Positions 1 through 64,000 of a DNA stretch of 64,000 nucleotides are shown piece after piece. The notes beneath the pieces were generated by a model that was not told the DNA's origin, ran no database searches, and saw only the letters and a list, made by a program, of their open reading frames with translations. The position numbers and the translations under genes are program-made. Source of the stretch: Haemophilus sp. C1. Lineage in GTDB: Bacteria; Pseudomonadota; Gammaproteobacteria; Enterobacterales; Pasteurellaceae. The stretch covers positions 7,307 to 71,306 of the forward strand of contig NZ_LDVZ01000008.1 in assembly GCF_001276515.1 (NCBI RefSeq), written 5' to 3'. Each line of letters opens with the position of its first letter. Positions within the stretch are counted from its first letter, which is position 1.

Positions 1-9
1 AAAATAAAT

Positions 10-32
10 AAGCCCAACTTTAAATTGGGCTT
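10..32 (-). terminator. Rho-independent terminator of rpsB-tsf
   Basis: An 8-bp stem (AAGCCCAA / TTGGGCTT) with a 7-nt loop lies just beyond the tsf stop codon. Read on the minus strand it is followed by a T-rich run (TATTTATTTT), the usual form of an intrinsic terminator. Confidence 0.8.
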
Positions 33-61
33 ACAAGCATACATTTTTTATCGTTAAAGAA

Positions 62-913
62 TTATGCGTTACCGCCAGTGATTTTTGCAACTTCAGCAGC
101 AAAATCTTCTTCTTTTTTCTCAATACCTTCGCCTACTTCTAAACGAATGAAGTTAGAAACAGAAGTATTTACTGATTTTAAGAAATCCCCTACAGATACA
201 GAAGGATCCATTACAAATGCTTGACCTGTTAATGAAACTTCACCAGTGAATTTCTTCATACGACCTTCAACCATTTTCTCTGCGATTTCTTTTGGTTTAC
301 CAGAGTTGATCGCAATATCGATTTGGATTTGGCGTTCGTGTTCAACCACTTCAGCAGATACATCTTCTGGGTTCACGAATTCAGGTTTAGATGCAGCTAC
401 GTGCATTGCTACTTTTTTCAGTTCATCAGCAGAACCTTCGCCCGCAACTAATACGCCAATTTTTGCACCGTGTAAGTATTGTGCAATTACTTGACCATCT
501 AAGTAAGCAACACGACGAATATTCATGTTCTCACCGATTTTAGCAACTAATGCAGCACGTTTTTCTTCAAATTGCGCTTGTAATGCTTCGATAGTGGTAC
601 CTTTGTGTGCTGCTGCAAAATCAGCCACTTCGTTTGCTAAACCTAAGAAGCCAGCATCTTTTGCTACGAAGTCGGTTTCACAGTTCATTTCAACTAATAC
701 ACCGAAACCATTTTCTACACGAGCAAGGATAACACCTTCAGCTGCAACACGGCCTGCTTTTTTAGCTGCTTTAGCTTGACCAGATTTACGCATGTTGTCG
801 ATTGCTAACTCGATATCACCGTTTGCTTCAACTAATGCTTTTTTACATTCCATCATACCGGCACCGGTACGTTCACGAAGTTCTTTTACTAATGATGCTG
901 TGATTTCAGCCAT
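62..913 (-). CDS. tsf: Elongation factor Ts
   Basis: EF-Ts is the guanine nucleotide exchange factor that recycles EF-Tu from its GDP to its GTP form in the cytoplasm. The 283-residue product has the usual length. The N-terminal UBA-like domain and the signature [16 protein letters not shown] (about residues 12-27) are present, as is the TDFVAKD motif of the core that contacts the EF-Tu nucleotide site. The ATG at 913 follows an AGGAT ribosome-binding site. It lies downstream of rpsB on the same strand, the conserved rpsB-tsf order, with a strong hairpin between them that may tune the ratio of the two products. Confidence 0.98.
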
Positions 914-970
914 TTTAAAAATCCTCTGTCGAAAATGCGATTTATTGTGACCGCACTTTTAGATAAAAAT

Positions 971-995
971 ATAGGGGCTAAATTTTAGCCCCTAT
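971..995 (-). terminator. rpsB-tsf intergenic hairpin (attenuator or processing site)
   Basis: A perfect 12-bp inverted repeat (ATAGGGGCTAAA / TTTAGCCCCTAT) around one central base lies between rpsB and tsf. On the minus strand it is followed by ATTTTTATCT, so it resembles an intrinsic terminator inside the operon. Partial read-through would give less tsf than rpsB transcript. An uptake signal core lies just beyond it at 950-958. The role is inferred; the inverted repeat is directly visible. Confidence 0.6.
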
Positions 996-1046
996 GCCAA
1001 TTAATCGTTTGATTATTAAGGGCTTCGCCTTATTGCAAAACTTAAA

Positions 1047-1769
1047 TTATTCTGCGTCAGCTGCTAATTCTTCAGCAACTTGAGCTTCGTTACCACGACC
1101 TTCTTTAACCGCTGCTGCAGCTGCAGAAACGTAAAGTTGGATAGCACGAGTCGCATCATCGTTACCTGGGATAACGAAATCTACGCCAGCTGGAGTTGAG
1201 TTAGTATCAACGATAGCAAATACAGGAATACCCAGATTGTTTGCTTCTTTAACCGCGATATGTTCGTGATCTGCACCGATAACGAATAACGCATCTGGTA
1301 AGCCGCCCATATCTTTGATACCGCCAAGGCTTAATTCAAGTTTTTCCATCTCACGGCTACGCATTAACGCTTCTTTTTTGGTTAATTTATCAAAAGTACC
1401 GTCTTGAGACTGGGTTTCTAAATCTTTTAAACGTTTAATTGATTGACGAACGGTTTTCCAGTTAGTCAACATACCACCTAACCAACGGTGGTTTACGTAA
1501 TATTGCTGACAATCTAATGCTGCTGCTTGAACTGCTTCAGATGCTGCACGTTTTGTACCAACGAATAATACTTTACCGTTGTTGCTAGCAATGCGAGTTA
1601 ATTCCGCTAAAGCTTCGTTGAATAAAGGTAAAGTTTTTTCTAAGTTGATGATATGAACACCGTTACGAGCACCAAAAATGAAAGGTTTCATTTGTGGGTT
1701 CCAGTAACGAGTTTGGTGTCCGAAGTGTACGCCCGCGTTGATCATGTCGCGCATTGAAACTTGTGCCAT
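1047..1769 (-). CDS. rpsB: 30S ribosomal protein S2
   Basis: S2 binds late in 30S assembly and is needed for S1 docking. The product is 240 residues, the usual length, starting [20 protein letters not shown] and containing the S2 signature ([10 protein letters not shown], and [14 protein letters not shown] with the PGNDDA motif). The start is placed at ATG 1769 rather than the upstream in-frame ATG at 1802, because AAGGAAAA directly precedes 1769 and the homologous N terminus begins there. The upstream in-frame codons are part of the leader. Confidence 0.97.
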
Positions 1770-1860
1770 AATATTTTCCTTTTGTTGGGGTTGAGCCTCC
1801 ACATATCAGCTCATCGACCGTTTGGCACCCCGATGAAGCCTTGATGATATGTGTGTGTTG
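1770..1860 (-). promoter_or_regulatory. Structured rpsB leader (candidate S2 autoregulatory RNA)
   Basis: The rpsB 5' leader contains two nested inverted repeats: outer CATATCA/TGATATG (1845-1851 with 1802-1808) and inner TCATCG/CGATGA (1831-1836 with 1811-1816), enclosing the loop GGGTGCCAAACGGT. A GTGGAGGCTCAACCCC segment follows, before the ribosome-binding site. Gammaproteobacterial rpsB leaders are known to fold and to be repressed by S2, and this one has the right position and a comparable fold. Identity with that Rfam-type family is inferred and was not computed. Confidence 0.55.
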
Positions 1861-1935
1861 TTTGAGTTAAAAATTTTACTCTTTTCTAATGGTAAAAAGA
1901 GAGGTGCGATTTATATCATAAAGTGCGGTGAAATT

Positions 1936-2361
1936 CTAGTTTATTTTTTGACTATTTTCGCTTGAAGCTTGTTGCAATGCATGCAAGGTTATCATTGCAA
2001 TATCGGCTTTTTCATAAGGTACAAAAATATGATCGTGACAATTTCCAGCCACGACATTACAACTTATATTCGCTTCGCCTAATACTTTGGCAAAGGCGGC
2101 GGTTAAGCCTACAGCGGCGAGATCGGAATGAACGGTCAAGGTAATCCAAGCTGCTTTAAACTGCACTGCTAGTTTGTAATTTTGGGCAGTTTCTTCTGTG
2201 ACAACAACGGATAAGCCTTCTTCTTCACGAATAGTAGCAATGAGTGCAGAAAGCGGTAAATCTTGCTCAGGTTTTAAGGTAGCGAAATAATAAATGCCCG
2301 AATTTAAAGTGGGTTCCATTGAGGCTAAGAGGAGATTAAGATTCGTTATTGGATTTTTCAT
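1936..2361 (-). CDS. ACT-domain protein (COG3602 type)
   Basis: A 141-residue cytoplasmic protein with two ACT-like halves. The N-terminal part has LLASMEPTLNSGIYYFATL and EEGLSVVVTEE; the C-terminal half carries SDLAAVGLTAAFAKVLGEANIS and HDHIFVPYEKAD, the typical pattern of the COG3602 family. ACT domains usually bind amino acids, but this family has no established reaction. The gene starts 9 nt after the methyltransferase stop, so the two are probably co-transcribed. The ATG at 2361 follows AGAGAG. No signal peptide or membrane segment is seen. Confidence 0.8.
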   Translation of the reverse strand: MKNPITNLNLLLASMEPTLNSGIYYFATLKPEQDLPLSALIATIREEEGLSVVVTEETAQNYKLAVQFKAAWITLTVHSDLAAVGLTAAFAKVLGEANISCNVVAGNCHDHIFVPYEKADIAMITLHALQQASSENSQKIN

Positions 2362-2370
2362 ATTTTCTCT

Positions 2371-3129
2371 CTATTTTTTTGTCGCTTTTACAAATAATAA
2401 CACGGGGCGATGTTGTAAATCTTTAAATTCTGCTTGCCATTCAGGTTTTTCTGCCAGCATAGGTTCTGCCATTTGTTCTATTTGGAAACCTTTTTCTATC
2501 AAATTATTAATAATTGTGGCGGTAGTACGATGATAGGTTTTGAAAGGTTGTTGAAACCAATTTCTCTCTCTCAGTCCTTCATCACGGTAATGATTTAAAC
2601 GATAAGCGAGTTGCTGTTTTTTCTCATTTTTTTCCCAGCGTTCCCCTTCTTTATGGCAAGTCGTAATCGGATGCTCTTGGGAAAAAACTAATGTGCCGTT
2701 AGGCTTAAGTTTGTTGGCAATAGAAGCTAATAAAGCGAGAAAATCTTCAATATAATGAAAAGCAAAAGAGCTGGTAATGATATCAAAATCACTTTCTGGC
2801 AATTCTGCTAATTTTTCCATCGGTAACTGATATAACGAAAAACGTCCAGAAAATTGACCGCATTTTTGCAGATCTTTTTCAGCTTGTTCGAGCATTTTTT
2901 CGGAAAGATCGGTTCCTATCACTTTATCTGCCCCTCGTTCTAGATAAAGTTGTAAATGTCCTCCAGTGCCACAGCCTAAATCGAGTAATTTTTTCCCTTT
3001 TAAATCAGGCAACAGTGAGAGCATAGTAGGCTTTTCAACAATTTCATTGAGACTAATTGGATTTGCGCGGAGTTTCTGATAAAGCTCAAAGAAGTTTTCT
3101 TTGTCATAAACGCTAGTTTTATTATTCAT
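2371..3129 (-). CDS. Class I SAM-dependent methyltransferase
   Basis: A 252-residue protein of the UbiE/COQ5-like methyltransferase superfamily. Motif I is KKLLDLGCGTGGH (about residues 44-56), the acidic end of strand 2 is IGTDLS, and the motif II/III region is FDIITSSFAFHYIED. These form the S-adenosylmethionine site. The substrate cannot be told from sequence. It is the first gene of a two-gene unit with the ACT-domain protein. An IS remnant begins about 37 bp upstream of its start, so its promoter lies in or next to that element. Confidence 0.85.
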   Translation of the reverse strand: MNNKTSVYDKENFFELYQKLRANPISLNEIVEKPTMLSLLPDLKGKKLLDLGCGTGGHLQLYLERGADKVIGTDLSEKMLEQAEKDLQKCGQFSGRFSLYQLPMEKLAELPESDFDIITSSFAFHYIEDFLALLASIANKLKPNGTLVFSQEHPITTCHKEGERWEKNEKKQQLAYRLNHYRDEGLRERNWFQQPFKTYHRTTATIINNLIEKGFQIEQMAEPMLAEKPEWQAEFKDLQHRPVLLFVKATKK

Positions 3130-3166
3130 CTCGTATCCTATATTACAAATAAAAAAGGGAAATATT

Positions 3167-3767
3167 GATCTGCTGTCCCGAAATTCATATTAAAACAACT
3201 AACTGATTAAAGTGTAGATTTTTTATGACTAACTATAACCAACTCCTCAAACAACAAATGAGCAATGTTTATCTTCAATGCAATAAAAATCATTCTCTCC
3301 CCAAAGGAATCTTAAACGTCCCTAACAAATATTACACCGTTGAATGTAAACAATTTAATCTTGGTAGAATCAATGGTTACAAGTTTTTGAAAAACAAGGT
3401 ATAAACGGCTTAATACCTAAAGGCCCTCCTATGCCCCCCAAATGCCACTTAATCCCAAAATACGAGAAGAAATGTTGGAATTAGAGAATCTCAAACTTTA
3501 TGCGGAGAATACTATTCTAGAAAAGTTATAGGTCTCAACTAACAAAAAAACAGAAAAAATAACAATCGTCAAAGTATTAAGGATGGACTTTCTGATTCAG
3601 ATATTGCTTGATTTGATGGAGTTAGCACTCAGTGTTTTCTTTTGTCATGAAAAGTGGGTATTCATTATTACCACAATGAGAGTATTCGGTGTAAACTAAA
3701 AAACTAAGCCCTGTGAATCACAGAGCTTAGTCCTCGATTTAATAACCTAACTTTTTTGGATGGATAA
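3167..3767 (+). mobile_element. IS3-family remnant A (internally deleted)
   Basis: A degraded IS copy of about 600 bp. Its left end (GATCTGC..., then a decayed form of the CCAACTAACTAAGG segment) matches the right end of copy B in reverse complement, and the first codons after ATG 3224 (MTNYNQLLKQQ... YLQCNKNHSL) match copy B orfA (MTKFNQSFKQQ... YLQHGKNRSL). The reading frame breaks after about 58 codons. Most of orfB is gone. The right end retains the conserved hairpin and the AACTTTTTTGGA terminal segment. It fills most of the space between the methyltransferase and raiA. Confidence 0.8.
3704..3730 (-). terminator. IS-end hairpin acting as raiA terminator
   Basis: A 12-bp nearly perfect stem (CTAAGCCCTGTG / CACAGAGCTTAG, loop AAT) at the end of IS remnant A. 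On the minus strand it is followed by TTTTTTAGTTT, so transcripts leaving raiA meet a complete intrinsic terminator about 85 bp after its stop codon. No other terminator is visible for raiA. Confidence 0.65.
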
Positions 3768-3813
3768 AATTTCACCGTCCTTTTGCTTTTCTTTCTTTAG
3801 TTTATTTTCAATA

Positions 3814-4137
3814 TTAACTTTCAAACGAATCTTTTAATCGTTCATCTGCTCGACGAGATTCACTTTTATGTTGAAGTTTATTGAGCTGACGTTCCAATTT
3901 TTCTTCAACTTCATTAATTGCTTTATACATATCATCTGAGGTTGCACTTGCCAATAAATTGCCCAGTGGTGTGCCAATAGATGCTTCTACAGTAAATCCA
4001 TTCGGTACTTTGTTTAAAACAAAATGGGGGTTAATTAACTGTGTTTGCCATTTACCTAATTTTGCGAGTCTTTCCTCCACGTGTTCACGAATTGCAGGGG
4101 TGATTTCCATTTGTTTACTGGTGATATTAAGTGTCAT
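3814..4137 (-). CDS. raiA: Ribosome-associated inhibitor RaiA (YfiA, HPF family)
   Basis: A 107-residue cold-shock/stationary-phase factor that binds the 30S decoding region and stabilises idle 70S ribosomes. The family pattern is clear: [27 protein letters not shown] at the N terminus (beta-alpha), NPHFVLNK, and the conserved [21 protein letters not shown] helix. The length fits the short RaiA/YfiA form rather than the long Gram-positive HPF. ATG 4137 follows AGAGG. It stands alone between two IS remnants (A and B), which suggests that the gene was moved or isolated by IS-related rearrangement. Confidence 0.92.
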
Positions 4138-4379
4138 AGCATTTACCTCTTTGTTGCGTGATTTACAGTTTTCTTTAACTACAAAATAGCTTTGTTAATT
4201 CAGGTTTTCAAGGGTTTTAAGAGGAAATGTCAAAGTAATTTTTAAAAATATGATCTATGTCTAATTTCTAAAAAAATCTGCTTTTCTTTCTAAGATAAGT
4301 TGTTAGGATGGGAAATTGTGATAAGAAAAAAAGGTGTGGATTGATCTGCTCCAAAAAGTTAGACTGATTTAGTTCAAGG

Positions 4380-4413
4380 ACTGAGTTCTGTACTCCACAG
4401 GACTTAGTTTTTT
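4380..4413 (+). terminator. Hairpin at the orfB-distal end of IS copy B
   Basis: Stem ACTGAGTTCTGT / ACAGGACTTAGT (12 bp with two G:U pairs), loop ACTCC, then TTTTTT. It faces outward transcription from the plus-strand side. The same structure recurs in copies A, C and E. Confidence 0.6.
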
Positions 4414-4419
4414 AGTTTA

Positions 4420-5190
4420 CACTGAATACGCTCATGATTGTAATAATTCATGTACTCATGAATCGTTTTTCGAGTTGTTCGAAAGTATCAAACTGTTTCC
4501 CCTCGTAGCATTCTGTTTTTAACCGCCCAAAGAAACTCTCCATCGCCGCATTATCTAAACAATTTCCTTTTCTCGACATACTTTGTCGAATACCGTGTTT
4601 TAAAAGGATTGCTTGATACCCTCTCATTTGATATTGTCATCCTCGGTCTGAATGTAAAATAGGCGTTTCCCCATTAAGCCTTGTTACCGCTTGCGCCATC
4701 ATTCGAGTGATTTGCTCAAAATTCGGGCTTCTTGATAAATCATAGGCAATAATTTCATGATTAAATCAGTCTTTAATGGACGACAAATACAGCTTACCTT
4801 CAGCACATTTCAATACAGTGAGGTCTGTTACCCACTTTTCGTTTGGTCGGTTTGCGGTAAAGTTACGTGCTAATAAATTATCAGCAATACGACCTATTTC
4901 ACCTTGGTAAGTGCGGTATTTTTTTCTCTTATTTTTCCCCTTTCCCTTAATGCCTAATACATTCATCAGACGTTGAACTTTCTTATGATTGATGTTGAAG
5001 GTTTTTCTGAGTTACAAAGTAATACGACGATAACCGTAACATTCATGATTATCACGATAAATCCGCATAATTTCTTGTGAAATTGTGTCATCTTTATCAA
5101 TTTTTTCTTTCAAATGATAAAAGAAAACACTGCGTGCCAATCCCAGTAAATCTAGCAATATCTGAAGTAGAAAATCTATCCTTAATACTT
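4420..5190 (-). pseudogene. IS3-family transposase orfB, inactivated
   Basis: Remnant of the DDE integrase-like transposase. The longest open stretch (4766-4966) reads KYRTYQGEIGRIADNLLARN, followed by NRPNEKWVTDLTVLKCAEGK, ending in a stop after SSIKD. The downstream part continues in the same frame through decayed ILHSDRG and [20 protein letters not shown] segments. Several nonsense codons and a lost N terminus make it non-functional. Confidence 0.8.
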
Positions 5191-5700
5191 TGACGATTGC
5201 GGCTTTTTCTGCATTTTTTGTTGGTTGATCGCCTGCAACTTTTTTAGAATAGCATTATCCGCTTCAAGTTCTAGAATACGATATTTCAATCGTTCTTCTT
5301 CAGTTTTGGGGTTAGGAGGCATTTTGGGGTATTTAGGTTTCATATTGGAACGACCTTTAGGTTTTGGCATTAAACCGTTTATACCTTGTCTTTCGAAGGC
5401 TTGTAATCATTGACTGATTATCCCTGAATTAGCAATACCGAAATGAAGACAAGCAGATTCTGCAGAACAGTTTCCTTGTTTAACCGCTTGAACAACTGAG
5501 AGTTTAAATTCTGGAGAATACGTTTGTTTCTTGCCTCTGACTTCTAATCCATTGTTTCTATTGTGATTGAATTGTTTAATCCAACGATTTAATGTTTGTT
5601 CTGCAAGTTGAAAATGCTGTCTGGTGAGAGAACGATTTTTACCATGTTGAAGATAAAAATCGATCACTTGTTGTTTGAAGGATTGGTTGAATTTAGTCAT
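5182..5700 (-). pseudogene. IS3-family orfA (helix-turn-helix protein), broken by a nonsense codon
   Basis: The N-terminal half (5407-5700) reads MTKFNQSFKQQVIDFYLQ with a repeated helix-turn-helix (EQTLNRWIKQF, then a YSPEFKLSVVQAVKQG domain). A TGA at about 5404 replaces the expected Trp codon of a SQW-LQAF motif. The same frame continues through MPKPKGRSNMKPKYPKMPPN into the leucine-zipper segment RILELEADNAILKKL. The protein would be truncated unless the stop is read through. Confidence 0.82.
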
Positions 5701-5790
5701 AAAAAATCTGCACCTTAGTTAGTTGGTTATTTAGTCCAACTTTTGGGGTGCAGATCATAATTTACCGCTCTTTTTTCTTTGCTTTGAAGA

Positions 5791-7161
5791 TTAACGCATG
5801 GTCACGAATTCTTCTGAACCCGTTGGGTGAATAGCCACAGTGTTATCAAAATCAGCTTTTGTTGCGCCCATTTTAATTGCTACAGCGAATCCTTGAATCA
5901 TTTCATCTACACCGAAACCAATGCCGTGTAAACCCACGACTTTTTCATCTTTACCCACACAAATCAATTTCATTTTGCACGGTTGGCGATGTTGAGTTAT
6001 CGCAGTGTACATTGCTGTGAAAGAGGATTTATATACCTTAACATTTTCAGCACCATATTGTTCGATAGCTTGAGGTTCAGTTAAACCTACAGTGCCGATT
6101 GGTGGATGGCTGAATACAACGGTTGGAACTAAATTGTAATCTAAATGTTCAGTCGGTTTATTATTGAATAAACGCTCAGAAAGGCGACGACCCGCTGCAA
6201 CTGCAACTGGTGTTAATTCAATGCCGTTTTCGATAATATCGCCTACTGCATAAATGCCTTTCACATTGGTATTTTGATATTTATCTACTTTGACATAGCC
6301 GTGTTCATTTGTTTCTACACCAGCATTTTCTAAGCCAATTTTATCTGTCGCTGGAACACGACCTGCAGCCCAAATAACACAGTCCACAGTAATATCAGAT
6401 TGACCATCACATTTTACTGTAAGAGAACCATCTGCATTTTTAACAATTTCAGATGGTGTGAAATTGGTATGTAATTGAATTCCATCTTGCGCAAGCACTT
6501 CCACTAGTGTTTCTACGATTAATGGATCTTGATTACGCATTGGCGCATGGCGACGCACTAATAAATGCGTTTCCACGCCTAAGCTGTTTAATACACCAGA
6601 AAGTTCAACGGCAATATAGCCGGCACCGATAACAGCAGCGCGTTTTGGTAATTCGGTTAATGCAAAGAAACCATCTGAATCAATGCCGTATTCTTGTCCT
6701 TTAATATTTGGACGATATGGACGACCACCAGTTGCGATTAAAATATGATCTGCGGTTACTTGTTCTTTTGTACCATCAGCAAGAGTTACTTCAATAGTAT
6801 GAGCATCTACAAATTTTCCGAAACCGTTAATTACATCAATGTTATTTTTCGCTAATACATTGTTATAAGATGTATGAATACGACCAATATAGGCTTGGCG
6901 ACTTTCAATTAGTTTTGAAAAATCAAATTTTTTCACTTCAACATCAAAACCATAATCTGGCGCATAATTGTTAATTGCTTCTGCAATGTGTGCACCATAA
7001 AACATTACTTTTTTAGGTACGCAACCTACATTTACACAAGTGCCGCCAAGATGCTTGGCTTCAATGATTGCGCATTTTTTTCCATAGCTTGCAGCACGAT
7101 TTAGAGAAGCAATACCGCCACTGCCACCGCCAATAGCGATGTAATCATAATGTTTAGTCAT
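5791..7161 (-). CDS. gor: Glutathione-disulfide reductase
   Basis: A 456-residue FAD-dependent pyridine nucleotide disulfide oxidoreductase that reduces GSSG with NADPH. Visible are the N-terminal FAD motif [17 protein letters not shown], the redox-active site [13 protein letters not shown], the NAD(P) fold [14 protein letters not shown] followed by RR-type NADPH contacts (LVRRHAP), the AVGD motif, and the C-terminal [12 protein letters not shown] with the active-site His-Glu pair. ATG 7161 ([12 protein letters not shown]) is preferred over the upstream in-frame ATG at 7185 because AAAGGATC precedes it and the FAD motif then sits at the usual distance. IS copy B abuts its 3' end and no terminator is seen there. 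Confidence 0.96.
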
Positions 7162-7338
7162 AGTTTGATCCTTTTTTGAACTCAAAGATTTTCCGTATTT
7201 TGCCTAATTTTTATGAAGAATGCTATAAATTGATGTAATTGGTTTTATGAATATTTTTATTCTTTTTGAACAGATGATTAGCTTTAGATTATTTTATGGG
7301 AAAAGTAGTATGTAGAATGAGATGGAATTATAAAAAAA

Positions 7339-7365
7339 TGAGGAAGATTATATTAATCTTCCTCA
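7339..7365 (-). terminator. Terminator of the YajG-type lipoprotein gene
   Basis: A perfect 12-bp stem (TGAGGAAGATTA / TAATCTTCCTCA) with a 3-nt loop, followed on the minus strand by ATTTTTTTATAA. It lies 29 bp past the lipoprotein stop codon and separates it from gor. Confidence 0.85.
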
Positions 7366-7393
7366 CTTAAGAGATATCTAGTTAGCTATGTGA

Positions 7394-7993
7394 TTAATTA
7401 GAATATTGGTTAATCGCAGCGGATACCTCTTGATCTTGATAAATGTTATTCACAATATCGTTAAATGTTTGAGACAGAACTTTTTGAATTTCGTCATTAT
7501 CTGCGTTTAATGCGCCTTCTTGTGAACGAGTAGCATTAAATGCTTTGTTATATGAACCTTTTGCGCCTTGAACATAAACAGTTGCTTGAATTTTGGTATT
7601 AAGTTTATAACGAAGATTACCCTGTTCTACTTGCGTAGCAAATTCACGTACATCCACAGTTACCCATGCATTTGATCCATTGGATTGCCCAATTCTGAAA
7701 CCTTTACTAATAAGATTTTGTTGCATTACTTGTTGGAATAATTGTGTAACACTTGGTGATGAATTTAATTTAATGAGTTCTCCACGTTTGGTATAGCTCG
7801 CGATATCTTGCGTTGTGCGGCTATCTTTCGTTGTTACATACACAATCGCATTTTGATTAATGTTCATTGTGGCATTCGGTGCTGGTGGTGTGAACGTTAA
7901 TGTATTTGATTGTGCTTGGCAGCCAGCAAGGAATAGCGTAGCTGCTGCAATAGTTACTGCTGATAATGTTTTGATTTTGTTTGATAATGTCAT
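7394..7993 (-). CDS. YajG-family lipoprotein
   Basis: A 199-residue predicted lipoprotein. The signal peptide has a hydrophobic core ([16 protein letters not shown]) and the lipobox LAGC puts the acylated cysteine at residue 25. The mature part ([10 protein letters not shown], then [21 protein letters not shown]) follows the YajG pattern, a family of unknown function. It is divergent from bolA, as yajG and bolA are in other gammaproteobacteria, which supports the assignment. The 89-bp gap between the two starts must hold both promoters. Confidence 0.85.
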
Positions 7994-8082
7994 AATTTCC
8001 CCAATGAGCCAGTTAAAACTATGTTATTCTTACAAACTTCATTGCTAATGTATAGCGTTTCATTGTGATTTTGTGGAGATTT

Positions 8083-8397
8083 ATGATGTCTGTTCAACAA
8101 ACTATCGAACAAAAAATTCAACTAGAATTTCAACCGCACTTTTTTAGTGTAGAAAATGAAAGCCACTTACATAGTTCTGGTCGTGGTACGGAATCTCATT
8201 TTAAATGTGTGATTGTGAGTAATATTTTTGAAGGTATGCGTAAAGTTCAACGCCATCAAAGTGTTTATCAATTGCTTGCAGATGAGCTTAATAGCGGTGT
8301 TCATGCGTTAGCGTTGCACTTGTTTACTGCAGAGGAATGGAGCGAGTTAAATGAGAAAATTCCTGCTTCAACGAAATGCGCAGGTGTTGGACATTAA
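8083..8397 (+). CDS. bolA: BolA-family protein
   Basis: A 104-residue protein of the BolA/IbaG fold, which works with monothiol glutaredoxins in iron-sulfur and stress biology. The family core is visible: ESHLHSSGRGTESHFKCVIVS, FEGMRKVQRHQSVYQLLADEL and VHALALHLFTAEEW. The conserved His of the FKCVIVS to RHQSVY region is present. The start is ATG 8083 (or the adjacent ATG 8086), 4 to 7 nt after TGGAGAT; the upstream in-frame ATG at 8065 lacks a ribosome-binding site. An uptake signal core lies inside the gene at 8133. Confidence 0.92.
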   Translation: MMSVQQTIEQKIQLEFQPHFFSVENESHLHSSGRGTESHFKCVIVSNIFEGMRKVQRHQSVYQLLADELNSGVHALALHLFTAEEWSELNEKIPASTKCAGVGH

Positions 8398-8540
8398 TTT
8401 TTTTGTTATGAAGATGTAACATTTTTTTGATATATCGCAAAAGGTTTTTTACAAAAAAGTAGGTGTTTAAGTAGCGAAAAAAGCAGATTTTCGCTAGAAT
8501 AAGGCGTTTAATTTTGTCCAAATTCAATTTTTCGATAAGG

Positions 8541-8659
8541 ATGTTTATCGTGAAATTAACCGATTTGAGTTTTTTATTTTTGTGGTATTAGTGTCTTTAT
8601 TAAAGGCATTTTACTACGCTCAAACACGAGATTGCATTTAAGTTAGCTTATTTGCAATC
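8541..8659 (+). promoter_or_regulatory. nqrA leader with small ORF and terminator-like hairpin
   Basis: The 295-bp gap between bolA and nqrA is not featureless. A 16-codon ORF (8541-8591, MFIVKLTDLSFLFLWY) is preceded by AAGG. It is followed by a 13-bp stem with two central mismatches (8630-8642 with 8647-8659, core GATTGCA / TGCAATC), then GTATTTTT, ending about 25 nt before the nqrA ATG. This is the geometry of an intrinsic terminator in a 5' leader, so transcription attenuation of nqr is possible. The function is inferred. Confidence 0.4.
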
Positions 8660-8692
8660 GTATTTTTAACCTTGAAAAGTAGTGCAAACAGT

Positions 8693-10036
8693 ATGATTAC
8701 AATTAAGAAAGGCTTGGATCTTCCTATTGCAGGAAAACCAGCACAAGTAATCCACAACGGTAATGTTGTGAATCAAGTTGCGATTCTTGGTGAGGAGTAT
8801 GTGGGGATGCGTCCTTCGATGAAGGTGCGCGAAGGCGATGTTGTTAAGAAAGGTCAAGTGCTTTTTGAAGACAAGAAAAATCCTGGTGTGATTTTTACAG
8901 CCCCTGCAAGCGGTACTATCACTGCGATCAATCGTGGCGAAAAACGTGTATTACAATCTGTGGTAATCAACGCTGAAGGTGATGAGCAAATCACTTTCAC
9001 AAAATATAGCGCAGATGAGCTGAATACGCTTTCTTCCGAACAAGTAAAACAAAACCTTGTGGAATCAGGTTTATGGACTGCCTTACGCACTCGTCCATTT
9101 AGCAAAGTGCCTGCGATTGATAGTGAACCAGCCTCAATTTTTGTGAATGCAATGGATACCAATCCATTAGCCGCAGCCCCTGCAATCGTGCTAAAAGAAT
9201 TTTGGCAAGATTTCACGAATGGTTTAACCGTATTAAGTCGTTTATTCCCTTCTAAACCGTTACACTTGTGTAAAGCAGGTGATACCAATATTCCAACTGT
9301 TGATCTTGAAAATTTACAGATTCATGATTTTGGTGGCGTCCACCCAGCAGGTCTTGTTGGTACTCATATTCATTTTATTGATCCTGTTGGTGTAAATAAA
9401 ACTGTATGGCACATTAATTATCAAGATGTGATTGCGGTGGGCAAATTATTTACAACAGGTGAGCTTTATGTTGAACGTGTAATTTCTCTTGCTGGTCCGC
9501 AAGTGAAAGAGCCTCGTTTAATTCGCACTGTAATTGGCGCTAATCTCTCTCAATTAACCCAAAATGAATTAAGTGCGGGTGAAAATCGCGTAATTTCTGG
9601 TTCAGTGCTTTGTGGTCAAACAGCAAACGGTGCTCATGACTATTTAAGTCGTTATGCATTGCAAGTCTCGGTAATTGCTGAAGGTAATGAGAAAGAATTC
9701 CTTGGCTGGATTACTCCGCAATCAAATAAATATTCAATTACTCGTACAGTGTTGGGGCACTTCGGTAAGAAATTATTCAACTTCACTACTGCTGAAAATG
9801 GTGGTGAGCGTGCAATGGTACCAATTGGTAGCTATGAGCGCGTGATGCCGTTGGATATTTTACCGACATTATTATTACGTGATTTAATCGTGGGCGATAC
9901 TGATGGTGCGCAAGCGTTAGGTTGTCTTGAATTAGACGAAGAAGACTTAGCGTTATGTTCTTTCGTTTGCCCGGGCAAATATGAATACGGTTCAATCTTG
10001 CGTCAAGTACTAGATAAGATTGAGAAGGAAGGTTAA
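8693..10036 (+). CDS. nqrA: Na+-translocating NADH:quinone reductase subunit A
   Basis: NqrA is the peripheral cytoplasmic subunit of Na+-NQR, near the quinone site, and has no transmembrane segment. The 447-residue product begins [18 protein letters not shown] and has the biotinyl/barrel-like start ([20 protein letters not shown]), [21 protein letters not shown], and the C-terminal [20 protein letters not shown] with the Cys pair [20 protein letters not shown]. The start is placed at ATG 8693 because the homologous N terminus begins there; the upstream in-frame ATG at 8672 would add seven residues. It opens a tight operon with nqrB 2 nt downstream. Confidence 0.97.
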
Positions 10037-10038
10037 AA

Positions 10039-11274
10039 ATGGGTTTGAAAAATCTTTTTGAAAAAATGGAACCCGCGTTTTTACCAGGTGGTAAATACAG
10101 CAAGCTTTATCCGATCTTTGAATCGATTTATACCTTGCTTTATACACCAGGTACAGTAACGCACAAAAACACTCACGTTCGTGATGCGTTAGACTCAAAA
10201 CGTATGATGATTACGGTTTTCCTTGCGTTGTTCCCTGCGATTTTCTATGGGATGTACAATGTGGGTAACCAAGCTATTCCAGCCTTAAATCAATTAGGCA
10301 ATTTAGATCAACTAATTGCTAACGATTGGCACTATGCCCTTGCAAGTTCATTAGGTTTAGATTTAACTGCCAATGCAACTTGGGGCTCCAAAATGGCACT
10401 AGGAGCGATCTTCTTCTTACCAATTTACTTAGTGGTGTTTACCGTTTGTACAATTTGGGAATTGTTATTCTCAGTGGTGCGAGGCCATGAAGTAAATGAA
10501 GGGATGTTCGTTTCAACCATTTTATTTGCGTTAATCGTTCCACCAACATTGCCATTATGGCAAGCCGCATTAGGTATTACTTTTGGTATCGTTGTTGCAA
10601 AAGAAATTTTTGGTGGCGTTGGTCGTAACTTCATGAACCCTGCACTTGCTGGTCGAGCTTTCTTATTCTTCGCCTATCCAGCTCAAATTTCAGGCGATAC
10701 TGTTTGGACTGCTGCAGATGGTTTCTCTGGCGCAACCGCACTTTCACAGTGGTCACAAGGTGGTCAGGGAGCATTACAACACACAGTAACTGGTGCTCCA
10801 ATCACTTGGATGGATGCTTTTGTTGGTAACTTACCTGGTTCAATGGGCGAAGTTTCTACGCTTGCAATTTTAATCGGTGGTGCAGTGATTGTGTTCACTC
10901 GTATTGCTGCATGGCGCATCATTGCTGGTGTGATGATTGGTATGATTGCAACTTCAACTCTATTCAATTTAGTTGGTTCTGATACTAACCCAATGTTCTC
11001 AATGCCTTGGCATTGGCACCTTGTTTTAGGTGGATTTGCATTAGGTATGGTATTTATGGCAACAGACCCTGTTTCAGCATCCTTTACCAATGCAGGTAAG
11101 TGGTGGTACGGTGCATTAATTGGTGTAATGGCTGTATTAATTCGTACTGTAAACCCAGCTTATCCGGAAGGCATGATGTTAGCGATTTTATTTGCAAACT
11201 TATTTGCACCGATTTTCGACTACATCGTTGTTCAAGCAAATATCAAACGTCGGAGAGCAAGAACAAATGGCTAA
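10039..11274 (+). CDS. nqrB: Na+-NQR subunit B, flavinylated membrane subunit
   Basis: A 411-residue inner membrane protein with about ten hydrophobic segments, carrying a covalent FMN and riboflavin in the electron path of Na+-NQR. The flavinylation motif [10 protein letters not shown] (about residue 230) has the SGAT threonine recognised by ApbE, which is encoded just downstream of the nqr genes. The [20 protein letters not shown] segment and the C-terminal [20 protein letters not shown] are family-typical. It starts 2 nt after nqrA and overlaps the first 8 nt of nqrC. Confidence 0.97.
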
Positions 11275-12001
11275 GTTTAATAAAGACAGCGTAGGCGGCA
11301 CAATTCTTGTCGTATTGCTACTGAGTTTAGTTTGTTCCATTATTGTTGCTGGTTCCGCAGTAATGTTAAAGCCTGCACAAGAAGAACAAAAGTTACTCGA
11401 TAAACAAAAAAATATCTTAAATGTAGCTGGCCTTTTACAAGAAAATACGAATGTAAAAGAAACTTATGCAAAATTTATCGAGCCCCGTTTCGTTGATTTA
11501 GCAACGGGTGAATACACACAACAAGCAGATGATAGCCAACAAGCTATTCCTGCTGATGCCGATAAAGCACGTATTCGTTCTCGTAGCAAAACGACCGAAG
11601 TTTATCTTGTAAAAGATGAACAAGGTAAAACTCAACAAGTTATTTTACCTATTTATGGAACAGGCCTGTGGTCAGTGATGTATGGTTTAGTATCTGTTCA
11701 ACCAGATGGTAATACTATTAATGGAATCACTTACTACCAACATGGTGAAACACCAGGGTTGGGTGGTGAGATTGAAAATCCAAACTGGGCAAGTTTATTT
11801 AAAGGTAAAAAATTGTTTGATGAACAACATCAACCTGCAATTCACATCGTGAAAGGGCAAGCTCCACAAGATGAGCATAGTATTGATGGTTTATCAGGCG
11901 CGACTTTAACTGGTAATGGTGTACAAGGTACATTTGATTATTGGTTTAGTGCGAACGGTTTTGGTCCATATCTTGAAAAACTTCATGCGGGAGCAAACTA
12001 A
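11267..12001 (+). CDS. nqrC: Na+-NQR subunit C, flavinylated
   Basis: A 244-residue subunit with one N-terminal membrane helix ([19 protein letters not shown]) and a periplasmic FMN-binding domain. The covalent FMN threonine lies in [13 protein letters not shown] near the C terminus, the consensus for ApbE. The [15 protein letters not shown] motif is also present. ATG 11267 ([11 protein letters not shown]) is chosen over the upstream ATG at 11192 because CGGAGAG precedes it and the extra residues would be out of place. It overlaps nqrB by 8 nt and touches nqrD in a TAATG overlap. Confidence 0.96.
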
Positions 12002-12627
12002 TGTCTGAAAAAGTAAATTATAAAGATCTGTTGTTAGCTCCGGTTGTTAAGAACAACCCAATTGCATTACAAATCTTGGGTATTTGTTCTGCATTAGCGG
12101 TAACAACAAAATTAGAAACTGCTGTTGTAATGGCGATTGCGGTGAGTTTGGTAACTGGGTTATCAAGTTTCTTTGTTTCTTTGATTCGCAATTACATTCC
12201 AAACAGTATTCGTATTATTGTGCAACTTGCAATTATTGCATCACTTGTAATCGTTGTTGACCAAATATTAAAAGCCTACGCTTATGGTTTATCTAAACAA
12301 CTTTCGGTATTTGTTGGTTTGATTATTACTAACTGTATCGTAATGGGACGTGCTGAAGCATTTGCGATGAAGTTACCTCCAGTTGAAAGTTTTGTAGATG
12401 GTATCGGTAATGGTTTAGGTTATGGTGCGATGTTAATTATCGTAGCATTTTTCCGTGAACTTATCGGTTCAGGTAAATTATTTGGTATGACTATTTTTGA
12501 AACTATTCAAAATGGTGGTTGGTACCAAGCAAATGGTTTATTTCTACTTGCACCAAGTGCATTCTTTATCATCGGATTTGTTATCTGGGGATTAAGAACT
12601 TGGAAACCAGAGCAACAGGAGAAGTAA
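12001..12627 (+). CDS. nqrD: Na+-NQR subunit D
   Basis: A 208-residue integral membrane subunit with six hydrophobic helices. NqrD and NqrE are homologous and together form an inverted pair that holds an intramembrane iron centre between conserved cysteines. Here these are [19 protein letters not shown] (helix 1) and [19 protein letters not shown] (helix 4). Also typical is [19 protein letters not shown]. Its ATG shares the A of the nqrC stop codon, which suggests translational coupling. Confidence 0.97.
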
Positions 12628-12630
12628 TCA

Positions 12631-13227
12631 ATGGAACATTATATTAGCCTATTTGTTAAGGCAGTCTTCATTGAAAATATGGCACTTTCTTTCTTCTTGG
12701 GGATGTGTACTTTCTTAGCGGTATCTAAAAAGGTATCCACTGCGTTTGGTCTTGGTATTGCGGTAACTTTCGTTCTTGGTATCGCCGTGCCAGTAAACCA
12801 ATTAATTTATGCAAATGTGTTAAAAGAAAATGCTTTAATTGAAGGTGTAGATTTATCATTCTTGAACTTCATCACCTTCATTGGGGTTATTGCTGGTTTA
12901 GTACAAATTCTTGAAATGGTATTAGACAAATTTATGCCATCTCTTTATAACGCATTAGGGATTTTCTTACCGTTAATCGCAGTAAACTGTGCGATCTTTG
13001 GTGGGGTATCTTTCATGGTTCAACGTGATTATAATTTCCCTGAATCTATCGTGTACGGTTTCGGCTCTGGTTTAGGTTGGATGTTAGCGATTGTGGCGCT
13101 TGCTGGCTTAACTGAGAAAATGAAATACGCAGATATTCCTGCTGGGTTAAAAGGTTTAGGTATTACCTTTATCTCTGTTGGTTTAATGGCGTTGGGCTTT
13201 ATGTCTTTCTCTGGTATTCAATTATAA
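12631..13227 (+). CDS. nqrE: Na+-NQR subunit E
   Basis: A 198-residue, six-helix membrane subunit paired with NqrD. The conserved cysteines sit in [19 protein letters not shown] (helix 1) and [15 protein letters not shown] (helix 4), as needed for the shared iron site. The start follows AGGAGAAG at the end of nqrD with a 3-nt gap. The family is also related to RnfA of the Rnf complex, but the linked nqrABCF genes settle it as NqrE. Confidence 0.97.
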
Positions 13228-13239
13228 GGAGTGTAATCA

Positions 13240-14475
13240 ATGAGCGATTCAGTAATTCTTGCACTCGGTATTGCCGCATTCACGGTTATTGTATTAGTGT
13301 TAGTGGCGATAATCTTATTTGCGAAATCAAAATTAGTCGATTCTGGTGATATTACTATCGGCATTAATGACGATCCTGAAAAAGCGATCACATTACCTGC
13401 AGGTGGCAAATTATTAGGGGCTTTAGCAAGTAAAGGTATTTTCGTGTCTTCTGCTTGCGGCGGTGGTGGCTCTTGTGGTCAATGTATTGTTAAAGTGAAA
13501 AATGGTGGCGGAGAAATTCTTCCAACCGAACTTTCTCACATTAACAAACGTGAAGCAAAAGAAGGTTATCGTCTAGCTTGTCAAGTTAACGTGAAAGGTA
13601 ATATGGAAGTTGAACTTCCAGAAGAAATCTTCGGCGTGAAAAAATGGGAATGTACTGTTATTTCTAACGATAACAAAGCAACCTTTATCAAAGAGCTTAA
13701 ATTGGCTATTCCTGAAGGCGAGGAAGTACCTTTCCGCGCGGGTGGTTATATTCAAATCGAAGCTGATCCACATGTGGTGAACTATAAGGATTTCGATATT
13801 CCTGAAGAATACCATGAAGACTGGGATAAATATGATTTATGGCGTTATGTCTCTAAAGTTGACGAGCATATTATTCGTGCTTACTCAATGGCTTCATACC
13901 CTGAAGAGAAAGGCATTATTATGCTTAACGTACGTATTGCAACGCCTCCGCCACGTCAACCAGATGCACCTCCTGGTCAAATGTCTTCATACATTTGGTC
14001 ATTAAAAGCAGGTGACAAAGTTACTATTTCTGGTCCATTTGGTGAATTCTTTGCGAAAGAAACTGATGCAGAAATGGTATTTATCGGTGGTGGTGCGGGT
14101 ATGGCTCCAATGCGTTCTCATATTTTTGACCAGTTAAAACGTCTCCACTCTAAACGTAAAATGTCATTCTGGTATGGTGCACGTTCTAAACGTGAAATCT
14201 TCTATCAAGAAGACTTTGACCAATTACAAGCTGAAAATCCAAACTTTGTATGGCATGTTGCATTATCGGACGCATTGCCTGAAGATAATTGGACTGGCTA
14301 TACAGGCTTTATTCATAATGTACTTTATGAAAACTACTTGAAAAATCATGAAGCACCAGAAGATTGTGAATACTATATGTGTGGACCTCCAGTGATGAAT
14401 GCAGCTGTAATTAAAATGCTGAAGGATCTTGGTGTTGAAGATGAAAACATTTTATTAGATGACTTTGGTGGCTGA
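13240..14475 (+). CDS. nqrF: Na+-NQR subunit F, NADH-oxidising diaphorase
   Basis: NqrF is the electron entry subunit: NADH to FAD to a 2Fe-2S cluster. The 411-residue product has one N-terminal membrane helix (residues 5-27), a plant-type ferredoxin domain with cluster ligands in [12 protein letters not shown] and RLACQV, an FAD site ([11 protein letters not shown]), and an NADH-binding ferredoxin reductase fold ([15 protein letters not shown], then [10 protein letters not shown]). It ends with LLDDFGG. An uptake-signal hairpin follows the gene and could end the core operon. Confidence 0.97.
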
Positions 14476-14503
14476 TTTTAGTTAATCAATTCATCATAAA
14501 AAC

Positions 14504-14532
14504 TGACCGCACTTTGTGATGAAGTGCGGTCA
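14504..14532 (+). terminator. Inverted uptake-signal pair acting as a terminator after nqrF
   Basis: Two uptake signal cores in opposite orientation form an 11-bp stem (TGACCGCACTT / AAGTGCGGTCA) with a 7-nt loop, followed by AAAATTT. Paired Haemophilus uptake signals often act as intrinsic terminators. Here one separates nqrF from apbE, so apbE may be expressed by read-through or from its own promoter in the 144-bp gap. Confidence 0.6.
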
Positions 14533-14619
14533 AAATTTAAGGTATCTTTAGAAAATTTTCTATGATTACAGGTAAGTTTTGTTGAGTTTGCCAGTAATTC
14601 ACAAATTTAGGAAATCCAG

Positions 14620-15660
14620 ATGAAAAAATTAATAAGTGGTATCATGGCGGTAGCAATGGCGTTAAGTCTTGCAGCCTGTCAAAAAGAAACAAAAGTTATC
14701 TCATTAAGTGGTAAAACAATGGGAACGACTTATCATGTTAAATACCTTGATGAAGGCTCAATGAATGCAACATCTGAAAAAACGCATGAAGAAATTGAAG
14801 CAATTTTAAAAGATGTGAACGCGAAAATGTCCACTTACAAAAAAGATTCGGAACTGAGCCGTTTCAATCAAAATACTCAAGTGAATACACCGATTGAGAT
14901 TTCAGCAGATTTTGCCAAAGTATTGGCCGAAGCGATTCGTTTAAATAAAGTGACTGAAGGTGCATTGGATGTAACTGTTGGCCCTGTCGTTAATTTATGG
15001 GGATTTGGCCCGGAAAAACGTCCAGAAAAACAACCTACGCCAGAACAATTAGCTGAACGCCAAGCATGGGTTGGTATTGATAAAATTGCCCTCGATATGA
15101 GTGCTGCCAAACCGACATTAAGCAAAGCACTTCCTCAAGTTTATGTCGATTTGTCCTCTATTGCTAAAGGCTTTGGCGTTGATCAGGTCGCTGAAAAGTT
15201 AGAACAACTAAATGCTCAGAATTACATGGTTGAAATCGGCGGTGAAATTCGTGCGAAAGGAAAAAATATTGAAGGCAAACCTTGGCAGATCGCAATTGAA
15301 AAACCAACGACAACAGGTGAAAGAGCGGTTGAAGCTGTCATTGGATTAGATAATATGGGAATGGCAAGTTCTGGCGATTATCGTATTTACTTTGAAGAAA
15401 ATGGTAAACGCTTTGCTCATGAAATTGATCCGAAAACAGGTTACCCAATTCAGCATCATTTAGCCTCAATTACGGTCCTTGCTCCAACCTCAATGACTGC
15501 AGATGGTTTATCAACAGGTTTATTTGTGCTGGGTGAAGACAAGGCGTTAGAAGTGGCAGAGAAAAATAATCTTGCCGTTTACTTAATCATTAAAACAGAT
15601 AATGGTTTTGTCACAAAATCATCCTCTGCGTTCAAAAAATTAACAGAAACAAAAGAATAG
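14620..15660 (+). CDS. apbE: FAD:protein FMN transferase (lipoprotein)
   Basis: ApbE moves FMN from FAD to the threonines of NqrB and NqrC. The 346-residue product has a lipoprotein signal peptide (MKKLISGIMAVAMALSLAAC, acylated Cys at residue 20), so the enzyme is periplasmic and membrane-anchored, where its targets face. Family motifs are GKTMGTTYHVKY, VGPVVNLWGFGP, DLSSIAKGFGVDQV, EIGGEIRAKG and the C-terminal Mg-binding ADGLSTGLFVLG. It lies directly after nqrF and its product is needed to activate that complex. Confidence 0.95.
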   Translation: MKKLISGIMAVAMALSLAACQKETKVISLSGKTMGTTYHVKYLDEGSMNATSEKTHEEIEAILKDVNAKMSTYKKDSELSRFNQNTQVNTPIEISADFAKVLAEAIRLNKVTEGALDVTVGPVVNLWGFGPEKRPEKQPTPEQLAERQAWVGIDKIALDMSAAKPTLSKALPQVYVDLSSIAKGFGVDQVAEKLEQLNAQNYMVEIGGEIRAKGKNIEGKPWQIAIEKPTTTGERAVEAVIGLDNMGMASSGDYRIYFEENGKRFAHEIDPKTGYPIQHHLASITVLAPTSMTADGLSTGLFVLGEDKALEVAEKNNLAVYLIIKTDNGFVTKSSSAFKKLTETKE

Positions 15661-15662
15661 TT

Positions 15663-15923
15663 ATGCAAACTTTATTTTTTACTTTAATCGCTTTCGTCGC
15701 AATTATATTGTTGATGTCTATCGGATTTATTATCAAAAAACAAAGTTTAAAAGGCAGCTGCGGTGGTTTATCTACCCTTGGTATTGCCAAAGCTTGCGAT
15801 TGTGATAAACCTTGTGACACGCTTCAATCAAAATTAGATGCAGGCGATGAACAAGCAAAAGCTGAATATGAGCAAAAATTTGCGAAAAAAGATGATGACT
15901 CGCAATTTTATGAAGTGAAATAA
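15663..15923 (+). CDS. nqrM: Na+-NQR maturation factor NqrM
   Basis: An 86-residue membrane protein (formerly DUF539) needed for assembly of active Na+-NQR, thought to deliver iron to the NqrD/NqrE site. One N-terminal helix ([17 protein letters not shown]) is followed by the four-cysteine signature [20 protein letters not shown] plus CD. It starts 2 nt after the apbE stop codon, so apbE and nqrM form one translational unit devoted to NQR maturation. Confidence 0.93.
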
Positions 15924-15964
15924 CTTGCTCAAAAATGACCGCACTTTATGTGCAAAATAAACTT

Positions 15965-15987
15965 AACGGCAAAATTATTTTGCCGTT
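15965..15987 (+). terminator. Terminator of the apbE-nqrM unit
   Basis: A 10-bp stem (AACGGCAAAA / TTTTGCCGTT, loop TTA) followed by TTC lies about 40 bp after the nqrM stop and before the mnmA start. An uptake signal core is at 15938-15946. Confidence 0.65.
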
Positions 15988-16039
15988 TTCTCATTCAATT
16001 ACCAATGTGCTTCGCCTTAACCGAAGTTACGGGAGAAAT

Positions 16040-17191
16040 ATGTTAATTTCAAATACTTATAATCAACACTTTCCTCAACTGACGCAAGTACAGCTTGCGA
16101 GAAATGCTACCAAAAAAGTGATTTGTGGTATGTCTGGCGGCGTGGATTCTTCTGTGTCAGCTTTTATTCTTCAACAGCAAGGCTATCAGGTGGAAGGCCT
16201 GTTTATGAAAAACTGGGAAGAAGATGATGATACGGATTACTGTACAGCCGCAGCTGATCTTTCAGATGCTCAGGCTGTATGTGATAAGTTGGGGATCAAA
16301 CTACATAAAATTAATTTTGCAGCAGAATATTGGGATAATGTCTTTGAGCATTTTTTAACTGAATATAAAGCAGGACGCACGCCGAACCCAGATATTTTGT
16401 GTAATAAAGAAATTAAATTTAAAGCATTTTTAGAATATGCAGCTGAAGATCTTGGTGCCCATTACATTGCAACAGGGCATTATGTACGTAGAGTTGGTGA
16501 TGATGAAAATGCAAAATTATTACGTGGTTTAGATGCTAATAAAGATCAAAGTTATTTTCTTTATACCTTAAGCCATAAACAAGTAGGGCAAAGTTTATTC
16601 CCTGTTGGTGAAATTGAGAAGCCCATTGTTCGCTCTATTGCTGAAGATCTTGGTTTAATTACAGCGAAGAAAAAAGACTCTACCGGTATTTGTTTTATTG
16701 GAGAGCGTAAATTTAAGGATTTCTTAGCACGCTATTTACCTGCTCAACCGGGTAATATTCGCACTGTAGATGACGAAATTATTGGTCGTCATGATGGTTT
16801 GATGTATCACACGTTGGGACAGCGTAAAGGATTAGGCATCGGAGGTTTAAAAAATGCAGGAGATGAAGCTTGGTATGTGGTAGATAAGGATGTAGAAAAT
16901 AACGAACTTATTGTTGCACAAGGTCATGATCATCCTCGTTTATTTTCAAAAGGATTGATTGCCAGCCAATTACATTGGGTTGATCGCCAACCAATTCGAG
17001 AGTTATTACGTTGCACGGTAAAAACACGCTATCGCCAACAAGATATTCCTTGTGTGATTAAACCAATTGATGATGAAACAATTCGAGTGATTTTCGATGA
17101 ACCTCAATCAGCAGTAACCCCAGGGCAATCTGCCGTATTTTATCTTGGCGAAGTTTGTTTGGGCGGCGGGATTATTGAAGAAAGAATATAA
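16040..17191 (+). CDS. mnmA: tRNA 2-thiouridine(34) synthase
   Basis: MnmA adenylates U34 of the tRNAs for Lys, Glu and Gln and inserts sulfur passed on from IscS through the Tus proteins. The 383-residue product has the PP-loop ATP site [15 protein letters not shown] and the catalytic cysteines in [14 protein letters not shown] (about residue 113) and [12 protein letters not shown] (about residue 211). Also present is [17 protein letters not shown] 16040 follows GGGAG; the open frame extends 35 codons further upstream, but that stretch spans a terminator and an uptake signal, so it is not coding. Confidence 0.96.
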
Positions 17192-17203
17192 AGCAAAGAT
17201 TAC

Positions 17204-17228
17204 TAAAAGCGCGTAAAATGCGCTTTTA
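17204..17228. terminator. Bidirectional terminator between mnmA and pgeF
   Basis: A 9-bp stem (TAAAAGCGC / GCGCTTTTA) with a 7-nt loop sits between two convergent genes. It has A and T tracts on both sides, so it can serve both strands. Confidence 0.8.
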
Positions 17229-17234
17229 AACTAT

Positions 17235-17969
17235 TTATTCAAACCAAATGACACTTGCCATTCGTCCCGTTTGATTATCCCTGCGATAAGAAAAAAACTT
17301 TTCTTTTTCGTTAAATGTACAGTGATTTCCACCATAAATTTGCGTAATGCCGAGATTATTTAATCGCTGAGTTGCGATTTGATAAAGATTACCTAGGTAT
17401 TTACCATCTTCTATTACATCAGGTTGAAAGGCGAGTTTGGCTTTTTCATCTACTGCAACAAACTTTTCTACAACATCAATCCCAACTTGAAAGGCCTTTG
17501 GACCAATTGCAGGGCCAAACCACGCAATAATATCTTCAGATTTAGCCTGAAAATATTTGACAGTTTCTTCCAATACGCCATCACATAAACCACGCCAGCC
17601 AGCATGTGCAGCAGCCACTTCATTTCCAGATGTTGTAGAAAATAAAACAGGCAAACAGTCTGCAGTCATCACTGCACAAACTTGATGAGGAACATTCGTA
17701 TAAACAGCATCCGCTTCAAGATTTGTTTCTGAATAGGGTAATTGAATCACTCGAGTACTGTGTGTTTGCGTTAAAAATATAGGTGTTTGCGGCAAACCAA
17801 ATTTTTCTACTAATAAAGTACGGTTAGTTTTTACCGCACTTTTATCATCACCGACATGATCGCCTAAGTTGAAACTCAAATAAGGCTCTAAGCTCACGCC
17901 CCCTTCACGAGTAGTGGTAAATGCATGAATATTCTTTGGAACGTTCCAATTTGGGTTAATTGCTTGCAT
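17235..17969 (-). CDS. pgeF: Multicopper polyphenol oxidase/purine nucleosidase family protein (YfiH/PgeF)
   Basis: A 244-residue protein of the YfiH/LACC1 family, which has purine nucleoside phosphorylase and adenosine deaminase activity and has been linked to peptidoglycan-precursor editing. Metal-binding motifs are intact: TQTHSTRVI, MTADCLPVLF, AAAHAGWRGLCDGV and GGNHCTFNEKEKFFSYRRD. The gene starts 1 nt after rluD ends, the same rluD-yfiH order as in other gammaproteobacteria, so the two are co-transcribed. Confidence 0.9.
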   Translation of the reverse strand: MQAINPNWNVPKNIHAFTTTREGGVSLEPYLSFNLGDHVGDDKSAVKTNRTLLVEKFGLPQTPIFLTQTHSTRVIQLPYSETNLEADAVYTNVPHQVCAVMTADCLPVLFSTTSGNEVAAAHAGWRGLCDGVLEETVKYFQAKSEDIIAWFGPAIGPKAFQVGIDVVEKFVAVDEKAKLAFQPDVIEDGKYLGNLYQIATQRLNNLGITQIYGGNHCTFNEKEKFFSYRRDNQTGRMASVIWFE

Positions 17970-17970
17970 A

Positions 17971-18945
17971 TTAATAATCTAACTCATCTTGATGTTCGAG
18001 GTAGTCAGCTTTGAGTGCATTAAGCAATTCAACGAAATCATCAGGCAGTGGCGCATACCATTCCATCATCTCCCCCGTAATTGGATGGGATAAACGTAAC
18101 ATAACTGCATGTAAAGCTTGGCGTTTGAAATTACGCAATACTTCCATAAAGTCTTCACTCGCATTTTTGGGTGGACGAGGGCGTCCGCCATAGGTTTGAT
18201 CGCCTAGCAATGGATGGGCAATATGTGCCATATGAACACGGATTTGATGGGTACGCCCCGTTTCTAAACGTAAACGTAAACGGGTGTAGTTACGGTAATT
18301 TTCCATAATACGATAATGGGTGACAGCTGGTTTTCCCATTGGATGAACCGCCATTAAAGTACGTTTGGTTGCATGACGAGCCATAGGTTGATCTACAGTA
18401 CCGCCTTTAGTCATAATGCCTGAGGCTACAGCTTCATATTCACGCGTAATTTTGCGTTTTTGTAAGTCGCGTACTAACTTAGTTTGTGCTGGAATAGTTT
18501 TCGCAACAACCATTAGACCTGTCGTATCTTTATCTAATCGATGCACAATTCCTGCTCTTGGTACTTCTGCAATCGGCGGATAATGATAGAGTAGCGCATT
18601 GAGCACTGTTCCATTTGGATTGCCAGCACCGGGGTGTACCACAAGATCTTTGGGTTTGTTAATCACAATAATATCATCATCTTCATACACGATATTCAAT
18701 GGAATATTTTCTGGTTCAAAACGTGTCTCATCTTCCACTTCTACGGTGATTTCTATTTTTTCTCCTCCGAGCACTTTCTCACGCGGAATATTGGTAATAC
18801 GATCATTAAGTTTTACGAGATCGGCTTCAATCCATGTTTTTAATCGGGAGCGAGAATATTCAGGGAACAACTCTGCAAGTGTTTGGTCTAAACGCTGTCC
18901 CATTTGTTCTGGCTGTACTTCAGCGGAAAGGGTAATTTGTGGCAT
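17971..18945 (-). CDS. rluD: 23S rRNA pseudouridine(1911/1915/1917) synthase
   Basis: RluD modifies helix 69 of 23S rRNA. The 324-residue protein has an N-terminal S4-like RNA-binding domain (GQRLDQTLAELFPEYSRSRL) and the RluA-family catalytic domain with the aspartate in AGIVHRLDKDTTGLMVVAK. GRTHQIRVHMAHIAHPLLGD and LHAVMLRLSHPITGE are also typical. It is divergent from bamD, as is common in this order, with 107 bp between the two starts. Confidence 0.95.
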   Translation of the reverse strand: MPQITLSAEVQPEQMGQRLDQTLAELFPEYSRSRLKTWIEADLVKLNDRITNIPREKVLGGEKIEITVEVEDETRFEPENIPLNIVYEDDDIIVINKPKDLVVHPGAGNPNGTVLNALLYHYPPIAEVPRAGIVHRLDKDTTGLMVVAKTIPAQTKLVRDLQKRKITREYEAVASGIMTKGGTVDQPMARHATKRTLMAVHPMGKPAVTHYRIMENYRNYTRLRLRLETGRTHQIRVHMAHIAHPLLGDQTYGGRPRPPKNASEDFMEVLRNFKRQALHAVMLRLSHPITGEMMEWYAPLPDDFVELLNALKADYLEHQDELDY

Positions 18946-19052
18946 AAATAGCTCTCAAAAATTTTAAAAGTTGGCTTATTGATTAATGTTCTATACAATA
19001 GCGGACAATTGTATCTTATTTATTGGTTTTCGTAAAAATTAAGGAAAAAACA

Positions 19053-19841
19053 ATGCGTAAAATAAAATCTTTGGCATTGCTTGCCGTGGCAGCATTGGTT
19101 GTAGGATGTTCAAGTGGTTCAAAAGATGTTGAGCAAGCATCAGTAAATGAGTTGTACACTAAAGGTATTACATCATTACAAGAAGGCGGTTATTCTGAGG
19201 CTATTCGTTATTTAAAAGCGGCGACTGAACGTTTTCCTGGTAGTATTTATCAAGAACAGGCGATGCTAGATTTAATTTATGCAAACTATAAAGCACAAGA
19301 TTATACGCAAGTATTATTGACGGTAGATAGCTTTTTACATCAATTCCCACAAAGTCCGAACCAAGACTATGCAGTCTATATGGCTGGGTTAACCAATGCT
19401 GCAACAGGTGATAATTTCATTCAAGATTTCTTTGGAATTGATCGTGCGACACGTGAAACCACTTCTATGCGTACCGCTTTTTCTAATTTCCAAAATTTAG
19501 TTCGTGTATTCCCTAATAGCCCTTATGCTCAAGATGCTTTAGCGCGTATGGCTTATATTAAAGATGCGCTTGCTCGTCATGAGTTAGATATTGCAAAATT
19601 CTATGCAAAACGTGATGCTTGGGTTGCAGTGTCAAACCGTGTAGTTGGAATGTTGAAACAATATCCTGATGCTAAAGCAACTTATGAAGGTTTATCTTTG
19701 ATGAAAGAAGCGTATGAAAAAATGGGTTTAACAGCATTAGCCAATGATACCCAAAAAATTATTGATGCGAATAAAGATAAAACTTTTGCTCCAATTGAAA
19801 AACCAGATGAGCCAGAATTAAAAGTTCCGACTGCTAAATAG
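19053..19841 (+). CDS. bamD: Outer membrane assembly lipoprotein BamD
   Basis: BamD is an essential part of the BAM complex and binds BamA at the inner face of the outer membrane. The 262-residue product has a signal peptide with lipobox VVGC (acylated Cys at residue 19) and TPR repeats: LYTKGITSLQEGGYSEAIRYL, LDLIYANYKAQDYTQ, QFPQSPNQDYAVYMAGL and FPNSPYAQDALARMAYI. The start at ATG 19053 follows AAGGAAAA; the in-frame ATG at 19023 would put ten residues before the signal peptide. From memory its downstream neighbour smpB is not its neighbour in strain Rd. Confidence 0.95.
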   Translation: MRKIKSLALLAVAALVVGCSSGSKDVEQASVNELYTKGITSLQEGGYSEAIRYLKAATERFPGSIYQEQAMLDLIYANYKAQDYTQVLLTVDSFLHQFPQSPNQDYAVYMAGLTNAATGDNFIQDFFGIDRATRETTSMRTAFSNFQNLVRVFPNSPYAQDALARMAYIKDALARHELDIAKFYAKRDAWVAVSNRVVGMLKQYPDAKATYEGLSLMKEAYEKMGLTALANDTQKIIDANKDKTFAPIEKPDEPELKVPTAK

Positions 19842-19859
19842 TCATAAGAAGATATGAAT

Positions 19860-19887
19860 AAAAAGCCCGAATAATTTCGGGCTTTTT
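19860..19887. terminator. Bidirectional terminator between bamD and smpB
   Basis: A perfect 12-bp stem (AAAAAGCCCGAA / TTCGGGCTTTTT) with a 4-nt loop. It lies between convergent genes and works on both strands because the stem itself carries the A and T tracts. Confidence 0.9.
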
Positions 19888-19895
19888 GCTATATA

Positions 19896-20378
19896 TTATC
19901 CTCGATGTGCATTTTTCATAATGCGATCTTTTGTTACTTTCCATTCACGCTCTTTAAGATCATCGCGTTTATCATGTTGTTTTTTACCTTTGGCTAAACC
20001 AATTTTGACTTTTGCCCATGCACTTTTCCAATAAAGAGAAAGTGCTACGATGGTAAAACCGTCTCGGTTTGCTTTGCCAAATAGGGATGCTAATTCGCGT
20101 TTGTTTAATAATAACTTACGAGTGCGAGTTGGATCACAAACAATATGCGTTGATGCAACATTTAATGGCTGAATGCTTGCACCGAATAAAAAGGCTTCGC
20201 CATTTTTGAAAATGACATAACTATCGCTAATGTTTGCCTTGCCTGCGCGCATGGATTTGACTTCCCAGCCTTGTAGTTCAAGACCTGCTTCAATTTCATC
20301 TTCTATAAAATAATCATGTCTCGCACGTTTATTCAGTGCGATAGTATTTGATCCTGGTTTTACTTTTTTCTTTGTCAT
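19896..20378 (-). CDS. smpB: tmRNA-binding protein SmpB
   Basis: SmpB binds the tRNA-like domain of tmRNA and brings it to stalled ribosomes. The 160-residue product has the full pattern: [78 protein letters not shown] and the C-terminal tail [19 protein letters not shown] that enters the mRNA channel. The ssrA gene is not in this window. Confidence 0.97.
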
Positions 20379-20540
20379 AATTTTTATACCTTATTTTGCT
20401 TGGCGCATTTTATCGGATATCTATTTTTATAGCAAAAAAGATCATCTAGGGAGAACTGGCAGTCGCGTTTATTTTCAAACTTTAAAAGATAAAGGATTTA
20501 TAGAAAATTCAAGAAAAAATCACCGCACATTTGTAAGAAA

Positions 20541-20566
20541 AAACAGACACATTGCTGTGTCTGTTT
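20541..20566 (-). terminator. Terminator of pfkA
   Basis: An 11-bp stem (AAACAGACACA / TGTGTCTGTTT, loop TTGC) followed by TTTTCTTA on the minus strand, about 57 bp past the pfkA stop. The rest of the 244-bp gap up to smpB holds a near-match to the uptake signal (ACCGCACATT) and no convincing gene. Confidence 0.8.
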
Positions 20567-20622
20567 AAGTGAGATAAAAACATTAATTAAGTTTTGGTGA
20601 TTTATATAAAGTGAATAAACGA

Positions 20623-21588
20623 TTATTCCAAACGTTTTGCCACTTTAAGCCAATCAGCTTTAAATTCACGATGCATATTATTAATTGCATCGATAATATC
20701 ATGGTGAACAAGTTGTTCATTTTGGATGCCTACGCAGTAGCCACCTTTACCTTGTAGCAATAAATCTACCGCGTATGCGCCCATACGTGAAGCAAGAATA
20801 CGGTCAAATGCACAAGGAGAACCGCCACGTTGAATATGCCCTAAAACAGTTGCACGAGTTTCATGCCCAACGCGAGCTTCAATTTCTTTTGCGAGGGAAT
20901 GAACATCGGTTAAAAGTTCAGTGATTGCAATGATTGCATGGCGCTTACCACGAATAATGCTACGTTCAATTTGTTGAATTAATTCTTCTCGATTAAATTC
21001 AATTTCTGATGCGACGATATATTCACAACCGCCAGCGATGCCAGCAGAAATCGTTAAGTCACTACAATGGCGACCCATAATTTCAACGATAGAAATACGT
21101 TGGTGTGAGCTTGAGGTATCGCGTAAACGGTCGATTGCATCCACTGCAGTTTGTAATGCGGTTTGATAGCCAATGGTGTAGTCAGTACCTGCAACATCAT
21201 TATCAATAGTACCGGGTAAGCCAACACAAGGGAAACCATGTTCTTCGGTTAATAATTTAGCCCCCATATAAGAACCGTCACCACCGATAACCACGAGGGC
21301 ATCAATGCCGTGAGAACGTAAAATTTCTGCGCATTTCGCACGAACATTTGGATCTTTAAATTCAGGAAAGCGTGCAGAACCTAAGAAAGTACCGCCACGA
21401 TTAATTACATCAGATACGCTATAGCGATTTAATTGTTTGATTTTATTGTTGTATAAGCCTTGGTAACCATCATAGATACCAAATACTTCTAAGCCTTCTG
21501 CAAGTGCAGAACGTACTACGCCACGAATTGCGGCATTCATACCCGGCGCATCGCCACCACTTGTTAAAACTGCAATTTTTTTAATCAT
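20623..21588 (-). CDS. pfkA: ATP-dependent 6-phosphofructokinase
   Basis: This enzyme phosphorylates fructose 6-phosphate in glycolysis. The 321-residue product is of normal bacterial PfkA length. Motifs seen are [18 protein letters not shown] and [12 protein letters not shown] (ATP site), [20 protein letters not shown] with the catalytic Asp in [15 protein letters not shown], and [16 protein letters not shown] (fructose 6-phosphate site). It lies 95 bp after a lipoprotein gene on the same strand. Confidence 0.96.
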
Positions 21589-21683
21589 AATTTACCTACT
21601 TTTAACCATAATTGAAAATGGGCATAAGATTACATCATTCAAAGAATCTGCTCTAGCAAAATCTGATGAGATTTTGATCTACA

Positions 21684-22265
21684 TTATTTTTCACAGAACA
21701 ATTGCCATTTCAAATTTTGTAACTGTTTTCTTTCTATATCCACAATGTATTTTTGCAAATGTTGTTGCACTTTATCGACGGATAAATGTTTAGAAAGTGT
21801 TGGTTGTTGTACTTTTTGCGAATATTGATACTGAACAAAGCCACATTGTGGTAATTGTCGTCCTTTCATCACATTGACTTGCCAAGATGGATTTTCTTTC
21901 GTTGGCGAATAGATGACATATCCATTTAATTCATTTGGATTGGTTGAATTTTCTGGAATAGCATCGAAATGGAAATCTTTTACGCCTGTATTACGATAAA
22001 TACGTTCTCTCAATGCAATGCGTTCTTTAATTGAACGCGCTGGTTGATTACGATCAAAGAGAATTTCAATTTCAGATTGCCAATTTTCTAGCGTATCTGG
22101 CTTAGCCACATAAACATAGCGTGCAATGGTTCCTAAATCTTGGTTGCCAGTAAGTACATAATGTTTGCCATTATGTTCTAACTGCGTAGGCACATTTAAT
22201 TGGGTCAGCTTAGTTGCACAGCCTGAAAGTATAAGTGCGGTCAAAATAACAAAAATTTTATTCAT
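21684..22265 (-). CDS. Predicted lipoprotein of unknown function
   Basis: A 193-residue predicted lipoprotein: [20 protein letters not shown] has a short positive start, a hydrophobic core and lipobox LSGC (Cys at residue 16). I recognise no domain in the mature part (about residues 17-193), which is rich in polar residues. The start at ATG 22265 overlaps the end of yaaA by 8 nt, so translation is coupled; the longer open frame from 22328 would bury the signal peptide. An uptake signal core (22233-22241) lies inside the signal peptide codons, which limits the residues there. Confidence 0.8.
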
Positions 22266-23034
22266 TAATATCTCGCTTAAAGACAAATTCGGTTTCAGTT
22301 GATGATGCTGAATCAAACCAATAACCACCTAAATCAAATTCTTTTAACTGTTCAATTTCGGTTAAACGATGTTGAATAAGATAACGGCACATTAATCCTC
22401 GCGCTTTTTTAGCATAAAAGCTAATTACTTTATATTTTCCATTTTTATTGTCTAAGAAAACTGGCTTGATAATTTTGGCGTTAAGTTGGTTTTCTTTAAC
22501 AGATTTATAATATTCATCAGAGGCTAAATTGACTAACACATTATCGCCTTGTGCATCAATAGCTTGTTGAACTGCTTGCGTGATCACATTTCCCCAAAAG
22601 GCATACAGATCTTTTCCTTTTGGATTAGCTAATTTTGTGCCCATTTCTAATCGGTAAGGCTGCATTAAATCAAGTGGTTTTAAAAGCCCATAAAGCCCAG
22701 AAAGCATACGTAAATGGGATTGAGCAAAAACAACATCATCTTCTGAAAGGGAATCAGCATCTAAACCAGTATAAACATCGCCTTTAAATGCAAATAATGC
22801 AGCGCGGGAATTGTTTTCATTGTGAATTTTTGTCCATTCTGCAAAGCGTGCTGCATTTAGACCAGCTAACTTATCGCTGATAGACATAAGCGATGAAAGA
22901 TCTTGCGGAGAAAGTTTACGACAAACCTCAATAAGTTGTTCGCTGTAATCAGTAAAGTGCGGTTGAGAAACAGGAAAATTTTTTACCGCACTTTCAAAGT
23001 CAAGGGTTTTCGCAGGGGAGATAATGGCTAACAT
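22258..23034 (-). CDS. yaaA: Peroxide stress protein YaaA
   Basis: A 258-residue UPF0246/DUF328 protein; in E. coli YaaA limits intracellular iron during peroxide stress and binds DNA. The family start [15 protein letters not shown] and the motifs [20 protein letters not shown] and [17 protein letters not shown] are clear. The start at ATG 23034 matches the conserved N terminus; the ATG at 23115 would add 27 residues without homology. It follows dprA by 52 bp. Two uptake signal cores in opposite orientation (22955 and 22985) lie inside the coding region. Confidence 0.92.
22955..22993. repeat. Inverted pair of DNA uptake signals inside yaaA
   Basis: AAGTGCGGT (22955-22963) and ACCGCACTT (22985-22993), 21 bp apart, lie in the yaaA coding sequence. 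They encode parts of the segment [14 protein letters not shown]. Both cores carry the usual flanking A/T tracts. Two cores within 40 bp of a protein-coding region is dense and suggests that the protein tolerates uptake-driven change here. Confidence 0.85.
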
Positions 23035-23086
23035 AATCGTCCTTTTATGAAAAAAGAATGGGCGTATATTAGCATAAAAATTTACA

Positions 23087-24358
<1,272 letters not shown>

Positions 24359-24488
24359 TCAATAATAAAAATTTGCTGAATGCAATTAACTTGGTTGAAT
24401 ATTCTTTTTATTTTAAATTTATTAGTTAAATGTATATTTTATCTTGTGTTTGAATGATTGTTTTTGATATAAAACGCTAAAAAATAGT

Positions 24489-24516
24489 TTGACAGCCAGT
24501 TTTTTATTTGTAATAT
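24489..24516 (+). promoter_or_regulatory. Sigma-70 promoter of the leucine operon
   Basis: A perfect -35 box TTGACA (24489-24494), a 16-bp spacer and TAATAT as -10 (24511-24516), 33 bp before the leader peptide start. The 340 bp between dprA and this leader hold the CRP-S site and this promoter facing opposite ways, and otherwise AT-rich DNA with no further recognised feature. Confidence 0.82.
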
Positions 24517-24548
24517 GAAAAGCGTTTTACACAGAAGGATTTTTATTT

Positions 24549-24608
24549 ATGTCTCGTATTGTTTCTTTATCTCTCAACCTGCTGCTCTCACACTTTGTGT
24601 GCGGCTAA
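24549..24608 (+). CDS. leuL: leu operon leader peptide
   Basis: A 19-residue ORF (MSRIVSLSLNLLLSHFVCG) preceded by AGAAGGA. Five of its codons are leucine, including three in a row after Asn (CTG CTG CTC). It overlaps a small hairpin (CACAC-TTT-GTGTG, 24589-24601) and is followed by a terminator. This is the standard layout for ribosome-mediated attenuation by charged leucyl-tRNA. Slow reading of the Leu codons would favour the antiterminated form and leuABCD expression. Confidence 0.88.
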   Translation: MSRIVSLSLNLLLSHFVCG

Positions 24609-24649
24609 GTTGTGGATGAAAAACAGTCAGATGTAAATACCCAATTTTA

Positions 24650-24673
24650 AACCCGCACTTTATAAGTTGCGGG
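24650..24673 (+). terminator. leu attenuator terminator
   Basis: Stem AACCCGCA / TGCGGGTT with a short loop, followed directly by TTTTTT, 42 nt after the leader peptide stop and about 78 nt before the leuA ATG. The stem uses an almost complete uptake-like CCGCACTT segment (CCCGCACTT). It is the terminator arm of the attenuator. Confidence 0.88.
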
Positions 24674-24750
24674 TTTTTTGTCTAAAAAATACAGGAAAAT
24701 GCACTGCACTTTGGAGTGATTTCAGAAGGACTTTTAGTAAGGACATTGTT

Positions 24751-26298
24751 ATGACAGATCGCGTTATTATTTTTGATACTACCTTGCGTGATGGGGAACA
24801 GGCATTAAAAGCAAGTTTGACGGTAAAAGAAAAGTTACAGATTGCTTTATCACTTGAACGCTTAGGCGTGGATGTAATGGAAGTGGGGTTCCCCGTTTCT
24901 TCTCAAGGGGATTTTGAATCGGTACAAACCATTGCACGCTATATCAAAAACGCTCGTGTTGCCGCGTTATCTCGAGCCGTAGATAAAGACATTGATGCCG
25001 CATACGAGGTATTGAAAGTTGCTGAAGCATTTCGTATTCATACTTTTATTGCAAGCTCGGCATTACACGTTGAAGCGAAATTAAAACGTTCTTTTGATGA
25101 TGTAGTAGGAATGGCTGTTGCAGCAGTGAAACGTGCACGTAATTATACGGATGATGTTGAGTTCTCTTGCGAAGATGCCGGCCGTACAGGTATTGATAAT
25201 ATCTGTCGCATTGTTGAAGCCGCAATCAATGCGGGTGCAACTACGGTAAATATTCCTGATACAGTAGGTTTTTGTTTACCAAATGAATACGGCAACATTA
25301 TTGCTCAAGTGCGCAATCGCGTGCCGAATATCGACAAAGCTGTGATTTCTGTGCATTGCCATAATGACTTAGGTATGGCAACCGCTAATTCTTTAACCGC
25401 AGTACAAAATGGTGCGCGTCAAATTGAATGTACTATTAATGGAATTGGGGAACGTGCGGGCAATACTTCTCTTGAAGAAGTGGTAATGGCAATGAAAGTT
25501 CGCCAAGAGTTTATGGGCGTGGATACTCGTATCAACACTCAAGAAATTCACCGTGTGAGTCAAATGGTTAGCCAACTTTGTAATATGCCAATTCAACCAA
25601 ATAAAGCTATTGTGGGTTCAAATGCTTTTGCCCATTCTTCTGGTATCCATCAAGATGGTATGTTGAAAAACAAAAATACCTACGAAATCATGTCACCAGA
25701 AACCATCGGTTTGAAAAAAGAAAAATTGAATTTAACTGCACGTTCTGGTCGTGCGGCTGTGAAAGGTCATATGACAGATATGGGCTATAACGAACAAGAT
25801 TATGATTTGGATAAATTGTACGATGCGTTCTTAAAATTGGCGGATAAAAAAGGTCAGGTATTCGATTATGACTTAGAAGCATTGGCATTTATCGATATGC
25901 AACAAGGGGATGAAGATCGTTTGGTATTAGATAAACTTTCTGCTCATTCAACGAAAGAATATCCGGCAACCGCTTTTGTTCAAGTGGAATTAGATGGCGA
26001 AAAATTAAGTACGTCTTCAATTGGTGGTAATGGCCCGGTGGATGCCGTTTATAACGCAATCTTAAATTTAACTGGCTTAGAAATCAAAATGTCCCACTAC
26101 AACTTAACTGCAAAAGGCGAAGGTGCTGAAGCCTTAGGTCAGGTGGATATCGTGGTTGAACATGAAGGCCGTAAATTCCATGGTGTTGGTTTAGCGACAG
26201 ACATCGTTGAATCTTCCGCACTTGCTTTAGTTCATGCAATTAATGCCATTTATCGCGCACATAAAGTGGCAGACATTAAAAGCCATAAACATCACTAA
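24751..26298 (+). CDS. leuA: 2-isopropylmalate synthase
   Basis: LeuA condenses acetyl-CoA with 2-oxoisovalerate, the first step of leucine synthesis. The 515-residue product begins [20 protein letters not shown], with the metal-binding DTTLRDGEQ and the later [15 protein letters not shown]. The linker and the C-terminal LeuA dimer/regulatory domain (about residues 390-510, [13 protein letters not shown]) for leucine feedback inhibition are present. ATG 24751 follows AAGGACATT; the in-frame extension to 24667 runs through the attenuator and is not coding. Confidence 0.97.
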
Positions 26299-26420
26299 CC
26301 CAATCCCCCTCTTTAGCAAAGATGGGTTAGGGGAGATTTGGCAGAAGTAACATCAACCTCAGTGGTGAATTTTATATCGTTAAAATCTCCTCCAGACCCT
26401 CTTCACAAAAGATGAGAGAA
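26299..26420. repeat. Degenerate inverted intergenic repeat after leuA
   Basis: CCCAATCCCCCTCTTTAGC (from 26299) with GGGTTAGGGGAGATTT forms an imperfect hairpin. A second, more decayed copy of AAATCTCC-TCC-ACCCTCTT (26381-26420) lies in the opposite direction. The motif looks like a dispersed Pasteurellaceae intergenic repeat rather than a gene. An uptake signal core follows at 26426. It may act as an mRNA stability or attenuation element between leuA and leuB; that is inference. Confidence 0.5.
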
Positions 26421-26451
26421 AATTAACCGCACTTTAGTGTGACTGAAATAG

Positions 26452-27537
<1,086 letters not shown>

Positions 27538-27549
27538 TAAAAATAATTA

Positions 27550-27588
27550 AAGTGCGGTTGAAAAACACTTCGAATTTTAACCGCACTT
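27550..27588 (+). repeat. Inverted uptake-signal pair between leuB and leuC
   Basis: AAGTGCGGTT (27550-27559) and AACCGCACTT (27579-27588) form a 10-bp stem with a 19-nt loop. No T run follows, so full termination is unlikely. It may trim or stabilise mRNA between leuB and leuC while serving in DNA uptake. Confidence 0.75.
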
Positions 27589-27613
27589 CCCTTAACGAAT
27601 AGAGAAAAATATT

Positions 27614-29023
27614 ATGGCAAAAACACTTTACGAAAAATTATTTGATTCACACATTGTGTATGAAGTAGAGGGCGAAACGCCAATTTTGTATATTAACCGT
27701 CATTTGATTCACGAAGTAACCAGCCCGCAAGCCTTTGATGGTTTACGTGTTGCGGGGCGCCAAGTGCGCCAAGTGAACAAAACTTTCGGCACAATGGATC
27801 ACAGCATTTCTACTCAAGTACGAGATGTCAATAAACTTGAAGGTCAAGCGAAAATTCAAGTGTTAGAACTTGATAAAAATACCAAGGCGACGGGTATCAA
27901 ATTATTTGATATGACAACCAAAGAGCAAGGCATTGTACATGTTATGGGGCCTGAACAAGGTTTAACTTTGCCAGGCATGACAATCGTCTGCGGTGACTCC
28001 CACACAGCTACTCATGGTGCTTTCGGTGCTTTAGCATTTGGTATTGGCACTTCTGAAGTGGAACATGTATTAGCCACTCAAACACTAAAACAAGCTCGCG
28101 CAAAAAGTATGAAAATTGAAGTTCGAGGCAAAGTGGCACCGGGCATTACCGCCAAAGACATTATTCTTGCCATTATCGGTAAAACCACTATGGCGGGCGG
28201 TACAGGCCATGTAGTGGAATTCTGCGGCGAAGCGATTCGTGATCTTTCTATGGAAGGCCGTATGACCGTTTGTAATATGGCGATTGAAATGGGTGCCAAA
28301 GCAGGTTTAATCGCACCGGATGAAACTACTTTCGAATACTTAAAAGGTCGTCCACATGCACCGAAAGGTAAAGATTGGGATGATGCTGTCGCTTATTGGA
28401 AAACCTTAAAATCTGATGAGGATGCAACATTTGATACAGTGGTGATATTGGATGCAAAAGACATCGCACCACAAGTAACTTGGGGGACAAACCCTGGGCA
28501 GGTAATTTCTGTGAATGAAACCATACCAAATCCGCAAGAAATGGCAGATCCTGTACAACGTGCTTCGGCGGAAAAAGCCTTACATTATATTGGCTTGGAA
28601 GCTGGCACTAATTTAAAAGATATTAAAGTTGATCAAGTATTTATCGGATCTTGCACCAACTCGCGCATTGAAGATTTACGCGCAGCAGCGGCGGTGATGA
28701 AAGGACGCAAAAAAGCCGATAACGTAAAACGGATTTTAGTGGTGCCGGGTTCAGGTTTAGTGAAAGAACAAGCAGAAAAAGAAGGTTTGGATAAAATCTT
28801 TATTGCAGCAGGTGCGGAATGGCGTAATCCGGGGTGTTCTATGTGTTTAGGGATGAACGATGACCGTTTAGGCGAATGGGAACGTTGTGCTTCCACATCT
28901 AACCGTAACTTTGAAGGTCGTCAAGGTCGTAATGGACGTACCCATTTAGTAAGCCCTGCTATGGCGGCAGCGGCAGGAATGTTCGGTAAATTTGTTGATA
29001 TTCGTGAAGTGGCATTAAATTAA
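27614..29023 (+). CDS. leuC: 3-isopropylmalate dehydratase large subunit
   Basis: LeuC, with LeuD, isomerises 2- to 3-isopropylmalate. The 469-residue subunit belongs to the aconitase family. Cluster ligands are the Cys in [17 protein letters not shown] and the pair in [33 protein letters not shown] and the C-terminal [20 protein letters not shown] are also family-typical. leuD follows after 24 bp. Confidence 0.97.
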
Positions 29024-29047
29024 AGTGCAAAAAGAGGAAAAAGAAAA

Positions 29048-29650
29048 ATGGCAGGATTTAAACAACTTTCAGGCTTAGTCGTACCATTGGATGCGGCAAA
29101 TATAGATACCGATGCAATTATCCCAAAACAATTTTTACAAGCCATTACTCGCGTGGGTTTCGGCAAACACTTATTCCACGAATGGCGTTATTTAGATGTA
29201 GAAGGCAGCAAGCCTAATCCGGAATTTGTGTTGAATTATCCACAATATCAAGGCGCAACCATTTTATTAGCACGTAAAAACCTTGGCTGTGGTTCCTCTC
29301 GTGAGCATGCGCCTTGGGCATTAGCAGATTATGGTTTTAAAGTAATGATTGCACCAAGTTTTGCAGATATTTTCTATAACAACAGCTTAAATAATCATAT
29401 GTTACCGATTCGCTTAAGCGAAGAAGAAGTGGAAGAAATCTTCCAATGGGTATGGGCAAATGAAGGTAAACAAATCCATGTGGATTTAGAAGCGATGACC
29501 GTAACTGTAGGTGACAAAGTCTATCACTTTGAACTGGATGAATTCCGCCGTCATTGTTTGTTAAACGGATTGGATAATATCGGCTTAACCCTTCAACACG
29601 AAGACAAAATCTCAGAATACGAGAAAAACATCCCAGCGTTCTTACGCTAA
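29048..29650 (+). CDS. leuD: 3-isopropylmalate dehydratase small subunit
   Basis: The 200-residue small (swivelling) subunit. Typical segments are [39 protein letters not shown] (substrate site) and [20 protein letters not shown]. It closes leuABCD. Its only visible terminator is the hairpin in the IS remnant that starts about 25 bp downstream. Confidence 0.96.
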
Positions 29651-29673
29651 AAAAGATAAAAGTTAGGTGTTTT

Positions 29674-30427
29674 TTATTTAACCCTAAAAGTTAGACTATT
29701 AAATTAAGGACTGAGTTCTATACTCCATGGGGCTTAGTCCTTTTAGTTTACACTGAGTACGCTCATGATTGTAATAATGAATGTACTCATGAATTATTTT
29801 TCTAGTTGATCAAAAGTATCAAATTGTTTTCCATTGTAGTCTTCCTTTTTTACTGCCCAAATAAGCTCTCCGTCACCGCATTATCTAAACAATTTCTTTT
29901 TCTCGGCATACTTTGTTGAATACTGTTTTTCAATAGGATTTATTGATAACCTCTCATTTGATATTATTTTCTTTGCTCGCACTACAGTGCAATAAAATTT
30001 GTCCAATTATTGCATAATGGCTTTTCACTTCAGATATTGTTTGATTTAATGGGGGATTATTCAGTATTTTCTTTTATCATTTGAAAGAACAAATCGATAA
30101 AGATAAGACGATATCACAACAAATTATACGGATTATCGTGATAATCATGAATGTTACGTTTATCCTCTTATTACTCTAGCTCTAAGTCCTCCTCAACATC
30201 AATCATAAGAAAACCCAACGTATGATAAATATATTGGACATTAAGGAGAATTTGACGATTTAATATTTGTTCGGGAGGTTGAAAATATGTTTGGATGAGA
30301 AAACAATTTTTACTGTGTTGAAGATAAAAATCCCTCACTTGTTGTTTGGCAGATAGAGTGTATTTAGTCAATAAAAAATCTGCGCCTTAGTCAGTTGGTT
30401 GTTTAGTCCAACTTTAGGGGCAGATTA
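29674..30427 (-). mobile_element. IS3-family remnant C
   Basis: About 750 bp of decayed IS related to copy B. The left end (CCTAAAAGTTAGACT, then AAGGACTGAGTTCT) and the right end (AATCTGCGCCTTAG... GTTTAGTCCAACTTTAGGGG) are recognisable. An orfA start remains at 30171-30371 (MTKYTLSAKQQVRDFYLQHS), but it is out of frame soon after, and most of orfB is lost. It separates leuD from the aminotransferase block and sits at an apparent gene-order breakpoint. Confidence 0.82.
29706..29742 (+). terminator. IS-end hairpin acting as leuABCD terminator
   Basis: Stem AAGGACTGAGTTCTAT / ATGGGGCTTAGTCCTT (16 positions with several G:U pairs) with a 5-nt loop, followed by TTAGTTT. It comes 55 bp after the leuD stop. 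The stem is longer than in copy B and keeps its pairing through G:U wobbles despite base changes. Confidence 0.6.
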
Positions 30428-30461
30428 TTTAGTCTTCTTTATTATTTGGTCAAAATATAAG

Positions 30462-31676
30462 TTATTGACGGTAGTCCGACAAAAATCTTGCTAATTTTGT
30501 AATGGCTTCTTCAAGTTGATTTACATAAGGAAGAGTAACAACACGGAAGTGATCTGGAGAATGCCAATTAAATCCTTTACCGTGCACAAGTAACACTTTT
30601 TCTTTGCGGAGTAAATCAAGCACCATTTTTTCATCACTGTGAATATTGAATTTTTTCACATCGATTTTTGGGAACATATACATCGCCCCCATTGGTTTTA
30701 CGCAAGTAATACCGGGTATTTGAGTAATAAGATCATAGGCTTTGTTTCGTTGCTCAAGTAATCGGCCGCCCGGTAAAATAAATTCATTAATACTTTGATA
30801 GCCACCAAGTGCGGTTTGAATTGCATGTTGCATTGGTACGTTAGCACATAAACGCATAGATGCCAGCATATCTAAACCTTCAATATAACCTTTCGCATTA
30901 TGTTTTGGACCATTTAAAATCATCCAGCCTTGGCGGAAGCCTGCAACTCGATAAGCTTTTGATAAACCATTTAACGTAACGGTTAATAAATCAGGGGCAA
31001 GTGCGGCAATGTGATGATGTACTGCGCCATCGTATAAAATTTTGTCGTAGATTTCGTCAGCGAAGATAATCAAATTATTTTGGCGAGCGATTTCTACAAT
31101 TTCTTGTAATAATTCTTTGCTGTACACCGCTCCAGTTGGGTTGTTTGGGTTGATGATGACAATCGCTTTAGTCTTCGCATTCATCTTGGCTTTAATATCA
31201 TCAATAGCGGGGAACCAATTTGCTTCTTCATCACAAAGGTAATGAACAGCTTTACCGCCAGAAAGGGTTACCGCTGCAGTCCAAAGCGGATAATCAGGCA
31301 TCGGCACAAGTACTTCATCACCATCATTGAGCAATGCTTGCATTGCCATTGTGATAAGCTCAGATACGCCGTTACCAATATACACATCATTGACGGTCGC
31401 ACCGTGAATCCCTTTTGATTGATAATATTGCACAATCGCCTTACGAGCAGAATATAACCCTTTTGAATCACAATAGCCTTGAGCCGATGGCAAATTACGT
31501 AGCACGTCCACTAAAATTTCATCGGGTGCTTCAAAGCCGAAAGGGGCGGGGTTGCCGATATTAAGTTTTAAAATTTTATTGCCTTCTTCTTCTAAGCGTA
31601 GTGCTTCTTTGTGCACTGGCCCGCGAATGTCATAACATACGTGTTCTAATTTGTCGGATTTTGGGAATAATCGCAT
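30462..31676 (-). CDS. alaA: Pyridoxal-phosphate aminotransferase, AlaA type
   Basis: A 404-residue class I aminotransferase. PLP-binding residues are visible: the NPNNPTGAVYS motif, IIFADEIYDKILYDG (Asp and Tyr contacts), and the Schiff-base lysine in TLNGLSKAYRVAGFRQGWMI. The N terminus LEHVCYDIRGPVHKEALRLE matches the glutamate-pyruvate aminotransferase AlaA of E. coli. It is divergent from menF. Other class I activities cannot be excluded from sequence. Confidence 0.88.
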   Translation of the reverse strand: MRLFPKSDKLEHVCYDIRGPVHKEALRLEEEGNKILKLNIGNPAPFGFEAPDEILVDVLRNLPSAQGYCDSKGLYSARKAIVQYYQSKGIHGATVNDVYIGNGVSELITMAMQALLNDGDEVLVPMPDYPLWTAAVTLSGGKAVHYLCDEEANWFPAIDDIKAKMNAKTKAIVIINPNNPTGAVYSKELLQEIVEIARQNNLIIFADEIYDKILYDGAVHHHIAALAPDLLTVTLNGLSKAYRVAGFRQGWMILNGPKHNAKGYIEGLDMLASMRLCANVPMQHAIQTALGGYQSINEFILPGGRLLEQRNKAYDLITQIPGITCVKPMGAMYMFPKIDVKKFNIHSDEKMVLDLLRKEKVLLVHGKGFNWHSPDHFRVVTLPYVNQLEEAITKLARFLSDYRQ

Positions 31677-31831
31677 AGTGAAATCCTTTTGTATCTAATA
31701 AATTTTTCGAGAAAAGTGCGGTTAATTTACGCTGAATTTTCAATATTGAAAAGATTCTGTAAAAAAATTTTTTGTCATTAACAATCTGCGGTAGAATACG
31801 GCTAATTTTTGTGTATTTAAAACAAAATCTA

Positions 31832-33103
31832 ATGAGTTATTTAGCGCAGGCAATGGGCGAGTTAAAATCGCAAATTCACGCATATTTACAGCAATCAATG
31901 AATGAACTTGTCCGTTTTCAGGTGAAACTGGACAAGGTTGATTTGTTGGCTTGGCTGAAAGGTCAATCTGCGTATCCACAATTTTATTTACATTTTCGTG
32001 ATGAAGCAAAAGCATTGGCTGCTCTTGGTGAAGAGCGGTCATTTTCACAGTTAAATTTAGCACAAGAGTTTATTGAAGAAAGCGGTTTCCCACTGGTAGG
32101 CGGTTTGCAATTTCAAGGTACTGCACAATTTGTATTACCCAAAGTTCTTGTTGAACAGGATGAGAAAGGTATGTTGGTATCATTTTTTGTGAAAGATGAA
32201 CAAAGTGCTAATGATTCCTTAGCTTATCTCAAAACTTTTGAAAATATCACCGCACTTTCTGCTTTGCCAAAACAGATTCCTTTGCATACAGATCCTCGAG
32301 CTAACGAAAGAACTTGGTGTGATTGGGTAAATCAGGCTTTGGTAGAAGTTAAAAGTGGGGAACTAACAAAAATTGTATTAGCCAATGAAACCACTTTTCA
32401 TTTAAAGCAAGCGATTAATGCGTACGATTTTTTAGCAGAAAGCGAAAAACAAAATCAAGGTTGTTATCATTTTTTGTGGGCTGAAAATCCTCATTCGGTT
32501 TTTGTTGGCTCTACGCCAGAACGCCTATTTGCTCGTGAGTATAACTTGTTGTTAACCGAGGCTCTGGCGGGTACGGCATCGGTTTCTGAAAGTGAGGAAG
32601 AAACGCAATCTCAAGCTAATTGGTTGTTAAATGACGAGAAAAATTTAAAAGAAAATTGGTTGGTCGTAGAAGATATTTCGCAGAATTTACGTAAGCAAGT
32701 AGAAAGTTTTGATGTAAGCAATGTGGAATTGAAACCGTTACGTAAAGTACAACATTTGATTCGTAAAATTCGTGCAAATTTGACCGCACATTATGCAGAT
32801 GTCAATATATTAAAAGCGATTCATCCTACAGCTGCAGTATCTGGTTTGCCACAGCAACAAGCCAAAATGATTTTGTCAGAAATTGAAACCTTTGATCGAG
32901 GCTGGTATGCGGGAACATTGGGTATGATGAGCGATGCATGTTCAGAATTTTGTGTGGCGATTCGTTCCGCCTTTATTGAGGGTCATCGTATTCGTGTATT
33001 TGCTGGCGCGGGCATTGTGGCAGGCTCGCAGCCATTGGAAGAATGGAAAGAAATTGAACGTAAAGCAGCAGGGTTGATTTCCTTGTTTGCAGAAGAAAAA
33101 TGA
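31832..33103 (+). CDS. menF: Isochorismate synthase, menaquinone pathway
   Basis: MenF converts chorismate to isochorismate, the entry to menaquinone. The 423-residue product has the chorismate-binding pattern: the catalytic KIVLANE lysine region, FVGSTPERLFAREYN, TEALAGTASVSESEEE, LKAIHPTAAVSGLP, FDRGWYAGTLG and the C-terminal RVFAGAGIVAGSQPLEEW. Linkage to menD and menH points to menaquinone rather than siderophore synthesis. ATG 31832 is preferred to 31772, which lies in the promoter region. The stop overlaps an upstream in-frame ATG of menD. Confidence 0.94.
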   Translation: MSYLAQAMGELKSQIHAYLQQSMNELVRFQVKLDKVDLLAWLKGQSAYPQFYLHFRDEAKALAALGEERSFSQLNLAQEFIEESGFPLVGGLQFQGTAQFVLPKVLVEQDEKGMLVSFFVKDEQSANDSLAYLKTFENITALSALPKQIPLHTDPRANERTWCDWVNQALVEVKSGELTKIVLANETTFHLKQAINAYDFLAESEKQNQGCYHFLWAENPHSVFVGSTPERLFAREYNLLLTEALAGTASVSESEEETQSQANWLLNDEKNLKENWLVVEDISQNLRKQVESFDVSNVELKPLRKVQHLIRKIRANLTAHYADVNILKAIHPTAAVSGLPQQQAKMILSEIETFDRGWYAGTLGMMSDACSEFCVAIRSAFIEGHRIRVFAGAGIVAGSQPLEEWKEIERKAAGLISLFAEEK

Positions 33104-33117
33104 TAACGGAGAAAAAA

Positions 33118-34824
33118 ATGTCGGTAAGCGTGTTTAATCGTTGTTGGTCGAAAGTGATTTTAGAAACCTTGGTGCGCCAAGGCGTTTCTCACGTTTGTAT
33201 CGCGCCAGGTTCGCGTTCGACACCTTTAACTCTTGAAGCCGTACGTTTGCAAAATGCGGGGGCAGTCACTTGTCATACACATTTTGATGAACGTGGTTTA
33301 GGTTTTTTTGCTTTGGGTATTGCTAAGGCAACTCAATCACCTGTTGCCATTATCGTGACATCAGGCACGGCGACTGCAAACCTTTATCCTGCCATTATTG
33401 AAGCACGCCAAACCGGTGTGAATTTATTTGTTTTAACTGCGGATCGTCCACCAGAACTTTGGGAGTGCGGTGCAAATCAGGCGATTTTGCAGCAAAATAT
33501 GTTTGGTCAGTATCCGGTTTCAAATGTTAATTTACCTAAACCGAATGCGAATTATTCTGCGCAGTGGTTAATTTCTTTACTTGAACAGGCTGCTTTCCAG
33601 CAAAAACAACAAGGTGGCGTTGTTCATATTAATGTACCATTTGCCGAGCCACTTTATGATGCAACTGGTGAGGCTGTAGATTCTCACCCTTGGCTGCAAC
33701 CGTTACAGCGCTGGTTAATTCAAACTAAGCCTTGGATGAATGTGGAAGCGCAACAGAACGAAGTATTAATGCATGAAAACTGGGATCATTGGCGCACTAA
33801 GCGTGGTGTCGTTGTGGTTGGTCAATTACCTGCAGAACAAGCGATGAGTATTAATTCTTGGGCAACCTCAATGGGCTGGGTATTGCTGACGGATATTCAA
33901 TCTGGTGTTGTTCCAACTACGCCTTATGAAGATATTTGGCTCGCAAACCAAACTGTTCGTGAAAAACTTCTGCAAGCTGATATTGTTATTCAATTTGGTG
34001 CACGCTTTATTAGTAAACGAATTAATCAATTCTTACAGGCGTTTAAAGGTGAATTTTGGTTGGTTGAACAAAGCGGTAAGGCATTAGATCCTTATCATCA
34101 TTCGCTGACAAGATTTAATGCTAAAGCACATCATTGGTTGCGTGCGCATCCTCCTTTACGCCAAAAGCCTTGGTTGCTTGAGCCATTAGCTTTATCTAAG
34201 TTCTGTGCGACCTTTATTGAACAGCAAGTAGGCGGAAATTTAACGGAAGCCTCGTTCGCATTACGTTTACCAACACTTTTACCTTATAACGGTGTTTTAT
34301 TTTTAGGTAATAGTTTACTTGTTCGTCTGGTTGATGCGCTAACGCAATTACCAGAAAGTTATCCTGTTTATACCAATCGTGGCGCGAGTGGAATTGATGG
34401 TTTGTTGGCTACGGCAGCTGGAATTGGTATAGGTTCAAATAAACCTGTTGTTGCGGTAATTGGCGATACGTCCACTTTATATGATCTAAATTCTTTCGCA
34501 TTATTCAAAAACGTTACGCAACCAACGGTAATCTTTGTGATCAATAATAATGGTGGTGCGATTTTTGATATGTTACCTGTGGATGAACAAGTCAAAGATC
34601 AGTTCTATCGATTACCGCATAATGGCGATTTTTCTCAAATCGCGGCAATGTTCGATCTCAAATACGCTCATCCTTATACTTGGGCAGATCTTAATTCCGT
34701 TGTTAAACAGGCTTATAGTCGTCGCAAGGCAACGTTAATTGAAATTAAAACCAATCCGAGTGATGGTAGTGGTTTGTATAAACGCTTAATCGAGCAAATT
34801 AGTCACGCCGTGATTGGTGCTTAA
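33118..34824 (+). CDS. menD: SEPHCHC synthase (2-succinyl-5-enolpyruvyl-6-hydroxy-3-cyclohexene-1-carboxylate synthase)
   Basis: MenD is a thiamine diphosphate enzyme that joins isochorismate and 2-oxoglutarate. The 568-residue product has the N-terminal IAPGSRSTPLTLEAVR and HFDERGLGFFALGIAK (catalytic Glu), IIVTSGTATANLYPAI, and the ThDP/Mg motif GDTSTLYDLNSFAL followed by VINNNGGAIFDMLPV. ATG 33118 (MSVSVFNRCW) is chosen because GGAG precedes it by 6 nt; the ATG at 33100 overlaps menF and lacks a clear site. Confidence 0.96.
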   Translation: MSVSVFNRCWSKVILETLVRQGVSHVCIAPGSRSTPLTLEAVRLQNAGAVTCHTHFDERGLGFFALGIAKATQSPVAIIVTSGTATANLYPAIIEARQTGVNLFVLTADRPPELWECGANQAILQQNMFGQYPVSNVNLPKPNANYSAQWLISLLEQAAFQQKQQGGVVHINVPFAEPLYDATGEAVDSHPWLQPLQRWLIQTKPWMNVEAQQNEVLMHENWDHWRTKRGVVVVGQLPAEQAMSINSWATSMGWVLLTDIQSGVVPTTPYEDIWLANQTVREKLLQADIVIQFGARFISKRINQFLQAFKGEFWLVEQSGKALDPYHHSLTRFNAKAHHWLRAHPPLRQKPWLLEPLALSKFCATFIEQQVGGNLTEASFALRLPTLLPYNGVLFLGNSLLVRLVDALTQLPESYPVYTNRGASGIDGLLATAAGIGIGSNKPVVAVIGDTSTLYDLNSFALFKNVTQPTVIFVINNNGGAIFDMLPVDEQVKDQFYRLPHNGDFSQIAAMFDLKYAHPYTWADLNSVVKQAYSRRKATLIEIKTNPSDGSGLYKRLIEQISHAVIGA

Positions 34825-34834
34825 GTATTCTGTA

Positions 34835-34852
34835 GGCGGGCTTTAGTCCGCC
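34835..34852 (+). terminator. Hairpin between menD and menH
   Basis: Stem GGCGGGCT / AGTCCGCC (8 bp, one G:T) with a 2-nt loop, then ATATTTTATTATTT, 11 bp after the menD stop. It could be a leaky terminator within the men operon. Confidence 0.6.
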
Positions 34853-34885
34853 ATATTTTATTATTTTCTATCAATAATCCTTTCA

Positions 34886-35629
34886 ATGATAAACATCATT
34901 TTTCTTCACGGACTTCTTGGTACAAAAAACGACTGGCAAAAAGTCATTGAAAATCTACCGCACTTTAATTGTATTGCGCTAGATTTGCCTTTTCATGGAC
35001 AAGCCAAAGGCGTTGAAGTTACAAATTTTGAAGAAACGGCGGAGTATTTATCTCAGCAAATTAAAAGTGCGGTAAAAAATGAACCCTATTTTCTTGTTGG
35101 GTATTCTTTAGGCGGACGGATTGCTTTGTATTATGCACTGCAAGCTCAGGTGGAAAGATCTAATTTGCAAGGCGTTATTTTAGAAGGGGCGAATCTAGGT
35201 TTAAAAACTGACGAAGAAAAGCAAGTTCGTTTTCAGCTGGATTTTGTTTGGGCTCAACGTTTTATACAACAATCGCCAGAAAATGTGTTAAATGATTGGT
35301 ATCAACAACCTGTGTTTTCCCATTTGACTGCAGAAGAAAGATTACAGTTGGTTGAAAAACGAAAATCAAATTGCGGGGAAAATATTGGCAAAATGTTGTT
35401 GGCGACAAGTCTATCCAAACAACCTGATTTTAGTGAAAAAGTGCGGTTAAGTTCTTTGCCATTTTTTTATTTTTGTGGCGAACGAGATCATAAATTTCAA
35501 ACTATTACGAAAGAAAATCAAATTAATTTAGTGACAATTCCCTGTGCTGGGCATAACTCACATTTAGAAAATTCAAAATATTTCTCTAAAAAAATAGAAA
35601 ATTGCATATTAAAAATTGCTAGACCTTAG
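34886..35629 (+). CDS. menH: SHCHC synthase MenH
   Basis: A 247-residue alpha/beta hydrolase-fold enzyme that removes pyruvate from the MenD product. The oxyanion region is FLHGLLGTKNDW, the nucleophile elbow is LVGYSLGGRIALYYAL, FCGERDHKF carries the acid and CAGHNSHLEN the catalytic His. Position after menD supports MenH over other hydrolases. Three uptake signal cores (34957, 35065, 35439) lie in this short gene, an unusually high number for a coding region. Confidence 0.92.
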   Translation: MINIIFLHGLLGTKNDWQKVIENLPHFNCIALDLPFHGQAKGVEVTNFEETAEYLSQQIKSAVKNEPYFLVGYSLGGRIALYYALQAQVERSNLQGVILEGANLGLKTDEEKQVRFQLDFVWAQRFIQQSPENVLNDWYQQPVFSHLTAEERLQLVEKRKSNCGENIGKMLLATSLSKQPDFSEKVRLSSLPFFYFCGERDHKFQTITKENQINLVTIPCAGHNSHLENSKYFSKKIENCILKIARP

Positions 35630-35684
35630 TTAAAATGCTAGGATTCAATCCTTTCTATTTATAATAAACTTCTAAGGAAACACA

Positions 35685-37001
35685 ATGTCTACACAACTTC
35701 GCAATAATCCGATGAAAGTGGCGTTAGCCTCGATGGTCGGTACAGCAATCGAATTTTTTGATTATTATATCTATGCAGCTGCCGCTGTATTAGTTTTCAA
35801 TACGCAATTCTTCCACAGCGATGATCCACTTTCTAATGATTTACTTTCTCTTTCTACGCTTGCGCTTGCATTTTTTGCACGTCCTATTGGTTCGGCATTA
35901 TTTGGTCACTTCGGCGATAAAATTGGTCGTAAAAAAACCTTGGTTGCCTCCCTTGTTTTAATGGGCGGTTCAACAGTAGTAATTGGTTTACTTCCTAACT
36001 ATGCTCAAATCGGTATCTGGGCACCGATTTTGCTTTGCGTATGCCGTGTTGGTCAAGGTATTGGACTCGGTGGCGAATGGGGCGGTGCAGCTTTAGTTGC
36101 AACAGAAAATGCGCCAGAGGGTAAACGTGCGTGGTACGGTACTTTTCCTCAATTAGGTGCGCCAATTGGTTTATTTGTCGCTAATGGAACGTTCTTCTTA
36201 GTTAGCTATTTACTTGGTCATAATGCACTTGTTGAATGGGCGTGGCGTATTCCGTTTGTATCTTCTATTTTATTAGTTGCAGTTGGCTTATATGTTCGCT
36301 TAACTTTACACGAAAGCCACGTATTTGTGGAAGCAGAGCAAAAAGGCAAAAAATTGAATGCACCAGTGAGTGTTGTGTTTACCAAACACTTAAAACCAAT
36401 GATCATTGGTACATTTATTATGGTGGCAACTTATTCTCTGTTTTACATTATGACGGCTTTTGCTCAGGCATATTCTCGAACCGCGCCAAAGCTTTCTGAA
36501 GCAGGTTATGCGCTTGGCTTAGGTATCCCAGCAAATACCTTTACTGGTTTGTTATTAATTAGTGCCATTGTATTTGGTATTTTTATCAGTATTTCTGGTG
36601 TTTATGCCGATAAAATTGGTCGCCGTAAATGGTTAATTTGGGTGACTGTAGCTATTGGTGTGCTTGGTTTAACCATGCCATTATTCTTAGAAAATGGTAC
36701 ACCAGTTAGCGTATTTGTATTTTTAGTGATTGGTATGGCGATTATGGGAATGACATTTGGTCCAATGGCTGCGTTATTACCAGAATTATTCCCAACGGAA
36801 GTGCGTTATTCAGGTGCCTCTCTTGCCTATAATTTAGCATCAATTATTGGTGCAACGATTGCGGCGATGATTTCTTTAAAAATTAATGCGTCATTTGGTG
36901 TGATGGGCGTAGGGATTTATTTAGCAATCAATGCCCTCATGACGCTATTGGCATTATTAGCGTCAAAAGAAACTAAAAACGTAGATTTAACACAAATCTA
37001 A
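35685..37001 (+). CDS. Major facilitator transporter, metabolite:H+ symporter (MHS) family
   Basis: A 438-residue protein with twelve predicted membrane helices. The signatures are MVGTAIEFFDYYIYAAAA, GHFGDKIGRKKTLVASL (A-loop), GQGIGLGGEWGGAALVATEN and VYADKIGRRKWLIW. These fit the MHS group (ShiA, YhjE, ProP). The N-terminal sequence is closest to the YhjE/ShiA side as far as I can judge, and lacks the ProP coiled-coil tail. The substrate is unknown. The gene runs into IS copy D about 30 bp after its stop. Confidence 0.88.
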   Translation: MSTQLRNNPMKVALASMVGTAIEFFDYYIYAAAAVLVFNTQFFHSDDPLSNDLLSLSTLALAFFARPIGSALFGHFGDKIGRKKTLVASLVLMGGSTVVIGLLPNYAQIGIWAPILLCVCRVGQGIGLGGEWGGAALVATENAPEGKRAWYGTFPQLGAPIGLFVANGTFFLVSYLLGHNALVEWAWRIPFVSSILLVAVGLYVRLTLHESHVFVEAEQKGKKLNAPVSVVFTKHLKPMIIGTFIMVATYSLFYIMTAFAQAYSRTAPKLSEAGYALGLGIPANTFTGLLLISAIVFGIFISISGVYADKIGRRKWLIWVTVAIGVLGLTMPLFLENGTPVSVFVFLVIGMAIMGMTFGPMAALLPELFPTEVRYSGASLAYNLASIIGATIAAMISLKINASFGVMGVGIYLAINALMTLLALLASKETKNVDLTQI

Positions 37002-37033
37002 TCCTAGTTAAGAAAAAAGAGCGGTGAAAATTT

Positions 37034-38066
37034 GATCTGCACTCTAAAAGTTGGACTCAACAACCAACAATTGAGGTGCAGATTTTTTTATGGGTAAACA
37101 TTACACAATAGAATTTAAATTACAGGCTTTCCACTCTATTTTGAATGGGAAAATGAGTATCAGAGAAGCTGCGTGTTTTTACAATATTCCTTCCAACTCC
37201 CTAGTCTGTACGTGGTTGAAACGGTTTGAAAAAAGTGGCATAAAAGAACTTATTCCCCGTAAACCATCAGGACGACCGCCGATGAAACCCAAATATGCAA
37301 AAATGCCACCTCTACCCAAAACTGAAGAAGAGCCTTTACGCCTGAGAATTTTACAGCTTGAAGCCTACCTAAATGAATTGAGAAGGCTCAGATTTCAGTA
37401 CGAAGCCGAGTAAAGGAAATTATCCAAAGGTTAAGAACGTACCCATTAAAATGGCTTTTAGGATTTGTACGGTTAGCACGTAGTGCATTTTTTGCTAAAC
37501 TTCAGATTAAACTGGATAAGGGGCGTAGCTGAAAAAGGCCATTAAACGCATCAAAGCCAATTATCCTGATTATGGCTACCGAAGTGTTCAGCCTGTCTGC
37601 CAACGGTAAAGCACAAGAAAATCCAACTTCTAATGCGGTACTTGGACGCCAAGTGCGGTTAAGAAAACGCAAGAAATTCATGACCTATCGAGACACAATA
37701 GGCCATATTGTCCCGAATCGTTTTGAGCGTAATTTTACGATAACTGCCCCGAATCAAAAATGGGTAACGGTAAAGCAAAAGATGGGGCACAAGTCAATGT
37801 TAAACATGGCGGGCAAACGCCAGAATAAGGTTGAGGGCTTGATTTAACATTCAGACCAAGGCTGGCTGTATCAGATGAGTGCTTATCGTAGAATACTTGT
37901 CGAGCAGGATATAACTCAATAAAACGAAAGAATAGACAGGTGAATAGGTAAGGGATTATTTGGACTATTATAACCACCGTCGGATCCAACTGAAATTAAA
38001 AGGACGGAGTCCGATACAATATCGTTGTCAGTCCTTGAATTTATCGTCCAGATTTTGAGGCAGATC
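37034..38066 (+). mobile_element. IS3-family element copy D, defective
   Basis: About 1.03 kb. The ends are GATCTGC (37034) and GCAGATC (38066), with AAAAGTTGGACT next to the left end, as in copy B. The element is flanked by ATTT on both sides (37030-37033 and 38067-38070), a plausible 4-bp target duplication and the only one among the five copies. It differs from A, B, C and E in its orfA, so it is a related but separate IS type. The 3' part reads HSDQGWLYQMSAYRRILVEQ and the terminal YYNHRRIQLKLKGRSPIQYR of an IS3 transposase, broken by stops. Confidence 0.83.
37090..37413 (+). pseudogene. IS3-family orfA of copy D
   Basis: A 107-codon ORF: MGKHYTIEFKLQAFHSILNG, REAACFYNIP (helix-turn-helix), CTWLKRFEKSGIKELIPRKP, then PPMKPKYAKMPPLPKTEEE and the start of the leucine-zipper helix. 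It ends early in that helix (RRLRFQYEAE), so it is probably truncated or frameshifted relative to an active orfA. The orfB remnants follow in other frames. Confidence 0.75.
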
Positions 38067-38085
38067 ATTTTTTGACTAAATTTAT

Positions 38086-38865
38086 TTAGCCATTTTTATC
38101 TTTAGCGGCTTTATAAAGCTCCATCGCTTCAGGCAATAAACGTTGTAAGTTTTCTTGACGGGACTGATCACTAGGATGAGTAGAGGCTAATGCATCAAGA
38201 GCCCCTCGAGAACCACCAGACACTTTTGCCATTTTTTGCCACAATCCTGGTGTTACCTGTGGATTATATCCAGAACGAGCCATTAACATTAGCCCTACTT
38301 CATCTGCTTCAGTTTCAGCACTACGAGAATAAGGTTTATCTAAAGCAAAATCTTTAGTAAGCGAAACCAAATCAGTCACATCCGTCCCAACTGCAATAGA
38401 TAATGCTGTTCCACCGATAGCTCCGACAATATTACTAACCGTTCCAAAGTTAGTTTTGGCTTTACCGTGCTCTTTTAATGCATGAGCCATTTCATGCCCC
38501 ATTACAACCGCGATTTCGTTATCATTAAGTTGTAAAGTATCAACTAACCCAGTATAGAACGCCATTTTACCACCAGGCATTGCCCAAGCATTGAGTTCTT
38601 TTGACTTAATAACATTAATTTGCCAGTTAAATTGTTGCCCAGTTTCATTAGCTTGGTTTGCATAATTCACCATTTTATGAAACACATGGTGAATTCGTTT
38701 TGCGGTATTTGATGAAGTATCAATTGCACCCTGCGTACGAATTTTTCCCATTTCTTGTGCATAGCTACTCGCAGCCTCTCGATTTATAGAAGCCGAATCT
38801 GCACAAGCCGTTATAAGCGAACTAGCTAATAAAGCAAAAGCAAAACTTTTAAGTTGTTTTTTCAT
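38086..38865 (-). CDS. M48-family metallopeptidase lipoprotein (LoiP/YggG-like)
   Basis: A 259-residue predicted zinc protease. The signal peptide (FAFALLASSLITAC) ends in lipobox ITAC, putting acylated Cys at residue 21. The zinc site is VVMGHEMAHALKEHGK (HEMAH) with the third ligand Glu in SAETEADEVGLMLMARSGYN. It should face the periplasm as an envelope quality-control protease similar to LoiP/YcaL. ATG 38865 follows AAAGGGTTATTT; the ATG at 38949 would put 28 residues ahead of the signal peptide. It is divergent from mtr. Confidence 0.88.
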   Translation of the reverse strand: MKKQLKSFAFALLASSLITACADSASINREAASSYAQEMGKIRTQGAIDTSSNTAKRIHHVFHKMVNYANQANETGQQFNWQINVIKSKELNAWAMPGGKMAFYTGLVDTLQLNDNEIAVVMGHEMAHALKEHGKAKTNFGTVSNIVGAIGGTALSIAVGTDVTDLVSLTKDFALDKPYSRSAETEADEVGLMLMARSGYNPQVTPGLWQKMAKVSGGSRGALDALASTHPSDQSRQENLQRLLPEAMELYKAAKDKNG

Positions 38866-38930
38866 AAATAACCCTTTTTTGAACTGACGCTGATTATATG
38901 AATTAATTATTTTTTGTCGATATAAATATA

Positions 38931-38966
38931 TTGCACTTTCCTTTTGCACTACTATAATAGTGCAAA
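38931..38966 (+). promoter_or_regulatory. mtr promoter overlapped by a TrpR-like operator
   Basis: TTGCAC (-35, 38931-38936), 16-bp spacer and a perfect TATAAT (-10, 38953-38958). The -10 box lies in the middle of a perfect 9-bp inverted repeat, TTTGCACTA (38943-38951) and TAGTGCAAA (38958-38966). The inner half sites ACTA and TAGT have the same separation as in the E. coli TrpR operator (GTACTAGTTAACTAGTAC), and 12 of 18 positions agree. TrpR repression of mtr is known in E. coli, so TrpR control is the natural inference. Confidence 0.7.
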
Positions 38967-38986
38967 TTTATTTTTAGAGGCATTTT

Positions 38987-40243
38987 ATGACACAACACAA
39001 ATCCCCATCTCTCTTAGGCGGTGCGATGATCATCGCTGGTACAGCAATTGGTGCGGGCATGCTGGCTAACCCAACTTCAACGGCGGGTGTATGGTTTATT
39101 GGTTCGATTCTCGCTTTAATTTATACTTGGTTTTGTATGACCACATCAGGATTAATGATCCTAGAAGCTAATCTGCATTATCCAACAGGTTCAAGTTTTG
39201 ACACCATCGTTAAAGATTTATTAGGAAAAAGTTGGAATATTATCAACGGTCTTTCTGTTGCTTTCGTCTTGTATATTTTGACTTACGCCTACATAACCTC
39301 AGGCGGAGGCATTACACAAAATCTGCTCAACCAAGCATTCAGTTCTGCTGAAAATGCGGTGGATATTGGAAGAACTTCAGGATCTTTAATTTTCTGCCTT
39401 ATTCTTGCCGCCTTTGTATGGATTTCAACTAAGGCGGTAGATCGTTTCACAACCCTGTTAATTGTCGGGATGGTTATCGCTTTTTTCCTTTCTACCATTG
39501 GTTTATTAAGCTCTGTAAAAACAGCAGTTTTATTCAATACCGCTGCTGAAAGCGAGCAAACATATTTACCTTATTTATTGACCGCACTTCCAGTTTGTCT
39601 CGTGTCGTTTGGTTTCCACGGAAATGTCCCGAGTCTCGTCAAATATTACGATCGTGATGGTCGTCGTGTGATGAAATCAATCTTTATTGGTACGGGATTA
39701 GCACTTGTGATTTATGTTTTATGGCAACTTGCTGTGCAAGGTAATTTGCCACGCACCGAATTTGCTCCGGTAATTGAAAAAGGCGGCGATGTTTCCGCAT
39801 TACTAGAGGCGTTACATAAATATATTGAAGTAGAATACCTTGCCGTCGCATTAAATTTCTTTGCTTATATGGCGATTGCTACGTCATTCTTAGGCGTAAC
39901 TTTAGGATTATTTGACTATATTGCGGATCTGTTTAAATTTGACGACAGCTTGTTAGGACGAACAAAAACCACATTAGTGACATTTTTACCACCACTATTA
40001 TTAAGTTTACAATTCCCTTATGGCTTTGTGATTGCCATTGGTTATGCAGGATTAGCAGCAACCATTTGGGCTGCAATCGTACCAGCACTTCTTGCTAAAG
40101 CAAGCCGTCAAAAGTTCCCACAAGCGAGTTATAAAGTTTACGGTGGCAATTTTATGATTGGCTTTGTGATCTTATTCGGTGTGTTAAACATTGTGGCACA
40201 AGTCGGTGCAAACTTAGGATGGTTTGCCAATTTCACAGGATAA
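38987..40243 (+). CDS. mtr: Tryptophan-specific permease, Mtr type
   Basis: A 418-residue inner membrane symporter of the aromatic amino acid permease family, with about eleven helices. SPSLLGGAMIIAGTAIGAGM, WFCMTTSGLMILEANLHYPT, GSSFDTIVKDLLGK, AFVLYILTYAYI, SFGFHGNVPSLVKYY and IGYAGLAATIWAAIVPALLA align with E. coli Mtr more closely than with TyrP, as recalled. The TrpR-like operator supports tryptophan as substrate. It is followed by the short IS remnant E. Confidence 0.87.
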   Translation: MTQHKSPSLLGGAMIIAGTAIGAGMLANPTSTAGVWFIGSILALIYTWFCMTTSGLMILEANLHYPTGSSFDTIVKDLLGKSWNIINGLSVAFVLYILTYAYITSGGGITQNLLNQAFSSAENAVDIGRTSGSLIFCLILAAFVWISTKAVDRFTTLLIVGMVIAFFLSTIGLLSSVKTAVLFNTAAESEQTYLPYLLTALPVCLVSFGFHGNVPSLVKYYDRDGRRVMKSIFIGTGLALVIYVLWQLAVQGNLPRTEFAPVIEKGGDVSALLEALHKYIEVEYLAVALNFFAYMAIATSFLGVTLGLFDYIADLFKFDDSLLGRTKTTLVTFLPPLLLSLQFPYGFVIAIGYAGLAATIWAAIVPALLAKASRQKFPQASYKVYGGNFMIGFVILFGVLNIVAQVGANLGWFANFTG

Positions 40244-40274
40244 GTTTTACTCGATACAATAAAGGTGTATAACT

Positions 40275-40493
40275 GATTAACTCTCAAAAAGTTAGATTGT
40301 TAAATTAAGGACTGAGTTCTGTAACTCACAGGGCTTAGTCCTTTTATTTTACACTGAAAGCAATTTTTACTGTGTTAAAGATCAAAAATTGATCACTTGT
40401 TGTTTAAATGACGGGGGATTTAACCATAAAAAATTTGCACCTTAATCAGTTGATTGTTTCGTTCAACTTTTGGGGTGCAAATCATACATAGGG
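40275..40493 (-). mobile_element. IS3-family remnant E, reduced to both ends
   Basis: Only 219 bp, made of about 95 bp of the orfB-distal end (CTCAAAAAGTTAGATT, the hairpin, and TTACACTGAA) joined to about 120 bp of the orfA-proximal end (decayed first orfA codons, then CCTTAATCAGTTG and CAACTTTTGGGGTGCAAATC). All transposase coding is lost. This is the size and structure of a MITE derived from the copy B type of element. It separates mtr from iga. Confidence 0.8.
40307..40350 (+). terminator. IS-end hairpin acting as mtr terminator
   Basis: AAGGACTGAGTTCTGT / ACAGGGCTTAGTCCTT (16 positions, mostly paired) with a 5-nt loop, then TTATTTT, 63 bp after the mtr stop codon. No other terminator lies between mtr and iga. 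Confidence 0.65.
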
Positions 40494-40528
40494 CTTTGCA
40501 ATCTATAACGCTAATTCAAATAGGCGTA

Positions 40529-43500
40529 TTAAAAACTAAAACTTAGTTTTACTTCAGCAGCTTTTTGTTTCTCTGCTTGTTTAGCTTTTGTTAATCCGCC
40601 AATTAAACTTAATTTTACATTATGGTATTTCAATTTAAGGCCAGCATTATATTGTTGTTGATTTTCAACGTTGTAAGAAAAATCATATCCATTTACATTA
40701 ATTTTTCCGTTTCCTTGATTTACATCATATCGAGCAGATAAAATTGGTGTAATAGAAAACTCACCTAAGTTATAGGTATAACTTAAATCAAGTTGAGCAA
40801 AGGTTGTTTTGACGGATATAGGGCTTACTTTAATGCGATCTTGACCTAATGCAAAATTAGAGCTTGATAAGTAGCCATAACGAATACCTACACTTGGTTT
40901 AACCCTAAAATTCCCTATGTTAAACGCTTTGCCAGTTATTAAGCCTATTTGTGTTGTATGACGATCAAATTTAGCATTATTATTGGTTTGTAGGTTGCTT
41001 TGGAACTTGCCGTAGCCTAAATCAATGCCCAAATACCAATGATTATCCGCATAATATTTAGAATAGAAATTAACTTGTGCTAGAGTATTTTTACTTGTTG
41101 CCTCATCAAGGCTGTTACTATTCCGAACATAAGTCAATATACCACCTAGCTGAATATTTCTCGTCACAGATTTATCTAAGCCTAATTGGCTTCTTACACT
41201 TTGAGAACTAAAACGACGATATTGGCTTGAGGAATAATTTTCGTTCATCAAAGAATTAGATACCCAAACGCTATATTGCCCCTCATTATTTATTTCTAGT
41301 TGATTAATATGTTGAGAAATCGCTTTTCCAACATTTAATGCAACAAATTGTGCTTTTGCCATTGAGTCAGAAAGTACAGCATTGGTGTTTTTACTAATGA
41401 GATCTCGCAGTTCAGGTTGAGTTTTTTCTGATTTGCCTGCTTCAGGCTGAGTAGAATTATCAGTCACACTCACTTCTAGTGGAGCGGTTTCCTCAGGGCG
41501 TTTTTCAGACGTTACTGTTTCTGCCGCCGTATTTTCAGGTTGAGCTGTTTCTGATTTATTTACTTCAGACTGAGAGGAAGTTTCAGTCTCTTCAGATTTA
41601 TTTTGCGGTTCAACAGCCTCTACTTTTTTGTAAGTAATAATATAAGCATTTTTTCCGCTCGATTTCATTTCGGTCGCAATTAATCCATTAAAAGATTTTT
41701 TATTTTTATCAAGTGAATTATTAAATGCGGATTTTAATACAACGTATTCTGCTAAGATTTCCCCATCTGGGCTTTTATGTGTAATCATTACTTGTTCAGG
41801 TATATCAATAACAATTGAATGTCCTGTGCCAGTTCTATTAAAATCGTTATCTTGATTTTTTGTGGCTACATTGGTGGTCGTCGCAGAATTTGGAGTGGGT
41901 AGAGGAGTATCAACAACATTAACCGTTTCTTCATTTTTATGATCTACTTGAGTAGCCTCTGTGGTTTGATGTCTTTTTTCAACTTCTGAATTATATAAGC
42001 GATAAATTCCATTATCTTTACGTAATTCATATTTCCAAGCACCTAAATCAACGGTATTCCCAACTAATGACACATTTAATTTAAAATCACCTGAAGCAGA
42101 GTTTTTTACCACTACTTTATCGCCTTGCTTATCAGTAAGATCAGTCAAGTAATAGAAATGCCCATTGCCTGATAAGTTATTCACAGTCAGCGTGTTATAT
42201 TTTTTCACACTGTTTTCATTCTCTGCTGTATTTAAATGAATATGTCCATTGTCTACATTTAAGTGATTAACATTGCTATCGTCAGTTAAATACCATTTAC
42301 TATTTTCGGTTAAACGTACTTGGCTGTTTCCACCTGCCTGAATTGAGCCATGAAAATTGGCTTTGCCTAAGGTAAAGTTTGCACTCTCGGTTAAATTTAC
42401 ATTACCGCGCAAATTAGTTGGATTAAAACTATTGAGTGCTTTTGTAGATAAAGTACCATTATGGCAAGTCACATAGCCTGTATAGTCAGAACGCACACAG
42501 ACCGTATCCCCAGCTTTATAGCCAATATGCACTTGAGCATTATCTGAGGCTGTGACATTAGAAGTAATATTTGCAATATTGCGTCCTGAATAAAGGGTGG
42601 CATTGCCACTCACTTTTATTACGGTTGCTTTAAAAGTGCGGTCAATCCAGTCATTTTCTACCACCACTTCATTATTTTCAGTAAAGTGTTGATCTTTTTC
42701 CGTTGAAGAAATATTAGCAATATCTCTTGCGTGTGGTGTTGGTCTGCCGGAAAGGAATAATGTACCTTTTTCAACTTTTAATTCACCGTTAAGGTTTGTT
42801 CCGCCTGTCAATAAAAAGCGATTTTGATCGGTTTTACCGCTAAAAGTGATATTTAATTCACCATTTGTGCCTTTACCATCATCTTCACCAAAGTAGCCAT
42901 TAAAACCATTCATACGCTCATTGTTGATATGATTCATTACATTTATTTTGGCATCTGTTTCATTTTCACCCATATATAGCCAATCTTGATTATTTTCTTT
43001 TCCATTACAAGGCATTTCAGCACGAGGACTAGAACCTCTTTTTAAGGCATAATATATTCTACATTCACTACTATAATAGAGGTGTTTACCATATGGCACA
43101 GGAGTAACTCGTAAAGGGTTTTCTTCATCTCGTGGTTGCATCGTATATATTTGATTAATTTGATTTAAATTTGTAATCAAATTATCCCCAGTAATAGTTA
43201 CATTAGAGGATTTACTGGTATTGTGATTAACTAATCTAGCCCCCTCATCCATATTTCTAATATGATCAAATTTAAGTGAATTACCGTTTAAATCTAATCG
43301 TCCCCCTCTAAAACCAAAATAAATTGAATCAGGTTTAATCTGTTTATCATCTGTAAGTATAACTGTTGGGCGACCGCTCAAAATTCCTAGTTGTGCAAAA
43401 TCCAGTACTTTATTATTGGTGTCAGCTTGCTGTTTTAAGATAACGATACCGTCACCAACTTTAAGCAATCCTTTATTTTCTCCCTTTCCTTCAACAACTA

Positions 43501-44836
43501 ATGTACCTTTACCAATTTTTGCTAAACGATCAGATGTTGGATTATGTAGTTTCCAAACAACTTCTTTTCCTTCATCAACAGAAATCCCAGCCCCTTTCCA
43601 AGTAGTATCATTGGAAGTGCCTTCAACTGTATAATTACCCTTAAAGAACAATCCACCTGCGCCTTGATTGATATTATTCTCTAAAGTAATTGTTCCATTT
43701 CCATTAAAGGTCACATTCTTGTTATTTATCTTATTCAAAGAAGTAGCATCATTATAAATAACACTTGAGTCATTTGAAGTTTTCCAATTATAGGATTCTG
43801 AAGAGCCTGTTAATGAACCCGCATCATTTTTCTTATAAATTTCTTCTGCAAATTTTGGCTTATAAATATTCCATTCTTGCCAAGATTTTTTCTTATACCC
43901 TCCCCAAAAATCATAAGCACCAAGGAAAAGCCATTTCTCTTTAGATTTATCATAAACAAATAACGGTGAGCCACTATCTCCCAAGACAGCATAATTAGTA
44001 AGCGGTTTACGAGATAATATCTTTTTTGGATCGTTATGATCTTCGGTTGAATCACCAAACCCAATGAGTCCATCGTCTGTATGATTCACTTTATAAGGCG
44101 TTCCAGCAATACCATAAGTATAGGCGTCACCAACCAATTTTAGATTATCCCCTCCAACTTCATGGTTATCTAAAATTAAGCTGTAATTATCTCCTTTTTT
44201 ATAAATAAATTGACTACCACTTCCAAGTCTTACAAAAGCAGGATATTTATCGGTGTTGTTATATTCGCCCTTATTGCTACTTTCGGTTGATGGCTCAATA
44301 GGAGCGACTTCGGTCACAAATTTATCAAGGCGCGGCATATAGTAGTCTTCACGGCGTTTTTGAGAATGTTCTTCTTTAGTTATAGGATCTCTCGTCAATT
44401 CAGAAGGAAAACTATTTTTTTCAACGGTGTAATATCGGTTTTCTTCGGACGATACATCTCGGTGTGACTTAGCATTACCTCGTTCTCTATGTCCATTCAA
44501 ATTCCCAAAATGAAGTTCACTCACATTATCACCAACGTGTTTTACGCCTACTACATATTGTGGATTCACCAAGGTGGCAATTCGTTTATCTACATCTACC
44601 ACGCTAAAATCAATCATCGGAATACCGTTAGGTAAGGCAGTGCCCAAATCTTTATTATTTTTATCTTTTACCAGCATATTTGTTGCCCCCACAGAGAACA
44701 TTCCTTTGTTTTCTGAAAAATCACGGAATATTTGATAATCCACATCGTCTCTAACTAACGCGGCTTCTGTATAAGGGATTAGTGCATAGGCGACAGTTAG
44801 GGCAATAAAATTAAGTTTGAATTTTTTATTTAGTAT
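40529..44836 (-). CDS. iga: IgA1-specific serine protease autotransporter, with ATA in place of the start codon
   Basis: A type V autotransporter that cleaves human IgA1. From the ATA at 44836 the frame encodes 1435 residues: signal peptide ([20 protein letters not shown], cleavage near residue 25), chymotrypsin-like domain with GDSGSP and catalytic Ser at residue 288 (the position I recall for strain Rd), beta-helix to about residue 960, a Pro/Glu/Thr-rich linker, and a C-terminal barrel (about 1180-1435) ending KLSFSF. The ribosome-binding site AAGGA is intact 8 nt upstream, but no ATG, GTG or TTG occurs in frame before GTG 44743, which lies after the signal peptide. Secretion therefore depends on initiation at ATA. 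Compared from memory with Rd, about 28 residues near residue 919 and the polybasic part of the linker are missing. Confidence 0.9.
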
Positions 44837-44887
44837 GTTGGCTGTCCTTATAAATTGATTTTAAAAAGTAGATTTTATAGGACCAGT

Positions 44888-44915
44888 TTTATATTACGGC
44901 TATGAGGTGATTCAA
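44888..44915 (-). promoter_or_regulatory. Candidate iga promoter
   Basis: On the minus strand TTGAAT (44915-44910), a 16-bp spacer and TATAAA (44893-44888), about 50 bp before the iga start position. The 240-bp recF-iga gap also has a 6-bp inverted repeat GTGAAT-CAT-ATTCAC (44992-45006) and a Fur-like sequence at 45020-45038. Confidence 0.5.
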
Positions 44916-45019
44916 ATCTTGGAGATGTGTTGCGGTGTTAATTTGCTAGTTTTATTTTAGGGGAGTTTTTTTACCATAAATTGTTTAAAAAGTGAATCAT
45001 ATTCACCAATAAATTACTG

Positions 45020-45038
45020 GCTAATGATAATTATGTAA
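45020..45038. promoter_or_regulatory. Fur-box-like sequence upstream of iga
   Basis: GCTAATGATAATTATGTAA matches the 19-bp Fur consensus GATAATGATAATCATTATC at 13 of 19 positions, including TAATGATAAT. It lies about 105 bp upstream of the candidate iga -35 box, so its effect there is uncertain. The region is AT-rich, which raises the chance of a random match. Confidence 0.35.
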
Positions 45039-45076
45039 CTTTTAAAAATTCAATTATTTTTCACCGCACTTTTGAT

Positions 45077-46156
45077 CTAATCTAACGCTTTAATGATTCC
45101 ATTATCGACTGAAAACATTTTTCTGTTTTCGACTTGCATCTCTTTTAATTGTTCTTGAGTAATGGCTGTAACAAACACTTGTGAACCGCTTTGTTGTAAT
45201 CGTTCTGCCAACAGTGCTCGTTTATATTGATCTAATTCTGATGCAAAATCATCGATCAAAAAAATACAATGGCGTTGCTTTTCTTTCATTAAATGCTCGC
45301 CTTGAGCCAGTCTTAATGCGCACATTAAAAGTTTAAGCTGTCCACGAGAAAGTACATCTTCCACTGGCAATCCTTGTGCTTTGAAACGAAAATCAGCTTT
45401 TTGAGGTCCGGAAAATGTGTAATTTAAGGCGCGATCTCGTTCAAAATTTTGCTCAAGAACCTCTGCATAATCCGTATTTTTTTCCCATCCTTGATGAAAG
45501 CTGACATTAATGTCTAATTCAGGGAGGAAAAGTTGGCAAGTTTGCTCGATTTCAGGGCGTAGCGCTTCTGCATATTCGGAACGCCATTGATTCACTTGAT
45601 GAGCGAGTTTGGCAAGCTCGACATCCCAAACTTTAATAGCGGAGTAGGGCTGATTTTGTGCAAGGGCGGCATTTCGCTGTTTGAGTAATCGATTAAGATT
45701 GCTCCAAGCTGCATAAAAACTTGTTTGATGATGAAAAAGTCCCCAATCCAAAAACGCTCGGCGATAACTTGGCCCACCATTCAGTAAGGTTAAGCCCTCT
45801 GGGGTGATTAATTGCATTGGCAAAAGATGAGCAAGATCGGAAATTTTATTGCCATCTTCACCGTTAATTTTTACTAACGTGTTGCCTTGACGAAGTTTTT
45901 GTAATCCCACTGACCATTGATGTTGGCTTTCTTGGATTTGTCCAAATAGGGTAAAGTGAGGTTCGTCGTAAGAAATGATGCGATTTGTTACCGCACTTTT
46001 GAATGAGCGTCCGTGACCAAGATAAAAAATTGCTTCTAATAAGCTTGTCTTCCCGCTACCATTGTTGCCAACCAAAAAGTTAAAGCCGGGATCAAAATCA
46101 AGATCCACGGCTGTTAAGTTACGAAATTTTTCGACCAGTAAGCGCGAAATCGCCAT
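45077..46156 (-). CDS. recF: DNA replication and repair protein RecF
   Basis: RecF, an SMC-like ATPase, helps RecO and RecR load RecA at gaps. The 359-residue product has Walker A VGNNGSGKTSLLEAIFYLGHG, split from the ABC signature VLSRGQLKLLMCALRLAQG and Walker B HCIFLIDDFASELD. It begins 1 nt after dnaN ends, in the conserved dnaA-dnaN-recF operon. An uptake signal core at 45990 lies in the coding region. Confidence 0.96.
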   Translation of the reverse strand: MAISRLLVEKFRNLTAVDLDFDPGFNFLVGNNGSGKTSLLEAIFYLGHGRSFKSAVTNRIISYDEPHFTLFGQIQESQHQWSVGLQKLRQGNTLVKINGEDGNKISDLAHLLPMQLITPEGLTLLNGGPSYRRAFLDWGLFHHQTSFYAAWSNLNRLLKQRNAALAQNQPYSAIKVWDVELAKLAHQVNQWRSEYAEALRPEIEQTCQLFLPELDINVSFHQGWEKNTDYAEVLEQNFERDRALNYTFSGPQKADFRFKAQGLPVEDVLSRGQLKLLMCALRLAQGEHLMKEKQRHCIFLIDDFASELDQYKRALLAERLQQSGSQVFVTAITQEQLKEMQVENRKMFSVDNGIIKALD

Positions 46157-46157
46157 A

Positions 46158-47258
46158 TTATAAACGCATTGGCATAATTACATATTCGCTACTGTTGTCT
46201 TCACAGTTTTCGATTAAGCAACTAGAAGAGGCATCAGTTAGGCGCATGCGAACTTGATTGCATTTAAGCGCATTTAGCACATCAAGAATATAGGTGACAT
46301 TAAAACCGACTTCTAATTCTTCTCCATTGTAATTGACATCTACGATTTCTTCCGCTTCTTCATGTTCGGTGTTGGAAGCCGTAATTTTTAGTTGGTTTTC
46401 GCTTAAGTTTAAACGCACGCTACGCACGCGCTCATTCGATAAGATTGATGCGCGTACAAAGGCTTGTTTAAGAATTTCCCAGCTGCCTTCGACAATTTTT
46501 GTTGCATTACGAGGCAACACTCGGCGATAGTCAGGGAAACGACCATCAATTAATTTTGATGTAAATACAATGTTTTTTAGATGAATACGTAAATTGTTGG
46601 TACCGATTTGTAAACGCGCTGGTTCATCACTTGTTTCTAATAAACGAACAAGTTCTAACACGCCTTTACGCGGTAAAATCACAGAATGATTTTGTAATTC
46701 TTGTTCAAGCGAGATGGTGCACACCGCAAGTCTATGGCCATCTGTTGCCACAGTACGCAATAAATTGCCTTCTGTTTCAAACTTCATGCCATTTAAGAAA
46801 TAGCGCGCATCTTGGTTTGCCATGGAAAATTGAGTGGCTTCAATTAAACGGCGTAAGGTATTTTGCGGTAGTTCAAAATCTACTTCAGATTGCCAATCCG
46901 TGAGGTTTGGATATTCTTCTGCAGGTTGGGTTGTCAGTGTAAAACGGCTACGCCCAGACTGCACTAATGCACGATCTTCTTCAAAAGTAACCGTGATTTC
47001 TGAATCATCAGATAAAGTGCGGCAAATATCTAAGAATTTTTTTGCTGGAATCGTGAAGGTGCCATTTTCAGAAGACGATGAAAGCTGAGTTTGACTCGAT
47101 AATTCGACTTCCAAATCTGTGCCTGTGATAGTCAATCGATGGTCTTCAATTTGCAACAACACGTTGTTTAATACAGGAATGTTTGGACGACTACTCAATA
47201 CGCCACATACTTGTTGCAACGGTTTTAATAAATTTTCTCTTGAAATACTAAATTGCAT
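46158..47258 (-). CDS. dnaN: DNA polymerase III beta clamp
   Basis: The sliding clamp of the replicase. The 366-residue product has three clamp domains of about 120 residues. It starts MQFSISRENLLKPLQQVCGV and ends with EYVIMPMRL, the hydrophobic C terminus that lines the peptide-binding pocket; DARYFLNGMKFE and RFPDYRRVLPRN are typical. It follows dnaA after 12 bp and precedes recF by 1 bp. Confidence 0.98.
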   Translation of the reverse strand: MQFSISRENLLKPLQQVCGVLSSRPNIPVLNNVLLQIEDHRLTITGTDLEVELSSQTQLSSSSENGTFTIPAKKFLDICRTLSDDSEITVTFEEDRALVQSGRSRFTLTTQPAEEYPNLTDWQSEVDFELPQNTLRRLIEATQFSMANQDARYFLNGMKFETEGNLLRTVATDGHRLAVCTISLEQELQNHSVILPRKGVLELVRLLETSDEPARLQIGTNNLRIHLKNIVFTSKLIDGRFPDYRRVLPRNATKIVEGSWEILKQAFVRASILSNERVRSVRLNLSENQLKITASNTEHEEAEEIVDVNYNGEELEVGFNVTYILDVLNALKCNQVRMRLTDASSSCLIENCEDNSSEYVIMPMRL

Positions 47259-47270
47259 TGCGTTCTCCTT

Positions 47271-48635
47271 TTATGCGGACAAAGTGCGGATTAAATTCGC
47301 CCAATCTTCTTGAATGCTATTGTCTTGCTCGCGGAATTTTGGTACTTCGCGGCAAGCGTTTAATACGGTAGTGTGATCACGGTCAAAGGCACGACCGATT
47401 TCAGGTAAACTGCGGTTTGTGAGTTCTTTTGCTAACGCCATTGCAATTTGGCGAGGACGAGTCACTGAGCGCGCTCGACTTTTTGATTTTAAATCTGAAA
47501 CCTTAATTCGATAATATTCAGCTACTACTTTTTGAATATTTTCAATGGTAACCAAGCGTTCTTGCAGAGCCAAAATATCTTTCAAGGTATCACGCACGAA
47601 ATCAATATCAATGTCACCTCCTTTGAAGTCTTGCATTGCTTTCACTCGATTTAATGCCCCTTCGAGTTCACGCACGTTGGTACGCAAGCGTTGAGCAATG
47701 AAGAAAGCGACTTCTTCTGGTAAATGCATATTATGTTCTTCCGCCTTTTTCAATAAAATCGCTACGCGAGTTTCAAGATCGGGCGGCTCAATAGCTGTTG
47801 TTAAGCCCCAGCCAAAACGTGATTTTAAACGTTCTTCAATTTTTTCAATTTCTTTAGGATAACGATCTGACGTTAAGATAATTTGGCGACCCGTTTCAAA
47901 TAAGTTATTGAATATATGGAAGAATTCTTCTTGGGTTTTTTCTTTTTCAGCGAAAAATTGAATATCATCCACTAAAAGCGCATCGAGAGAACGATAGAAT
48001 TTTTTGAACTGATCCATTTTATTGTCACGCACTGCTTTTACCATATGTTGCATAAAGTTATTTGCGTGAATGTAAAGCACGCGCGCATTCGGTTTATTGG
48101 CTAAAATGCCATTGCCAATTGCGTGTAATAAGTGGGTTTTACCTAAACCTGTACCACCATATAAAAAGAAAGGATTGGCCGAAGGTTCGCCTGGAGCTTG
48201 AGCAAGTTTTTGACCGACTGCGCGTGCGAGTTGGTTCGATTTACCTTCAACAAAGTTATCAAATAAGTGTTTAGTATTTAGATGGGATTCAAATTTTACT
48301 GAAGCACTAGATTCAGCTTGAAAATCTACCGCACTTTCTTTTTTAGGATTGTCACTTGGTGCACTCTCCACTACTTTAGGTGCTGGTTTGACCCCTTCTT
48401 TTAAAGAAATGCGCAGTTCAGGATTTTGTGCAAGTGTTTGACAAATTTGCTGGATTTGTGCGAGATAATGAGTTTCCACCCAACCTTTCACAAACATATT
48501 CGATGCGTATAATACGATGTGGTTATCTGATACTACATCAGCCTGTAAAGGGCGAAGCCAAGTGCTAAGATCGCTGGCTGAAACTTGATCTTGAAGTTGT
48601 AACAGGCAACTTTGCCAAAGATTTGAGAGATTCAC
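47271..48635 (-). CDS. dnaA: Chromosomal replication initiator DnaA
   Basis: The 454-residue initiator has domain I ([21 protein letters not shown]), a variable domain II with an uptake signal at 48328, the AAA+ domain III with Walker [20 protein letters not shown] and Walker [14 protein letters not shown], and DNA-binding domain IV with the signature [18 protein letters not shown]. It is divergent from rpmH. No cluster of TTATCCACA DnaA boxes was seen in the 254-bp intergenic region, so the origin is not evident here. Confidence 0.98.
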
Positions 48636-48732
48636 AAAAGGATCCTTGTTGTTTTTGTAATAGAGAAAAGTGCGGTAAAAATTAGCGGAGATTTTACAAT
48701 AAATGAGTGGAAAGATCTTCTAAAAAATCGGC

Positions 48733-48760
48733 TTGAGATTTATACAAAAATCCGTATAAT
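48733..48760 (+). promoter_or_regulatory. rpmH promoter with GC-rich discriminator
   Basis: TTGAGA (48733-48738), 16-bp spacer, TATAAT (48755-48760), followed at once by CCCCCC. A C-run discriminator after the -10 box is a feature of growth-rate and ppGpp-sensitive ribosomal promoters. About 130 bp of leader, with a GGAAGTCCGAGAG segment, separates it from rpmH. Confidence 0.75.
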
Positions 48761-48889
48761 CCCCCCGATTTTGGAAGTCCGAGAGTTTTTCCCGAAAAAT
48801 TTCCGTTTCTTATTTGACGAACGCGTATTTTATGATTAAAATTGCGCTCTATTTTTATTAACTCATAATCTGGATTTAGGTAGATTACA

Positions 48890-49024
48890 ATGAAACGTAC
48901 ATTTCAACCTTCTGTATTAAAACGTAGTCGTACTCACGGTTTCCGTGCTCGTATGGCAACTAAAAATGGCCGTCAAGTTTTAGCGCGTCGTCGTGCTAAA
49001 GGTCGTAAAAGTTTATCTGCATAA
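48890..49024 (+). CDS. rpmH: 50S ribosomal protein L34
   Basis: A 44-residue basic protein, [20 protein letters not shown], then [20 protein letters not shown] and SLSA, the complete L34. The ATG follows TAGGTAG. It begins the conserved rpmH-rnpA-yidD-yidC-mnmE run. Confidence 0.98.
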
Positions 49025-49036
49025 TCAGCGTTCTTA

Positions 49037-49396
49037 GTGGTTAAGCTGAACTTTTCAAGGGAGTTACGTTTGTTAACTCCCGTTCAATTCAAAAATGTCT
49101 TCGAACAACCGTTCAGAGCTAGCACTCCAGAAATAACCATCCTTGCCAGAAAAAATAATCTTGAGCGTCCTCGCTTAGGTTTGACTGTGGCTAAAAAACA
49201 TTTAAAACGAGCTCATGATCGTAATCGTATTAAACGCTTAGTACGAGAAAGTTTTCGTTTATCGCAACATCGTTTACCAGCATGTGATTTTGTTTTTGTT
49301 GCAAAAGGTGGTATTGGTAAGCTTGATAATAGCTCTTTTGTGCAAATCTTAGAAAAATTATGGCAACGACACATTCGTTTGGTGCAAAAATCTTAA
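49037..49396 (+). CDS. rnpA: Ribonuclease P protein component
   Basis: The protein subunit of RNase P, which matures tRNA 5' ends. The 119-residue product starts at GTG 49037 ([20 protein letters not shown]) and contains the RNA-binding RNR motif [20 protein letters not shown]. The 3' end overlaps yidD by 37 nt. RNase P also processes C4 antisense RNA in phage P1, a point relevant to the element near 57.9 kb. Confidence 0.96.
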
Positions 49397-49620
49397 TTGG
49401 ATTTATTCGTTTCTATCAACTTGTTATTAGTCCTCTTATCGGACCGCGTTGTCGGTTTGTGCCTACTTGTTCTTGCTATGGCATTGAAGCGTTAAAAACA
49501 CATGGATTGTTAAAAGGTAGTTGGCTTACTCTAAAACGTGTATTAAAATGTCACCCCTTGAACGCTGGTGGATTCGATCCTGTTCCACCTAAAATCAATA
49601 ATAACGATGAGAAAAAATAA
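49360..49620 (+). CDS. yidD: Membrane protein insertion efficiency factor YidD
   Basis: An 86-residue membrane-associated protein that aids YidC-dependent insertion. Family pattern: [20 protein letters not shown], then [19 protein letters not shown] and [17 protein letters not shown]. Its start lies 37 nt inside rnpA and its stop overlaps the yidC start by 1 nt (TAATG), so translation of the three is coupled. Confidence 0.94.
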
Positions 49621-51248
49621 TGGACTCAAGACGTAGCCTATTAGTGTTAGCGCTAATTTTTATTTCTTTCCTTGTTTATCAGCAATGGCAGTTGGATAAA
49701 AATCCACAGGTGCCAACTGAGCAAACAACTTCAATGACTGCCAATTCTGATGTTCCGGCAAGTTCTCCTTCTTCTAATTCACAAGTTGTAGCAGATTCTC
49801 AAACTCATGGCCGTATTATTACCCTTGAAAACGATGTATTCCGTTTGAAAGTTGATACTTTAGGTGGTGATGTAATTAGTTCTGAATTATTAAAATATGA
49901 TGCTGAATTGGATTCAAAAACACCGTTTGAGTTATTAAAAGACACCAAAGAACATGTGTATATTGCACAAAGTGGTTTAATTGGTAAAAACGGTATCGAT
50001 ACTCGTTCTGGTCGTGCGCAATATCAAATTGAAGGTGATAATTTTAAATTAGCAGATGGTCAAGCGTCTCTTTCTGTGCCTCTTCTTTTTGAAAAAGATG
50101 GTGTCACTTATGAAAAAATCTTCGTATTAAAACGTGGTAGCTATGATTTAGGCGTAGATTACAAGATTGATAACCAAAGTGGTCAAGCTATTGAAGTTGA
50201 GCCTTATGGTCAATTGAAACATTCTATCGTTGAAAGCTCTGGTAATGTAGCAATGCCAACTTATACTGGTGGCGCATATTCTTCTTCAGAAACAAACTAT
50301 AAAAAATATAGTTTTGGTGACATGAAGGATAATAATCTTTCTATTGATACTAAAGCTGGTTGGGTTGCAGTATTACAGCATTATTTCGTATCTGCTTGGA
50401 TTCCTAATCAAGATGTAAATAATCAACTTTACACAATTACAGATACTAAAAATAATGTTGCGTCAATCGGTTATCGTGGTCCCGTTGTGACTATTCCTGC
50501 AGGCAGCCAAGAGACGATTACAAGTTCATTATGGACTGGCCCTAAACTTCAAAATCAAATGGCTACCGTAGCAAATCACTTAGATTTAACTGTTGATTAC
50601 GGTTGGGCTTGGTTTATTGCTAAACCATTATTCTGGTTATTAACCTTTATTCAAGGGATTGTGTCTAACTGGGGGTTAGCGATTATCTGTGTAACTATCG
50701 TGGTGAAAGCTATTTTATATCCATTAACCAAAGCACAATACACTTCTATGGCGAAAATGCGTATGTTGCAACCGAAAATGCAAGAAATGCGTGAGCGTTT
50801 TGGTGATGATCGCCAACGTATGAGCCAAGAAATGATGAAACTTTATAAAGAAGAAAAAGTAAATCCACTCGGTGGTTGTTTGCCAATTCTTCTTCAAATG
50901 CCAATCTTCATCGCATTGTATTGGACATTTATGGAAGCAGTTGAATTACGCCATGCTCCGTTCTTTGGTTGGATTCAAGATTTATCAGCACAAGATCCTT
51001 ATTATATTTTCCCTATTTTAATGGGTATCTCAATGTTCTTGTTGCAAAAAATGTCGCCAACACCAGTGGCTGATCCAATGCAGCAAAAAGTGATGAACTT
51101 TATGCCATTAGTCTTTATGTTCTTCTTCTTATGGTTCCCTGCTGGTTTAGTGTTGTACTGGTTAGTTTCTAACTTAATTACAATTGCACAACAACAATTA
51201 ATTTACCGTGGATTAGAGAAAAAGGGACTGCATTCTCGTAAGAAATAA
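49620..51248 (+). CDS. yidC: Membrane protein insertase YidC
   Basis: YidC inserts and folds inner membrane proteins alone or with SecYEG. The 542-residue product has an N-terminal helix ([17 protein letters not shown]), a large periplasmic domain (about residues 50-340), and a C-terminal five-helix core with the conserved cytoplasmic loop [20 protein letters not shown] and the [20 protein letters not shown] segment. It ends basic ([12 protein letters not shown]). A 11-bp hairpin terminator follows. Confidence 0.97.
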
Positions 51249-51262
51249 TCTTAAATGAATGG

Positions 51263-51291
51263 AAAGAAAGGCACCAAAAGTGCCTTTCTTT
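51263..51291 (+). terminator. Terminator after yidC
   Basis: An 11-bp stem (AAAGAAAGGCA / TGCCTTTCTTT) with a 7-nt loop, then GTTTTAT, 15 bp after yidC. The remaining 136 bp before mnmE contain two more small hairpins (CGTGG/CCACG at 51303-51321; TAGAGTA/TACTCTA at 51391-51408) but no gene. Confidence 0.8.
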
Positions 51292-51427
51292 GTTTTATCT
51301 GTCGTGGTAAATATGGCCACGTTTAATGATAGTAATAGCGCTGTTGGTAAACATATACATTTTCTCAATAGGGTAATATTACGATTAGTCTAGAGTATGC
51401 TTACTCTACGTGATAATAGGTTTTTTT

Positions 51428-52786
51428 ATGAAAGAAACAATCGTTGCTCAAGCTACTGCGCCAGGTCGTGGTGGTATTGGGATTTTAAGAGTCTCTGGGC
51501 CTTTAGCAACAGAAGTTGCACAAGCTGTGTTGGGAAAATGTCCTAAGCCAAGAATGGCTGATTATCTGCCTTTTAAGGATGCTGATGGCACTGTTTTAGA
51601 TCAAGGGATTGCCCTTTACTTTAAATCACCAAATTCATTTACTGGTGAGGATGTGTTGGAATTGCAAGGGCACGGTGGGCAGGTTGTATTAGATTTATTA
51701 CTCAAACGTATTTTACAAATTGATGGAATCCGTTTGGCGAGACCGGGAGAGTTTTCTGAACAGGCTTTTTTGAATGATAAATTGGATCTTACTCAAGCGG
51801 AAGCAATTGCGGATTTAATTGATGCAACATCAGAACAAGCCGCACGCTCAGCATTGAAATCCTTACAAGGTGAATTTTCAAAGAAAGTAAATGAATTAGT
51901 TGAATCGGTTATTTACTTACGTACCTATGTGGAAGCTAGCATTGATTTTCCTGATGAAGAAATTGATTTCTTGGCGGATGGAAAAATTGAAGCAAACTTA
52001 CGCGGTATTATTAATCAGTTGGAAGATGTTCGCTCTGAAGCCAAACAAGGTTCTATTTTACGTGAGGGTATGAAAGTGGTGATTGCTGGTCGTCCGAATG
52101 CGGGTAAATCGAGCTTGCTTAATGCGCTTGCTGGTCGCGAAGCGGCTATTGTAACGGATATTGCCGGCACAACGCGCGATGTACTGCGTGAGCATATTCA
52201 TATCGACGGCATGCCATTGCATATTATTGATACCGCGGGTCTTCGAGATGCAACAGATGAAGTCGAGCGCATTGGCATTTCTCGCGCATGGACGGAGATT
52301 GAACAAGCCGATCGTATTATTTTGATGTTAGATAGTAGCGATCCTGAAAGTGCAGATTTAAGCAAAGTGCGGTCAGAATTTTTAGCAAAATTACCCACAA
52401 CGTTGCCTGTCACTATTGTTCGAAACAAAATTGATTTAAATGGCGAACAAGCAAGTGAAAGCGAAGAAGGAGGCTATCAAATTATTAGTCTTTCCGCTCA
52501 AACACATGATGGTGTACAACTTTTACGTGAGCATTTGAAACAAGCGATGGGTTTCCAAACTGGCATGGAAGGGGGCTTTTTAGCTCGTCGTCGTCATTTA
52601 GATGCACTTGAGAAAGCCGCAGAGCATTTACAAATCGGTTTGGTTCAACTTACAGAATTTCATGCGGGAGAACTTTTAGCGGAAGAATTACGCTTAGTAC
52701 AAACTCACTTGAGTGAAATTACAGGTGAATTTACATCAGATGACTTGCTAGGTAATATTTTTAGTTCTTTCTGTATCGGAAAATAG
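51428..52786 (+). CDS. mnmE: tRNA uridine-5-carboxymethylaminomethyl modification GTPase
   Basis: MnmE works with MnmG on wobble U34, the same tRNA position modified by MnmA in this window. The 452-residue product has the N-terminal formyl-tetrahydrofolate-binding domain ([15 protein letters not shown]), a helical domain, and an inserted G domain: G1 [15 protein letters not shown]2 region [12 protein letters not shown]3 DTAGLR and G4 NKID. It ends with FCIGK, whose Cys is conserved. ATG 51428 gives the usual N terminus [13 protein letters not shown]. Confidence 0.97.
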
Positions 52787-52807
52787 AAAGAGTAAAGTGC
52801 GGTCATT

Positions 52808-52912
52808 TTCTTGGGCAAAAAATTTAGGACAAAAGCGGAAATTTTTGGTGGCATAGTGCTGATTGGAATTGGTATTAGCTTGCTTTATGAGTACGGTGTT
52901 TTCGCTTTTTAA
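52808..52912 (+). pseudogene. C-terminal fragment of a MntP-like manganese efflux pump
   Basis: An uninterrupted 34-codon stretch ends at TAA 52910. It reads FLGKKFRTKAEIFGGIVLI, then GIGISLLYEYGVFAF. This resembles the last helix of MntP, where a GKK-x-AE-x-GG-x-LIGIG pattern is typical. No start codon or upstream homology exists: mnmE ends 21 bp before, and an uptake signal core (52795-52803) sits right at the break. It looks like the residue of a deletion, possibly through transformation. Confidence 0.5.
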
Positions 52913-52978
52913 GATGCTTATTTTCTACGTTTAGATTATAATCGGGGAAAATTTTATGTTTATAACAAGGGTTATAGA

Positions 52979-54847
52979 ATGTTAATTGAAAAAATGCACA
53001 ATTTATCAAATTCAAAGGCTGCTAAGTTTATTTTGGGTTTGATTACTTTATCGTTTTTAGTCGGTGGTATGTCTGGCTATCTTTTTAGTTCAAATGATAC
53101 TTACGCTGCAAAAGTTAATGGTGAAGTGATTTCGCAACAAGACTTTTTAAATCGCTACAACCAAGAATTTGAGAATCGTGCACAGCGCGAAGGCGAAGCA
53201 TTTATGGCTCAGTCAGATTCTCCTGAATTTGTTACCGCACTTCGTCAAAGCACCATTAATCGAATGATTGATCAAGAATTACTTCGTCAATATGCGAAAG
53301 AATTAAAATTAGGCGTCAGTGATGAAATGATTAAACGAGCAATCGTGACAGATCCTAATTTTCAAGTTAATGGCAAATTTGATAATGGCGTTTATCAGCA
53401 AGTATTACAACAAAATCGTTTAAGTTCAGATGGTTATGCGGCGATTTTGCGTGGCGCATTAACTCTTGAACAAATGCAAAGTGGTGTTGCTAACAGTGAA
53501 TTTATCGTGCCTGTTCAAGCAAAAAATACCGCAGAAGTTTTCTTCCAAAAACGTTCAGCGCGCTTAGCGACGTTATCTCTTGCTGATGAAATGGCAAAGC
53601 AATCGGTATCTGATGATGAAATTAAAGCTTATTACGAAGCTAATCAAAAATCTTTTGTTCAGCCAGAACAAGTGAAGGTTCAATATATTGACCTCTCAGG
53701 TAGCCAAATCGAAAAAAGTATCGAAGTTAAAGATGTAGAAATTGCGCAATATTATCAAGATAATAAAGCTCAATTTATGACTCAGCGTTTAGCACATATT
53801 CAATTTGCAAATGAGCAAGACGCTAAGTCTACTTACGATGAATTACAAAAAGGCGCAAATTTCGCTGATGTAGCTAAAGCTAAATCTTTAGATAAAGTTT
53901 CTGGTGAGAATGGTGGTGATTTGGGTTGGGTAAATGCAAATGAATTACCAAAAGCCTTTGAAGATGCCTCAGCTGCATTGCAGGTTGGGCAATATAGCCA
54001 ACCAATCAATGTGGATGGCAATTACCATATTGTTTTAGTGCAAGAACGTAAAGCTCAAACTTTAGATGAAGTGAAAGCACAGGTTGCTGATTTAGTGCGT
54101 AAATCCTTATTAGAAAATCGTTATTACGCAATTGAAAAGCAAGTGCGTGATAAGGCTTTTGAAGATAGCAAATCTCTGAATACTGCGGCACAAGTTGCAG
54201 GTGTTAAAGTTCAAGAAAGCGGTTATTTTTCTCGTCAAAATGTACCTGCTGAATTAAATTTCCCTAATGTAGTTTCTGCTGTTTTTGAATCTGATATTGC
54301 CAATGGTAGTGCTAATTCAGAACCTTTGAATGTCGGCGATTATCACGCTATTGTAGTGCGTGTGTTAGAGCATAAACCTGAAGGTGTGAGAACATTGGAA
54401 GATGCAAAAGCGGATATTGAAATGTTCTTAAAACGCCAGAAAGCTGAAAATGTGCTTAATGAAAAAGCTCAACAAGCAGTGAAAGCATTAAACGAAAATG
54501 CTGAATCGAAAGTGGATGGAATTAATTTCTCAAGTGAGCAAATTTTTACTTTAAGTGAAAATAAAGATCCGATTTTAACAAATGGTGTATTCTCAATTGC
54601 TAAACCAGAATCAGGTAAAACGGTTTACCAAGTTGCTCGCAATGAGAAAGGCGATGTAGTTATTATTGCTTTAAATAAAGTAGAAGATGGCGTGCTTAAC
54701 GATAAAGAATTAAGCCAATTTAGTGCTCAATTATTACGTACAAGTCAGTCTGAAGTTCAAGCGCAATTAATGCAAGGATTGCGTGAGAGAGCAAAAATTG
54801 AAGTAAATGATTCTTTCATCAATCAAGATGATGAAGCACAGCAATAA
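52979..54847 (+). CDS. ppiD: Periplasmic chaperone/peptidyl-prolyl isomerase PpiD
   Basis: PpiD is an inner-membrane-anchored periplasmic chaperone near the SecYEG exit. The 622-residue product has one N-terminal helix (AAKFILGLITLSFLVGGMSG), an SurA-like N-terminal chaperone region (VNGEVISQQDFLNRYNQEF), a parvulin-type domain around residues 265-355 (RLAHIQFANEQDAKSTYDEL, LGWVNANELPKAFEDAS, YHIVLVQERK) and a C-terminal helical part. An internal uptake signal is at 53234. Confidence 0.95.
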   Translation: MLIEKMHNLSNSKAAKFILGLITLSFLVGGMSGYLFSSNDTYAAKVNGEVISQQDFLNRYNQEFENRAQREGEAFMAQSDSPEFVTALRQSTINRMIDQELLRQYAKELKLGVSDEMIKRAIVTDPNFQVNGKFDNGVYQQVLQQNRLSSDGYAAILRGALTLEQMQSGVANSEFIVPVQAKNTAEVFFQKRSARLATLSLADEMAKQSVSDDEIKAYYEANQKSFVQPEQVKVQYIDLSGSQIEKSIEVKDVEIAQYYQDNKAQFMTQRLAHIQFANEQDAKSTYDELQKGANFADVAKAKSLDKVSGENGGDLGWVNANELPKAFEDASAALQVGQYSQPINVDGNYHIVLVQERKAQTLDEVKAQVADLVRKSLLENRYYAIEKQVRDKAFEDSKSLNTAAQVAGVKVQESGYFSRQNVPAELNFPNVVSAVFESDIANGSANSEPLNVGDYHAIVVRVLEHKPEGVRTLEDAKADIEMFLKRQKAENVLNEKAQQAVKALNENAESKVDGINFSSEQIFTLSENKDPILTNGVFSIAKPESGKTVYQVARNEKGDVVIIALNKVEDGVLNDKELSQFSAQLLRTSQSEVQAQLMQGLRERAKIEVNDSFINQDDEAQQ

Positions 54848-54880
54848 TTGATTAAATTGCAATCTAAGATAAATTTTGAT

Positions 54881-54910
54881 AAAAAGTGCGGTAAATTCAC
54901 CGCACTTTTT
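54881..54910 (+). terminator. Inverted uptake-signal pair, terminator of ppiD
   Basis: A perfect 12-bp stem made of two uptake signals (AAAAAGTGCGGT / ACCGCACTTTTT) with a 6-nt loop, followed by TTAT. It lies 33 bp after ppiD and 15 bp before the hinT start. Confidence 0.8.
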
Positions 54911-54925
54911 TATAGGGAGCAAACA

Positions 54926-55276
54926 ATGGCAGAAGAAACAATTTTCAGCAAAATTATCCGTAAAGAAATTCCTGCAAATATCGTCTATCAAGATGAATTA
55001 GTCACAGCGTTTCGTGATATTTCACCACAAGCTAAAACACATATTTTGATCATTCCAAATAAAGTAATTCCAACAGTGAATGATGTGACGGAGCAAGATG
55101 AACTAACGCTAGGTCGATTATTTAGCGTAGCGGCTAAACTCGCTAAAGAAGAAGGCATTGCGGAAGACGGTTACCGCCTAATTGTGAATTGTAATAAACA
55201 TGGTGGACAAGAAGTATTCCATTTACATATGCATTTAGTCGGTGGTGAACCTTTAGGTAGAATGTTAGCGAACTAA
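54926..55276 (+). CDS. hinT: HIT-family purine nucleoside phosphoramidase HinT
   Basis: A 116-residue histidine-triad hydrolase of nucleoside phosphoramidates. It starts [20 protein letters not shown], contains [18 protein letters not shown], and ends with the active site [18 protein letters not shown] (HxHxH-type triad). ATG 54926 follows AGGGAGC; the upstream in-frame stretch covers the uptake-signal terminator. Its stop overlaps the next ATG by 1 nt. Confidence 0.95.
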
Positions 55277-55626
55277 TGAAAAAATATTTTCTAATTTTGG
55301 CGAGCCTTGTGCTCGCTGCTTGTTCAAGTTCAGTAGAAAACTTAACTTATTCAACGAAGCCGATTTTGAATATCACATCTAATCTTTCACCTTTAATTCA
55401 AGTTGAAACGAGTCAAAAATCAGCGCTTATAAAAAATAAAAGTCAGCAACTTTTGAATATAAGTTACTACTTATATTGGTACGATCATTTAGGGGTAACC
55501 CAAACTTGGGAAAATCAGCAAGAAAGCTATTCCGATCAATTTTTGCTAAAACCACAAGAAGAGAAGTCGATCGATTTAATTAAACCTACTGTAGAAAGTA
55601 AAAATTATCGCCTTTATTTAAAATAA
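55276..55626 (+). CDS. YcfL-family lipoprotein
   Basis: A 116-residue lipoprotein of the DUF1425/YcfL type. The signal [16 protein letters not shown] has acylated Cys at residue 16. The mature part (LINISYYLYWYD-like segment SYYLYWYDHLGVTQTW) has the conserved Y-x-W-x-D pattern of this family, whose function is unknown. It overlaps hinT by 1 nt and precedes nagZ by 3 nt, the same hinT-ycfL-nagZ order as in enterobacteria. Confidence 0.85.
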   Translation: MKKYFLILASLVLAACSSSVENLTYSTKPILNITSNLSPLIQVETSQKSALIKNKSQQLLNISYYLYWYDHLGVTQTWENQQESYSDQFLLKPQEEKSIDLIKPTVESKNYRLYLK

Positions 55627-55629
55627 TTT

Positions 55630-56682
55630 ATGAGTACGTTGTTAATTGATTTAGAAGGAAAAGAGTTGGAACAAGAGGAAGTTGAGTTACTTTCTCACCC
55701 TCTTGTTGCGGGATTGATTTTATTTACTCGAAATTTTGAAGACAGAGAACAAATTCAAGAATTAATTCGTTCTGTTCGTCTGCGAGTGAAAAAGCCTTTA
55801 TTGATTACGGTGGATCAAGAAGGTGGACGAGTTCAACGTTTCCGTGATGGATTCACAATGTTACCTTCAATGCAGGCTTTTCAAGAAACATTGTCAGCAA
55901 CTGAACAAGTGAGTTTTGCTAAAGAAGCGGGTTGGCAAATGGCGGCAGAAATGATTGCCTTGGATATTGACTTGAGTTTTGCGCCGGTGTTGGATTTGGG
56001 GCATGAATGTCGGGCGATTGGTGATCGTAGTTTTTCATCTGATGTAAAAAGTGCGGTAAATTTAGCAACCGCTTTTATCGATGGTATGCATCAAGCAGGT
56101 ATGGCATCTACAGGTAAACATTTTCCGGGTCATGGCCATGTATTAGCCGATTCTCATTTAGAAACGCCTTATGATGATCGCGCAAAAGACGAAATTTTTA
56201 GTTGTGATCTCCAACCTTTCCAACAGTTGATTTCACAAAATAAACTCGATGCCATTATGCCTGCGCATGTCATTTATAGACAATGTGATAGTCAACCAGC
56301 AAGCGGTTCAGAATATTGGTTAAAAGAAATCTTACGAAAACAACTAAATTTCCAAGGTGCAATTTTTTCAGATGATCTCGGTATGAAAGGTGCTGGCGTA
56401 ATGGGCAATTTTGTAGAGCGTAGCAAAAAAGCACTCAATGCAGGTTGTGATCTTTTATTACTGTGCAATGAACGTGAAGGTGTCATTCAAGTATTAGATA
56501 ATCTAAAACTTACTGAAAATGAACCGCACTTTATGGCTCGTCAAGCTCGCTTAAAAAATTTATTTAAGCGTAGAATGATTAAGTGGAATGACCTGGTTTT
56601 AGATCAACGTTGGAAAATGAATCACCGAAATCTCGCAGATATTCAAAGCCGTTGGCTAGATATTCAGGCCGCAAAAAAATGA
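55630..56682 (+). CDS. nagZ: Beta-N-acetylhexosaminidase
   Basis: NagZ removes GlcNAc from muropeptides in cytoplasmic cell-wall recycling. The 350-residue GH3 enzyme has [27 protein letters not shown], the catalytic loop [20 protein letters not shown] (His of the GH3 NagZ loop), IMPAHVIY and the nucleophile Asp in [11 protein letters not shown]. Its stop overlaps the rlmC start (ATGA). Uptake signals lie at 56049 and 56523. Confidence 0.96.
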
Positions 56683-57857
56683 TTGATTGTCGATACTATC
56701 AACAAAATGAATGTCGTTCTTGTCAATGGCTTGAAATACCTTATAGTCAGCAGCTAATTGAAAAACAACATCATTTAAAGCAGCAACTGATTTCTATTAA
56801 TTGCAATGGAGCTCAATGGTTGGCTCCTTTTGAATCTGATGAACAAGGCTTTCGTAATAAAGCTAAAATGGTTGTTAGTGGTAGTGTTGAACGCCCGATA
56901 CTTGGCATTTTAAAAAATCCTAATGATCCACAAAGTGCGATTGATTTGTGTGATTGCCCCCTTTATCCAACTCATTTTTCATTGATTTTTCCAGTTTTGA
57001 AGGATTTTATTGGCCGTGCTGGTTTAGTACCTTATAACATTGCTAAACAAAAAGGTGAGCTCAAATATATTCTGCTCACAGAAAGTATTGCGACGGGAAA
57101 ATTAATGTTGCGTTTTGTATTACGCACAGAAAATAAATTGCCATTAATTCGTCGAGAATTACCCAAATTATTGGAAAAATTACCGCACTTAGAAGTTGTT
57201 AGTATTAATTTACAACCACAGCATGCGGCTATCTTAGAAGGTGAACAAGAAATTTTTCTGACAGAACAACAATTTTTGCCTGAGAATTTCAACAGTATTC
57301 CGCTCTTTATTCGCCCACAAGGTTTCTTTCAAACCAATCCTAAAGTGGCGGCGGGATTATATTCAACCGCTCAGCAATGGGTAAGAGAATTACCAATCTA
57401 TAAAGCCTGGGATTTATTTTGTGGTGTGGGTGGATTTGGCTTACATTGTGCTAAAGCTTTACAGGAAAAATGGGGAAAAAGTATAGAGTTAACTGGAATT
57501 GAAATTTCCTCATCAGCTATTTTTGCAGCGAGTCATTCCGCTAAAATATTAGGTTTAGAACATGTGAATTTCCAATCTCTAGATGCAGCAAGCGTGATTG
57601 AAAATAAAAATGAAAATAAGCCTGATCTTGTGATTGTTAATCCACCACGTCGTGGAATTGGAAAGGAATTAAGTGAATTTCTTAACCAAATTCAACCGCA
57701 CTTTATCTTGTATTCCAGCTGTAATGCCGTGACAATGGGTAAAGATTTACAGCATCTCACTTGTTATAACCCATTGAAAATTCAACTTTTTGATATGTTT
57801 CCGCAAACATCTCACTATGAAGTATTAGTTTTACTAGAAAGAAAAAAGATTAGTTAA
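56679..57857 (+). CDS. rlmC: 23S rRNA (uracil(747)-C(5))-methyltransferase
   Basis: RlmC makes m5U747 in 23S rRNA. The 392-residue product has the N-terminal iron-sulfur cysteines [19 protein letters not shown] and CPLYP-type Cys at [12 protein letters not shown], the SAM site [33 protein letters not shown], and the catalytic Cys in [13 protein letters not shown]. The usual rlmC length is about 375. The start at ATG 56679 overlaps nagZ by 4 nt; the longer frame from 56610 lies inside nagZ. RlmD is the nearest alternative, but the size and Cys pattern favour RlmC. Confidence 0.92.
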
Positions 57858-57894
57858 GGGGAGATAGAAAAAACTAGGGAATTTGAAAGAAGGG

Positions 57895-57974
57895 TGGTGG
57901 AACTAAGCAGAATTGGTCTTAACAGCAAGTGGCTTACTGCGCGCATCCCTGCGGGATTTCTACCCAGCCCACCA
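57895..57974 (+). ncRNA. C4-like antisense RNA (orphan phage immunity RNA)
   Basis: An 80-nt segment closed by a 6-bp stem (TGGTGG 57895-57900 / CCACCA 57969-57974). Inside are a hairpin TAAG/CTTA presenting loop CAGAATTGGT, a second small hairpin presenting AGTGGCTT, and ATCCC-TGC-GGGAT. The two loop sequences are complementary to downstream sites at 58063-58074 and 58047-58054. The phage P1 C4 RNA has this design: about 77 nt, a closing stem, and loops a' and b' that pair with sites a and b at a downstream ribosome-binding site. No phage gene is near. The assignment rests on structure and layout; no covariance search was run. Confidence 0.55.
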
Positions 57975-58046
57975 TAGATTAGAAAATGCATCTTGGTGTT
58001 CTAGCTTTTGCAGCATAAAACTATGCAATAAGGTTGTAAACCTTTA

Positions 58047-58146
58047 AAGCCACTATATCAGGAGACCAATCCTGTCTTCCCACTATATTTGTAAGAAGTT
58101 GGATAATGATAGAATCCTTTATATTAATTGTCAATTAATGTTTTGA
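58047..58146 (+). other. Target site of the C4-like RNA and vestigial short ORF
   Basis: AAGCCACT (58047-58054) is complementary to the second loop and AGACCAAT (58063-58070, with CTG after one mismatch) to the first loop of the upstream RNA. The sites flank and overlap a Shine-Dalgarno AGGAG (58060-58064). Seven nt later a CTG codon opens a 24-codon frame (58072-58146: LSSHYICKKLDNDRILYINC, then QLMF). In P1 the C4 target is a short ORF ahead of the antirepressor; here only that short frame survives and its ATG may have become CTG. A hairpin AAGGTT-GTA-AACCTT precedes (58030-58044). Confidence 0.45.
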
Positions 58147-58167
58147 ATATTATTTCTAATTAAACAA

Positions 58168-58196
58168 AAACCATCCAAATTGATTTTGGATGGTTT
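58168..58196 (-). terminator. Terminator of crp
   Basis: A perfect 12-bp stem (AAACCATCCAAA / TTTGGATGGTTT) with a 5-nt loop, followed on the minus strand by TTGTTTA, 28 bp beyond the crp stop. The plus strand also has a T-run after the stem (CATTTTT). Confidence 0.85.
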
Positions 58197-58223
58197 CATT
58201 TTTGAATAATTTATGATGAAAAA

Positions 58224-58901
58224 TTATCTTGCTCCATACACAACGATGGTTTTTCCATGAGCGTGGATAAGATTCTGATCTTCTAACATTTTAATAATGC
58301 GTCCTACAGTTTCTCGTGAACAACCCACCATTTGCCCTATTTCTTGACGTGTAATTTTGATTTGCATCCCATCAGGATGTGTCATTGCATCAGGCTGTTT
58401 AGCTAAGTTCATTAGCGTTTGAGCAATACGACCTGCCACGTCTAAGAATGCTAAATTACTGACTTGGCGTGAAGTATTTTGTAAACGTCTTGCCAATTGT
58501 GCGGTTAGAAACATTAAGATTTCAGGGTTTGCCTGAATTAATTGACGATATTTTTTATAAGAAATCTCAGCAATTTCACATGTTGTTTTTGTTTTTACCC
58601 AAGCAGAGCGTTTTGAACCTTCATCAAATAATCCAGCCTCACCAAAGAATTGTCCTGCGCCTAAGTAAGTGAGGATCATCTCTTTACCTTCATCATCTTT
58701 TGAAGATACCATTACAGAGCCTTTAATCACATAATAAAGCGTTGTTGCATCTTCACCTGCATGAATTAAAGTTGATTTTGCAGGATATTTATGCAAGTGA
58801 CAGTGAGTAAGAAACCAATCTAAAACTGGATCTCGTTGAGTTATCTCTTCTTCTTGAGGGGAGGTTACAACTTCATCAATTTCGGTTAATTCATTTGACA
58901 T
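58224..58901 (-). CDS. crp: cAMP receptor protein
   Basis: CRP, the global cAMP-dependent regulator, controls sugar use and, with Sxy, competence genes such as dprA at 23-24 kb. The 225-residue product has an N-terminal extension of about 15 residues relative to E. coli, the cAMP site [20 protein letters not shown], the C-helix and the helix-turn-helix [20 protein letters not shown]. Its start overlaps the end of yheU by 16 nt, so it is the last gene of a run with slmA and yheU. Confidence 0.97.
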
Positions 58902-59137
58902 TCGTGCTCCTTACATTCCTGTTTCAAAAATTCCGTTTTATTTTTGATGTCAATGGATTCATGCAATTCAGACCATACAATCACCGCAATTCCATTGCGA
59001 ATTTGAGTCAGTAAAAGTTGTTTTTTTTGGTTGAGTGAAAGTTCTTCTATACCGTAATCAGTTCCTTCGCGTAAAATTACGCTTTCTACGATATTATCTA
59101 ATGTTTCTGCTTCTAGTTCTTGCCAAGGAATAATCAT
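58886..59137 (-). CDS. YheU-family protein (UPF0270)
   Basis: An 83-residue small acidic protein of unknown function. [20 protein letters not shown] followed by [15 protein letters not shown] is the standard YheU pattern. ATG 59137 is the natural start; a TTG at 59158 would add seven residues. The C-terminal tail after about residue 65 is longer and less conserved, and its last 16 nt overlap crp. Confidence 0.85.
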
Positions 59138-59158
59138 ATATTTACTCGGTAAAGTCAA

Positions 59159-59815
59159 TTAGGCAAAAAGTGGCTCGATAAAACGCCATTGTTGTTCGAA
59201 AGACTGACTTGCATTCAGACGGAAATTAGTACGAACATAGCGCATAAATTGTCCCTCACATAGGGTAACTAAATGAGAGGCAATTATGCGTTCATCCACA
59301 TTAAAGCCACGTCCTTCACGCAATTTTCGCATTTGTAAAATATTGACAAACTGCATTTCAAGACGATTAAAAAATTGTGCGACTCGAACTTGCAATTGCG
59401 CATCTTCAAACATTAATGCATGACCCGTTAGAATTCGAGTTAAGCCAGGATTTTTACGGGCAAAATCTAAGATCGTTTGTAAAATATCATGAATGCGATT
59501 CATTGTTTGGGTTTCGTTACGCATAGAAGCGGTAATACGGCTTAATAGGGTATTTTCGATATGCTCGATTAAGGCTTCAAACATTTTTGTTTTGCTTGGA
59601 AAGTAACGATATAACGCAGCTTCAGATACCCCAACTTCTTTTGCTAGACGAGCCGTTGTCATACGCTCCATGCCGCGTTCGGAATGAAGCATATGTATCA
59701 ACACAGTAAGCACTTGTTGACGACGTTCTTTTACCGTTCTTTTTTCAATTTTTGGTGTTTCAATTTTAGGCGAAATGTCTTCTACGCCTGATAAAGATAA
59801 TTGTTCTTCTACCAT
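59159..59815 (-). CDS. slmA: Nucleoid occlusion factor SlmA
   Basis: SlmA is a TetR-like DNA-binding protein that blocks FtsZ rings over the nucleoid. The 218-residue product has a non-conserved N-terminal stretch, then [17 protein letters not shown] and the helix-turn-helix [35 protein letters not shown], and a long alpha-helical dimer domain. It lies 3 bp after dut, matching the dut-slmA order elsewhere. Confidence 0.95.
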
Positions 59816-59818
59816 ATA

Positions 59819-60274
59819 TTATTGTTTACCCGAATGACCGAAACCGCCTTCACCACGTTCGGTTTGTTGAAAATCTTCTACAATATTAAATTCAGCTTGT
59901 ACTACTGGCACGAAAACAAGTTGAGCAATGCGATCGCCGACTTCAATTTTGAATGACTCATTTCCACGGTTCCACATTGATACCATTAATGGACCTTGAT
60001 AATCGGAGTCAATTAATCCCACAAGGTTTCCTAGCACAATGCCGTGTTTATGACCGAGACCAGAGCGAGGCAAAATCACTGCAGCTAAATTTTGATCCGC
60101 AATATAAATTGAAAGCCCCGTAGGAATTAATTTGGTTTCACCTGGTTGAATTTCAAAGCTTTCATCGATTAATGCACGTAAATCAAGACCTGCCGAACCT
60201 TCAGTTGCGTAAGTTGGCAGAGGAAATTCATTTCCAATGCGAGAATCTAAAATTTTTACGTCAATTTTTTTCAT
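59819..60274 (-). CDS. dut: Deoxyuridine triphosphatase
   Basis: dUTPase hydrolyses dUTP to dUMP, keeping uracil out of DNA. The 151-residue trimer-forming enzyme has all five motifs: [55 protein letters not shown] and the C-terminal arm [10 protein letters not shown]. It lies 47 bp after coaBC, in the usual order. Confidence 0.97.
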
Positions 60275-60321
60275 GTAATACTCCGTTTGAAATTCATTTT
60301 TAAGTAAAAGTGCGGTTGAAA

Positions 60322-61524
60322 TTATAAGGTCTTTTGATAGCGTTCGATGATTTCATTGACTAAATCAGTTGCAAGTTCCACTTTTGATTTGAGCGATAAT
60401 TTTTTATGGCCATCTTTCCAGAAAAGCTGCAAGGCATTTTCATCAGCGTTAAAAACTTGTCCACCAGATACATCGTTGGCACAAATCATATCAAGATTTT
60501 TGCGTTCAAGTTTATCTTTTGCATAATCATCAACATTTTGGGTTTCAGCTGCAAATCCGACAGTAAAAGGACGATGTGTTTTTAAGTGCCCTACATCTGA
60601 GATAATATCGGGATTTTTAATTAACTTGATAGATATTTCATCGCCAGATTTTTTAATTTTTTGGTCAGCAACTTCGGCTACTCTATAATCAGCAACAGCC
60701 GCACAACCAATAAAAATTTGATTTTTTACCGCACTTTCAAGAGAAGCTTGCCACATATCTTGTGCTGAGATGACATTAATTCGATTTACATTTTTTGGTG
60801 TTGTTAAATTCACGGGACCTGAAATTAGTGTGACGTTCGCCCCACGTTCGGCAAATGCTTCAGCAATTGCAAATCCCATTTTTCCTGAACTATGGTTAGA
60901 AATATAACGAACAGGATCGATTGCCTCACGCGTTGGGCCTGCTGTAATGGCGACATTTAATCCTTGCAGATCTTGTTTTTGAGAGAAAAAGTCAGAAAGT
61001 GCGGTAAAAATTTCCTCTGGTTCTGACATACGCCCTTTCCCCATATCGCCGCAAGCCTGAAAACCACTATTCGGGCCAATAAGCTCAATTCCACGTGTTT
61101 GAAGAGCCGTTAAATTTTGTTGAGTAATGGATTGGCGATACATCTGCTGATTCATTGCAGGGGCAAGAAAAATTGGTGCATTAGTCGCAAGACAAATTGT
61201 TGAAAGTAAATCATTCGCCATGCCGACAGTAAGACGGGCAATAAAGTCTGCACTAGCTGGCGCAATAATAATGGCATCAGCCCATTTAGCAAACTCAATA
61301 TGGCCCATTGCCATCTCAGCTTGTGGATCAAGTAAAGATTGTGCGACAGCATTGCCAGAAATGGCTTGAAGCGTTAAAGGCGTAACAAATTCTGCTGCAG
61401 ATGGGGTTAATACTACACGTACTTCGGCTTCTGCTTTGCGTAATAAACGAATCAACTCTATTGTTTTATAGGCAGCAATTCCGCCAGTTATGCCAACTAC
61501 AATATGCTTTTCGTTTAATTTCAT
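60322..61524 (-). CDS. coaBC: Bifunctional phosphopantothenoylcysteine decarboxylase/synthase
   Basis: CoaBC makes 4'-phosphopantetheine for coenzyme A. The 400-residue product has the flavin-binding CoaC domain ([41 protein letters not shown] with the catalytic Asn, and the CGDMGKGRM Cys) and the CoaB domain ([62 protein letters not shown]). Uptake signals lie at 60728 and 60997. It is divergent from radC. Confidence 0.96.
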
Positions 61525-61687
61525 GTTTCAACCTTTGTTAGTGCTTAGCCACAATTCCGTTATTTTACTTTAATTTTATTGAATGCCCAATGCTATTTTT
61601 GCAATACATATCGCAGACTTTACATAAGTTACTCGTAAAAAAAGAAAAGAGCGGTCAAAATTTTTTCTATTTTGCGTTTAATATTTT

Positions 61688-62353
61688 ATGGAAAACAATG
61701 ATGATTTAATGCCACGGGAAAAATTGCTTAAATTTGGCGTAGAAACTCTCGCTGATTATGAATTGCTGGCGATCTTTTTACGAACTGGCATAAAAGGCTG
61801 CCCAGTCATTCAGCTTTCTAAAAATGTCTTATCACATTTTGGTTCCTTGCATGCTTTACTTTCTGCAGATGAAAAATCCTTTTGTTCTGTGAAAGGCTTA
61901 GGCATTACGCAATTTATTCAACTGCAAGCAATTACGGAAATGACCAAGCGTTATTTAAAGCAAGAGATGTTAAGTACGCCGATTATTAATGATCCTGAAA
62001 CGGTAAAACTTTTTTTACTCACTGAATTGCAACATGAGGAAAGAGAAGTGTTTATGGTTTTATTTTTGGATAATCAACATCGTCTGATTAAAAAAGAGCG
62101 GTTATTTTTAGGTACAATTAATGTATCAGCGGTTTATCCTAGGGAAATAATTAAAGAGGCGCTTTATTGTAATGCAGCTGCTTTAATTTTGGCACATAAT
62201 CATCCTTCGGGTATAACGGAGCCGAGTTATTCGGATCAGCTTATTACTAAAAAAATTCAGGAATCTGCAGAACTAATGGAAATCAGAGTGCTTGATCATT
62301 TAATTGTAGGAAAAAGCGATTGTTATTCTTTTGCGGAGAATTGTTTATTATAA
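61688..62353 (+). CDS. radC: RadC-family JAB-domain protein
   Basis: A 221-residue protein: an N-terminal helix-hairpin-helix-like part (MPREKLLKFGVETLADYELL) and a JAB/MPN metalloprotease-like domain with the zinc site AAALILAHNHPSGITEPSYS followed by D, i.e. H-x-H...S...D. Its action is unresolved; E. coli RadC was linked to repair on weak evidence. It stands before rpmB, as in many gammaproteobacteria. Confidence 0.92.
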   Translation: MENNDDLMPREKLLKFGVETLADYELLAIFLRTGIKGCPVIQLSKNVLSHFGSLHALLSADEKSFCSVKGLGITQFIQLQAITEMTKRYLKQEMLSTPIINDPETVKLFLLTELQHEEREVFMVLFLDNQHRLIKKERLFLGTINVSAVYPREIIKEALYCNAAALILAHNHPSGITEPSYSDQLITKKIQESAELMEIRVLDHLIVGKSDCYSFAENCLL

Positions 62354-62411
62354 ATTTTTATAATATTGACCATTTTTTTACCGATTACATTCAAGATAAC
62401 CGCATTTATAC

Positions 62412-62566
62412 TTGAGAAATGAAAACAAAGTCAGTATAATTTGCGACCTTTAATATAGTAAGCGGGTCGGATTAGCGCGACCTGACGAGGTAGCAAGCTA
62501 GGTTTAACCTGCTTTAAACAATCCGAACCGTAAGCTCGAGCTTATATTTAATTATTGGAGATTATT
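62412..62566 (+). promoter_or_regulatory. rpmB promoter and structured leader
   Basis: Sigma-70 promoter TTGAGA (62412-62417), 17-bp spacer, TATAAT (62435-62440). The leader of about 120 nt has several inverted repeats: GGTCG/CGACC (62465-62482), CGGATT with AATCCG (62468-62473 and 62520-62525, mutually exclusive with the first), AGGTT/AACCT, and the perfect palindrome TAAGCTCGAGCTTA (62531-62544). The ribosome-binding site GGAG follows at 62557. Alternative pairings suggest an autoregulated r-protein leader; this is inferred. Confidence 0.55.
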
Positions 62567-62803
62567 ATGTCTAGAGTTTGTCAAGTAACAGGCAAGCGTC
62601 CAGCTGTGGGTAATAACCGCTCACACGCGATGAATGCGACACGTCGTCGTTTTCTTCCAAACCTTCACACTCACCGTTTCTGGGTTGAAAGTGAAAACCG
62701 TTTCGTAACCTTACGTTTAACTGCGAAAGGTATGCGTATTATTGATAAAAAAGGCATTGATGCAGTCTTAGCTGAAATCCGTGCTCGTGGCGAAAAAATC
62801 TAA
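62567..62803 (+). CDS. rpmB: 50S ribosomal protein L28
   Basis: The 78-residue L28: [40 protein letters not shown] and the C-terminal [13 protein letters not shown] 62567 lies 6 nt after GGAG; the in-frame ATG at 62555 lies in front of the ribosome-binding site and is rejected. The Cys at residue 5 fits a partial zinc-type form. rpmG follows 11 bp later. Confidence 0.97.
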
Positions 62804-62814
62804 GGAGCTAAAAA

Positions 62815-62985
62815 ATGGCAGCTAAAGGCGCTCGTGAGAAAATCCGTTTAGTTTCTACTGCAGAGACCGGTCACTTCTACACAACTGATAAAAACAAACG
62901 TAATATGCCTGAAAAAATGGAAATCAAAAAATTTGATCCAGTAGTGCGTAAACACGTTATCTATAAAGAAGCAAAAATCAAATAA
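62815..62985 (+). CDS. rpmG: 50S ribosomal protein L33
   Basis: A 56-residue protein, [40 protein letters not shown] and [16 protein letters not shown], the complete zinc-independent (C-minus) type of L33. The ATG is 8 nt after AAGGAG. The rpmB-rpmG pair ends at a strong terminator. Confidence 0.97.
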
Positions 62986-63005
62986 TTTTGCTTATTTAGA
63001 AAAGG

Positions 63006-63022
63006 CCCGAACATTGTTCGGG
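63006..63022 (+). terminator. Terminator of rpmB-rpmG
   Basis: A 7-bp stem (CCCGAAC / GTTCGGG) with a 3-nt loop and a run of seven T residues (63023-63029), 20 bp after the rpmG stop codon. Confidence 0.92.
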
Positions 63023-63057
63023 TTTTTTTGTATCACAAATTTATTAAGGAACAAATC

Positions 63058-63873
63058 ATGCCGGAACTTCCCGAAGTCGAAACTGCACTACGTGGTATTA
63101 GCCCTTATCTTAAGAATTTTACGATTAAAAAAGTTGTCGTGCGTCAGCCTAAATTGCGCTGGTCCGTATCAGAGGAATTGATAACTCTAAAAAATGTAAA
63201 AATTGTCGATCTCACTCGTCGAGCAAAATATTTGATTATTCACACGGAAAAAGGCTATATCATCGGGCATTTGGGCATGTCAGGTTCGGTGCGAATTGTG
63301 CCACAGGACAGCGCAATAGATAAACATGATCATATTGATATTGTAATGAATAATGGCAAGTTATTACGCTATAACGATCCTCGCCGTTTCGGTGCGTGGT
63401 TGTGGACAGCAAATTTGGATAACTTTCATCTTTTCTTAAAGCTAGGCCCTGAACCGCTTTCTGATGAATTTAATGCAGAATATTTATTCAAAAAATCTCG
63501 TCAAAAATCAACCGCACTTAAAACCTTCTTGATGGATAACGCTGTGGTGGTGGGCGTTGGAAATATTTATGCGAATGAAAGCTTGTTTATTTGTGGTATT
63601 CATCCACTTAAACTCGCTAAAAATCTCACGCGTAATCAATGTATTTCCCTAGTGAACACAATTAAAGAAGTCTTGAAAAAAGCCATTATTCAAGGTGGAA
63701 CCACACTTAAAGATTTCTTACAGCCAGATGGGCGCCCAGGTTATTTTGCACAAGAATTATTGGTATATGGAAATAAAGATAAACCTTGTCCTAAGTGCGG
63801 TGGAAAAATTGAAAGTTTAGTGATAGGTCAGCGTAATAGTTTCTTTTGCCCGAAATGTCAGAAAAGATCTTAG
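63058..63873 (+). CDS. mutM: Formamidopyrimidine-DNA glycosylase
   Basis: MutM (Fpg) removes 8-oxoguanine and formamidopyrimidines. The 271-residue product starts [20 protein letters not shown], where Pro2 (after Met removal) and Glu3 are catalytic. Also present are [11 protein letters not shown], the beta-F loop Lys in [34 protein letters not shown] (helix-two-turn-helix) and the zinc finger CPKCGG... FFCPKCQ. ATG 63058 follows AAGGAAC; the frame upstream runs over the terminator. Uptake signals at 63511 and 63793. Confidence 0.97.
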
Positions 63874-63960
63874 GATAAAGTTTAAAAGCATTATTGATTG
63901 TTGTGTGAAATTTAGTCATAATTTCAGCCTTTCTCTAAAGTAAACAAGGATAAAAAAATT

Positions 63961-64000
63961 ATGGAATTAAATAGATTATTAATAGTGAAATTTGTGAAAA
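63961..64000 (+). CDS. Start of a further gene, cut by the window end
   Basis: An ATG at 63961 preceded by AAGGA (10 nt upstream) opens a frame reading MELNRLLIVKFVK up to the window edge without a stop. The short basic and hydrophobic start could be part of a membrane or glycosyltransferase-type protein, but 13 codons do not allow identification. The 87 bp between mutM and this ATG hold no other feature. Confidence 0.4.
   Translation, partial: MELNRLLIVKFVK

What the first reader, a model, noticed from the sequence alone, without database searches (positions are those of the whole stretch)
57895..58146. Orphan C4-type antisense RNA with its own target, between rlmC and crp
Seen: an 80-nt RNA-like segment closed by TGGTGG/CCACCA, with two hairpin loops whose sequences (ATTGGTCT and AGTGGCTT) have exact 8-nt complements, in nested order, 110-150 nt downstream. 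The complements flank and cover a Shine-Dalgarno AGGAG, placed 7 nt before a CTG that opens a 24-codon frame. Known: phage P1 C4 RNA is about 77 nt, is cut out by RNase P, and uses loops a' and b' to block translation at sites a and b ahead of the antirepressor ant. Inferred: this is a C4 homologue left after loss of a prophage, or kept as an immunity or host RNA. Keeping both loops and both targets without any phage gene suggests selection or recent loss.
Basis: partly seen in the sequence, partly recalled or inferred. Interest (0 to 1): 0.78.

Follow-up and report, generated by a model that had tools for sequence, protein, structure and literature searches.

The report
Host-owned phage-type antisense RNA gene
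Haemophilus and some relatives carry in their chromosome a small RNA gene descended from a phage immunity RNA; it has been kept nearly unchanged without phage genes and may help the bacterium silence one family of phages, though this is untested.

Summary
Between crp and rlmC lies an orphan C4-type antisense RNA gene on the minus strand: a near-consensus sigma-70 promoter (58134-58106), a leader with sites a1 and b1, and a C4 domain (57979-57890). Rfam C4 matches the minus strand below its cut-off (33.9 against 45 bits, E 2e-4); that strand folds as a C4 (z -3.3), the plus strand does not (z -0.05).

It is no recent prophage scar. A whole-gene model finds 42 intact single copies in 140 Pasteurellaceae genomes (Haemophilus, H. 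parainfluenzae group, Rodentibacter, Aggregatibacter; 190-248 bits, next 93). The C4 domain is more conserved than crp. All 43 copies form one clade (SH-aLRT 99) beside C4s of phages that share its a' site and precede antirepressor genes. b1 and b' changed together; a2/b2 and the antirepressor are gone.

Best reading: a domesticated C4 that pairs through a' with antirepressor mRNA of that phage family and is checked by its own leader. Expression and function are untested; a host-mRNA role is the main rival.

The parts
58106..58134 (-). sigma-70 promoter TTGACA-N17-TATCAT driving the RNA
   Evidence: 11 of 12 letters; TTGA[C/A]A N16-18 TATNNT in 42 of 43 copies, the 43rd (L063) keeps TTGACA with a different second hexamer
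58076..58098 (-). first leader hairpin (CTTCTTAC..GTGGGAAG); transcript start inferred near here
   Evidence: 5 of 8 pairs show changes on both sides
58059..58074 (-). a1 hairpin CAGGA-TTGGTC-TCCTG; a1 (58074-58063) is complementary to a'
   Evidence: as a hairpin it is nearly invariant, so pairing there is not tested by covariation
58047..58054 (-). b1 site AGTGGCTT complementary to b'
   Evidence: U-A to C-G compensation shared by the 9 Aggregatibacter copies
58030..58044 (-). A/T-rich hairpin at the place of the phage leader's terminator; U-run not kept in Haemophilus (by eye)
   Evidence: 3 of 6 pairs changed on both sides, 79% of cells paired
57890..57979 (-). C4-type antisense RNA domain
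   Evidence: RF01695, 33.9 bits, E 2.2e-4; fold z -3.27
57923..57939 (-). b' stem-loop CAGTAAG-CCA-CTTGCTG (differs from the b' of phage C4s read here)
57908..57919 (-). a' site AGACCAATTCTG, shared with a phage family

Best explanation
It is a host-owned (domesticated) C4 antisense RNA gene, transcribed on the minus strand. A constitutive-looking promoter makes a precursor of about 200 nt: leader with a1 and b1, then the C4 domain. By analogy with phage C4, RNase P would free the C4 domain (inferred). Its a' site then pairs with site a2 in front of the antirepressor gene of a-type phages (those with a' AGACCAAT), helping to keep the antirepressor off, so that such phages entering or waking are pushed to stay repressed. 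The gene's own a1/b1 leader pairs with C4 and so limits or buffers its supply. Shown by computation: gene, strand, promoter, fold, conservation, single clade, shared a' site, kept leader-C4 pairing. Inferred: expression, processing, immunity, autoregulation.
For: Rfam C4 on the minus strand and a C4 fold there only. Whole-gene model: 42 of 140 Pasteurellaceae genomes at 190.2-248 bits, next 93.3; none above 74.8 bits outside the family in a 394-genome sample of the order. Mean C4 identity to the window 93.4% in Rodentibacter and 95.6% in the H. parainfluenzae group, where crp DNA is 78-82%. One clade, SH-aLRT 99, among C4s of a-type phages. Operons in L104, L106, L107, L108, L251, L253 share the core of a', a1 and a2; the genes after a2 in L104 and L107 are antirepressors (AntA or KilA-N, each with P22_AR_C). 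The window's a' pairs with a2 at -8.2 to -14.2 kcal/mol in 14 a-type operons, -3.4 to -10.7 in 30 other C4 operons. Exact a2 sites: 0 of 42 genomes with an intact orphan, 7 of 98 without; exact a' in the 42 occurs once each, at the orphan. Rodentibacter G122, whose orphan is truncated, carries an a-type operon.
Against: The exclusion is not significant (two-sided Fisher p 0.10 over all genomes, 0.067 within the four genera, 0.18 among C4-bearing genomes), and two Rodentibacter genomes without any orphan match (G117, G119) have no a2 site either. The orphan's b' is not that of the Pasteurellaceae a-type phages, so only one of two contacts is kept; a b2 with AAGTGG was found in 21 IMG/VR contigs that look like Enterobacteriaceae phages (GC 0.44-0.50, near copies of phiv142-3). 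No expression data. In the 30 phage-type C4 loci read here a' and b' vary; in the orphan they are frozen, which also fits a fixed host target.
Confidence: 0.42

Rival explanations
1. A domesticated C4 that now regulates one or more host mRNAs through its frozen loops; phage relatives share a' only by descent.
For: a' and the C4 domain are nearly invariant over four genera, b' differs from the phage b' sequences read here, and inheritance without phage genes suits a host target. A. baumannii C4-derived RNAs were proposed to have host targets (PMC5320573, passages read).
Against: The 11-nt complement of a' in 10 genomes of the four genera gave 22 matches; 10 are the orphan itself, and none of the other 12 recurs across genera, though two places recur in the three Haemophilus genomes searched. 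The search was exact and without gene annotation, so it is weak evidence.
Confidence: 0.33
2. A self-contained RNA switch or decoy: leader and C4 domain pair with each other (a1-a', b1-b') and the working product is the precursor or the leader, for example a decoy that soaks up C4 of a-type phages.
For: The window's 210-nt precursor prefers leader-C4 pairing (-70.0 against -62.0 kcal/mol for separate folds, z -4.17); b1 and b' changed together in Aggregatibacter.
Against: The C4 domain is the best conserved part and folds very stably alone (-34.8); no gene on the RNA's strand follows it in the window (rlmC lies opposite).
Confidence: 0.15
3. A decaying relic of a prophage with no function.
For: No a2/b2 or antirepressor; Rfam score below the gathering cut-off; copy truncated in one Rodentibacter genome (G122) and no match in two others.
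Against: Promoter, both loops, P1 stem and both leader sites are kept in 42 genomes of four genera, with compensatory changes, and the RNA is better conserved than crp.
Confidence: 0.04
4. One reading: plus-strand C4 with a downstream target and a 24-codon frame.
For: Exact complementarity exists.
Against: Strand, fold, promoter and frame conservation speak against it.
Confidence: 0.02

Closest known systems
Phage C4 antisense RNA (P1/P7 c4; Rfam RF01695) with its a1b1 leader (RF03163 c4-a1b1, RF01394 isrK)
   Same: Same fold (P1, P2, b' hairpin, unpaired a') and complements to a' and b' in a leader upstream of C4, as in 30 of 30 Pasteurellaceae C4 loci tested (6 nt or more each; 8 of 30 with shuffled leaders); a' shared with a-type phages
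   Different: No a2/b2 (complements downstream were found in 30 of 30 of those loci) and no antirepressor operon, different b', no strong leader terminator, one chromosomal place per lineage, below the Rfam gathering score
Acinetobacter baumannii Group 1 C4-derived sRNAs (PMC5320573; passages read)
   Same: C4-type RNAs in a bacterial genome, expressed from longer transcripts and seemingly processed; host or anti-phage role proposed there
   Different: There many copies with variable a'; here one copy per genome, one clade, frozen a', kept a1b1 leader with compensation, over four genera
IsrK of Salmonella Gifsy-1 (PMC4825925; passages read)
   Same: A leader-type RNA ahead of an antirepressor; Rfam isrK matches leaders of phage C4 loci here (over the cut-off in L031, L036, L048)
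   Different: Lies in a prophage and switches on antirepressor translation
P4 CI RNA with seqA/seqC (as described in PMC4825925; otherwise recalled)
   Same: Antisense RNA processed from a transcript that holds a complementary site upstream
   Different: Different RNA; controls transcription termination of a satellite phage

Membership tests
Rfam C4 antisense RNA RF01695 | Score at or above the curated gathering cut-off (45 bits) | tested here: not met
   33.9 bits in the window; 35.1 in L013, 39.1 in L011, 36.1 in L068
Rfam C4 antisense RNA RF01695 | C4 secondary structure: long P1 stem enclosing P2 and the b' hairpin, a' unpaired | tested here: met
   P1 99.8% of cells paired in 33 copies, though 11 of its 17 pairs never vary
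Rfam C4 antisense RNA RF01695 | Common descent with phage C4 RNAs | tested here: met
   43 copies form one clade beside a-type phage C4s (92 columns, quick tree, many weak forks)
Phage C4 immunity operon | Targets a2 and b2 downstream, b2 over the ribosome site of an antirepressor operon | tested here: not met
   none in the window downstream of C4 (read); neighbours are rlmC, a PTS gene, a narQ-like gene and others, and by eye
Phage C4 immunity operon | a1/b1 sites in a leader upstream of C4 | tested here: met
Phage C4 immunity operon | RNase P processing to an ~80-nt RNA | not testable with these tools
   only the ATGGTG context at the foot of P1 is seen, in the 6 copies printed
isrK RF01394 / c4-a1b1 RF03163 leader | Score at or above gathering cut-off | tested here: not met
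   no hit in the window stretch at E<=10; isrK 26.4 bits in L013

The most novel reading that the evidence does not exclude
A core-genome antisense RNA acts as an inherited anti-phage immunity gene: an ancestor of four genera captured a phage's C4 repressor RNA once, rewired b' and b1 together, dropped the antirepressor, and its descendants use it to hold down antirepressor mRNAs of a whole phage immunity group without carrying the phage.
Probability: 0.35. Interest if true: 0.82.

Novelty: new variant of a known kind. Interest (0 to 1): 0.64.

Why it matters
Most defence systems described are proteins or CRISPR (own knowledge). A single phage-type antisense RNA, kept as a chromosomal gene over several genera with a specificity (a') shared with phages, would be an RNA-only immunity gene and a clear case of bacteria taking over a phage's lysogeny switch. 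Whatever its role, it is a strongly conserved small RNA gene in Haemophilus influenzae and Aggregatibacter that Rfam's cut-off misses, and it makes a direct prediction of a phage target.

Tried and rejected
Plus-strand C4 with downstream target: rejected. Recent prophage remnant: rejected. A phage carrying the orphan form: GTTAAGACCAATTCTG in IMG/VR gave 7 stretches, 0 with C4 context; blastn of the interval against the phage collection found one 46-base match at E 0.3. A phage target with both orphan sites: GATTGGTCT N5-35 AGTGGC in 140 family genomes gave 40 matches, of which 32 are the orphan's own leader, 2 (G062, G097) are leaders of phage C4 loci and 6 were not looked at further; a2 plus AAGTGG gave 21 IMG/VR contigs of Enterobacteriaceae look, so the b match there may be coincidence. 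Conserved host target of a': none across genera. Exclusion of a-type prophages by the orphan: suggestive, not significant (the 27 and 70 C4-bearing genomes there were counted by hand, whose matches may include some orphans). Published description: searches (open-access PMC, capped listings, no supplements) listed no paper on a C4 RNA beside crp in Pasteurellaceae; in the H. influenzae RNA-seq paper PMC4144887 'crp' and 'C4 antisense' do not occur in the main text, and its intergenic table was not readable here.

Full report
What is there. Rfam C4 (RF01695) matches 57979-57890 on the minus strand with 33.9 bits, E 2.2e-4, below its gathering score of 45; the gathering-level scan of the window does not list it. 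The minus strand of 57891-57977 folds to -34.8 kcal/mol as a C4 (long P1 stem, P2, b' hairpin, unpaired a'; z -3.27), the plus strand to -24.8 with z -0.05. The promoter scan of 57600-58400 gave 3 sites, all minus, no more than shuffles (2.8), but TTGACA-N17-TATCAT at 58134-58106 matches 11 of 12 letters and its pattern is kept in 42 of 43 copies. So the gene runs minus: promoter, first hairpin, a1 hairpin CAGGA-TTGGTC-TCCTG, b1 AGTGGCTT, an A/T-rich hairpin, then the C4 domain. The CTG frame is kept in 10 of 11 H. influenzae-group copies and differs elsewhere. No terminator was found after C4 on that strand; the 3' end of the transcript is unknown.

Conservation. The interval is in 10 of 10 genus genomes. 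A covariance model of the whole gene (R1, 33 copies) finds 42 copies at 190.2-248 bits in 140 Pasteurellaceae genomes, one per genome; the next match, 93.3 bits, is the a-type C4 operon of G122. They lie in four genera: 10 of 10 in g1, 11 of 11 in g21, 9 of 9 in g5 and 12 of 15 in g38. In 394 genomes sampled from the order (family members included) the best match outside the family had 74.8 bits. Of the 42 intact copies, 31 lie in a ~3-kb locus with crp (crp and rlmC of the window confirmed by NCBIfam); 9 in Aggregatibacter and 2 in g38 (G129, G130) do not. In the 7 Aggregatibacter loci printed, accA lies on the promoter side (confirmed for L064). The gene on the other side differs between lineages (rlmC, a PTS gene, a narQ-like gene and others).

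Selection. Mean identity of the C4 domain to the window is 98.0% (g1, 10 loci), 95.6 (g21, 11), 93.4 (g38, 12) and 88.6 (g5, 9), while crp DNA is 78-82% identical in g38 and g21 (no crp in 11 loci). The leader as a whole is 55-61% identical outside g1, yet a1 pairs with a' at 12 of 12 positions in 41 of 43 copies and 11 of 12 in 2, and b1 with b' at 6-8 of 8; the 9 Aggregatibacter copies replace a U-A by a C-G pair between b1 and b', one event counted nine times. In the counted secondary structure 9 pairs change on both sides (shuffled mean 6.1, 6 of 500 shuffles as high); 5 are in the first leader hairpin, 3 in the third, 1 in P1, none in the a1 hairpin, P2 or the b' hairpin; the count of further pair types is not above shuffles. 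The 210-nt precursor prefers leader-C4 pairing (-70.0, z -4.17; separate folds sum to -62.0). The full fold is lower than the separate folds in 36 of 43 copies, a weak test because extra partners can only help.

Phage relatives. C4 is common in Pasteurellaceae: 95 of 140 genomes over the cut-off. In the 30 loci fetched there, both a' and b' have complements of 6 nt or more upstream and downstream in 30 of 30 (8 of 30 with shuffled leaders); a promoter-like pattern was seen upstream in 18 of 30; a terminator-like hairpin in the leader was read by eye in many. Of 12 loci scanned, isrK is over its cut-off in L031, L036 and L048, and c4-a1b1 scores below its cut-off in L031 and L036. One subgroup shares the orphan's a' core (AGACCAAT), a1 (GATTGGTCTCC) and a2 (ATTGGTCT): L104, L106, L107, L108, L251 and L253/L163, and 10 of 16 IMG/VR stretches. 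The genes after a2 are antirepressors in the two tested, L104 and L107 (AntA or KilA-N with P22_AR_C). Related operons occur in Enterobacteriaceae phages, annotated as anti-repressor in phiv142-3 and Tyrion. In a tree of 63 C4 domains (43 orphans, 12 a-type phage loci, 8 of the 30 other loci) the orphans form one clade (SH-aLRT 99); the fork that joins them to most a-type C4s has 88, and one a-type row (Tyrion) falls outside (92 columns, quick method). I read this as one capture and descent in the host line.

How it may work. The window's a' pairs with a2 of 14 a-type operons at -8.2 to -14.2 kcal/mol (mean -12.6; the weakest, Mannheimia phage L248, has a variant a'), and with 30 other C4 operons at -3.4 to -10.7 (mean -6.0). 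Its b', however, is a stem with a CCA loop, unlike the b' of the Pasteurellaceae phage loci, whose downstream partner contains a GG or AGG ribosome-site-like stretch in most (by eye). In phages such as phiv142-3 both a2 and a b2 with AAGTGG occur, but these look like Enterobacteriaceae phages and I take it as possible coincidence. Exact a2 occurs in 7 of 140 genomes: 0 of 42 with an intact orphan, 7 of 98 without (Fisher p 0.10). Rodentibacter G122 is telling but single: its copy beside crp has lost the C4 part (L252), and it is the only genome of these four genera with an exact a2 site (L251). G117 and G119 lack both. Within the four genera p is 0.067. No host target of a' shared between genera was seen: 22 exact 11-nt matches in 10 genomes, 10 of them the orphan itself; two other places recur in the three Haemophilus genomes only.

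What is known. P1/P7 C4 is cut by RNase P, and its a' and b' loops act on the target mRNA (as told in PMC5320573, passages read; the original papers were not read). Weinberg et al. 2010 list the c4 and c4-a1b1 motifs (PMC2864571, passages). A. baumannii has a group of C4-derived RNAs, abundant and seemingly processed (PMC5320573). IsrK of Gifsy-1 acts in trans, and that paper describes P4 CI RNA with seqA and seqC (PMC4825925, passages). Further papers seen as passages only: PMC8201110 and PMC8198154, PMC4144887, PMC3262788, PMC4986893, PMC7067206 (its antisense RNA is a different one). I found no report of this gene in the searches listed under Tried and rejected; supplements were not searchable.

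Verdict. An orphan, chromosomal C4-type RNA gene on the minus strand: about 0.9 sure. That it is under selection in the host: about 0.9. That its main job is immunity against a-type phages: about 0.4; a host-mRNA target about 0.33; a leader-based switch or decoy about 0.15. It is a new variant of a known kind: C4-derived host RNAs are described in Acinetobacter, but a single-copy one inherited over four genera, with a kept leader and a specificity shared with phages, did not turn up in those searches.

Noticed in passing
window 1790-1875 (-): Rfam t44 RNA (58.2 bits, gathering 44).
   Followed up: no
window 48081-48161 (+): Rfam AsdA, antisense RNA of dnaA mRNA (53.9 bits, gathering 52).
   Followed up: no
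L252 (G122:C1) and L251 (G122:C2): Rodentibacter copy beside crp with leader and a1 kept but the C4 part replaced by other sequence; the same genome has an a-type C4 operon.
   Followed up: yes
G087: One Pasteurellaceae genome holds 27 matches to C4, six of its contigs with the exact a2 site; a repeated phage element or assembly copies.
   Followed up: no
L256 (G097:C1 168300-170200): A phage-type C4 in which sequence from a' onward seems to run straight into the antirepressor frame, with a2, b2 and the start missing (by eye).
   Followed up: no
loci L011-L030, L061-L072: The gene on the 3' side of the orphan differs between lineages while crp or accA stays on the promoter side; the 3' end may be a preferred breakpoint or insertion site.
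   Followed up: partly
L247 (phage phiv142-3), L258-L278: Phages that look Enterobacteriaceae-type carry a C4 system with the same a' core and a downstream site containing AAGTGGAG just before the antirepressor start.
   Followed up: partly
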